32,698 nt of DNA from positions 1-32,698 of IMG/VR virus record IMGVR_UViG_3300032607_000145; one strand, 5' to 3'. Below, piece by piece: positions 1 to 32,698 of this stretch. A program made the translations under genes and the position numbers. Origin of the DNA: a virus. The notes below the pieces were generated by a model that saw only the letters and a program-made list of their open reading frames with translations, was not told the origin of the DNA and ran no database searches. How positions within the stretch are numbered: position 1 is the stretch's first letter; each line of letters begins with the position of its first letter.

Positions 1-1
1 C

Positions 2-70
2 TTAGCAGATCGCAGATAGTTCTCTATATAAGTTCTATTTGCTTTGGCTGCTGCAAAGACACTTGATTGC
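2..70. repeat. Terminal direct repeat, left copy
   Basis: These 69 bases are identical to 32630-32698 at the other end of the window. Base 1 (c) does not match base 32629 (t), so the identity starts at base 2. Exact overlap of this length is what a k-mer assembler leaves when it closes a circular or circularly permuted phage genome. It could also be a short genuine terminal repeat, but the gene on the left continues sensibly into the gene order on the right, which favours circularity. Confidence 0.9.
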
Positions 71-263
71 TTGATGATGAACTCGACTGCTTTGTTCGGG
101 CTAATTTCCATAATCTTTCCATTTCATCTTGTAGATCTAATCTAGCTTGCCATCCTCGCTTTTGCTGTACTAGGTCTAATTGTTTTCTGCGTTTATCTAA
201 AGGCCAACTAAGTAACTCTCTGGCCTCACATTCTTTACGCCATTCCTCACTACTTTTATCCAT
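24..263 (-). CDS. Small charged phage protein (DUF7696-like)
   Basis: This encodes 79 residues. The first 55 are strongly charged and look helical (acidic residues near 5-15, then a K/R-rich stretch and a WxxRLDLQDEM segment), and the tail carries six serines in a row followed by a Gln-rich end. The pattern of a CEARxLLxxPLxxRR motif followed by an L..EM..LW segment resembles short uncharacterised phage proteins of the DUF7696 type; this is recalled from memory, not searched. The ATG at 263 overlaps the corrected methyltransferase stop (256-258) by 8 nt, so it is probably translationally coupled to it. The last 47 bases lie in the terminal repeat. Function unknown. Confidence 0.75.
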   Translation of the reverse strand: MDKSSEEWRKECEARELLSWPLDKRRKQLDLVQQKRGWQARLDLQDEMERLWKLARTKQSSSSSSNQVSLQQPKQIELI

Positions 264-1091
264 CTAATTTTTTATTTAAAAGTTTCCATGCTGTTGCTGC
301 CACAAGTGGTACTTGTCCGTTTCCAATGGCTTTAAGTCTGTCCACCCTACAGGCCACCCCATCAGCCACTCTACCCACTCTGGGTTCAGAGGCCCACCAA
401 CCTGTGCCGATAGGGGTATCTCGTTCCTTTCGTATTCCGATGGATTTCCGCCATCTTTGTGCATCCTCGATACTGGAGTGGGCCATAACCTTGGATTGTT
501 CACTTGATCGACCAGTCTGATTTGTATGGGTTGACCATTCGCTCGATGATTCTTGCCTTGTTTGAGCAAGCCTGAAGTCCTCCCCCCCCCCCGCAATCTG
601 GCGTTCGCCACAAGCCAGAGCCTATCCCTTTGGTGAACTGCTCCAACATGGGCAGCTCCCATAACAGTCCATTTTGAGTCATACCCCAACGAGGAAAGGT
701 CTGCAAGCACTCTATTGAATCCTCTATGAATGAGCATTGGGGAATTTTCCACGAATACGAATCTTGGTCTAATTTCGCTAACCACCCTTGCCATGTGAAA
801 CCACATACTTGATTTTTCTCCTTCAAGTCCTTTTCCTCTGCCTGCAATGGAGATGTCTTGGCATGGAAATCCCCCAGATACAACATCAACAATTCCTCTC
901 CAAGGCTTTCCGTCAAAGGTTTGAACATCATCCCAAATCGGGAAAGTCGGGAGAATTTTGTCATTTTGTCTGGCGCACAATACGCTTGCTGGATAGGCTT
1001 CCCATTCAACAGCGCAAACTGTTCTCCATCCAAGGAGTTTTCCCCCAAGTATTCCGCCACCAACGCCTGCGAAAAGAGCCAACTCATTCAC
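256..1091 (-). CDS. DNA cytosine-5 methyltransferase, frame interrupted at a poly-G tract
   Basis: It transfers a methyl group from SAM to cytosine in DNA, probably to protect phage DNA from host restriction or to mark it. Visible motifs are I (FAGVGGG, residues 7-13), IV with catalytic Cys77 (GGFPCQ, 73-78), VI (ENS, 115-117) and VIII (QRDRLW, 154-159). As assembled, the frame runs from 1091 to 276 and ends in sequence belonging to the nested gene. The expected motif X region (RVDRLKAIGNGQVP, then an AATAWKLL helix) lies in a third frame that ends at 256. One extra G (or two fewer) in the 11-G tract at 582-592 joins the two parts into 278 residues (277 with two fewer), a normal size for a small phage enzyme. 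The start is GTG 1091, overlapping the TGA of the upstream gene (GTGA), with GAGGAG five bases upstream. The family call is very secure; whether this copy is active depends on the true tract length. Confidence 0.9.
276..1087 (-). CDS. Second protein fully nested in the methyltransferase gene, different frame
   Basis: A second reading frame starts at ATG 1087, four bases after the methyltransferase GTG, and uses the same GAGGAG. As assembled it stops at 500 (195 residues). With the same one-base correction at 582-592 that repairs the methyltransferase, it continues to 276 and gives 270 residues. The sequence is not a random shadow: it has an SRLSRFGMMFKPL segment, FHAKTSPLQ near 95-103, SWKIPQCS, FPRWGMTQNG, SGLWRTP, a later LWPTP and a closing NPEWVEWLMGWPVGWTDLK segment. 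As I recall, this motif order is seen in phage and metagenome proteins encoded at methyltransferase loci and is often mislabelled as methyltransferase. No catalytic motif is evident. Function unknown; overlap with the methyltransferase suggests a linked role in DNA modification or anti-restriction. Confidence 0.72.
582..592 (-). repeat. Eleven-G homopolymer (minus strand) breaking two overlapping frames
   Basis: The plus strand shows 11 consecutive C, read as G in the transcript. The methyltransferase and the nested frame both need the same register shift here: one added G or two removed. Long G tracts are prone to slippage by polymerases and to miscounting in sequencing. Either explanation fits; see findings. 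Confidence 0.9.
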
Positions 1092-1474
1092 ATTTGCTCC
1101 TCAAGTTGCTTGATCCGTTGGCTGATCCTTGCTCGCCATTGCTGCCATCCTTCTCCAGCATAAGCCTGGACTCCTATTTCTTTTGCTTTGTTTATTGTTG
1201 CTTCTTCTGAACTATACCAAGGCAACTCAGGCCGTTTATTTACTTTTGGTTCTTCTATTACTATTTCATCCTCGAACCTAAATTGCCCTATCCAGGTACT
1301 TGCATGGGGTATGAACTCCATCTCTGTATCCTTTGATTTCCAATAGGCAATATGGTTAGGCAAAGCCTCTAGCGCTTGTTGCTGCTCATCTTTTCTAAGA
1401 GCTTCAAACTTACGCTGCGCTACACGCTTACTTACTTTTCTTGGATATAACGCCCAAAATGTTTCAAACATCAT
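1088..1474 (-). CDS. Replication-protein C-terminal-type domain protein (DnaT/O-like)
   Basis: This 128-residue protein begins with FWALYPRKVSKRVAQRKF and continues with a helical ALEALPNHIAYW segment and an FIPHASTWIGQFRFEDE segment. That order is typical of the C-terminal domain of phage replication initiators and DnaT/primosome-like proteins, where it is thought to recruit the host helicase. The usual N-terminal winged-helix DNA-binding domain is absent: the domain starts at residue 3. The remainder (WYSSEEATINKAKEIG, then EGWQQWRARISQRI) also recurs at the ends of such proteins. It may act as a helicase-recruiting partner for a separate origin binder. The stop overlaps the methyltransferase GTG. 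Confidence 0.7.
   Translation of the reverse strand: MMFETFWALYPRKVSKRVAQRKFEALRKDEQQQALEALPNHIAYWKSKDTEMEFIPHASTWIGQFRFEDEIVIEEPKVNKRPELPWYSSEEATINKAKEIGVQAYAGEGWQQWRARISQRIKQLEEQM
1097..1102 (-). promoter_or_regulatory. Shine-Dalgarno sequence shared by two overlapping starts
   Basis: GAGGAG on the minus strand lies 5 nt before GTG 1091 (methyltransferase) and 9 nt before ATG 1087 (nested protein). Both spacings are workable, so one site can feed both frames. The stop codon of the upstream replication-type gene (TGA 1090-1088) falls between them, so terminating ribosomes could also restart at either codon. Confidence 0.7.
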
Positions 1475-1484
1475 CTCTCCTTCA

Positions 1485-1697
1485 CTAGAAATAATAGGTT
1501 ATCACGCCATAGGCATAGAAAGCAACTGCCACAGCTTCTACAAGAAACAATGGTATATCCCTTTGGTATATACCAGCAAAAGCCCATATAGCGCTACCAA
1601 CAACTCCAAACCAAATGTTAGATGGATAGACATTTATGCTGGTTAGGAATATTCCTATCAGACATAGTATTGTTCCTGTCCATTTAACTAATGTCAT
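1485..1697 (-). CDS. Small membrane protein with two predicted TM segments
   Basis: The 70 residues are almost entirely hydrophobic. Segments around residues 5-22 and 27-45 look membrane-spanning, and a third hydrophobic stretch (50-68) may span as well. It lies between two early-block genes and abuts the upstream stop at 1698. No family is recognised. A role in superinfection exclusion or membrane remodelling is possible but not supported by any motif. Confidence 0.65.
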   Translation of the reverse strand: MTLVKWTGTILCLIGIFLTSINVYPSNIWFGVVGSAIWAFAGIYQRDIPLFLVEAVAVAFYAYGVITYYF

Positions 1698-2030
1698 TTA
1701 AGCGCCCATCGCTTTAGTCTTTTTCGTTAGCAGCTCTTTAGCTAAACCACTTTCTTCTACAACATCAAGCAACATTAGGTGGTCAGAAGTTTTACAGATG
1801 CCATCTTTGTAAAGCGACCCAGTTATGCAGTCCATCATGTAACTTGTTTTATTCATGTCTGTAGCAATAACAACTGGGGTAACAACTATCTCACCATCGT
1901 TAGTTATGCCTCTGTAGAGCAAACAATCTTTAAGCCATTTTAATTTGTGTGATTTTACTTGCCAGGAAGGGAAGCAACTACTTGAATCAGCGCACATATA
2001 GTGCACTGCTTTTTTAATCTTTTTGTCCAT
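1698..2030 (-). CDS. Hypothetical early protein
   Basis: This 110-residue basic protein has five cysteines, including a CADSSSC segment near the N terminus and CLLYRG, CITGSLYKDG and CKTSDH later. The middle (EIVVTPVVIATDMNKTSY) looks like beta strands. The cysteine spacing does not form a standard zinc ribbon. It directly abuts the downstream membrane-protein gene, so co-transcription is likely. I do not recognise the family. Confidence 0.6.
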   Translation of the reverse strand: MDKKIKKAVHYMCADSSSCFPSWQVKSHKLKWLKDCLLYRGITNDGEIVVTPVVIATDMNKTSYMMDCITGSLYKDGICKTSDHLMLLDVVEESGLAKELLTKKTKAMGA

Positions 2031-2066
2031 TTATAAATACTAAACGAGAACTCTACATAAATGCAA

Positions 2067-2717
2067 CTACTTTTTTACAAAATGAAAGCACCCACAAGCG
2101 TAGGGTAAATCTAGCTCTGTAACCTCTGTGATTACAGGGCTTCTCCCATCATTAGGAATAAGAAAAAACTCGCAATCATACTCACTAAACAAATCACGAA
2201 TATAGACAGGACTATAAATGCGGTGTGCGTTAAACGCAATAAGTGGCCTTCCAACTGGTACAACAAAAAGAAGATGTTTGTCTGCCATCTTTTTAAGGTT
2301 CGCAATTGCTTTGAGATCGCCTTCGTTGTCCAGATCATCTCCGTACCTTCCTAGTCCTATATGTTCTACAACATGACAGCAAGAAATACATTCTGCTGGC
2401 GCTAATGGAAATGCAGTTAAATCATACTGAGCTACTAACAAATTTGGTACTACCAGTTTTGGCGCTCTAAAATCATAGAATGTTGTAGGAACTAGAGCTG
2501 CTGCACAAGTAGACAAATGTAGACTAGACCCAATATCTATATGGTTTCTAGGGTTAATTTCTTTTATTTTTCTGAGCGCCCAGGCTACATGGTAAATGTA
2601 GTGCTCATCAAACCCATGACCAGCATCATCCTCTAAACAAGGATAGAAATTTAGGTTAAACCTACTTTCATGCTGCATGAATTCAGCAGCTTGATCTATG
2701 TATTCTTGTCTTATCAT
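2067..2717 (-). CDS. DUF268-family methyltransferase-like protein
   Basis: The 216 residues show a Rossmann-type SAM-binding signature: HIDIGSSLHLS (59-69), a YDFRAP strand end, and the hallmark HVVEHIGLGRYGD segment (115-127), followed by a GDLKAIANLKK helix and a LLFVVPVGRPLIAFNAHRIYS region. This order is diagnostic of DUF268, found mainly in bacterial surface-polysaccharide gene clusters. The substrate is unknown. It is unusual in a phage early block and probably came from a host sugar locus. The leader before ATG 2717 is A+T-rich with no good Shine-Dalgarno sequence. The family call is secure; the role in infection is not. Confidence 0.85.
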   Translation of the reverse strand: MIRQEYIDQAAEFMQHESRFNLNFYPCLEDDAGHGFDEHYIYHVAWALRKIKEINPRNHIDIGSSLHLSTCAAALVPTTFYDFRAPKLVVPNLLVAQYDLTAFPLAPAECISCCHVVEHIGLGRYGDDLDNEGDLKAIANLKKMADKHLLFVVPVGRPLIAFNAHRIYSPVYIRDLFSEYDCEFFLIPNDGRSPVITEVTELDLPYACGCFHFVKK

Positions 2718-2820
2718 GTCTTAAAATTATATACAAATATTGAACAACAATGTCCTATTTTTGCATGATTTTTTATTGAAATTTCATGCACTTACAGGCG
2801 TTTTTAAAATAGGCTTTTAT

Positions 2821-2893
2821 TTCCTAATCGGGAATAATGTAAGAAAAAGTAGCGTATATTACACAAAAATTCCTGATCGGGTTATTTTGTAAG
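2821..2893. repeat. Pair of direct repeats with TTCCTrATCGGG core
   Basis: TTCCTAATCGGG (from 2821) and TTCCTGATCGGG (from 2870) differ at one base and are 49 bp apart. Each is followed, after 6-7 A/T-rich bases, by TGTAAG. The shared core plus shared trailing motif suggests a protein-binding site repeated twice in the A+T-rich leader. Confidence 0.5.
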
Positions 2894-2932
2894 GTTTAGT
2901 AATATGTATACTTTTTGCCAATAAATGTACAT

Positions 2933-2973
2933 ATAGGTATCAATATGTATAGGTAATAGACATTAATAGGTAT
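2933..2973. repeat. Three iteron-like ATAGGTAw repeats, 16-17 bp period
   Basis: ATAGGTAT (2933), ATAGGTAA (2949) and ATAGGTAT (2966) occur in the same orientation with starts 16 and 17 bp apart. A related TAGGTTT lies at 3016, another 49 bp on. Regular spacing slightly over one and a half helical turns is typical of iterons bound by a replication initiator. The flanks are A+T-rich. Confidence 0.45.
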
Positions 2974-2984
2974 TAAGAAGGTTA

Positions 2985-3180
2985 CTGCTCTTTCGGTGAA
3001 CGAACCTAGCCTACCTAGGTTTGCCTTAATCTGCTCCATCGGAGTTACAGAACCCGTCAGTCGTTCAAGGAATAGGCACTAACCTCGCCACCTATATTGC
3101 GCTGTTTCATCCTTTACCCCCAGTAGCGCTGTAATCGTAAGTCGCTGGTATGTCGTTAGAGCCTCCAACTTACGAACTTA
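2985..3180. other. G+C-richer segment with four inverted repeats (possible structured RNA)
   Basis: Inverted repeats are AACCTAG/CTAGGTT (3003-3021, 5-nt loop), CTCC/GGAG inside CTG/CAG (3031-3050), GCGCT/AGCGC (3099-3129) and TCGTAAGT/ACTTACGA (3135-3175). The composition stands out from the A+T-rich flank. The strand cannot be decided from the sequence. It may be a non-coding RNA, a leader with regulatory structure, or part of the origin. Only very short frames occur here, none with a good start site. Confidence 0.35.
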
Positions 3181-3189
3181 TACTATAAA

Positions 3190-3501
3190 CTAAAACTCAA
3201 ATTCTTTGTAGTCATATCTTCCGTTTTCTTTCTTATACCATCCAATTACGATGATTCGCCATCCAGACCTTACGATTTCGGTAAAGAAGTCCGAGTCGGT
3301 AATTTTCTTTATTCGGCTGGACATATTGCTTTTGGATGTAAGTTGTATACCTAATGTTTCTCCGTTCCCAATAGCCACTATGTCGAAAATTCCAAATAAG
3401 TCTTTTTTTCGTCTGCTGAATGAATTGTAGCTTTCGACTATATCGCATTTATAGCCCTTGGACTCGTATAAAGCGATTGTGCGGGCATTATGACTAACCA
3501 A
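3190..3501 (-). CDS. PD-(D/E)XK-fold-like protein with altered active site
   Basis: This 103-residue protein has an N-terminal helix (ARTIALYESKGYKCDIVE), then KKDLFGIFDIVAIGNGETLGIQLTSKSN and a C-terminal strand pair (GWRIIVIGWYKK). The layout of helix, D-x-strand, hairpin and strand matches small PD-(D/E)XK nucleases and VRR-NUC-like phage proteins, with D in FDIVA. The usual ExK on the second strand reads QLT, so catalysis may be lost or use other residues. The start overlaps the end of the Cro-like gene by 8 nt, so the two are likely co-transcribed. It could be a nuclease, a resolvase relative or a non-catalytic DNA binder. Confidence 0.6.
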   Translation of the reverse strand: MVSHNARTIALYESKGYKCDIVESYNSFSRRKKDLFGIFDIVAIGNGETLGIQLTSKSNMSSRIKKITDSDFFTEIVRSGWRIIVIGWYKKENGRYDYKEFEF

Positions 3502-3679
3502 GGTGTTCTGCCGTCAATCTGCCTTCGGAAGCCTCTATGATGGCTGTATGCCATTTCTTAGGGATTCCGTTACGCATCTTCCAGGCGTACGCAGTTACGT
3601 ACTTAACGCCAATCTTGTCGCATAGGTTCTTGATTGAGCCAAACTCTGCCATTAGGTTATCAAATGCTGTTTTTTCCAT
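3494..3679 (-). CDS. Small Cro/YdaS-like helix-turn-helix regulator
   Basis: The 61 residues are almost entirely a helix-turn-helix: FGSIKNLCDKIGVKYVTAYAWKM carries the two helices, followed by NGIPKKWHTAIIEAS. The G-x-P-x-x-W segment after the recognition helix is typical of small Cro-type phage repressors. It is the first gene of the leftward early block, with GGAGAAATC just before ATG 3679. A perfect 13-bp palindrome lies about 45 bp upstream in the divergent promoter region. It probably controls the two early promoters. With no integrase visible, it need not mean lysogeny. Confidence 0.75.
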   Translation of the reverse strand: MEKTAFDNLMAEFGSIKNLCDKIGVKYVTAYAWKMRNGIPKKWHTAIIEASEGRLTAEHLG

Positions 3680-3703
3680 GATTTCTCCTAGTTGATTGTT
3701 TAT

Positions 3704-3785
3704 TCTACATTAGTGCGTAAAAGCAACAGTTGCTAAAAAGCGACAAATAAAAATATTTCTACATTCCGTTGAAAATCTCTACATT
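3704..3785. promoter_or_regulatory. Three direct copies of TCTACATT in the divergent promoter region
   Basis: TCTACATT occurs at 3704-3711, 3758-3765 and 3778-3785, all in the same orientation. The last two are 20 bp apart, two helical turns. Single copies exist by chance inside genes elsewhere, but three in 82 bp of intergenic DNA between divergent genes suggests binding sites. Confidence 0.4.
3722..3734. promoter_or_regulatory. 13-bp palindrome, operator candidate
   Basis: AGCAACAGTTGCT is a perfect inverted repeat of 6 bp around a central base. It sits between the Cro-like regulator (start 3679) and the first rightward gene (start 3844), where an autoregulating repressor would bind. Confidence 0.5.
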
Positions 3786-3798
3786 TATGGATTAGTAT
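3769..3798 (+). promoter_or_regulatory. Candidate sigma-70 promoter for the rightward early block
   Basis: TTGAAA (3769-3774, five of six consensus bases) is followed after 18 bp by TAGTAT (3793-3798, four of six). A transcript would start about 40 bp before ATG 3846's gene. One TCTACATT copy (3778-3785) lies inside the spacer, so a protein bound there would block the promoter. Confidence 0.4.
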
Positions 3799-3843
3799 TT
3801 ATCCATGCAGTAAATTTTATTAACACTCGTGAAGGAGTAAGAA

Positions 3844-3939
3844 ATGAAAGACATTATCTTAGGTGGCATACTAGGTTTCTTTATTGCAGTAATAGTTGTT
3901 GGTACATACGGCTTTCGTATTGGAGTGTATTCATTATGA
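3844..3939 (+). CDS. 31-residue single-pass membrane peptide
   Basis: ATG 3844 follows a strong Shine-Dalgarno (GAAGGAG, about 5 nt away). The product is a MKD start, a Gly-rich hydrophobic helix (ILGGILGFFIAVIVVG, about residues 4-20) and a short basic end. The stop overlaps the next gene's ATG (ATGA at 3936). The strong ribosome site and the tight overlap argue it is real despite its size. It is the first gene of the rightward block. Function unknown. Confidence 0.7.
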   Translation: MKDIILGGILGFFIAVIVVGTYGFRIGVYSL

Positions 3940-4214
3940 ACAACAACTCCTACTATGAAGCACCTTGGGATGACCAAGAAGATGCAGATCGCATCGCAGA
4001 GGAAGCATACTGGCTAGTCAAGAACGATCCACGCTATGATCCTACAAATCTTTCCAAACTTGGAGAGGCTATTGGACAAGACTGTAGTGATGTAGAGTTT
4101 CAAGAGTTTATTCGAGATTGTGTAGAGCAAAAAGATTGGGCAAAACTTGGTCTAAAGCTATACACAAAATCGTTTGAGTATTGGGAATCAGCAGCAAAAT
4201 TTAACCTTGAGTGA
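3936..4214 (+). CDS. Hypothetical acidic early protein
   Basis: This 92-residue acidic protein is rich in Asp, Glu, Trp and Tyr, with a DDQEDADRIAEEAYWLV helix near the N terminus and a VEFQEFIRDC helix in the middle. It starts inside the stop of the membrane peptide and ends just before the annealing-protein gene. Small acidic early proteins often act as inhibitors or DNA mimics, but nothing here proves that. Family not recognised. Confidence 0.65.
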   Translation: MNNNSYYEAPWDDQEDADRIAEEAYWLVKNDPRYDPTNLSKLGEAIGQDCSDVEFQEFIRDCVEQKDWAKLGLKLYTKSFEYWESAAKFNLE

Positions 4215-4225
4215 AGGAATTAAAA

Positions 4226-4777
4226 ATGACTAGCTATATAGAATTAAGAAATGTAGATGTATCCGACAAAATAGAGAAGAAAAAAGATCTTAGCTATTTG
4301 TCATGGGCATGGGCTGTAGATACATTGTTGATACATGACCAGAGCGCTACATGGACTTATGGGCAGCCTATTATGTTTGGTGAAACCATGATGGTCTTTT
4401 GTACTGTTACAGCGTTTGGAAAGTCTATGACCTCCCAGCTTCCAGTAATGGACTTCCGCAACAAGGCTATTTCTAACCCTGATGCGTTTGCCGTTAATAC
4501 CGCCATGATGCGTTGCCTGGCTAAAGCAATTGCCTTACATGGTTTAGGATTAAGCCTGTATGTAGGAGAGGATCTTTGGGATGATGTGGGCATAGAAGAT
4601 GCGCTAAATGCCGATGTTGATGAAATCAAGGCGCAAAAAAACCCTGCCGAACTCAAGGTGGCCTTTGCCAAATTATACAAGAAGTATCAGGCTAAACCAG
4701 CTCTATTACCCCCAATAACCAATGCTTACAACTTGATGAAAGATAAATTCAATGAAGTTAGCACAGGAGCAGCCTGA
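4226..4777 (+). CDS. Single-strand annealing protein, DUF1071/Sak type
   Basis: It anneals complementary single strands in phage recombination and works with the exonuclease encoded downstream. Recognised by the DUF1071 pattern: ELRNVDVSDKIEKK near the start, LSYLSWAWA, the conserved LPVMDFRNKAI and AFAVNTAMMRCLAKAIA segments, and the closing HGLGLSLYVGEDL. The C-terminal 50 residues are helical. The frame is open from GTG 4211, but ATG 4226 is preferred: AAGGA lies 7 nt before it and the DUF1071 domain begins right after. At 183 residues it is within the usual short phage range. The end overlaps the next gene by 26 nt. Confidence 0.85.
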   Translation: MTSYIELRNVDVSDKIEKKKDLSYLSWAWAVDTLLIHDQSATWTYGQPIMFGETMMVFCTVTAFGKSMTSQLPVMDFRNKAISNPDAFAVNTAMMRCLAKAIALHGLGLSLYVGEDLWDDVGIEDALNADVDEIKAQKNPAELKVAFAKLYKKYQAKPALLPPITNAYNLMKDKFNEVSTGAA

Positions 4778-4934
4778 TAATGTTTGCTCTGAATGTGGAG
4801 CTAAATGGGGGATTCATAGACCTAAAAATCATGAGTATCGTATATGGATAGAAAGGTGCGATGTGTGTTCCGATATGAGAGCAGTAAGCGATGCCTCAGA
4901 ATTTGGATATTTAAAGGAAGGTTGGGATGCTTGA
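4752..4934 (+). CDS. Small zinc-ribbon protein
   Basis: The 60 residues carry two CxxC knuckles (CSEC near residue 12 and CDVC near 37) 22 residues apart, as expected for one zinc ribbon. The C-terminal third (SDASEFGYLKEGW) is acidic. It overlaps the annealing-protein gene and is itself overlapped by the next small zinc protein. Possible roles are nucleic-acid or protein binding. Function unknown. Confidence 0.65.
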   Translation: MKLAQEQPDNVCSECGAKWGIHRPKNHEYRIWIERCDVCSDMRAVSDASEFGYLKEGWDA

Positions 4935-5085
4935 AAGGAAATGGTGTGTTAGTTGTCAGGTTTCTAGACCGATTGAAGGTTTTAAATTGGTAAGAATGAA
5001 AAACACAAGTAGATGGAAATGTGCAATTTGTTTAAATCGTAATGCAGAACCAAAATATGGGAGCAAGAAAGATGAAGAAAAATGA
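4927..5085 (+). CDS. 52-residue zinc-finger protein
   Basis: ATG 4927 starts inside the preceding gene. The product has CVSC at residues 7-10 and CAIC at 32-35 with basic residues between (KLVRMKNTSRWK), fitting a single zinc site that binds nucleic acid. It ends with a Lys-rich tail and overlaps the next start by 14 nt. It is too short for most gene finders, but the cysteine pairs and the neat overlaps support it. Confidence 0.6.
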   Translation: MLERKWCVSCQVSRPIEGFKLVRMKNTSRWKCAICLNRNAEPKYGSKKDEEK

Positions 5086-5278
5086 TTACATTTATAGCAA
5101 GGCTGGAACAGATATTACTGTGCGCTGGAAGAAGTTATATAACTATGTGCCAGCAAGTGAGCAAGCGCAGTACATTAAGAAGTGGTCTGATTTTAGAGAG
5201 ATGTGTGCTAGAACCTTAGATGATGTTCAGCCGACATTTAACCAGGATGTTGTTAATTTGAGGTTTAAACAAAAATGA
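5072..5278 (+). CDS. Hypothetical early protein
   Basis: ATG 5072 (protein begins MKKNDYIYSKAG) has GGAG about 9 nt upstream. An earlier in-frame ATG at 5042 would add ten residues and lacks that site. The 68 residues are basic with a helical, aromatic middle (YVPASEQAQYIKKWSDF). The sequence up to WKKLYNY resembles small proteins seen beside phage recombination genes, but I cannot name the family. It shares ATGA with the following gene. Confidence 0.6.
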   Translation: MKKNDYIYSKAGTDITVRWKKLYNYVPASEQAQYIKKWSDFREMCARTLDDVQPTFNQDVVNLRFKQK

Positions 5279-5478
5279 TTAATAAACATTGCCTAGAGGC
5301 ATTTAATAGTTTAGATAAGCCTGTGTATCATCCGCAAGAATACTTTATGCTAGGATGGAACGCTGCGATTGATGCTATGTCTGCTGAGTTTGCTCGCAAG
5401 TGGGAAATGAATGAACTTGCAGACAGGCCACTAGGACAAGGTTATATTGACCCAAATATGGAAGAAGATAAAGAATGA
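5275..5478 (+). CDS. Hypothetical early protein
   Basis: This 67-residue acidic protein starts in the ATGA overlap with the gene before it and ends in ATGA with the gene after it. The HPQEYFMLGWNAAIDAM segment (AF-shared Trp-Asn-Ala-Ala pattern) is common in small phage proteins next to recombination genes. No catalytic or metal site is seen. Confidence 0.6.
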   Translation: MINKHCLEAFNSLDKPVYHPQEYFMLGWNAAIDAMSAEFARKWEMNELADRPLGQGYIDPNMEEDKE

Positions 5479-5633
5479 CTGACTATTCACAAATTTATAT
5501 AGAGATTAACCAAGTCCTCAAAAGCTACTACAACTATGAAACAAAAAATAACCATGAACAAGCTGCTCAAGCTGCAAACGATGTAGCTACATTGGCAGAG
5601 CATTTAAAGTTTTTGGCAGAGGCAAAACTATGA
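5475..5633 (+). CDS. 52-residue helical protein
   Basis: It starts at ATG 5475 in an ATGA overlap and ends in another ATGA overlap at 5630. The product is almost wholly helical: YIEINQVLKSYYNY, then an Ala/Asn-rich helix (EQAAQAANDVATLAEHL). It could form a helical hairpin or a small coiled coil. No family recognised. The overlaps on both sides are the main support. Confidence 0.5.
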   Translation: MTDYSQIYIEINQVLKSYYNYETKNNHEQAAQAANDVATLAEHLKFLAEAKL

Positions 5634-5725
5634 GCCAAGTAATTGCAGATGGGCTACAGCAAAGCAACAAGCAAATAATAGATCAACAAATAAAGGGAGA
5701 TAGTTATCACTACATTTACAACTGA
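5630..5725 (+). CDS. 31-residue peptide upstream of the exonuclease
   Basis: ATG 5630 overlaps the preceding TGA, and the frame runs into the exonuclease coding region. The peptide is Gln-rich (LQQSNKQIIDQQIKG) and ends in an aromatic run (YHYIYN). It contains the GGGAG that probably serves the exonuclease. It may be a short regulatory leader coupling exonuclease translation to upstream genes, or a minor protein. Confidence 0.4.
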   Translation: MSQVIADGLQQSNKQIIDQQIKGDSYHYIYN

Positions 5726-6347
5726 AGATAGGGTAGCAATAGAGCAAGGGTCTAAGGCTTGGTTGCTAAGTAGGCTGGGCAAGGTTACTGCCAGCCGTAT
5801 AGCGGATGTGCTTTCTAAGGGGAAGTCTGGGGAATCTGCCAGCCGTAAGAACTACAGGACAGAATTGGTAGTTCAGAGGCTTACAGGAGTGCCAGGAGAG
5901 TCGTTTACCAATGCAGCAATGGAATGGGGTACAGCAACAGAACCTTTTGCGAGAATCGCTTATGAATCAGAAATGGGAATATTTGTTAATCAAGTCGCTT
6001 TTATTGACCACCCTAGTATCAGTAATTTTGGTTGTAGTCCTGATGGTTGCATTGCTGACGATGGATTGCTTGAGATAAAGTGTCCAAATAGCAGTACGCA
6101 TATAGAGTATTTGACGGATGATAAACCGCCATCTAAGTATGTCCCGCAAATGCAATGCCAAATGGCAGTAACAGGCCGTCAATGGTGCGACTTTGTATCA
6201 TTTGACCCTAGACTACCAGATGACTTGCAATTGTTTGTAGTACGCCTTGATAGGGATGTAGAGTATATTAAGGCTATGGAAGTAGAAGTAGAGAAGTTCT
6301 TGAGTGAAGTTGAGGAAATGTTTACAAAATTGAAAGAGAGAAAATAA
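5706..6347 (+). CDS. YqaJ/lambda-type recombination exonuclease; non-canonical start likely
   Basis: This PD-(D/E)XK 5'-3' exonuclease pairs with the DUF1071 annealing protein. Counting from TTG 5763, motifs are LGKVTASR (5-12), EWGTATEPFAR (54-64), GCSPDG with the catalytic Asp (90-95), LEIKCP giving ExK (103-108) and QMQCQM (129-134), with a helical C terminus. Conserved N-terminal sequence (EQGSKAW) precedes 5763, so TTG there would truncate the domain. No ATG, GTG or TTG exists between the upstream in-frame TAA (5691) and 5763. ATC 5706, six bases after GGGAG, is the best start by spacing, giving 213 residues. The family is certain and the start is provisional. It overlaps the next start (TAATG). 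Confidence 0.82.
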   Translation: MTTFTTEDRVAIEQGSKAWLLSRLGKVTASRIADVLSKGKSGESASRKNYRTELVVQRLTGVPGESFTNAAMEWGTATEPFARIAYESEMGIFVNQVAFIDHPSISNFGCSPDGCIADDGLLEIKCPNSSTHIEYLTDDKPPSKYVPQMQCQMAVTGRQWCDFVSFDPRLPDDLQLFVVRLDRDVEYIKAMEVEVEKFLSEVEEMFTKLKERK

Positions 6348-6604
6348 TGGGAATTAAATATGATGTAATTTGCAAAAATGGCAGTTATACAGATAAAACT
6401 GGTGCTGAAAAAACTAAATGGTTAAAAGTAGGAGTTTGCATGGATACCAAGAGTGGAGCTTTAGCAATTAAGCTCGAATCTTTGCCTGTGCAATTTGATG
6501 GCTGGTTAAGCCTAGCAGAACCAAGGGCTAAAGATAACTTTAAGCCTAGGGGTAACGATGAGCTACCTAAGAGTGATGATGATTTCGGCAATGTGCCTTT
6601 TTGA
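6347..6604 (+). CDS. Small protein with SSB-like acidic tip
   Basis: This 85-residue protein has a beta-rich body (GIKYDVICKNGSY, then WLKVGVCMD and LAIKLESLPVQFDGWLSL) and an acidic, Phe-ending tail (SDDDFGNVPF). That ending mimics the DDIPF tip by which bacterial SSB binds partner proteins. The position directly after the exonuclease (TAATG overlap) completes an annealing protein, exonuclease and SSB-like set. The body is shorter than a full OB fold, so it may be a minimal single-strand binder or a replication accessory protein. Confidence 0.6.
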   Translation: MGIKYDVICKNGSYTDKTGAEKTKWLKVGVCMDTKSGALAIKLESLPVQFDGWLSLAEPRAKDNFKPRGNDELPKSDDDFGNVPF

Positions 6605-6614
6605 GGAGAACAAG

Positions 6615-6752
6615 ATGAAAAAACTATTATTAGCAACAGTAACATTTATGTTACTAAGCGTAACAGCCTATGCTTGCCAAACTACGACAGTTATTGTCAA
6701 TGGCAAGATGACTGTATGTACAGTATGTGGCAATGTAGTTAATTGCTTCTGA
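6615..6752 (+). CDS. Tiny secreted cysteine-rich protein
   Basis: ATG 6615 follows GAGGAG by five bases. The 45-residue product has a clear signal peptide (basic MKK, hydrophobic LLLATVTFMLLSV, then TAYA before Cys). The site AYA before C fits signal peptidase I better than a lipobox. The mature part is about 25 residues with four or five cysteines (CQTTTV, CTVCGNV, NCF), enough for two disulfides in the periplasm. A longer frame from 6558 lacks this ribosome site and hides the signal peptide. Function unknown; odd in a recombination block. Confidence 0.65.
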   Translation: MKKLLLATVTFMLLSVTAYACQTTTVIVNGKMTVCTVCGNVVNCF

Positions 6753-6774
6753 GTAAACCCCAAGAGATCTGCTG

Positions 6775-7248
6775 ATGTCCTTCACAAGGAGCGCCACCCC
6801 CTACAGATCAGGTGGCATTACTAAGAAGTTTAACCAGCAACTTCACGACCAGTACGATCCACCAGCTAGGAAGGCCGTATCCGATTGGGTACAAATGAAA
6901 TGGGGAGCAGACTGTATTCCAAACCCTAATGAGTTTGGAGTAGATCTAATCGTGCAGCGAGAAGGCAAGCCAGTTGGGTATATTGAAGTTGAAGTGCGGA
7001 GCTGGGATTTTTGCCACTATAGCACCATCCATATAGCGCACCGCAAAGAGAAACTATTTCAGCAAGATCTGCCTGTACTATTTTTTGCACTAACTCAGGA
7101 CTTAGCTCATGCGTATTGGTGTCATGCAAAGGTAGCAAAAGGTTACCCCTTAATAGAAGTGAAGAACTTTGAAGTTCCTACAGGAGAGATGTTTTTTGAC
7201 ATCCCTGTAGAGAAGTTTAAGTATGTAGACCTTACCGACCAGTTTTAG
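6775..7248 (+). CDS. PD-(D/E)XK-like phage nuclease candidate
   Basis: The 157 residues contain PNPNEFGVDLIVQREGKPVGYIEVEVR: an Asp at the end of one strand and E-x-E on the next, the spacing of a PD-(D/E)XK site with Glu replacing Lys. It is flanked by the ARKAVSDWVQMKWG helix and a C-terminal strand-rich part (LPVLFFALTQDLAHAYW). Similar proteins occur as uncharacterised genes in many phages. It is last in the rightward block and its final 17 bases overlap the end of the convergent spanin gene. A Holliday-junction or recombination nuclease is plausible, not proven. Confidence 0.6.
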   Translation: MSFTRSATPYRSGGITKKFNQQLHDQYDPPARKAVSDWVQMKWGADCIPNPNEFGVDLIVQREGKPVGYIEVEVRSWDFCHYSTIHIAHRKEKLFQQDLPVLFFALTQDLAHAYWCHAKVAKGYPLIEVKNFEVPTGEMFFDIPVEKFKYVDLTDQF

Positions 7249-7654
7249 ATACTTCTACAACCCATTCCTGTAGAGATACTAATTGTTGCGTAGTATTGGC
7301 GCAAGCAAGTTCAAGGTTGGGGGTTTCTTCATTAATACTGGAGGAGGAACTGGATAAGGTGGACAGACTGTTGGAACTGGACTGCTGGCGCACCCCACCA
7401 TAATAAGACTTAAGAGCAGATAGCTTATTTTCATAATCAGACCTTATAGATTTACCGATAATATCTTGTTGTTTCTTGGTTGCTGCATTGATTGATTCTT
7501 GTGCCTTTACTTGTGCCTGTAGATCGGCTTTAAAGGTATCAAAGCGCTGTTTTTCCCCTGAGTAGCCCTTGTAGTAGCCAAATCCAAACAAAGCGCCTAT
7601 AAGCACGATTACGCCAATAATTCTAGCAAATGGGGATATTAGGATGTCGAGCAT
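7232..7654 (-). CDS. Rz: Rz-like inner-membrane spanin
   Basis: The 140 residues have an N-terminal membrane helix (about 9-27, IIGVIVLIGALFGFGYYKGY) then a long charged coiled coil (KQRFDTFKADLQAQVKAQ) in the periplasm, a Ser-rich linker and a conserved end (CANTTQQLVSLQEWV). This is the class-I topology of lambda Rz, which joins an outer-membrane partner to disrupt the outer membrane in the last step of lysis. The partner Rz1 is encoded inside it in another frame. It follows the endolysin with a 16-nt overlap, and is the last gene of the late block. Confidence 0.85.
   Translation of the reverse strand: MLDILISPFARIIGVIVLIGALFGFGYYKGYSGEKQRFDTFKADLQAQVKAQESINAATKKQQDIIGKSIRSDYENKLSALKSYYGGVRQQSSSNSLSTLSSSSSSINEETPNLELACANTTQQLVSLQEWVVEVSKTGR
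7279..7434 (-). CDS. Rz1: Rz1-like outer-membrane lipoprotein spanin, embedded in Rz
   Basis: A 51-residue frame, shifted relative to Rz and wholly inside it, starts at ATG 7434 and stops at 7279. It reads MKISYLLLSLIMVGCASS: a short signal peptide and a lipobox (MVGC, Cys at residue 15). The mature part is proline-rich (VCPPYPVPPPVLMKKPP), the hallmark of Rz1. Embedded Rz/Rz1 pairs are well known in lambdoid phages. The two mature proteins meet across the periplasm and fuse the membranes. Confidence 0.88.
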   Translation of the reverse strand: MKISYLLLSLIMVGCASSPVPTVCPPYPVPPPVLMKKPPTLNLLAPILRNN

Positions 7655-8097
7655 TTTAGGTATTCTTCCTGTCTGCGCTTGGTTAGCCCAGGAAGTCTTT
7701 GGCCTTTGAATTTATCCCATCTAAGGATTTCTTTACACGCTCCTTCATAGTCTTGTTGGTTGAGCTTCTTAACCAAAGTGCTACGGCAGAAATTACCAGA
7801 ACCAATATTATAAGAAAGACTAATGTATCCATCGTATTCTCCTTGTGTGAGTGGCACTTTTACACATTGTTTTAGTGCGCCCTCAAATTGTTGTATATCA
7901 GACATAGCTCTTTGTAGAGCTTGTGTTGGGGTTATTTTATCGCCAGGCTTTACACCTTTAGTAGTGCCAAATCCTATTGTAGGGGAATCTCCAGCTATGG
8001 GAATATAGGCATCAGATCTATAGCCTTCGTGTAAAGCAATAGCTACCAATGCTGATGCAGATAAGCTAATGGCTGCTATGTCGGATCTTTTAAACAT
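7639..8097 (-). CDS. SAR-type lysozyme endolysin (GH24)
   Basis: It cleaves peptidoglycan. From ATG 8097 the protein has 152 residues: a weakly hydrophobic Ala/Ser-rich helix (AAISLSASALVAIAL, 7-21) that fits a signal-arrest-release anchor, then the catalytic Glu in LHEGYRSDAY, GDSPTIGFGTT, a GVKPGDKIT loop, SLSYNIGSGNFCRSTL and WDKFKGQRLPGLTKRR. This is close to endolysins of phages of betaproteobacteria, as I recall them. An in-frame extension to 8211 only reads through the holin gene in another frame. ATG 8097 overlaps the holin stop by 8 nt. Export does not need the holin if the SAR reading is right. Confidence 0.9.
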   Translation of the reverse strand: MFKRSDIAAISLSASALVAIALHEGYRSDAYIPIAGDSPTIGFGTTKGVKPGDKITPTQALQRAMSDIQQFEGALKQCVKVPLTQGEYDGYISLSYNIGSGNFCRSTLVKKLNQQDYEGACKEILRWDKFKGQRLPGLTKRRQEEYLKCSTS

Positions 8098-8293
8098 TAT
8101 TTTGATACACAATCCTAGAGATACCAGAGCCAATAATGCAAACAATAATAAGAGCCGTAAATGTTTCCCTAGAAATGACATCTGTATAAAATGGCAAAAT
8201 AACTGAAACACATTCTAAAACAAGCGCTATCAATAAAAACTTAAGCGACCATGCTTCTTTTAGAATTGTTTTCCAATTGCCATACAGTTTCAT
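8090..8293 (-). CDS. Holin, two TM segments
   Basis: This 67-residue protein begins MKLYGNWKTILKEAWSLK, an amphipathic basic helix common in small phage holins, followed by two hydrophobic helices (about 19-36 and 46-62). It lies directly before the endolysin with an 8-nt overlap. With a SAR endolysin, this is likely a pinholin that depolarises the membrane. It shares ATGA with the upstream gene at 8290-8293. Confidence 0.75.
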   Translation of the reverse strand: MKLYGNWKTILKEAWSLKFLLIALVLECVSVILPFYTDVISRETFTALIIVCIIGSGISRIVYQNNV

Positions 8294-8505
8294 TGCTTAT
8301 GGAGTATAAAACTGCTGATCCATGCAATAAATGCACCAGCTACAGAAGCTACTCCCATTAATGCCCATAACGAACCCTTAGAGCGTTCAGCCATAGCAAC
8401 CAATGTTTTTATATCGGTTTCCATTATGTCAATCTTCTTTTCCATTGCTTCAAACTGAGCTACTAGCTTTCCGTATTTATACGGATCTAAGAATTGGTCA
8501 GACAT
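8290..8505 (-). CDS. Holin-like protein with C-terminal TM (XhlA-like topology)
   Basis: The 71 residues have an N-terminal charged coiled-coil half (QFEAMEKKIDIMETDIKTLVAM) and one C-terminal membrane helix (LWALMGVASVAGAFIAWISSF). This topology is that of haemolysin XhlA-like holins and accessory holins. It overlaps the two-TM holin by 4 nt, making a four-gene lysis cassette. It could be the holin, an antiholin or a membrane organiser for lysis. Confidence 0.7.
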   Translation of the reverse strand: MSDQFLDPYKYGKLVAQFEAMEKKIDIMETDIKTLVAMAERSKGSLWALMGVASVAGAFIAWISSFILHKQ

Positions 8506-8582
8506 TTTAAAATCCTATAGTGTAATAAATATTTGAAATGTGTTATTTTGTAATGCATTAGGATTAAAAAATGTCTTAAGCA

Positions 8583-8849
8583 TTATTCTATATTTAGAAT
8601 AATAGTGTTATCTTCTAAAGCCTCAATCTCATGCCATTCATTTGCTTTTAGATCAATAATTTCACTATTTGAGTTAATAACAAGTTCTAAATTTTCTTTT
8701 TTAATTACACATGACCCATCAATACACATTGTTGAATGGTTAATAGTATGTTCATGTTTTGGCAATCCTTCACCTTTATTTAAAGCAAACTCACTAATTT
8801 TTAAGCCTTTGTATACAAAAACCCTTCTGTAAATTACAGGAATAGTCAT
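8583..8849 (-). CDS. Small cupin-fold protein
   Basis: These 88 residues read as a single cupin barrel: strands with LPKHEHTINHSTMCIDGSCVI giving two or three His ligands (HEH and NH), a polar strand region, and a second motif near ANEWHEIEALEDNTIILNI. Small cupins bind a metal or a sugar nucleotide. It sits between the fibre and lysis genes. Known sugar epimerases have the same fold but are larger; phage copies of this size are usually of unknown function. Confidence 0.65.
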   Translation of the reverse strand: MTIPVIYRRVFVYKGLKISEFALNKGEGLPKHEHTINHSTMCIDGSCVIKKENLELVINSNSEIIDLKANEWHEIEALEDNTIILNIE

Positions 8850-8851
8850 TT

Positions 8852-9265
8852 TTAAACAGAAACAACATTAAGAGTTACAAGTACCCATGATAGCGTGGCT
8901 TCATCCCATTCATATTGCTTTCCATCATTAGGATAAGGAATTGGAGGATTCCATAACCAAGTAGGAACGCCAATAGTCCAGCTATTGCATACTAAACCAT
9001 TCATATCTAATGGTCTTTTGGAATAAAAGACATCGTTTACTGAGTCGTATGTATAGCCAATACCAGCATAGTTAGCTCTTAGAGCTTTTGATTGATCTGG
9101 ACTTGGCTCTGGAGGATTGCTATCAGGAATGTAATAGATACCGCCTCTTGTATTGTAAGAAGTTTGTACCCATCCATGACCAACAACACCAGAATCAATA
9201 AATTCTTGATCTGCCTTAATGACTTCTTTTACAATGCCATTTTCTACTTTTGCATAAGTTCCCAA
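8852..9265 (-). CDS. Tail or fibre-associated virion protein
   Basis: The 137 residues start MGTYAKVENGIVKEVIKAD, a usual opening of phage and cyanophage tail-associated proteins, and have YTYDSVNDVFYSKRP followed by WTIGVPTWLWNPPIPYPNDGKQYEWDEATLSW. This Trp/Pro-rich WxWxxPxxYPxDGxxYxWxE pattern is common in small structural proteins of marine phages. It lies two bases from the cupin gene and next to the fibre genes. A distal tail or receptor-binding accessory role is likely. Confidence 0.65.
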   Translation of the reverse strand: MGTYAKVENGIVKEVIKADQEFIDSGVVGHGWVQTSYNTRGGIYYIPDSNPPEPSPDQSKALRANYAGIGYTYDSVNDVFYSKRPLDMNGLVCNSWTIGVPTWLWNPPIPYPNDGKQYEWDEATLSWVLVTLNVVSV

Positions 9266-9290
9266 TTTAAACTCCTGATAGCTTTAATAA

Positions 9291-10097
9291 TTATAGTGGT
9301 GTTAAATTACTAGAAGAAGTAAAGGAATGTATTGTACTTCCACCACTTGAAGTTATAGTACCGCCAGTAAATTTTTGTGCGCCTGTGTAAGAGATGATGA
9401 CAATGCCAGAACCACCTAAACCAGCTTGATTTGATCCATCCCATCCACCACCACCGCCACCAGTATTAACAGTACCATTTGTAGATTGATTTCCTCCGCC
9501 ACCAGCACCCCCAACAGGACTAGAAGTGCTGTTATATCCAGCTCCACCACCAGCCCTTGTTACGGATGAACCAGAAATAGAAGATGCTAAACCAGCTCCA
9601 CCAAAACCAGCTCCAGCAGTATTTCCAGCAGCACCAGCGCCACCACCACCGCCGCCAGTACCAGCAGAAGGAACACCAGTACCTAAACCACCATTACTAC
9701 CTTGACCAGAAGTTGCTGTGCCTACAGTTCCAGAATTTGAACTTGCACCACCACCAGAACCACCATTTTTACCAGCTTGAGATGTTTGTCCACCGCCACC
9801 ACCACCGCCAACAGAAGCAGTTAATCCAGTAATGGAAGAATTAGAACCATTATTTCCAGAGCCAGGAGATGTTCCAGCACTTGTACCGCCAGCACCAACA
9901 GTAATGGTATAAGAAGAAGCTAAAGTTAAAATAGTTGTTCCAGTTAAATAGCCACCCGCACCACCACCAGATCCCTCATACGCACCAGCACCGCCACCGC
10001 CAGCAACAATAAGGTAATTAGCAGTAACCACAGTAGCGCCTCCAGTAAAACCAAATGCTGCTAGGCAAGCTGCGCCAATTTTAGATAAGCGAGGCAT
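9291..10097 (-). CDS. Glycine-rich tail fibre / adhesin
   Basis: The 268 residues begin with a short hydrophobic lead, then a NYLIVAGGGGAG segment and a body dominated by Gly runs separated by Ser/Thr (SGGGAGG, GTSPGSG, GGGGGAGAAG, GGWDG). The end is a GIVIISYTG motif and a Ser/Thr-rich C terminus. Polyglycine sheets of this type form the tip of adhesins such as gp38 of T-even phages and fibre proteins of marine phages. It probably recognises the host surface. The plus strand of this gene is full of CCA/CCG repeats that create long spurious frames. Confidence 0.8.
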   Translation of the reverse strand: MPRLSKIGAACLAAFGFTGGATVVTANYLIVAGGGGAGAYEGSGGGAGGYLTGTTILTLASSYTITVGAGGTSAGTSPGSGNNGSNSSITGLTASVGGGGGGGQTSQAGKNGGSGGGASSNSGTVGTATSGQGSNGGLGTGVPSAGTGGGGGGAGAAGNTAGAGFGGAGLASSISGSSVTRAGGGAGYNSTSSPVGGAGGGGNQSTNGTVNTGGGGGGWDGSNQAGLGGSGIVIISYTGAQKFTGGTITSSGGSTIHSFTSSSNLTPL

Positions 10098-10107
10098 TTA
10101 TAAATCC

Positions 10108-10845
10108 TTAAGCGAATTTAGTAACGGCTGCAAAAATGGTAAATGCAGCAGAACCAGTTTTTACAACGACATAAGTATAAACATCTACAGAACTAGCATT
10201 ACCGCTAGTAGGAGCTGTTCCACCTTGCCATTTAGGAGTTACTGAATTTCCGTCTACAGTTACAGCAGAGTTGTAATAAGCAGTAGCACCATTTGTTACT
10301 AAAAAAGTAGCAGAAATGGACTCGCCTGTAGTCATTAAAGTGTTTAATGATGTAGTACCATCACCTCTAAAATTGAGGGTAAAGTTACCAGAAGCATTGG
10401 TTGTGTAGTACAGAACTGATTGAGTAATAACATCATAAGCAATTGTGCCTGTAGCAGCAGTAGCAGATATGGTAGAAACTTCTAGAATATTGGGGAACTT
10501 AGAAGAACCGCCTGTAGAGTTGCTAAATGTCTGTTTTGCAGTAAAGGTATTAGCTACAGCAGTACCAGGAACAGCTAAGTTTGTACGAGCATCAGCAGCA
10601 GTAGAAGCTCCTGTACCACCATCAGCTACGGCTAGATCGGTAATACCAGTAATAGAACCGCCAGTAATAACTGCAGCAGTCATAGTATATGTACCGCCTC
10701 TAATACCATCCCCGACATCTTTAATCTGCGCCATCATATCACGCATAGTATCGTTTACGCCTGATGGGAGCATCCCTTCTGGAGCGCCATCTGGAGGAGC
10801 AGCATTATTGCTTGAAGGGGTAAGGGAGTATTTTGTATATGCCAT
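10108..10845 (-). CDS. Tail fibre / tail spike-like structural protein
   Basis: The 245 residues open MAYTKYSLTPSSNNAAPPDGAPEGMLPSGVNDTMRDMMAQI, an arrangement found at the N terminus of many phage fibre proteins as the anchor to the tail. Then comes a repetitive Gly/Thr/Ala section (TGGSITGITDLAVADGGTGAST) that looks like a fibre shaft, and a beta-rich C-terminal domain. ATG 10845 has GGAAT close upstream. It lies next to the glycine-rich adhesin, and the two could form one fibre. Confidence 0.8.
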   Translation of the reverse strand: MAYTKYSLTPSSNNAAPPDGAPEGMLPSGVNDTMRDMMAQIKDVGDGIRGGTYTMTAAVITGGSITGITDLAVADGGTGASTAADARTNLAVPGTAVANTFTAKQTFSNSTGGSSKFPNILEVSTISATAATGTIAYDVITQSVLYYTTNASGNFTLNFRGDGTTSLNTLMTTGESISATFLVTNGATAYYNSAVTVDGNSVTPKWQGGTAPTSGNASSVDVYTYVVVKTGSAAFTIFAAVTKFA

Positions 10846-10898
10846 GATTATTCCTATTATATCTATATTGCGTTATTCTGATAAGCCAAAATTGGCTA

Positions 10899-12473
10899 CT
10901 ATTTTAAAAGTCCTTCAATTTGACCAGATTGGTATAAAGCGTTATATAGTCGTGGATCTGCTACTGGTGGCACAATTTCGCCAAACTTTCTAGCAACACG
11001 AGATCCCAATCCAGTTGCATAAGCAGCCTCTCCCATAAGTCTTGGAGATGTAGTTGCTGCTGTAATTGCTGCTGCTGGTAATCCTCCAACTCCATAGGCA
11101 AGATAACCAGTAGGAAGCGATGCAGCGCCTTGTAAACCTCTTGGCATTATGTTTGATAGAGCTTGTCCAGCAAGACCAGGCATAAACTCTTGGCCTCCAG
11201 CAGCCTCTAATTCTTTGCCTAACTTTGTTCTTTGACCATAGTTTGTTTGAACATTATCACGCATTAAACTCTGCAATTTACGCATAGAGGTATCAGCAGA
11301 TGCTTTTTTACCAAGACTTAAACTACGCTCTATTTCTCTAATTTGATCTGTAGCATCAGAATATGATTTCATAGTCTTAGCGTAAGTTGGAGCTTGCTTC
11401 TGAATTGTAGATTTAACAGAGTTATATATATCACCAATAGATGATCTAGCTACTTTTTGCTCAAATGGGATTGATTCTAAAACATCACCAACTCTTTTCT
11501 TAAGAGCATCCAAACCCTCTGGAGTATGAAACTCTACAGGGTCAAGGCTTTTCCAATCATTTATGATTGATTTTGCTTCTTCTAGATTCTTAGCTGCACC
11601 TTCATTAACAATCTTACCTTTATAAGTAACCTTATTTAATGAGTTTTCGATAGACTTATCAATATCACCAAAATCTAATATAGACTTATCATTCTTAATA
11701 TTAACCATGCCAGAGCGATATTCTGCTTGCTTTGTGGCATTTAATTGCTGTAAGTTTGCTTTTGCAATATCTAAGACATCTGTTTGATCTGCCCTACCAG
11801 ATATATTTGCTCTAAATTGTTCAGCAGTATCTCCACCTTTTTCGCCAGCTTTATATGCTTGCATAATTGATTCTCTGCCAGCACCAGTAGTCTGCCCTAA
11901 AATTGGAGCTATAACTTTTCCACCTAATACATTGGCAGTTTTTGCAGTAGTTCGTGCAGCAATAGCTAATGGATCAATAGTTGATGCTATCTTTGCTAAT
12001 GGAGCTGCTACTGCTCTTGGAGCAATCATAGAGCCACCAGAAAATACTGTAGATAAATCAGCTAAAACACCTGCGGGATCTTCTGCAATAGCCTTTTTAG
12101 CGCCTTCTACAGAACCATATCTGTCTGCATAAAACTGTCCTACTGTATTAGCTACTTCACGAGATGGTCTATCTTCTCCAATTGCTTGAACAAGTCTTTC
12201 TGGCAATACATTTTGCAATGCACCAGCACCAACATCAAGAACTGCTTTACCAGTTTGAAGTGGACTTGAAATGGCATCAATAAGATTACTAAAAAGATTG
12301 GCAGTAGATGATGGAAGGTTTTTAATTGCTGATCCAGCTACCTCTTTAGCAGACATTGGTTTTTCAGCAACATTAACCTCATCATATAACTTTTTAGCAG
12401 CAGCATTAATTTCCTTTTCAGACATCGAGTCTGGAAAATCCACTTGCCCTACTTTTGGAATATCAATAATCAT
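10899..12473 (-). CDS. Internal virion / injection protein candidate
   Basis: The 524-residue protein opens with a DIPKVGQVDFPDSMSEKEINAAAK segment, close to the short N-terminal domain found on phage virion proteins that bind the tail-tip or carry peptidase activity (a GxxxxFPDxMSxxEI pattern). The rest is Ala-rich and helical, with Gly/Ala stretches (AVAAPLAKIAS, GGLPAAAITAAT) that could insert in membranes. Its place between the fibre genes and other internal proteins suggests ejection with DNA. No lytic transglycosylase motif is evident. Confidence 0.6.
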   Translation of the reverse strand: MIIDIPKVGQVDFPDSMSEKEINAAAKKLYDEVNVAEKPMSAKEVAGSAIKNLPSSTANLFSNLIDAISSPLQTGKAVLDVGAGALQNVLPERLVQAIGEDRPSREVANTVGQFYADRYGSVEGAKKAIAEDPAGVLADLSTVFSGGSMIAPRAVAAPLAKIASTIDPLAIAARTTAKTANVLGGKVIAPILGQTTGAGRESIMQAYKAGEKGGDTAEQFRANISGRADQTDVLDIAKANLQQLNATKQAEYRSGMVNIKNDKSILDFGDIDKSIENSLNKVTYKGKIVNEGAAKNLEEAKSIINDWKSLDPVEFHTPEGLDALKKRVGDVLESIPFEQKVARSSIGDIYNSVKSTIQKQAPTYAKTMKSYSDATDQIREIERSLSLGKKASADTSMRKLQSLMRDNVQTNYGQRTKLGKELEAAGGQEFMPGLAGQALSNIMPRGLQGAASLPTGYLAYGVGGLPAAAITAATTSPRLMGEAAYATGLGSRVARKFGEIVPPVADPRLYNALYQSGQIEGLLK

Positions 12474-13714
12474 TATTCAACCTTACGAGTAACTGGATTG
12501 TATTTTTTAATTGGAGCAGTAGGAGAAGGCAAACGATTTATTTCATAAAATGGTGCTAATTGTGCTGTGTTTGGGTCTTTTTTTAGTACATCTAGTTTAC
12601 GATTGTATTCACCCAAATTAAATTCTGCTGCTCGTTTAGAAGCGTTTGCAAGTTGTTTAATTTCACCAGTGGTTAATGAATCAATATCACCAGAGAAGGC
12701 TCTTTCAGCTAGTGTGCCTTCGGACTCAGTAATAGATCCTTCTCCACGCATAGATTTACGACCTTGCAATGTAAGCTCGGCAAAACCACGAATAGCTTGA
12801 CGAGTATTGGCAATAGTTTCTGCTGTATCTTTTCCTGTAATACCTAAAACTGAGCCAACTTGTGCTAATCGTAATTGCGCACTAGCTGTTGGGCCAGTAA
12901 TAATTTTATTGGTATTTACAGCTTGAATAATACGATCTGAGGCATCAATTTGATTTGCTGCGCCTTGTGCTTGTATTCTTTCATCTTTAAGCATTGGGCC
13001 AATTTGTGCAGCAATACCCTTATCCATTGAAACGCTAACATTGGTAGATGGAGTTCCAGACCTAATAAAATCTGTATAACTGCCTTTAAATCCACCGCCT
13101 TCTGGAGTTTTTGCAAATTCGTATTGTTGAATTTTGTCAGGAATACTAACAGCTTTTGGAGTTGTTAGTTCAATAAACTTAGCTGGATCTGTTTGGCGTA
13201 GATAATCTAATGCTGCTTGATTTGCTATGCCAGAATCTACAGTTGCTCTTGTTGGTAAATTACCACGCAACGCACCAACAGTTTCAGCTTCAGCCATTCC
13301 ACCACCAAACTCAGGTCTAGATAGGAACTCTAGTTGAGATCCTTGTCCTTGAGCCATTGGCATAGCTATTGGCTGTCTTGTAGTCGCACCAGCAATAGCT
13401 TGCTCATATCTTTTACGAGCATCTGCTTTTGTACGATAGTCTTGCATTTGCTGACCAGCAATCATCTGCTTGAGCGTATTATCAAATGAGCCTTGATAAG
13501 CTCCAGAACCAGCTCCTAATGCAGCTCCTAAAGCCTGTCCTGTACTTACTGGCACTCTTTGATTACCAGACATACCAAGCATGGTTACAGCACTAGCTAA
13601 TAATGCTTGTTTAGCAGCGTTAGAGTTAATTGCTTGCATTTGTTCTGGAGATAATATTCCAGACATATCAGGGTATTGTCCGAATACTCCAGGTGCGATA
13701 TCTTCAAGTGCCAT
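12473..13714 (-). CDS. Internal virion protein candidate
   Basis: This 413-residue protein opens with an acidic segment (MALEDIAPGVFGQYPDM), followed by Ala/Met/Gly-rich helices (AKQALLASAVTMLG, QALGAALGAGSGAYQG). The second half is helical and polar, with NVSVSMDKGIAAQIGPML and SMRGEGSITESEG segments. The neighbours are similar low-complexity internal proteins. Its stop and the next gene's start share a base at 12473. It is probably packaged in the head or tail and ejected; I do not recognise a named family. Confidence 0.6.
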   Translation of the reverse strand: MALEDIAPGVFGQYPDMSGILSPEQMQAINSNAAKQALLASAVTMLGMSGNQRVPVSTGQALGAALGAGSGAYQGSFDNTLKQMIAGQQMQDYRTKADARKRYEQAIAGATTRQPIAMPMAQGQGSQLEFLSRPEFGGGMAEAETVGALRGNLPTRATVDSGIANQAALDYLRQTDPAKFIELTTPKAVSIPDKIQQYEFAKTPEGGGFKGSYTDFIRSGTPSTNVSVSMDKGIAAQIGPMLKDERIQAQGAANQIDASDRIIQAVNTNKIITGPTASAQLRLAQVGSVLGITGKDTAETIANTRQAIRGFAELTLQGRKSMRGEGSITESEGTLAERAFSGDIDSLTTGEIKQLANASKRAAEFNLGEYNRKLDVLKKDPNTAQLAPFYEINRLPSPTAPIKKYNPVTRKVE

Positions 13715-13718
13715 TTTC

Positions 13719-15395
13719 TTATCCTAATAATGATGATCTAGTAGATGTTTTTGGTGCTAATAAATTAAGGATTCCAGAGTAATCTACCATTCCTTTTGGA
13801 ACAAACGACCCACCAGCAGCGCCAGGAACTTTTGCTCCACCACCGCCACCGCCTTTACCTAAACCGCCTAAAGCGCCCATACCTAATAAAGTACCAAGAT
13901 TTCCAAAGCCACTTAACCAGCTTTTAGTATCTGGAGTGTAATAGCCACGACCTTCTTGTATATCTTGATTAATATATTGTTGGTCTAATGGAGTATCGGT
14001 ATATAAAGGCATATTAATTCCAGCCTCTCCAGCCTCTCCAATTGTAGTTCCATACTTCATTTCAATAACTTTAGCCCTATCAATCGTTTCATTTCCTGTT
14101 GGGCCATCTATAGTATTCTGCTTCAAATAACTTTCAATTTCTGAGTTTGGCAAAGTAGCAGCTTGAACTGCTGCTGGATCAAAGCCATCATCAATCATTT
14201 GTATTCTTTGCTGTTCTAAAGAAAGATCTGGAAGTTGAGTTACATAATCAGCCATTTCATAATTGCTGACTCGTTTTAAACCATACGCTCTTTCGTACTC
14301 ATTCATTAATTCCATGTTGGCAATTTCTTGGCTCATATCGCCACCAACAACTTGCTGTGGTTTGGTTGCTTGAGTAGGTGCGCTTGGAAAGAAATACTCT
14401 GATCCAGCTCCTAATATTCCACCACTTGCACCACCATATAGAATATTTGTTTTTAAATCACCACCGCCTAGCAATGTATTAATTGCACCACCAGCAGCTC
14501 CTCTACCAGTACCTAATAAACCAGCATTTGCTATTGGATTGGAAACTAAATTTAATCCCTCTGGAAATAATGCAGCTTCGCCACCACCTAAAATACCGCC
14601 TGTAGCACCACCAATCAAAGCACCCCTAAGAGCATCTTGACCAGTTAATGCAGATGTAACACCACCAGTTAAAGCTCCATATCCAGAGCCTTTTAATGCA
14701 GATAAAACTAAAGGATTAGATAATAAACCTACTTCTCCTGTAGATGCCAATACTGGAGCACCAACAGCAGTAGTTCCAGCAGCACCACCAGCAGCACCAG
14801 CACCAATTAAACCAAGAGCACCAGCACCAGTACCAATAGCACCAGCAGCAAGCATTGCTGGAATAACATACTGATTCATTATCTTAGTGAATCCCTTATC
14901 ATCGCCAGCGCTAGGATCTTGCGGGACAGGAATTGGATTACCAGACTGATCTAATACAAATCTACCAGTATTAGGGTCTACAACATATTCACCAGCATTA
15001 GCACCAAATGCGTTTACAACACCAGCATAAGGCGTGTTTCCAAATCCATAACGAATATTCTCAGGATTTACAGCAGCAAGAATTTGCTCTCGACTATATG
15101 GAGCAGCATACCCCATACTTAAATATTCTTCTGGTCTTAAAAAGCTCTCAGCATAATATGTTTGCCCATCACCACCTAGATAAGCGTTCTTTCCAGAGTT
15201 GTAATAAGTGGGATCATCATATACAGGATTATCAATAAACTGAGGAAGGTTTGGATTACCACCACCGCCTTCTCCACCAGTAACCTCTGCAACATAATTA
15301 TTATATGAAGCTACCGCTTCTGGATTAGTAGCAATAGTAACTTCATCAGGTGGCCCTGTCATTTCCCAGTTGTAATCTGCTCCTCCGCTACTCAT
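13719..15395 (-). CDS. Large Gly/Ala-rich internal virion protein
   Basis: The 558 residues have a polar, Tyr/Asn-rich N-terminal third (ending near SGNPIPVPQDPSAGDD), a Gly/Ala-rich hydrophobic core (AGAIGTGAGALGLIGAGAAGGAAG, with repeated GGxxGGILGGG units) and an acidic C-terminal part ending in another Gly run (GALGGLGKGGGGGG). Repeated glycine-zipper-like stretches fit a protein that forms a trans-envelope channel during genome ejection. It starts in ATGA overlap with the acetyltransferase gene. Confidence 0.6.
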   Translation of the reverse strand: MSSGGADYNWEMTGPPDEVTIATNPEAVASYNNYVAEVTGGEGGGGNPNLPQFIDNPVYDDPTYYNSGKNAYLGGDGQTYYAESFLRPEEYLSMGYAAPYSREQILAAVNPENIRYGFGNTPYAGVVNAFGANAGEYVVDPNTGRFVLDQSGNPIPVPQDPSAGDDKGFTKIMNQYVIPAMLAAGAIGTGAGALGLIGAGAAGGAAGTTAVGAPVLASTGEVGLLSNPLVLSALKGSGYGALTGGVTSALTGQDALRGALIGGATGGILGGGEAALFPEGLNLVSNPIANAGLLGTGRGAAGGAINTLLGGGDLKTNILYGGASGGILGAGSEYFFPSAPTQATKPQQVVGGDMSQEIANMELMNEYERAYGLKRVSNYEMADYVTQLPDLSLEQQRIQMIDDGFDPAAVQAATLPNSEIESYLKQNTIDGPTGNETIDRAKVIEMKYGTTIGEAGEAGINMPLYTDTPLDQQYINQDIQEGRGYYTPDTKSWLSGFGNLGTLLGMGALGGLGKGGGGGGAKVPGAAGGSFVPKGMVDYSGILNLLAPKTSTRSSLLG

Positions 15396-15856
15396 AATAT
15401 CCTCTTAGTAAATGATTTTTCAAAAAATTCATAACCTAACTTTTTGAATATGTGGCTGTTATCACTATAAACTTTAGTAGTAAAAATAATCTGATTTGCA
15501 CCATGTTTCTTTAAAACTTTTTCTGTTTCAACAAACAATCTTTTTCCTAAACCTTTACCTCTGTACTCAGGAATTATGTAATACAAATCTTCTTTTGCTA
15601 ACTTGCATGATGGATAGCGTATGTGTTCAGTTATTCCAAAAACACTATACCCAATTAACTTACCATTATCTCTACAAGTTATTACTACTAAAATTCCCAC
15701 TTCTTGCAACTTTACATATTTATCGTAATTTGGTTTAAATTCAAAACCCAATCTTTCTGATACATTTATTTCTGTCATGTGTGGCTTTAACAATAAGCCA
15801 AACTCTACAATAAAGTCTTTAAAATTTTCCTCTTGATAGGTAATGCCATCAAGCAT
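15392..15856 (-). CDS. GNAT-family N-acetyltransferase
   Basis: It transfers an acetyl group from acetyl-CoA to an amine. The 154 residues show the GNAT order: a beta strand pair (ILVVITCRDNGKLIGYSVFGI), LYYIIPEYRGKGLGKRL with the acetyl-CoA-binding RGKGLG loop (99-104), a following helix (FVETEKVLKKHG) and a last strand (FKKLGYEFFEKSFTKRIL). It lies among internal virion genes with ATGA overlaps on both sides. Similar GNAT genes appear in tail regions of other phages. The target could be a virion or host protein. Confidence 0.85.
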   Translation of the reverse strand: MLDGITYQEENFKDFIVEFGLLLKPHMTEINVSERLGFEFKPNYDKYVKLQEVGILVVITCRDNGKLIGYSVFGITEHIRYPSCKLAKEDLYYIIPEYRGKGLGKRLFVETEKVLKKHGANQIIFTTKVYSDNSHIFKKLGYEFFEKSFTKRIL

Positions 15857-16755
15857 TAACTAAATCCACCTAACAGACCACCACCTAAAGCACCTATACC
15901 AGCACCTAAATTTGGAAATCCAAATGCACTACCTATAGATGATCCCAATAGACCACCACCTAATGCGCCACCAATTGCACCGACTGTTGGATTGCTAGAC
16001 ATATTCTGGCTAGTAGATCCATAACTTGCAGTAGGAGAACCATAAACAGATGACAGATAGCCTGATAACTGTTGGTATGGTAATTGTTGACCAAATGAGT
16101 AACGCTGCATAGCCTCTGATAATGGCTGTGCTGCAATAGCTTCTCTTTGTGCGCCAATCTGAGCTAATTGCTGAGAAGGCAGATATTGTTGTCCGTAAAT
16201 GCCTGGAGCAGCTTGAGCTATGTTAGTTAAACCCATCATAGCTTGTTGCTGTCTTGCTCTTTCTTGATCGTATTGTGTGCCTACGATATTAGCTGAAACA
16301 TCACCTAAAGCACGACCATATTGTTCTGTAGCTTGACCTAATGCGTTTTGCATAGCGCCAGAGCCATAGCGACCAGACTTAGAATAAAGACTAGCAATGC
16401 CTGGCAATACTTGATCGCTGTATTGCTGCATTAATGGCCTAGTAGCAGCAGTAATCATCTGTTGCTGATAAGGGTTTCCTTGTAAGAATCCACCAGCAGC
16501 AGTATTGGCTAAACCACCATAAGACTGCATATAAGCATTTTGACCAACTTGTAATGCTGGATTTTGCTGTTGTGCAATTCTTTGCTGTTCATCTAGCGCA
16601 GTCATTGTTTCCTGAGAAGGACTTACATAAGTCTGCCCTGGATACATTGATGGCTGTTCACCGCCCAAGAATAGAGTTTTTGCTCGCTCTAGACCAGTTG
16701 TGATATAGGGCAATATGCCTGGATCAATTGACGATGTTGTGCTTACTGTTGCCAT
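15856..16755 (-). CDS. Internal virion protein with glycine-zipper tail
   Basis: The 299 residues are Gln/Ala/Tyr-rich and helical, with an N-terminal ILPYITTGLERAKTLF segment, then repeated Gln-Gln patches (QQRIAQQQNP, YDQERARQQQAMM) and a C-terminal glycine zipper (GAIGGALGGGLLGSSIGSAFG, then GALGGGLLGGFS). Such zippers insert in membranes. As with the neighbouring genes, this suggests an ejected protein that builds part of the DNA conduit. Confidence 0.6.
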   Translation of the reverse strand: MATVSTTSSIDPGILPYITTGLERAKTLFLGGEQPSMYPGQTYVSPSQETMTALDEQQRIAQQQNPALQVGQNAYMQSYGGLANTAAGGFLQGNPYQQQMITAATRPLMQQYSDQVLPGIASLYSKSGRYGSGAMQNALGQATEQYGRALGDVSANIVGTQYDQERARQQQAMMGLTNIAQAAPGIYGQQYLPSQQLAQIGAQREAIAAQPLSEAMQRYSFGQQLPYQQLSGYLSSVYGSPTASYGSTSQNMSSNPTVGAIGGALGGGLLGSSIGSAFGFPNLGAGIGALGGGLLGGFS

Positions 16756-16764
16756 GATTTTTCC

Positions 16765-17070
16765 TTATCCTACTACTATGTATTGAAAATTTAGGTCTGT
16801 ATGACCAGTATTTCTATGGGTAATTGTTGCCGAACCATTTGTTTGTGCAGAAATATACAAATGTGCCATTTCTGATGCTCCATGACTTGATAATGGAGTA
16901 AATAAGATTACAGAATCTATACCAATTCGTGCATCTGTTAATGTTGTAGTTGTTGTAGATTGAGCTAATGTTACATAACCAGTATTATTGGTTTTGCCAT
17001 CCATAATATTATTAACGACTTCAGCGACTGCTCGCTGATCTCCACCAAACGGAGGTAATCGTCTAAACAT
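16765..17070 (-). CDS. Small neck or virion protein
   Basis: The 101-residue protein starts FRRLPPFGGDQRAVAEVVNNIMDGKTNNTG, then a Thr-rich beta section (STTTTTLTDARIGIDSVILF) and a final HRNTGHTDLNFQYIVVG. This layout recurs in phages next to the stopper gene and is normally counted as a structural protein. It shares one base with the start of the gp10-like gene at 17070. Exact position in the virion unknown. Confidence 0.65.
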   Translation of the reverse strand: MFRRLPPFGGDQRAVAEVVNNIMDGKTNNTGYVTLAQSTTTTTLTDARIGIDSVILFTPLSSHGASEMAHLYISAQTNGSATITHRNTGHTDLNFQYIVVG

Positions 17071-18512
17071 TATCTAGTTCCTAAACCATTAAGCTCTATG
17101 TCCATTCCAATCGCAGTAGACCACGATCCTGTAGGTGATAATTGTAAACGATGATAGCGACCTACGCTACGAATACTTACACGATTTTCTGCATCAGAAG
17201 ATGCTGCCGTTCCATAAGTAACAGTTTCATTTAATAACCTACGAGTTGCTACTGCCACATTAGCAGAACCATTATCTACAAGTGGTTTAACCATAGTAAT
17301 AGCAGATGTAGAACCTGGCACTTCAATATCACCAGTTTCTAAAAAGGCCGTTGCATTAGCTCCAGTAAAGGTAACAATCTTTGTACCATTTACGCCAGCT
17401 AACTGTAATCTACCACCTAACCATAGACGGCTATCAAAGCTAGTCATAATGGTGTCTAGAGTTCCGTAGGCATCCATACCTTCTAGCGTTACTGCTGGTG
17501 TAGAAGTTGTTGCAATGCGATCTGCTGTTGTAGTTCCACTAGACCATTTTTGAGTTTGGAAATTGTAGATAATTAACTTATCTACAGTTGCCGAGCCTAA
17601 AGAAGCATAAGCCCAAATAATGAGCTTCTTTGCTGGGTCTACAGCAGCAGACATTAAATAAATAGTGCCTTGATCTACATTGTTAAAAAAGAAACGATTT
17701 ACTTTCTCGTTTCCAATTGGCAATATAGTCTGTCCATCACAGGCATAGAATCCATCATCACCTAAGAAGAATGTCATTCCAGCATACTGTATTACAGAAT
17801 TTGCCTCATAACAGCCTAAGTTGCGAGTAATGTTATCAAACTGGAATACTAATGGGCTACCGACATAAGACATACGATAGATAGAACGATCCATTAGGAT
17901 TAGTCCAAATTCACCACCAGTAATGCCAACTACTGATCCACCATCAGGAATTTCTTGAAAGTCTGCCTGAGTTGTTGCACTTGTAGTCCAGCTAGATTCA
18001 TCGTTCAATGCTGACCATTGAACCCGATTAGGATTGCTTGGCTGAATATTTCCAGATACTACAAAATCACGCACAATCGTTACAAATCTTGCAGTAGGAG
18101 CATCGGCAGCCAAATCAGCAAATAAAGATGCTGAATTAATATTAAATCCTTGTAACTTGTCAAATCCATTAGCAGCAACTACTATGTTGCCAAATTGGGT
18201 AAAACGCCATCTTTGGTCTGTAGGAGTTGTATAGTTTCCAGACTTAGACACATTGTCTAACGACAAGTCTGCTGAATCTAATTTAAATAACTTTGTAGCT
18301 CCACCAGCAAACAGGATAGTACCACCAACAGTAGTACGACCAGCCACTACATTAGTAAGATCTTCAGATGCAGCAGCAGAGTAATCTACTGCAGTAGGTA
18401 CTGCACCATAACCATTTGCTTGAGGAAATACATTTTCAGCTCTTTGTAGGCCATTTGTAAGACCTGGCTGGTCAGGAGTCCATTCTCCAAAAGCAATTCT
18501 ACTTAGTGCCAT
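17070..18512 (-). CDS. P22 gp10-like tail hub / DNA stabilisation protein
   Basis: The 480 residues start MALSRIAFGEWTPDQPGL and contain NGYGAVPTAVDYSA, FTQFGNIVVAANGFD, FVTIVRDFVVSG, NRVQWSALND and a C-terminal beta-rich region. This order matches the packaged-DNA stabilisation or tail-hub proteins of P22-like and other podoviruses (gp10-type), which plug the portal below the adaptor. The adaptor is encoded four genes away. The stop and start overlap with the neighbours. Good family match by pattern. Confidence 0.75.
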   Translation of the reverse strand: MALSRIAFGEWTPDQPGLTNGLQRAENVFPQANGYGAVPTAVDYSAAASEDLTNVVAGRTTVGGTILFAGGATKLFKLDSADLSLDNVSKSGNYTTPTDQRWRFTQFGNIVVAANGFDKLQGFNINSASLFADLAADAPTARFVTIVRDFVVSGNIQPSNPNRVQWSALNDESSWTTSATTQADFQEIPDGGSVVGITGGEFGLILMDRSIYRMSYVGSPLVFQFDNITRNLGCYEANSVIQYAGMTFFLGDDGFYACDGQTILPIGNEKVNRFFFNNVDQGTIYLMSAAVDPAKKLIIWAYASLGSATVDKLIIYNFQTQKWSSGTTTADRIATTSTPAVTLEGMDAYGTLDTIMTSFDSRLWLGGRLQLAGVNGTKIVTFTGANATAFLETGDIEVPGSTSAITMVKPLVDNGSANVAVATRRLLNETVTYGTAASSDAENRVSIRSVGRYHRLQLSPTGSWSTAIGMDIELNGLGTR

Positions 18513-19456
18513 GTTTCGCTTCCAATATTATTATTTGTCCAAGTACCAGTAGATGTTGTAACTGGAGTCCATCCTTCTGATCCGCTAGTTACTAATGTCC
18601 ATGTATCTGTGCTTGGTGTAACGCCAGTCCAAGACTCTGATCCAGCAGTTTCATTTGTCCAATTATCACCTAATCGGTTGCCAGCGCATACTACAAAAGC
18701 CGTACCATTTATCGTACCATTGCCAGCATAGATAGCTCTAGCTTCTGCATCTACATAAGCCTCACAAACTACTGAGCCTTCTCCAGCATACTCAACGCCT
18801 CCGTTAGCACTTACTAACGCAGTTCCGTTTATTAATGCTTCGGCTGTTCTTTCTCTGATGGCATCTGCACTAACTGCTCCACTTGCCTCAATTGCACCGA
18901 CAGAAGTGCGTATCCGTATGCCAGTTGATTCTGCATCCGCTTGACAAGTGATAGTGCCTGTTCCTGATAATACTGAGATTGCTGCTGCAATAACGCTTGC
19001 TGATCCATTTATTTGTCCTTCGCCTACTGCTACCCTAGCTCCAGCAGCTACTACGCTTGCAGAGCCATCTATTGATGCTGATGATGTTCTGATTGCAAAA
19101 GCATCAGATTCTACTTGAGCATTGCCAGTAATGGCTGCTTCTGCCATTGCTACTCTGATGCCTTCGGCAACGATAGTTGCATTTCCAACAACATCTGCCA
19201 CACCAGTTCTTGTACGAGATCCGTCAGCAACTACATCTGCACTTGCAGTAATAGTAGCGCCTGGGAACTTAACGCATAAAGTAAGCCATACTGGATCGTC
19301 AAACGATATATTAAGCTGATCTAGATTCCCTAAAGAATCCATATCCTCTAATCGCCAATTACCACATACTTGGTCTACTTCCCAATCATGGTCAAACGAA
19401 TATGGTACTTGCTCTAAAGTCCCGAACTGATCTAACTGTTCGAGTGTTAAAGCCAT
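18503..19456 (-). CDS. Structural protein with two families of tandem repeats
   Basis: The 317 residues have a 60-residue N-terminal domain, then ten consecutive repeats of exactly 20 residues (for example SSASIDGSASVVAAGARVAV, GEGQINGSASVIAAAISVLS), then five repeats of exactly 10 residues starting WT (WTNETAGSES, WTGVTPSTDT, WTLVTSGSEG, WTPVTTSTGT, WTNNNIGSET). The 20-residue units look like turns of a beta-helix or beta-solenoid. A fibre- or whisker-like role in the neck or tail is likely. The gene overlaps the stopper gene by 10 nt. Confidence 0.7.
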   Translation of the reverse strand: MALTLEQLDQFGTLEQVPYSFDHDWEVDQVCGNWRLEDMDSLGNLDQLNISFDDPVWLTLCVKFPGATITASADVVADGSRTRTGVADVVGNATIVAEGIRVAMAEAAITGNAQVESDAFAIRTSSASIDGSASVVAAGARVAVGEGQINGSASVIAAAISVLSGTGTITCQADAESTGIRIRTSVGAIEASGAVSADAIRERTAEALINGTALVSANGGVEYAGEGSVVCEAYVDAEARAIYAGNGTINGTAFVVCAGNRLGDNWTNETAGSESWTGVTPSTDTWTLVTSGSEGWTPVTTSTGTWTNNNIGSETWH

Positions 19457-19842
19457 TATGCCAATGTAACTGTTAGGCTACCTGATGCAATCTTGAAAAT
19501 ATCGCCAGAATCAATCGTCTTTGATGTTGTCAAAGGTGTGTGATATAGCATATTGCCTGTAGTTAAAGCATCCCAAATACCAATATGGGTAATTAATCCC
19601 CATGATGCAGTACATTGGTCAAAGGTTACATCGGCAGAAGTTGCAGATACACCATTAGAAGGAGCTGCGAAAGTAGCTGATTTACGAGCATAAGATCCAC
19701 CACTAACTTCTGTGCCTGTACCAGCATCAGTAGGATCGGCAGTATGCAAGCTAACATAAATTGTAGCTACAGATGTGTATGATGTGTTTCTCAAAGTTGC
19801 GTTGATTAACGCATTTTCGAGGTAGTTTGACATTTCAGCCAT
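19456..19842 (-). CDS. Neck or tail-associated virion protein
   Basis: The 128 residues include NYLENALINATLRNTSYTS, VYVSLHTADPTDAGTGTEVSGGSYARKS-like sequence (here IYVSLHTADP and EVSGGSYARK) and a C-terminal HIGIWDALTTGNMLYHTPL. This pattern is very common in phages as a small protein encoded near tail fibre or neck genes. It is all-beta in appearance. Its stop shares a base with the following gene's start. Confidence 0.7.
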   Translation of the reverse strand: MAEMSNYLENALINATLRNTSYTSVATIYVSLHTADPTDAGTGTEVSGGSYARKSATFAAPSNGVSATSADVTFDQCTASWGLITHIGIWDALTTGNMLYHTPLTTSKTIDSGDIFKIASGSLTVTLA

Positions 19843-19851
19843 TTTGATTCC

Positions 19852-20472
19852 TTATCTAGAAGTAACACGCATTGTTAATGGAACACCTGAGTATTCCGAA
19901 TTTTGATCTGAATTAGTAATGTTTAAAACAGCTCTATTATAAAAGTCTGACCAAGTTGCTACTCTGGCATCGTTAATAAGGTATGGCTCTGCTTCTAATA
20001 ATGAAGCATATAACAGCAGATCAGGAAAGTTAGCCAAAAATACATTAGAACTAACGCTATCAGACATAGGGGTTGGTTTAGCAAAATAAAGCATTTCCAA
20101 TACATAAGCCGTATCTGGGATTGGTGCAAACTCAAACTCATCACCTAATACTGTATAAAATACTGGCAGTCCAGACTCATCAGCTCTAGCATCACGCATA
20201 AATGCGCTAGGAGATAGATAAGTAACAGGCATACGAGGAGAGCCTTGAGTGTAGATATTACGCATCTCTAGGAAATCTGCTGGTAACGCTACTTTGCTAT
20301 CACCAGCCGTCATTGTAGAAGTGGCAGATTCTAACATTTTACGAGTACGCAAATCCCTAGATAAGCGCAGCTCTGCCAATGTAACAAATGTAGGAATCTT
20401 GCTAGTTAGGTCTGTACGGCCTAAATAATCAGCAATCTCCGCTTTTAAATTGGTATAGCTAGTGAATGACAT
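19852..20472 (-). CDS. Head-tail adaptor protein (phage adaptor family)
   Basis: This 206-residue protein starts with FTSYTNLKAEIADYLGRTDL and FVTLAELRLSRDLRTRKM, then VALPADFLEMRNIY, a beta section with EFAPIP and YVLEMLYFAKP, and a helical end (PDLLLYASLLEAEPYLIND). This order is that of podovirus adaptor or tail-tubular-A-like proteins, which bind the portal ring and hold the stopper. It lies close to the stopper gene, as expected. Confidence 0.75.
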   Translation of the reverse strand: MSFTSYTNLKAEIADYLGRTDLTSKIPTFVTLAELRLSRDLRTRKMLESATSTMTAGDSKVALPADFLEMRNIYTQGSPRMPVTYLSPSAFMRDARADESGLPVFYTVLGDEFEFAPIPDTAYVLEMLYFAKPTPMSDSVSSNVFLANFPDLLLYASLLEAEPYLINDARVATWSDFYNRAVLNITNSDQNSEYSGVPLTMRVTSR

Positions 20473-20480
20473 AATCGCCT

Positions 20481-21113
20481 TTAATCTTTACTGATGTTTT
20501 CCCAGCTATAAACATAGCTACCAATGTGCTTAATGCCTATAGATAGTTCGTGATCTACCCAAGTATCTATGCCAGCATCTTTAGCTTTGATACAGAAATA
20601 GATGTCCTCGCCTAAAATCTTCTCATTTTGCAATTGCTCAAAGTAGAAGTAAGGCCGTTCAATCTTCTTAAATACTGATGTCTTAATTAAGACTACGCCA
20701 CATCCAATGCCGTCTACCTTACTAATGCCATTGAGCTTATTAGAATAAACAGGAAGCCAGGTTATAGAACCATCTTCGTTAATCGTAATATTCTTAGCTG
20801 TAGGAATTACAGGCTCAGAACGAGTTGTAGCGTTTACCCCAATAATATCTTTGTTATGCGACATTAGGATCTTTAAGGTATCTTTTGGAAACCTCATGTC
20901 AGCATCTATGAACAATACATAGTCTGCCTTATTCTCTATTGCCGTTTTAACTAAACTATTGCGCTGGTCAAATATAAGCGTTCCAGCAGCCGTAAAGATG
21001 TCTAGATCGTGTTTAGAAGTCTTAATGGTGTAACCCACAAGCGCTGCTAAATCAAACGCTGTAGCCACCTCCATTTGACCCCTAGCTGGTATACAGATAG
21101 CAATTCTGCTCAT
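20481..21113 (-). CDS. Family 2-like glycosyltransferase
   Basis: The 210 residues show a GT-A fold: IAICIPARGQM at the start, LVGYTIKTSKHDLDIFTA, FDQRNSLVKTAIENKADYVLFIDADMRFP with the metal-binding DAD (70-72), VNATTRSEPVIPTAK, and GIGCGVVLIKTSVFKKI and EDIYFCIKAKDAG later. These are the features of GT2-like enzymes seen in phages with large genomes and in capsule loci. It lies in the late block between the adaptor gene and a small conserved gene. It could modify the virion or the host surface. Confidence 0.8.
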   Translation of the reverse strand: MSRIAICIPARGQMEVATAFDLAALVGYTIKTSKHDLDIFTAAGTLIFDQRNSLVKTAIENKADYVLFIDADMRFPKDTLKILMSHNKDIIGVNATTRSEPVIPTAKNITINEDGSITWLPVYSNKLNGISKVDGIGCGVVLIKTSVFKKIERPYFYFEQLQNEKILGEDIYFCIKAKDAGIDTWVDHELSIGIKHIGSYVYSWENISKD

Positions 21114-21439
21114 ACCTTACCGCCACGAGTACGAAATACGCTGTTATCAGGATCATTTAGCCATTTCTTCATTGCCTTTTGATCCATGATGTAATACCCA
21201 CGCATAATGCCTAAAACATTGAGTTCATTAATGATCTCTGTAGGCAAGGATGCAATCTTGTTCTTTCTGTCAATGGGATTATCACCCCATCCAGTAGTTC
21301 CACTATTCTCGTTAAACTGAGCCTTTGTATGCTCAATAAAGTCTGTTAGATCGGTAGAGTGCTTAATAATTAAGCCACCAGATCCATCATCGTATGCCGT
21401 TCTTACAACGCCATTCTCTACATCAATAATCTTTTTCAA
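21110..21439 (-). CDS. Conserved small structural-block protein
   Basis: The 109 residues begin KKIIDVENGVVRTAYDDGSGG and end NVLGIMRGYYIMDQKAMKKWLNDPDNSVFRTRGGKV. Both ends match a small protein common in podoviruses between capsid and neck genes, here from memory. It is framed by two glycosyltransferases, each with ATGA overlap. It may be a head-completion protein or have a regulatory role. Function not established. Confidence 0.6.
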   Translation of the reverse strand: MKKIIDVENGVVRTAYDDGSGGLIIKHSTDLTDFIEHTKAQFNENSGTTGWGDNPIDRKNKIASLPTEIINELNVLGIMRGYYIMDQKAMKKWLNDPDNSVFRTRGGKV

Positions 21440-22134
21440 ATTCTAATCCACCTATCAGGAATCAAATCCGTTGTATCAAGGCCATTAGTAAACCAATCTC
21501 TAGGAGCTACTACTGTATCTCCATCGGCTAACCATGCACCCCACCAGGCAAAACTACTATTCGCTATTATATGATTTTTGAATGATGCCAGTAAAGCTAA
21601 ATCTACAATTGCTGAATTGCCTTTTACAACTACATCTGCCCATTCTAGGTTTTGTTCGCACCAATCAGGATCATCAGAAAATACTACAAAAGTAGCATCT
21701 GGAAATACCTCTCTGGCATCCCCATAGTATTCTTCATCTAGGTTGTAAAACACATCGCCAAGCGTTAAGTAATCTCCACGCCTTACGGATACTGCGACCA
21801 TCTCTAAATCTATGTCATGTTTTGGCAACTTGAAATCTTGTCTGATCTTGTCAGCAATATGCTCAAAATACTTTTCAGACTGCCAATAACCTAACATAGT
21901 CCCAGATTGGGATATTTCTTGAAATTTAAAGCCCTTTTCTAATATTGGCGTAGATATTTGTTGCGCTATTTGTGCCGATATGGGGAAAACGCCTAATTCG
22001 TACTGCCTTTGCTTGTGCTGATTGTAAAAAGTGTTGTCTATAAACAACGCTTCTTGTAATCGTTCAGCTACCCCAAGTCCAGAAGCATACTGGAACATTT
22101 GGTTGCCTAAACCACCTTGAAGGTAAGTAATCAT
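21436..22134 (-). CDS. Alpha-1,2-fucosyltransferase-like glycosyltransferase (GT11)
   Basis: It transfers fucose from GDP-fucose to an acceptor sugar. The 232 residues carry the GT11 motifs: GGLGNQMFQYA (7-17), VSVRRGDY (115-122, nucleotide binding) and NSSFAWWGAWL (192-202). The length is a little short for the family but the motifs are complete. Such genes normally lie in host O-antigen loci. Here it sits immediately after the capsid gene and its terminator-like hairpin, in a late virion block. It may modify virion proteins or host polysaccharide. Confidence 0.9.
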   Translation of the reverse strand: MITYLQGGLGNQMFQYASGLGVAERLQEALFIDNTFYNQHKQRQYELGVFPISAQIAQQISTPILEKGFKFQEISQSGTMLGYWQSEKYFEHIADKIRQDFKLPKHDIDLEMVAVSVRRGDYLTLGDVFYNLDEEYYGDAREVFPDATFVVFSDDPDWCEQNLEWADVVVKGNSAIVDLALLASFKNHIIANSSFAWWGAWLADGDTVVAPRDWFTNGLDTTDLIPDRWIRI

Positions 22135-22136
22135 AG

Positions 22137-22162
22137 AAAAAGGGGTGAGTTATCCCACCCCT
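22137..22162 (-). terminator. Rho-independent terminator after the capsid gene
   Basis: On the minus strand AGGGGTG and CACCCCT form a 7-bp G+C-rich stem with an 8-nt loop, followed directly by TTTT. It lies in the 49-bp gap between the capsid gene stop (22184) and the fucosyltransferase start (22134). It would lower transcription of everything downstream compared with the capsid gene, or act only in part. Confidence 0.8.
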
Positions 22163-22183
22163 GATTCTACTTAAAACTACTGC

Positions 22184-23131
22184 TTATGACAAGTCAAATG
22201 CACCGCCATGAGCAGCTTCGTTACGAACTTCGAGTGTCAATTCTGCCAAGATTTGTGTCTTGTCAGCATCGCCAACTTTTGCCAATTCATTTGTTTGGAA
22301 TGGGCGCAAGTATGCCAAAGCTGCATACTCTGGATCGAGTACGAGGGCATCACGAGTACGCATAAAGCGATTTGGAACGATCTGCAATACACCGAAATCA
22401 GATTGATACAAATCAGCACCAGCTAGGATAGTAGCTTGACCGCTTGTAGGAACTTGATAACGCTGTGCTGCTAGACCAGTAAAGCCACTAACTACTTGCT
22501 TGAGAGCTGGGCTAACAAACAAAGTTGTAGGTGTACCCCCTGATGTAAACACTTTAGAGATAACATCTTTGAGGATGGTTTCTGTGAAAGTGCGAGTTGT
22601 ACCATCAGTACGAGTAGAAACACCAATAGTAACTGGATCTACACCAGCAGTTGTACCAGAACCTTTATTGCTGTTGGTCTTGATGTAAGACAGGAGTGAA
22701 CCCATTTTACGAGCTGTAGAACCGCTTGAACCAGCAGATTGACCTTGGTTAGCTGTGATAATAGACTCAATATCACGCTTGATTTCAGCAGATGCTTTAG
22801 CCAATTGATAAGCCTTTTCAGACTTACGACCAGCTTTGTCTACTGCTTCCAAAGTACCAGAGATCATAATGGTTTTGCCAACGATCTGTGTGTAGTTGCC
22901 TAAACGAGTTGTTGGTGTAAGAGTAGCTTCAGATGCAGATGCACCTTCAACTAATGCGTTTGAAGTGGTAGCTGCTGCAAGAGCATCAGTCTGCCATTCG
23001 TGGAAAACACCAGTAGCCTTAGTCTTGCCAATAGATGACATGATTGGGGTATCGGTGGGGGAAATGTCATAAATAACATTTGTTAAATCTTCTCTAGCGC
23101 CAATTGCGCTAAAGCGATCATAAGCTGCCAT
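22184..23131 (-). CDS. Major capsid protein (DUF5309-like)
   Basis: The 315 residues begin MAAYDRFSAIGAREDLTNVIYDISPTDTP and contain HEWQTDALA, YTQIVGKTIMISGT, KRDIESIITAN, TTLFVSPALKQVVSGF and a closing LTLEVRNEAAHGG. This order is that of the DUF5309 family, the HK97-fold capsid proteins of SU10-like and related phages. It follows the scaffold gene with AAAGGAATT before the ATG and is followed by a terminator, which fits a highly expressed gene. Confidence 0.9.
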   Translation of the reverse strand: MAAYDRFSAIGAREDLTNVIYDISPTDTPIMSSIGKTKATGVFHEWQTDALAAATTSNALVEGASASEATLTPTTRLGNYTQIVGKTIMISGTLEAVDKAGRKSEKAYQLAKASAEIKRDIESIITANQGQSAGSSGSTARKMGSLLSYIKTNSNKGSGTTAGVDPVTIGVSTRTDGTTRTFTETILKDVISKVFTSGGTPTTLFVSPALKQVVSGFTGLAAQRYQVPTSGQATILAGADLYQSDFGVLQIVPNRFMRTRDALVLDPEYAALAYLRPFQTNELAKVGDADKTQILAELTLEVRNEAAHGGAFDLS

Positions 23132-23148
23132 GATTTAATTCCTTTAAA

Positions 23149-24120
23149 TTATATAAATCGTTCAAATAACTTTGCTGCATCTCGCTTGTTGCCTGTTTTG
23201 CGTAACTGAGCAAAGTCTTTCTTTTGTGCTTCTAGTTCGGAACTCTGCGGATTAGATGTTCCTGGTTTGAGTGTTTTAGGCGCTGATGCTACCTTTTTGG
23301 TTGCTCCAGCTTTACCAGCTACCAGCTTCTCATACTGCATAGCCTTATAGAGCGTTTGTACAGCACGACTGTCGTAAACCTGAGAAAGCTCTTGGTCAGA
23401 AAATCCAATGGATTTTGCGTAGCTACGAATATCCCTACGGATTACATCTGCCTTGGCCTCATCCTTAAAATCAGGGATAACGCTCTTTAGCTTTTCTTGC
23501 TCAGATTGGATGTGCTGATGCAAGCGCTGTCCTTGTAGAGCTTGTTGTTCTTGTGAAACACGCTGGCGCTCTGCTTGAACTGCTTGTAACTGCTTATCCC
23601 TTTCACTACGCTCTGCTACCTTAATTGCATAAGCAATGGGATCTGATTCCTTCAATTCCTGTAGGTTTTCAGTATCCTGGGTGCTTAACAACTGTTCAAT
23701 AACTTGGAGTCGTTGTGCATAAGTATCTCTAGTCTTTGCTGCTTCATCAATCTTTACTCGATCTGCTTCCACAGATTTTCGTTGTTCCGCTAAAGATTGA
23801 GTCTTTTTCTGATAGTCGGCAGTTCTACTGTAGCCATTCAAAAGCTCATCAAGGCTTACCTCCAGTTCTTCACCATTAGCTTTCACTCGGTATTTTGGAG
23901 ATTCCTCTACAACTTCTTCCTGATCTTCAGTTTCTTCCGCACTTACATCTGATTCCTCGCCCTGTGGCTCATCATAGCTTTCGCTATCTGAATCATCTGC
24001 ACGAACCTCTGGGTCAGCTTCCGCTTCCTTGGTTTGTGGGTCAAGTATAGACATAAATGCGTTAGCTGCACCGCCTATCGTGTTATCTACACTCCCTTGT
24101 GGGTTGGTGTTTTCGCTCAT
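23149..24120 (-). CDS. Scaffolding protein
   Basis: The 323-residue protein has an acidic N-terminal quarter rich in Asp, Glu and Ser, a YRVKANGEELEVSLDELLNGYSRTADYQKKT segment, then a long charged coiled coil (SLAEQRKSVEADRVKI to QRVSQEQQALQGQRL) and a basic C terminus (AGATKKVASAPKTLK, DAAKLFERF). The length, coiled coil, basic end and position between portal and capsid genes match phage scaffolding proteins, which shape the procapsid and leave before packaging. Confidence 0.85.
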   Translation of the reverse strand: MSENTNPQGSVDNTIGGAANAFMSILDPQTKEAEADPEVRADDSDSESYDEPQGEESDVSAEETEDQEEVVEESPKYRVKANGEELEVSLDELLNGYSRTADYQKKTQSLAEQRKSVEADRVKIDEAAKTRDTYAQRLQVIEQLLSTQDTENLQELKESDPIAYAIKVAERSERDKQLQAVQAERQRVSQEQQALQGQRLHQHIQSEQEKLKSVIPDFKDEAKADVIRRDIRSYAKSIGFSDQELSQVYDSRAVQTLYKAMQYEKLVAGKAGATKKVASAPKTLKPGTSNPQSSELEAQKKDFAQLRKTGNKRDAAKLFERFI

Positions 24121-24140
24121 GTTTTACCTTTTATGGGTAG

Positions 24141-24371
24141 TTAAAAAACCTTAAATCGCCTCTTATCGATTTCTTCTTGCTGCAAGATTGATCGTAAAGA
24201 TGCTTCAAAATCTTCAATAGCTCTTAGTTTTACTAAGGATCTTTCTCTGCCTTCTACATCATGCTCTGGCGAGTTAAATACATAAGACTTGTACAAGTCC
24301 TTCTGAGCTTCTAATAGCTCTACAAAGAACTCATCGTTTAAATAATTTCTTGCTCGTTCTGCTCTATTCAT
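24141..24371 (-). CDS. Small helical head-gene-block protein
   Basis: These 76 residues are mostly helical and charged (RAERARNYLNDEFFVELLEAQKDLYKSY, then LVKLRAIEDFEASLRSILQQEE). It lies between portal and scaffold genes and shares a base with the portal gene end (24371). Small proteins of this kind are common at this place in SU10-like phages. It may assist portal or scaffold assembly. No family name is known to me. Confidence 0.6.
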   Translation of the reverse strand: MNRAERARNYLNDEFFVELLEAQKDLYKSYVFNSPEHDVEGRERSLVKLRAIEDFEASLRSILQQEEIDKRRFKVF

Positions 24372-26404
24372 TACATCATCCCTTTAGATGCAATCTCAGC
24401 AGCCTTTAATCTTGTATCAGCTTGCAACTCAGCAGACTTAAGCTCTATTTGAGCAGCAGCTTTATCACGAGCTAATTGGATCTCAGCAGCAGCTTTTTCC
24501 CTAGACAATTGAATGTCAGCTTGTGCCTTCATTTGATCGCCTTGGATCTGAGCTTGTATCTTAGCCTGATCTCCTTGAATCTGCGCTTGAGTCTGGGCCA
24601 TGTAAGCCTGTACTGCTGGATCTATTGGAGCTTGTTGCTGTGGTGGTGGCTGAGAAATCTGAGCATCCAACTCAGGGCTAATCTCTTTAAAGAACTCGTT
24701 AGAGTCTTTGAAACCAGCAGCCTCAATAAAGCGACCAAGCGTATTGCGATACTGACCTACAGTTACCAATGGGTTTGCAAAGCCTTGTGTACCAAGGATC
24801 TGCTCTTGCTTTTGTAGAACCATTGCAGCCATAGCCATTTGTTGATCTTTGTTACCAGTACCTAAACCAACATTAATAGATATATCGTAGTTGGTTTTCC
24901 AGTTACGAGGATCTACATTTACATACTTACCACGCAAACGCAGTACACGCTCTTTGTCTTGGTATTTGCATAACAAGTGGAAGATACCAGCAAACAAGTC
25001 TTTTACGCCTGTATCAGCAAAGATACGAGCAATCATTTCTAAGCGACCAGAACCAGCTTGTTGCATTGCTGCAATAGCTGTAGCAGTCGTGTTTTGTAGA
25101 ATGTTTGCATCTAAGCCTTGGCTTGTCTGTGTAACTCCAGAACGCTTCTGTAATACTTGATCCATATAGTCAAGCATTGGGAACGACTGAGCAGCAGTAG
25201 GTGGAACTGTTAGGGCTTGTACTGCACCCTGGGACTTCATACGAACAACTCCGTTAGGAGCAACAGTTAGCAAGTCATCCATGTTTACTTGACCATCAAT
25301 AGCTGTCATACGAGGCATATTGGTTAGGTACAAGTTATCTAGGATCTGACGAGTAATCGTAGACTTGATTAACTGTATGTCCATTGCACGATCAGCCAAA
25401 GACTGACCAAAGAACTTATGTGGCATTGGGATTGGGCAAATAGAAGCAAACGGAATATGGTCTACTTCTTCTTGATCCAAGATCTCTGTCATGCCAGCAT
25501 AGGTTACTTTTACCAACTCAGCCATACCATCATCATCTATATCGGTACGGATGTAGCACTCATACACTTCAATCTCTTGCATAGAGAAGTCTAATGATTG
25601 TGTTTCATCAGGCATCTCGCCACGATCAAATCGAGCAAGGCGCTCTGGTGAGTATGTTAAATCGCTATAAGATGGCAGATTATCTACAACATCTTTAGAG
25701 TATCCAGCAGCAATTAAGTCTGATCTTGACATCATTACACGATGAGCGCAAAACCTTGAATCTTTAATATTCTTATCACGCTTAGAGATTAAGAACTCCT
25801 CTGGAGGAACGCACTCAATCTTGACACGCCCAGCTTCTTTTTTCTTCTTGATAGTTACATCGTAAGCCATCAAAGGCATACCCATTGGGTCTACGCCTAC
25901 TGGGGTAATGTTTTGGCTAATTACTTCCATTTGCCCATCTGAGAGCAATAGGGTTAATTCTTCTGCGTTTAGATTCTTGTACTTTTCCTTGATAGGATCT
26001 TCGCTATCTTCCCACCAGTATTTAACAATGCCGTTCTTTTGTAGAAGTGCATCCTTAAACCAGTTGTGCATTAAGATAACGCCTTCATTATCTTGGAAAA
26101 ATACTAGATTGCAATAGTCTGTAGCTTGTCTAGCTGCTTCTTCATCGCCTTGTCCTTTAGGCTCAAAGCGCACCAACTCATCTGATTGAGTAAAGATACG
26201 CAGTAATTGTGGCAATGCACCATCAACTACTTCCGCTACTTCACCAGTAACAATAGATGAACGGCCTTCTACCTCATTGCCGTATGGCTCACGATTGTAG
26301 TAAGTCAGCGCTTTTCTACGAGCTTCGGTTGTTTCGGTATTTATAAAGCCAATAGAGTTCTCTATCTCGCTATCTAATATACCTTTTAACTTATTGTCAT
26401 CCAT
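24371..26404 (-). CDS. Portal protein
   Basis: The 677 residues form the portal ring through which DNA enters and leaves the head. The N-terminal part (KLKGILDSEIENSIGF, ARRKALTYYNREPYGNEVEGRS, IVTGEVAEVVDGALPQLLRIF) is typical of large portals of podovirus and SU10-like type. Later come VPPEEFLISKRD, HVCPIPMPH-like CPIPMPHKFFG, and KSTITRQILDNLYLTNMPR. The C-terminal 90 residues form a Gln/Ala-rich coiled coil with repeated AQIQGD units (for example KIQAQIQGDQMKAQADIQ), the barrel. It directly follows the terminase gene. Confidence 0.92.
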   Translation of the reverse strand: MDDNKLKGILDSEIENSIGFINTETTEARRKALTYYNREPYGNEVEGRSSIVTGEVAEVVDGALPQLLRIFTQSDELVRFEPKGQGDEEAARQATDYCNLVFFQDNEGVILMHNWFKDALLQKNGIVKYWWEDSEDPIKEKYKNLNAEELTLLLSDGQMEVISQNITPVGVDPMGMPLMAYDVTIKKKKEAGRVKIECVPPEEFLISKRDKNIKDSRFCAHRVMMSRSDLIAAGYSKDVVDNLPSYSDLTYSPERLARFDRGEMPDETQSLDFSMQEIEVYECYIRTDIDDDGMAELVKVTYAGMTEILDQEEVDHIPFASICPIPMPHKFFGQSLADRAMDIQLIKSTITRQILDNLYLTNMPRMTAIDGQVNMDDLLTVAPNGVVRMKSQGAVQALTVPPTAAQSFPMLDYMDQVLQKRSGVTQTSQGLDANILQNTTATAIAAMQQAGSGRLEMIARIFADTGVKDLFAGIFHLLCKYQDKERVLRLRGKYVNVDPRNWKTNYDISINVGLGTGNKDQQMAMAAMVLQKQEQILGTQGFANPLVTVGQYRNTLGRFIEAAGFKDSNEFFKEISPELDAQISQPPPQQQAPIDPAVQAYMAQTQAQIQGDQAKIQAQIQGDQMKAQADIQLSREKAAAEIQLARDKAAAQIELKSAELQADTRLKAAEIASKGMM

Positions 26405-27658
26405 TTATACGATCCATGAAGTTTTAACATCTAATGCCTTATCCCAGGTATAAGGCTTCTCGTCTAACCCTACAGCCACATAACGCCAAGCATCGGCAGC
26501 GTGGCTGTTTTGGTCATGTAGTGGCTTGTCGCTGAACATCTTTGTATCAGGATCTACTGCATAGCGATAATGTCGTAATGCCTGTAGTCCTTCTGAACAT
26601 TTGTTTTGATCGAAATAACAACGATTCATCAACATACGAGCAGCGTTAATACCATCAGCAATGGACAGTTTAGGAGTGATCCTAACTGGTAATCCCATTG
26701 CTTCAATAATCTCTTTTGTGCTACGCCCTGTCATATTCTTGTGCTCTGCATCATGTGGCAGCCAATGATCTCTATAAGTGTAGCCTTTTTCTTTCAATAG
26801 GTTTACATAGAAATCTATTGTCTTTTGGCAATCTTGGTAGAAATCTATGATCCTTACCTCACCGCCTGGCAATGTCTGCACAAACCAAATGCTAGTCATA
26901 TCAGACCAACCTAAGTCCCAGAATGTAGAAACCAATATTGCTTTGTCTACAGGAACATCTTTGATCCTAGTTTCTTCCATTGCCTTACGCAACTCTATAG
27001 CATATACAGCGCCATCTAATACTTGTCTTGTATTGCCTTCCCATACATTAAGAAAGGCATCTACATCTCGTTTTTTAAGATCTTCCATTTCTGTTCTGAG
27101 TACGCTTGGAAACCAAGGATTGTCAGACCAGTTTACTTTTGCCACCTTTGCAAAGCTCGGAGGATTAACTACAAAACGCTTATAGGTTTCATCTGTATCC
27201 AACTCAGGATTAAATGTTACCCAGATCTCTGATCCTTCTTTACGGATCGTAGGGATTAATACATCCCAAGAAGATTTAGATGTAGTTTGGGCTTCTTCTA
27301 CCCAAGCTATATCTACACCCTCAAACGACTTAATTTTAGTAATGTTGTGCTTTAAACCAGCAAACAGGAACTCTGTCCCATTTGTACCAAAGATACTGGT
27401 GTTTTGTACAGTATAGAAATCCTCTAATCCCATACCCTTAATCTGATCTGCAAGTAGCGCATGAACAGAGTCGGAGATAGAGTTCTGGAACTCACGAGCA
27501 CAAAGTACCCTCAGTTTCTTCATCCTACCTAATACCAATAGCACCCTAGCAACTGTCCAAGACTTAGATGATCCTCTCCCACCATAGACTATCTTCATCC
27601 TATGGGGTTCTAGCAAGCACTCTAACTTCTCAGGGATCTCAATACTAAACTTGGTCAT
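26405..27658 (-). CDS. terL: Terminase large subunit (PBSX-type)
   Basis: This DNA-packaging motor ATPase and nuclease has 417 residues. The ATPase part has Walker A GGRGSSKS (26-33) and Walker B with catalytic Glu DIAWVEEA (117-124), plus the WVTFNPE coupling region. The C-terminal RNase-H-like nuclease has FWDLGWSD (247-254) and a closing HDQNSHAADAWRY near 385-397 with the final Asp. GRSTKEIIEA and IRITPKL-like segments lie between. This is the PBSX/phage_term_3 type, generally found in headful packagers, which would agree with a permuted genome and the short contig overlap. It shares ATGA with the small subunit gene. Confidence 0.95.
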   Translation of the reverse strand: MTKFSIEIPEKLECLLEPHRMKIVYGGRGSSKSWTVARVLLVLGRMKKLRVLCAREFQNSISDSVHALLADQIKGMGLEDFYTVQNTSIFGTNGTEFLFAGLKHNITKIKSFEGVDIAWVEEAQTTSKSSWDVLIPTIRKEGSEIWVTFNPELDTDETYKRFVVNPPSFAKVAKVNWSDNPWFPSVLRTEMEDLKKRDVDAFLNVWEGNTRQVLDGAVYAIELRKAMEETRIKDVPVDKAILVSTFWDLGWSDMTSIWFVQTLPGGEVRIIDFYQDCQKTIDFYVNLLKEKGYTYRDHWLPHDAEHKNMTGRSTKEIIEAMGLPVRITPKLSIADGINAARMLMNRCYFDQNKCSEGLQALRHYRYAVDPDTKMFSDKPLHDQNSHAADAWRYVAVGLDEKPYTWDKALDVKTSWIV

Positions 27659-27975
27659 TCTGGCCGTTTGATAACGAACTCAATCTGACTAATCTCTATG
27701 GCGTTGCCATCTGCACCACTAATCTCTGTAGCCTGTACAGCTTTGCCGTCTACTCTATCTATTACTTCCTTGATAGCCCAAGGCTCACCCTGTTCGGCAG
27801 CATCTACTAACTTTTGTGCAATTGTGCGTAATTTACGGCTATCTTCTTGAATCAAGGCTACTCTGAGCTGGTTGTAGAACAACTTACCCTTCTTGCCGTT
27901 CTGATTGCCTACTGGTGCTCCACCCTTATTAGTTGGAGCAACTTCTACATTGTTGTTTTCTAAAGCGTTTTCCAT
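27655..27975 (-). CDS. Terminase small subunit candidate (DUF5681-like)
   Basis: The 106-residue protein has a GGAPVGNQNGKKGK segment near residues 18-31, as seen in DUF5681-type proteins upstream of large terminases, then a helical LFYNQLRVALIQEDSRKLRTIAQKLVDAA and EPWAIKEVIDRVDGKAVQ. A DNA-binding role before terminase fits. The order small subunit, large subunit, portal is standard. The call is mostly from position and the repeated family pattern. Confidence 0.7.
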   Translation of the reverse strand: MENALENNNVEVAPTNKGGAPVGNQNGKKGKLFYNQLRVALIQEDSRKLRTIAQKLVDAAEQGEPWAIKEVIDRVDGKAVQATEISGADGNAIEISQIEFVIKRPE

Positions 27976-28026
27976 TCCATTCCCTATGGGTTGATGGTTG
28001 ATGATGTTGCTATTCTACAACAGTTT

Positions 28027-28296
28027 TCACCACTTTTCTTTATTTGCCCAGTAAGCAGCGCTCATCTTGCCTTTAGCAATGTTGCTTGCATGACGAGCTT
28101 TGAATGATTCACTTCTAGCAGTACCCTCTGGGCTACCTTTAACACCTTGCTGACCAAATCGAATTGTCTTTACCTTATCGCCTTCTTTAGCTACTACAAC
28201 ATGACTTTTAGTAGGATGGTTAGGAGTCTTTTTGGGTTTGTTGTATCCAGCTACACCTAATCTCTCGAATAGACCAGCAGCTTCCCTTACTTTCAT
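28027..28296 (-). CDS. Conserved small basic phage protein
   Basis: This 89-residue basic protein has KPKKTPNHPTKSH, VKTIRFGQQGVKGSPEG and ARSESFKARHASNIAKGKMSAAYWANKEKW. The FGQQGVxGSP and FKARHxxNIAKGKMSAAYWANKxKW segments recur in many phages just before terminase genes. Basic charge suggests nucleic-acid binding, perhaps an accessory to packaging. It starts in ATGA overlap with the preceding small gene. Confidence 0.75.
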   Translation of the reverse strand: MKVREAAGLFERLGVAGYNKPKKTPNHPTKSHVVVAKEGDKVKTIRFGQQGVKGSPEGTARSESFKARHASNIAKGKMSAAYWANKEKW

Positions 28297-28448
28297 TTCT
28301 TATAGCGAGCCATCTTGCTTGCTTCTGACATAGCAATAGCAACTGCTTGTTTAGGATTCTTTACGACCTTACCGCCCTTACCAGAATGTAGAGTGCCTTC
28401 TTTGTACTCGCCCATGACCTTACCGAACTTGGCTTGCTTTTTGCTCAT
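28293..28448 (-). CDS. 51-residue basic protein (DUF6496-like)
   Basis: From ATG 28448 the product starts MSKKQAKFGKVMGEYKEG and continues with LHSGKGGKVVKNPKQAVAIAMSEASK. The K-V-M-x-E-x-K-x-G-x-L-x-S-G pattern and the KQAVAIAxSEA helix recall DUF6496-type small proteins. It overlaps the glycosyltransferase gene by 29 nt and the following gene by ATGA. It is too short for a standard length cut-off, but the pattern is clear. Function unknown. Confidence 0.75.
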   Translation of the reverse strand: MSKKQAKFGKVMGEYKEGTLHSGKGGKVVKNPKQAVAIAMSEASKMARYKK

Positions 28449-29172
28449 CTTCATACATTTCCTTTAGATCGTACTTACACCACATCAACGGAGCTTCTTC
28501 GCCATCTGCTAAACCTCTGGCAGTATGCTGTTGTATTTCTACCACATTAGCTTCTAAGTTACTTAAGCCATCTGTCATATTAGGGTAAACCCTAGACTGA
28601 AATCTTATCTCGTTTGCTCTGCTGGCTTCTGTTTCACCATTGGCATCGTAGCCGTTTGAATCGTGGTCTAGAGCGATAAAAGTACCATCCCTATACCCTA
28701 GTGGCATCCCTACGGATTCGAGCCTCTTAGCAAGGTCTGTGTCCTCGTAACCCCATCCCCAATAAGTATTGGAATATCCGTTACAGGCTTCAAAATGCCA
28801 CTTTTTCATTAGCGCTACAGCAGCTAGGCCGTATCGTTGAGCATTAACTACTTGATCTGTTCCATGCCCTACTGGTCTAGATTCCATCCCATGCCAGATA
28901 ATTCTGCTTGGCAAACTGGGTTCTGAGTAATCTGCCCACATCGGCATATAGTCTACATCGTTAAAACAAATGTAATCTACAGTTCCAGCTATTGCTGCAT
29001 AAGCATGGTTACTGATTGCACCACGATTAAATGGGCTATCGTCTACTTGTTCTGCGATACAGAACAGGGGTTCTATTTTGGTGTTTCTACGGAAAAAGCT
29101 AACTGTATGAGGAAGCATCTTAGCTAGATGCTGCTCTCTATCTCTATAGGGGATAATTATCCCTAATCTCAC
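28420..29172 (-). CDS. Galactosyltransferase-like glycosyltransferase (GT7-type)
   Basis: It transfers a sugar from a nucleotide donor, probably UDP-linked. The 250 residues show IIIPYRDREQHL at the start, then SPFNRGAISNHAY, NDVDYMP (71-77, metal-binding DVD) and WGWGYEDTDLAKRL (138-151). Pairing of DVDxxP with WGWGxEDxDL is the signature of the beta-1,4-galactosyltransferase family. The start is GTG 29172 in GTGA overlap with the preceding gene. It lies upstream of the terminase genes, away from the two other glycosyltransferases of the same transcript. Confidence 0.85.
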   Translation of the reverse strand: MRLGIIIPYRDREQHLAKMLPHTVSFFRRNTKIEPLFCIAEQVDDSPFNRGAISNHAYAAIAGTVDYICFNDVDYMPMWADYSEPSLPSRIIWHGMESRPVGHGTDQVVNAQRYGLAAVALMKKWHFEACNGYSNTYWGWGYEDTDLAKRLESVGMPLGYRDGTFIALDHDSNGYDANGETEASRANEIRFQSRVYPNMTDGLSNLEANVVEIQQHTARGLADGEEAPLMWCKYDLKEMYEDEQKASQVR

Positions 29173-29321
29173 TTTTTCTTAGGCTTTGCCGTCTTAGCAG
29201 CTTGTTTAAAGTCTTTGGCGCTGGGAGCAGCTTTGCTGCCTACCTTGTTCATCTTTTCGCCAGATCCTTCTGCAATACGCTTACGCTTTGCAGCGATATT
29301 TGAATAAAGACCAGTTTTCAT
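29169..29321 (-). CDS. 50-residue basic phage protein
   Basis: The frame from ATG 29321 to 29169 gives a Lys-rich protein: LYSNIAAKRKRIAEGSGEKM, then GSKAAPSAKDFKQAAKTAK. The RIAxGSGEKM and AAPSAKDFKQAAKT pattern recurs in short proteins found near terminase genes in many phages. It overlaps neighbours at both ends (TAATG upstream, GTGA downstream). Function unknown; the charge suggests DNA or RNA binding. Confidence 0.75.
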   Translation of the reverse strand: MKTGLYSNIAAKRKRIAEGSGEKMNKVGSKAAPSAKDFKQAAKTAKPKKK

Positions 29322-29755
29322 TAATCATCTGCCTTTTCTTCTGCTTCTTCCCATGATTCGCAAACACGCAAATTATGGCAAATAAACTCATATTTATGGC
29401 AGAAACCACGCCCACCACCATTACGATCAAACTCATTTTCTGGTACTACCTTCATTGCTTTTAATGCTTTAGGGCTATTGTCAAAATATTCGCAATTAGC
29501 GCAATAACGATTTGCCGTCATTTCCTCTGGCAATCCCCAAAACTCTACTAATTTAACCCAAAAGTCGCCAGCATTGGCTGGATCTTTAGCACCGAAATGC
29601 CGAGTTTCCATTAAGGTCTTGGTCATTCTATCGTTGGATTCTTTGGTAACAGGGTACTCAGACTCATCTACCATTGGATCTTCTAACAAACCCATGCCTT
29701 CTGGCATTTCATGGTCATCTCCTTTAGGAGCTAATAGTCCAATAGCAATTTTCAT
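29321..29755 (-). CDS. Cysteine-rich conserved protein (metal or Fe-S binding candidate)
   Basis: The 144 residues have a low-complexity acidic first half and a cysteine cluster in the second half: RYCANCEYFDN (CxxC), then GGGRGFCHKYEFICHNLRVCESWE with three more Cys. Five to six Cys in this arrangement, with GGGRGxC, recall the high-potential iron-sulfur-like proteins annotated in phages near terminase genes. Zinc is the alternative. The stop shares its base with the next ATG. No enzyme motif. Confidence 0.65.
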   Translation of the reverse strand: MKIAIGLLAPKGDDHEMPEGMGLLEDPMVDESEYPVTKESNDRMTKTLMETRHFGAKDPANAGDFWVKLVEFWGLPEEMTANRYCANCEYFDNSPKALKAMKVVPENEFDRNGGGRGFCHKYEFICHNLRVCESWEEAEEKADD

Positions 29756-29802
29756 TTAGTAACCTTAATACTGAAATTTTGGGCAAAGTTTCCCTAGCCA
29801 AA

Positions 29803-29982
29803 TTATAAATGTGTTTTTCGATCTGCACAAGATTTGCATATAAATCGTTCATTCATGCCATTATTGTAAATTTCGTATATTCCTTCAGCCGTTGTCTTAT
29901 TTATCTTGCATTTTGAGCAAGTCCGAATAGTGTGCTGATTTTGTTTTTTTATCCAGTTCGTGCTGGAGTCGTTTCTTTGCAT
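29803..29982 (-). CDS. 59-residue zinc-ribbon protein overlapping the late regulator
   Basis: A frame on the minus strand from ATG 29982 to 29803 has CSKC at residues 22-25 and CKSC at 49-52 with a polar, aromatic stretch between (EGIYEIYNNGMNERFI), as in a small zinc ribbon. It starts inside the last 86 bases of the Q-like gene, in another frame, and fills what would otherwise be a gap. The Shine-Dalgarno match is weak (GGAAG, 12 nt away). The two matched CxxC pairs are the main support. Confidence 0.5.
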   Translation of the reverse strand: MQRNDSSTNWIKKQNQHTIRTCSKCKINKTTAEGIYEIYNNGMNERFICKSCADRKTHL

Positions 29983-30304
29983 TGTCTAAATCTACTTCCA
30001 GCCGATGTGGGGAGATTCTAAGAGCATGGGCTAGTTGTCCTGTAGAAGCGTAAGGATGGCTTACATAGCGCATTTTAAGAGTTCTACGCAGCTCTAGTGG
30101 CAAATTCTTGATTGCCTGTTCTATAAGATCTCCGTCTACATGGTCTGGCTCATAGTGTGGCTCAGATTGAACATACAAATTACCTAGTTCTGGAATGTAG
30201 TTCTTCTCAAAACTACGGCAAGTAGTATCTGGTTGTGGAGCTACCACGCCATACGATACATACCATGCCCAGTTTTTTAGCCTAGATTCCATGATGTCTT
30301 TCAT
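29897..30304 (-). CDS. Late-gene regulator, Q-like / sigma-region-4-like
   Basis: The 135 residues start with ESRLKNWAWYVSYG, the opening of Q-type and related phage antitermination proteins (RLxNWAxW). The second half is a helix-turn-helix resembling sigma-70 region 4: LIEQAIKNLPLELRRTLKMRYVSHPYASTGQLAHALRISPHRLEVDLDNAKKRLQHEL. It is the first gene of the leftward block that encodes packaging, virion and lysis proteins, the position expected for the activator of late transcription. Whether it acts by antitermination or as a transcription factor cannot be told. Confidence 0.72.
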   Translation of the reverse strand: MKDIMESRLKNWAWYVSYGVVAPQPDTTCRSFEKNYIPELGNLYVQSEPHYEPDHVDGDLIEQAIKNLPLELRRTLKMRYVSHPYASTGQLAHALRISPHRLEVDLDNAKKRLQHELDKKTKSAHYSDLLKMQDK

Positions 30305-30354
30305 ATTTAATGTAATTATTGTATTATATTCAATATCTTAAAGCAAAGGAATAT
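30305..30354. promoter_or_regulatory. Divergent promoter region
   Basis: This 50-bp A+T-rich gap separates the Q-like gene (leftward) from the metallophosphoesterase gene (rightward). The minus strand has a perfect TATAAT (30328-30323) with no good -35 box at 17 bp, as in promoters helped by an activator. The plus strand has TATTAT at 30322-30327 in the same place, so the two promoters would overlap. AAAGGA (30345-30350) serves ATG 30355. Confidence 0.4.
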
Positions 30355-31320
30355 ATGGCTGGCAACCACCTGACTGATAAAGAATGGATTACATCCTGGA
30401 ATAAAATTGGGAGTCCTAACGAATTTGCTAAAGTACATGGGATAGCAGTTAGAAATGTTATGGCTAGGCGCAGATCAATTGAGAATAGATTAGGCGTTGT
30501 ATTAGTAACATTTAATAGCCAAAATCCAGCCTATGTAAAGAAAGTAGATCAAGCACCCCATAGTGTTCGCAGAGGTATAGATGTAGATAAAGTAAAGCGA
30601 ATTATTGTATTTTCAGATGCTCACTTTACCGATACCACCACTACTGCCTTTAAAGCATTGTTAATAATGATTAAGGAATTTAAACCAGAGGTCATTATTT
30701 GCAATGGGGATGCCTTTGATGGGCAAGTATTAAGTAGATTCCCTTCTATTAACTACGATCAAAAACCTACAGTATTAGAGGAGCTTAGTGCTTGTCGTTA
30801 TCATTTAGATGAAATAGAAAAGGTAAGACCACCTGGCTGCCGTTTAATTTGGACTTTAGGCAACCACGATATGCGCTACGAGGCTTGGCTTGTTAATAAA
30901 GTGCCTGAGTATTCTGGTGTCGATGGATTTAGTCTTAAGTATCATTTTCCAAACTGGGAAACTTGTTGGTCATTTTGGATTGGAGAAGATACAGTAGTAA
31001 AGCACCGACTTAAAGGTGGCCGAACTGCTGGTTATTCAAACTTAGTGGCTGCTGGCAATACCAATATTATTACTGGGCATACCCATGTTCTTTGTGCCTC
31101 TCCTATAAGCAACTACCAAGGAACTTGGTGGGGAGTTCAAACTGGATGCCTAGCAGATCCAATGAGTTCTACTTTTGAATATTGCGAGGATAGCCCTAAA
31201 GATTGGCGTAGTGGCTTTGTGATGTTGTCATTTGAACAAGGCCGTATGCTAATGCCAGAGTTGATTATGGTATCTGGAGGAGATGAGTTTGAGTTTAGAG
31301 GCTGCATTAACAAAGTATGA
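30355..31320 (+). CDS. Metallophosphoesterase with N-terminal helical domain
   Basis: The calcineurin-like phosphoesterase motifs are complete, counted from ATG 30355: FSDAH (86-90), NGDAF (117-121), LGNHD (168-172), a His at 217 and GHTH (241-244), so two metal ions should bind. The N-terminal 60 residues (LTDKEWITSWNKIGSPNEFAKVHGI) look like a small helix-turn-helix. The substrate is unknown; phage relatives act on nucleotides, DNA or proteins. ATG 30355 has AAAGGA in good position; an earlier in-frame start at 30319 would lie inside the promoter region. Length 321 residues. Confidence 0.85.
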   Translation: MAGNHLTDKEWITSWNKIGSPNEFAKVHGIAVRNVMARRRSIENRLGVVLVTFNSQNPAYVKKVDQAPHSVRRGIDVDKVKRIIVFSDAHFTDTTTTAFKALLIMIKEFKPEVIICNGDAFDGQVLSRFPSINYDQKPTVLEELSACRYHLDEIEKVRPPGCRLIWTLGNHDMRYEAWLVNKVPEYSGVDGFSLKYHFPNWETCWSFWIGEDTVVKHRLKGGRTAGYSNLVAAGNTNIITGHTHVLCASPISNYQGTWWGVQTGCLADPMSSTFEYCEDSPKDWRSGFVMLSFEQGRMLMPELIMVSGGDEFEFRGCINKV

Positions 31321-31670
31321 GATTAAATCCAGAGGTAGTTAAAAACCTCTATGCTTCTCTTTTTTGTGTTTACCCATTTACAAAATGGAAAATGCCATTA
31401 CCAGATGAGATTGAATTTATTGTTACTCCTGACCCAGAAGTGATGGGAACTTATCTATACGATACTGGAGAAGATTATGAGCATACAGTTACTATATCGT
31501 CTGGAAGGTGTGGTCATTACTACACCATGCTTACTACCCTAGCACATGAAATGGTACACATGAGCTTTCATTGCCAAAAAGGGGATCGTTGGATGCAACA
31601 TGGCAAACCATTCAGAGCTAGGTGTTTAATGGTAGCCCATGAACTAGGATTTGATCCATTAGAACTTTAG
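31317..31670 (+). CDS. SprT-like zinc metallopeptidase-fold protein
   Basis: The 117 residues contain LAHEMVHM (HExxH, 77-81) and a downstream AHELGFDPLEL helix with a possible third ligand, as in SprT-like proteins. Preceding parts (IEFIVTPDPEVMGTYLYDT, TVTISSGRCGHYYTMLTTL) form the usual strands. It starts in ATGA overlap with the phosphoesterase gene. Its stop codon shares bases with the stop of the convergent gene. SprT-like phage proteins are common, and their substrates are unknown. Confidence 0.8.
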   Translation: MRLNPEVVKNLYASLFCVYPFTKWKMPLPDEIEFIVTPDPEVMGTYLYDTGEDYEHTVTISSGRCGHYYTMLTTLAHEMVHMSFHCQKGDRWMQHGKPFRARCLMVAHELGFDPLEL

Positions 31671-31843
31671 TGGTTTCCACCATCAATTGTTTTATTAGGC
31701 AATAAAGACTTGTACAACTTAGCTTGATCTTCTAAATCATGTATTAGTTTTATTGCTCTGTATAGCACCTCATTTTCATTCTGAGTCATTACCTTGCCAG
31801 TAAACAAATCTATCAACTCATTAACAATTTTGTTCGTTTCCAT
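31667..31843 (-). CDS. Small helical protein
   Basis: ATG 31843 is preferred: AGGA lies about 8 nt before it, whereas the earlier TTG at 31849 is only 2-3 nt from it. The 58 residues are helical and charged (NKIVNELIDLFTGKV, ENEVLYRAIKLIHDLEDQAKLYKSLL). It is the last gene of the leftward early block and its stop overlaps the convergent SprT gene. Function unknown. Confidence 0.6.
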   Translation of the reverse strand: METNKIVNELIDLFTGKVMTQNENEVLYRAIKLIHDLEDQAKLYKSLLPNKTIDGGNH

Positions 31844-31845
31844 CT

Positions 31846-31962
31846 TCAATTCCTATGGTATTTATCTTTAGGGTTGTTAAGCATAGATTTAATAAGTTCA
31901 TCTATATTAAAGAACCATTGAATAACTTTCATGCCTTCATGCGTATATATAGTAAAGCTCAT
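31846..31962 (-). CDS. 38-residue peptide
   Basis: ATG 31962 lies in ATGA overlap with the gene before it, and the stop (31846) overlaps the next start region. The product has an aromatic section (KVIQWFFNIDELIKSML) and a basic tail (NPKDKYHRN). Support comes mainly from gene packing. Function unknown. Confidence 0.45.
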   Translation of the reverse strand: MSFTIYTHEGMKVIQWFFNIDELIKSMLNNPKDKYHRN

Positions 31963-32126
31963 TTCTTTTTAATGAAATATTCATAGTATTCTTTGAGCAG
32001 CATACGCATATCACTTTTTAATGTTTCTATTTCAGTATGTTGTTGGCGTAACACTTCCGCAGCCTTTTGGATGTGTGAGCCAGAATAAAATTGCTCTAAT
32101 CTATCAGCTAAATCATTTGCGTTCAC
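31959..32126 (-). CDS. 55-residue helical protein
   Basis: GTG 32126 overlaps the TGA of the HNH gene (GTGA), and the stop overlaps the next ATG. The product is helical throughout (ANDLADRLEQFY, IQKAAEVLRQQHTEIETLKSDM) with a Lys-ending tail, likely a coiled coil. Similar ANDLADxLE openings are frequent in tiny phage proteins. Function unknown. Confidence 0.6.
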   Translation of the reverse strand: MNANDLADRLEQFYSGSHIQKAAEVLRQQHTEIETLKSDMRMLLKEYYEYFIKKK

Positions 32127-32413
32127 TTAGATCCCTTTCCAAGTTTCTTATCGACTCGCTCCAACAACTCCTCACAGGATATTCCCCATTTTTTTTCAAA
32201 ACCTTTGACACCCAATCCGTGAACGCCAGAGTTTCCCCGATGATGCTCTGGGCATAAAGGCAAGCATGGGGATGTAGCTCTGACAGCCCCATATCTCCTA
32301 ACATGATGGAGTTCCGCATCCGTAATGACTTGTTCCCCAAAGACTTCGGAGCATAAAATACATCCGAGTTCTGCAATCTGGTTAAGGCGCTTTTTTTCAT
32401 CTTTAGTTGCCAC
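32123..32413 (-). CDS. HNH nuclease, Ref-like (RecA-dependent type)
   Basis: The 96 residues have CILC (CxxC), AELHHVR, CLPLCPEHHRG and SGVHGLGVKGFEKKWG. This combination of one CxxC, an HH pair, a second C-P-x-HH and the GxHGLG segment is that of Ref-type HNH nucleases of phage P1 and of related phage recombination proteins. It cuts DNA, possibly at RecA-made loops. A second frame on the same strand (32113-32400) is a shadow without motifs. It shares a base with the upstream gene's stop. Confidence 0.8.
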   Translation of the reverse strand: MATKDEKKRLNQIAELGCILCSEVFGEQVITDAELHHVRRYGAVRATSPCLPLCPEHHRGNSGVHGLGVKGFEKKWGISCEELLERVDKKLGKGSK

Positions 32414-32619
32414 TATTGTGTAGCCCTATCTATAGTACGATTGGTTGCCTCTTGGCTTCTCCATATTTCTATTCTGGCTTGTGCAGCTATCAATTGCCAC
32501 TTTAGTTTTTCTTCTACTTCTACTGCTTCTTTTAGCCCTTGTAATAAATCTACATAATCATCTGTAGCGTAGGCTTCCATTTCTTTAGCAGCAATACTAG
32601 ATGCCGTAGATTCCAGCAT
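32413..32619 (-). CDS. Small coiled-coil protein
   Basis: The 68-residue protein is helical and acidic in its first half (ASSIAAKEMEAYATDDYVDLLQGLKEAVEVEEKLKW) and then basic (AQARIEIWRSQEATNRTID). It lies between the HNH nuclease and, around the circle, the DUF7696-like gene, which ends 32 bases before this start. Likely a small oligomer. Function unknown. Confidence 0.65.
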   Translation of the reverse strand: MLESTASSIAAKEMEAYATDDYVDLLQGLKEAVEVEEKLKWQLIAAQARIEIWRSQEATNRTIDRATQ

Positions 32620-32629
32620 AAGACGGCTT

Positions 32630-32698
32630 TTAGCAGATCGCAGATAGTTCTCTATATAAGTTCTATTTGCTTTGGCTGCTGCAAAGACACTTGATTGC
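32630..32698. repeat. Terminal direct repeat, right copy
   Basis: It is identical to bases 2-70 at the left end. The minus-strand gene at 24-263 has its last 47 bases duplicated here (32652-32698). No extra gene should be counted in this copy. Confidence 0.9.

Follow-up and report, generated by a model that had tools for sequence, protein, structure and literature searches.

We found that a C5-cytosine methyltransferase of a tailed phage is encoded, in the phage itself and in its relatives, by two same-strand reading frames that overlap almost completely, and that in part of this family both frames run through a long poly-G tract whose length sets which end follows which beginning. The first frame (alpha) is predicted to carry motifs I-VIII and X, and the second (beta) a TRD-like part and motif IX after an N-terminal region, so that the two would form one enzyme. 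Judged from the sequences compared, this is probably a phase-variable, dual-coded, two-subunit phage C5-methyltransferase in which a single homopolymer switches both subunits.

The window, that is, the whole 32,698-base IMG/VR virus record analysed here, encodes tailed-phage head genes (portal, scaffold, terminase, DNA ejection) and recombination genes. Its methyltransferase locus (Table 1) contains C5-cytosine methyltransferase motifs I (minus strand, about 1056-1076), IV (PCQ, about 855-872), VI (ENS, about 738-755), VIII, IX and X, all of them present and spread over two frames, with IX and X out of register with their own N-terminal parts. The motif numbers in alpha and beta are those that we take to apply from general knowledge, the labels of motifs IX and X being backed by an HHalign match at motif IX. 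As a preliminary description of this locus had stated, the methyltransferase frame opening at GTG 1091 holds motifs I, IV, VI and VIII and then continues into a foreign end: the corresponding ORF (276-1091, minus strand, 271 aa) finishes with NPEWVEWLMGWPVGWTD and a short tail, and PF00145 (Pfam) matches it at E 1.6e-31 with a coverage of alpha residues 4-163 only. The second frame, from ATG 1087, stops at 500 (minus strand, 195 aa; phrog_1008, E 2.1e-11) with its end in the methyltransferase frame down to 276, and the motif X sequence RVDRLKAIGNGQVP sits in a third frame ending at 256, both as described. The alpha second part is out of phase with both normal starts, of which the beta ATG follows the alpha GTG by 4 nt; an ORF of 76 aa containing motif X (256-486) could begin at an internal ATG at 486. 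The window copy is off register and yields no motif X product from the normal starts. The shared register change placed at 582-592 is corroborated by the closest relative (L012/L280, one contig, 96% nucleotide identity to the window), in which both frames are intact and motifs IX and X lie in beta and alpha, respectively.

Table 1. Layout of the methyltransferase locus and its immediate neighbours in the window
Feature	Position	Strand	Remarks
Shine-Dalgarno-like GAGGAG	1097..1102	-	single site ahead of both starts; read in sequence
Alpha first part, C5-methyltransferase motifs I, IV, VI, VIII	593..1091	-	GTG start 1089-1091
Beta first part	593..1087	-	ATG start 1085-1087; +1 frame relative to alpha
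G11 tract (C11 on the plus strand), then AGG	582..592	-	proposed register switch
Beta second part, TRD-like distal region and motif IX (about 336-386)	276..581	-	read in the alpha frame in the window; phrog_26627, 7.6e-20
Alpha second part, motif X RVDRLKAIGNGQVP (about 307-348)	256..581	-	in the third frame in the window; ORF reading
Upstream gene, replication-initiator-like	1088..1474	-	stop overlaps alpha start; phrog_270, 8.5e-14
Downstream gene, DUF7696	24..263	-	PF24751, 6.2e-17

The window methyltransferase is probably an orphan phage enzyme, since Pfam, phrog and PADLOC tests of its immediate neighbours brought up no recognisable restriction enzyme. PADLOC gave no match for the downstream gene and three upstream neighbours, nor for beta.

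Long overlaps between genes on one strand are generally regarded as rare and constraining, and the preliminary description had taken this one to be rare at its length. This view was not supported: near-complete overlap is the usual layout in the phage and prophage family found here, and thus the usual form of a widespread phage enzyme. With each contig counted once, two long open frames are present in 112 of 138 phage contigs, and both frames exceed 200 aa in 71 of the 80 bacterial-genome loci that we used out of 178 relatives (themselves from 272 candidates), the hosts including Acinetobacter, Pseudomonas, Pantoea, Halomonas, Nitrosomonas and others. The IMG/VR relatives come from a search with the second frame (at least 578 of 599 candidate stretches confirmed, 80 used) and from a second search with the C-terminal part of beta as query (80 loci, 2 shared with the first set). 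Of the 151 IMG/VR and phage locus records in which alpha is complete, 120 have two frames of at least 215 aa. The other 31 comprise 22 copies out of register at the tract site of the window (site C; some share a contig), 2 out of register at another tract site (site B), one with a small shift and no long tract (L121), two from one contig with a beta stop at 143 (L028 and L139) and four distant records (L124, L008, L009 and L010). An overlapping beta-like frame is also present in Streptomyces phage phiBT1, in a Bacteroides, a Synechococcus and a Stenotrophomonas phage and in one mycobacteriophage, and three plasmid records have a beta match at E<=1e-5.

The layout of the starts is conserved as well. 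The beta ATG lies at +4 in 101 of 106 loci, the aligned alpha start codon reads ATG, GTG or TTG plus AATGAG in 84 of the 106, and a Shine-Dalgarno-like match of at least 4 nt is present in 77 of 106 relatives. Three-frame anchor maps of the loci with a motif IV anchor and no G run of 8 or more assigned frame 0 to alpha and frame 1 to beta; wherever motifs IX and X were found, beta contained the former and alpha the latter. Two loci depart from this pattern, L121 by a small shift near the start and phiBT1 (L010) by having motif X in its second frame. None of the ten phage records examined has both frames annotated.

Both frames are under selection. When synonymous alpha codons were permuted in 87 representative relatives (less than 93% nucleotide identity), beta stayed open with P <=0.024 in every one of them (median 0.0005); a mean of 5.1 beta stops was expected and 0 were seen, beta being open throughout in 87/87. 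The suggestion that chance would not produce such an arrangement is thereby confirmed, and the permutation, together with the open frames of the relatives, supports the claim of two selected proteins in a near-complete same-strand overlap. In the N-terminal part, 3582 beta stops would be expected from the pairwise alpha-synonymous differences and 0 arose, and beta scored 4.62 by BLOSUM where 4.16 was expected, the pairs being non-independent in both comparisons. For the C-terminal part, 35 tract-bearing locus records (some sharing a contig) gave 0 stops in either direction, where 488 and 112 were expected. Alignment of related phage loci and codon-position divergence, which had been proposed as a check, showed that both frames are constrained, unevenly. 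Divergence at alpha positions 1, 2 and 3 of the N-terminal part was 0.203, 0.135 and 0.384, so that alpha dominates there, and at the beta positions of the C-terminal part 0.097, 0.095 and 0.211, so that beta dominates. As the freest N-terminal codon position, alpha position 3, is beta position 2, beta is more loosely constrained than alpha in that part.

The second protein had been suggested as a possible co-evolved partner of the methyltransferase in a modification or anti-restriction unit; we rejected a separate role because of its homology to TRD and motif IX regions. By this homology, beta is the half that alpha lacks, contributing the TRD-like part and motif IX to the same methyltransferase. 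HHalign matched the end of beta to the region around motif IX in a single-chain mycobacteriophage enzyme (probability 96.7, E 4.3e-10), in which IX and X share one frame (L009), and the TRD-like part of the L240 beta matches the same enzyme at 21 of 30 residues by BLASTP. The family phrog_1008, 'DNA methyltransferase', matches the L012 beta at E 2.9e-24. Paenibacillus larvae phages (Fernvirus) have two overlapping CDS, for example BLOOM_56 and BLOOM_57, both annotated as DNA cytosine methyltransferase and the latter nested in the former; the inner CDS of phage Bloom (BLOOM_57) matches the L012 beta at E 2e-14, and direct BLASTP of this beta against the outer Paenibacillus CDS gave no match. 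The alpha profile of the relatives matches M.HhaI over the N-terminal part at E 1e-19. No Pfam model matched beta in any of 97 members (0/97), and no NCBIfam model matched it in two members (L012 and L170). AlphaFold2 models of beta from 16 and 97 sequences reached pLDDT 35 and 53, too low to use, and Foldseek with the predicted low-pLDDT beta returned 0 PDB matches and four viral ones at E<=0.001, all with a TM-score below 0.3. The TRD-like part is placed in beta by homology, and both frames vary over that same stretch.

A 1995 NAR abstract reportedly placed the beta polypeptide of EcoHK31I in an alternative frame of its alpha gene. That beta has 176 aa, against 228-347 aa for the phage beta in the intact pairs examined, where the overlap covers about 94-99% of the longer gene. 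M.EcoHK31I is a two-polypeptide C5-methyltransferase (YGGCCR) with the same motif division as the phage pair, compared by motifs: according to PMC3404938, its larger subunit carries motifs I-VIII and X as well as the predicted TRD, and its smaller subunit motif IX. The phage pair differs in having, by homology, a TRD-like part in beta, in being phage-borne with no restriction partner seen, and in the hypervariable G tracts of part of the family. M.AquI is likewise a split C5 enzyme, whose small subunit carries both IX and X (PMC3404938), whereas X lies in the alpha frame of the in-register relatives, and the phage pair does not follow the AquI division. The phiBT1 pair of gp9.1 and the frame overlapping it does look AquI-like, since its second frame holds both IX and X.

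Long G tracts are concentrated within these genes. Among the 106 representatives we counted 36 G/C runs of at least 9 in 86,429 nt inside the genes and 1 in 551,038 nt of flanks, making such runs about 230-fold denser inside the genes than in the flanking phage DNA; a coding homopolymer enriched over background is a feature of phase-variable genes. G lies on the coding strand in 35 of the 36 inside runs, and no run of exactly 7 or 8 occurs inside. The alpha ORF has a tract of at least 9 Gs in 34 of 106 loci (2.2 expected from codon permutation) and none in the other 72. Site C is over-represented, with 22 tracts, because the locus set was gathered with the window proteins; without it, 14 of the 36 inside runs remain. 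Among the bacterial-genome loci, 2 of the 80 used have such a tract, both in MAGs.

The tracts recur at several positions. Site A, in the motif I region (alpha nt about 45), is a G9 tract in register in 8 of 8 locus records (including L027, L060, L091 and L145). Site B, just after motif IV, was found in at least 120 IMG/VR stretches (L317-L436), 74 of them in register, 35 out of register (35 of 109 resolved) and 11 unplaced, with two internally inconsistent stretches kept in the counts. Site C lies directly after the beta WRTPD (alpha nt about 498), and an exact pattern retrieved 68 contigs with at least 9 Gs there, or 69 with the window.

At site C the relatives range from G10 to G17, all tract lengths being assembler consensus from metagenomes. 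We could place the register of 58 of the 69 copies: 20 are ON (both frames joined to their own ends), 20 window-like and 18 in the third register, with 11 unplaced. Stricter anchors resolved 52 of the 69 (17 unplaced), with 18 ON, 19 window-like and 15 third; the ON share is about one third, with no enrichment. The sequence around the tract is otherwise steady in these 52 copies: motif I lies 483 nt from the tract in 44, 484 nt in 7 and 482 nt in 1, and motif IX follows the tract at 207 nt in 46, while the tract itself has 10 to 15 Gs. We scored four segments per copy, namely each frame between motif I and the tract, and each frame after the tract as far as slightly beyond its own motif (X for alpha, IX for beta); 207 of the 208 segments are open, the sole exception being in L278. 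It is therefore highly improbable that the off-register copies are decaying pseudogenes. Although the window copy can make neither a normal alpha nor a normal beta, neither frame is interrupted on either side of the tract, bar that one segment, over the stretches tested in the 34 off-register copies, of which the window copy is one.

Register changes readily between relatives. A tree of the copies has 24 register changes against 24.7 with shuffled labels, placing register at random on the tree. Tract length differs in 56 of the 80 site C pairs with at least 95% flank identity, and 28 of the 47 such pairs with both registers resolved differ in register. Tract length thus varies among close relatives with the gene otherwise intact, as in phase-variable genes.

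G tracts of 10 or more are error-prone in short reads, and the register differences could be sequencing or assembly errors in the long G run, the genes themselves being always in register; we think this unlikely. Pairs with identical flanks bear on it in both directions. Four of the 17 such pairs at site B (among the at least 120 stretches) differ in length (14/15, 15/13 twice and 17/10 Gs), and at site C L014 has G14 and L258 G12 with flanks identical except for one C after the tract; length is therefore imperfectly reproducible, and some consensus error is possible. The same mismatches are what fast switching predicts, as does error. The remaining pairs agree, 13 of 17 at site B and 10 of 10 at site C, the latter formed by nine contigs in three groups; the sample independence of the agreeing contigs was judged by their data-set numbers. 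Moreover, about two thirds of the resolved site C copies are off register, which we judge far above consensus error, a gap of 7 Gs is hard to explain in this way, and error cannot create the enrichment of tracts in these genes. Contig ends are equally two-sided: 5 of the 68 site C contigs end within about 35 nt past the tract and five others begin at it or at most 10 nt away, which error would explain and which fits mixed populations too. The tract is recurrent and length-variable, and related phages have it in each of the three registers, a point absent from the preliminary description; the off-register state therefore appears to be biological and not only a miscount, and the tract looks like neither simple error nor decay.

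The widest gap among otherwise identical contigs separates L341 and L416 at site B, with 17 and 10 Gs and identical flanks. Assemblies appear to break at the G tract: the 34.9-kb contig IMGVR_UViG_3300043775_000080 (L107, L288) begins in a G tract, and the same site recurs near the end of another stretch.

The near-uniform registers at site C, unrelated to phylogeny, and the two downstream frames that remain open would also be expected of a recoding site, at which slippage of RNA polymerase or ribosome makes all frames from any length, so that length hardly affects fitness and the registers approach equal thirds by drift. An ON share of about one third indeed also fits transcript slippage or relaxed selection. 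We nevertheless give a recoding site rather little credence, because most of the sampled family members have no such tract, the tracts turn up at several positions, and in-register copies prevail at site B, with no other sign of a recoding site. We know of no established case of efficient slippage on G runs. In 300,000 of the 475,107 characters of a review (PMC5009743) we found no mention of G runs.

We therefore return to the reading in which one homopolymer switches both subunits. The single ribosome-binding site and the starts 4 nt apart (ATGAATGAG) are observed, and this layout would allow both subunits to be made together. The poly-G tract in the dual-coding region, whose length varies among contigs, would gain and lose bases by slipped-strand mutation. 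As poly-G encodes glycine in every frame, the tract should cost little in the ON register, which would give both full subunits. In the window register, the N-terminal part of alpha would be joined to the C-terminal part of beta (motifs I-VIII and IX, without X) and beta would be cut at 195 aa; in the third register, alpha would be cut at about 195 aa and the N-terminal part of beta would be joined to motif X, without IX. The frames show that off-register products of the normal starts are without one motif, and activity would therefore be lost. The likely benefit would be a phage population mixed for methylation, which would hedge between hosts restricting unmethylated and hosts restricting methylated DNA. 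A three-position switch, in which the off-register chimeras have an activity of their own (altered specificity, DNA binding or dominant inhibition), seems doubtful to us. The window register would then supply a 271-aa protein of alpha motifs I-VIII with the TRD-like part and motif IX of beta, and the third register the N-terminal part of beta with the motif X part of alpha.

Phase-variable methyltransferases (phasevarions; PMC13076061) and C-terminal homopolymer phase variation in Helicobacter canadensis (PMC2823697) have been described. Such systems share with the phage pair a coding tract with a length-dependent frame, but one gene is switched in the cases we saw, whereas the phage tract shifts two overlapping genes. 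Split C5 enzymes, the division of IX and X, and homopolymer phase variation of methyltransferases and of C-termini are already known; the new element, not seen in the literature searched, is a single tract that switches both overlapping genes of a phage enzyme and recurs at several positions. Neither a phase-variable dual-coded methyltransferase nor a phage example of an alpha/beta pair was among the matches listed in that literature, in which subscription papers are scant. If the proposed switch is real, one homopolymer acting on two overlapping phage genes is an unusually compact phase-variation device. The methyltransferase may decide which hosts can restrict these phages, and phage hedging against restriction by phase variation becomes a directly testable question.

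Several individual records deserve mention. The depositors of L003 (PP083311.1, 23175-23903) annotated the beta frame as a hypothetical protein and those of L008 (PP079418.1, 32989-33489) as a DNA-cytosine methyltransferase, the alpha frame being omitted in both. The record of phiBT1 gp9.1 (L010) says that the methylase 'may be inactive', and a second overlapping frame carries IX and X; gp9.1 may be the alpha half of a split enzyme. Gene 71 of mycobacteriophage IrishSherpFalk (L009) has TRD, IX and X in frame, yet a 177-aa beta-like frame overlaps its catalytic part, perhaps as a fusion relic or as the ancestral state. L033 and L036 differ in the part that precedes the TRD-like and motif IX stretch but are nearly identical over that stretch and over the alpha end that overlaps it, which suggests that a module recombined across both frames at once. 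Finally, L048 contains two diverged methyltransferase copies head to head on one contig, at 753-1292 (minus strand) and from 1357 onward (plus strand).
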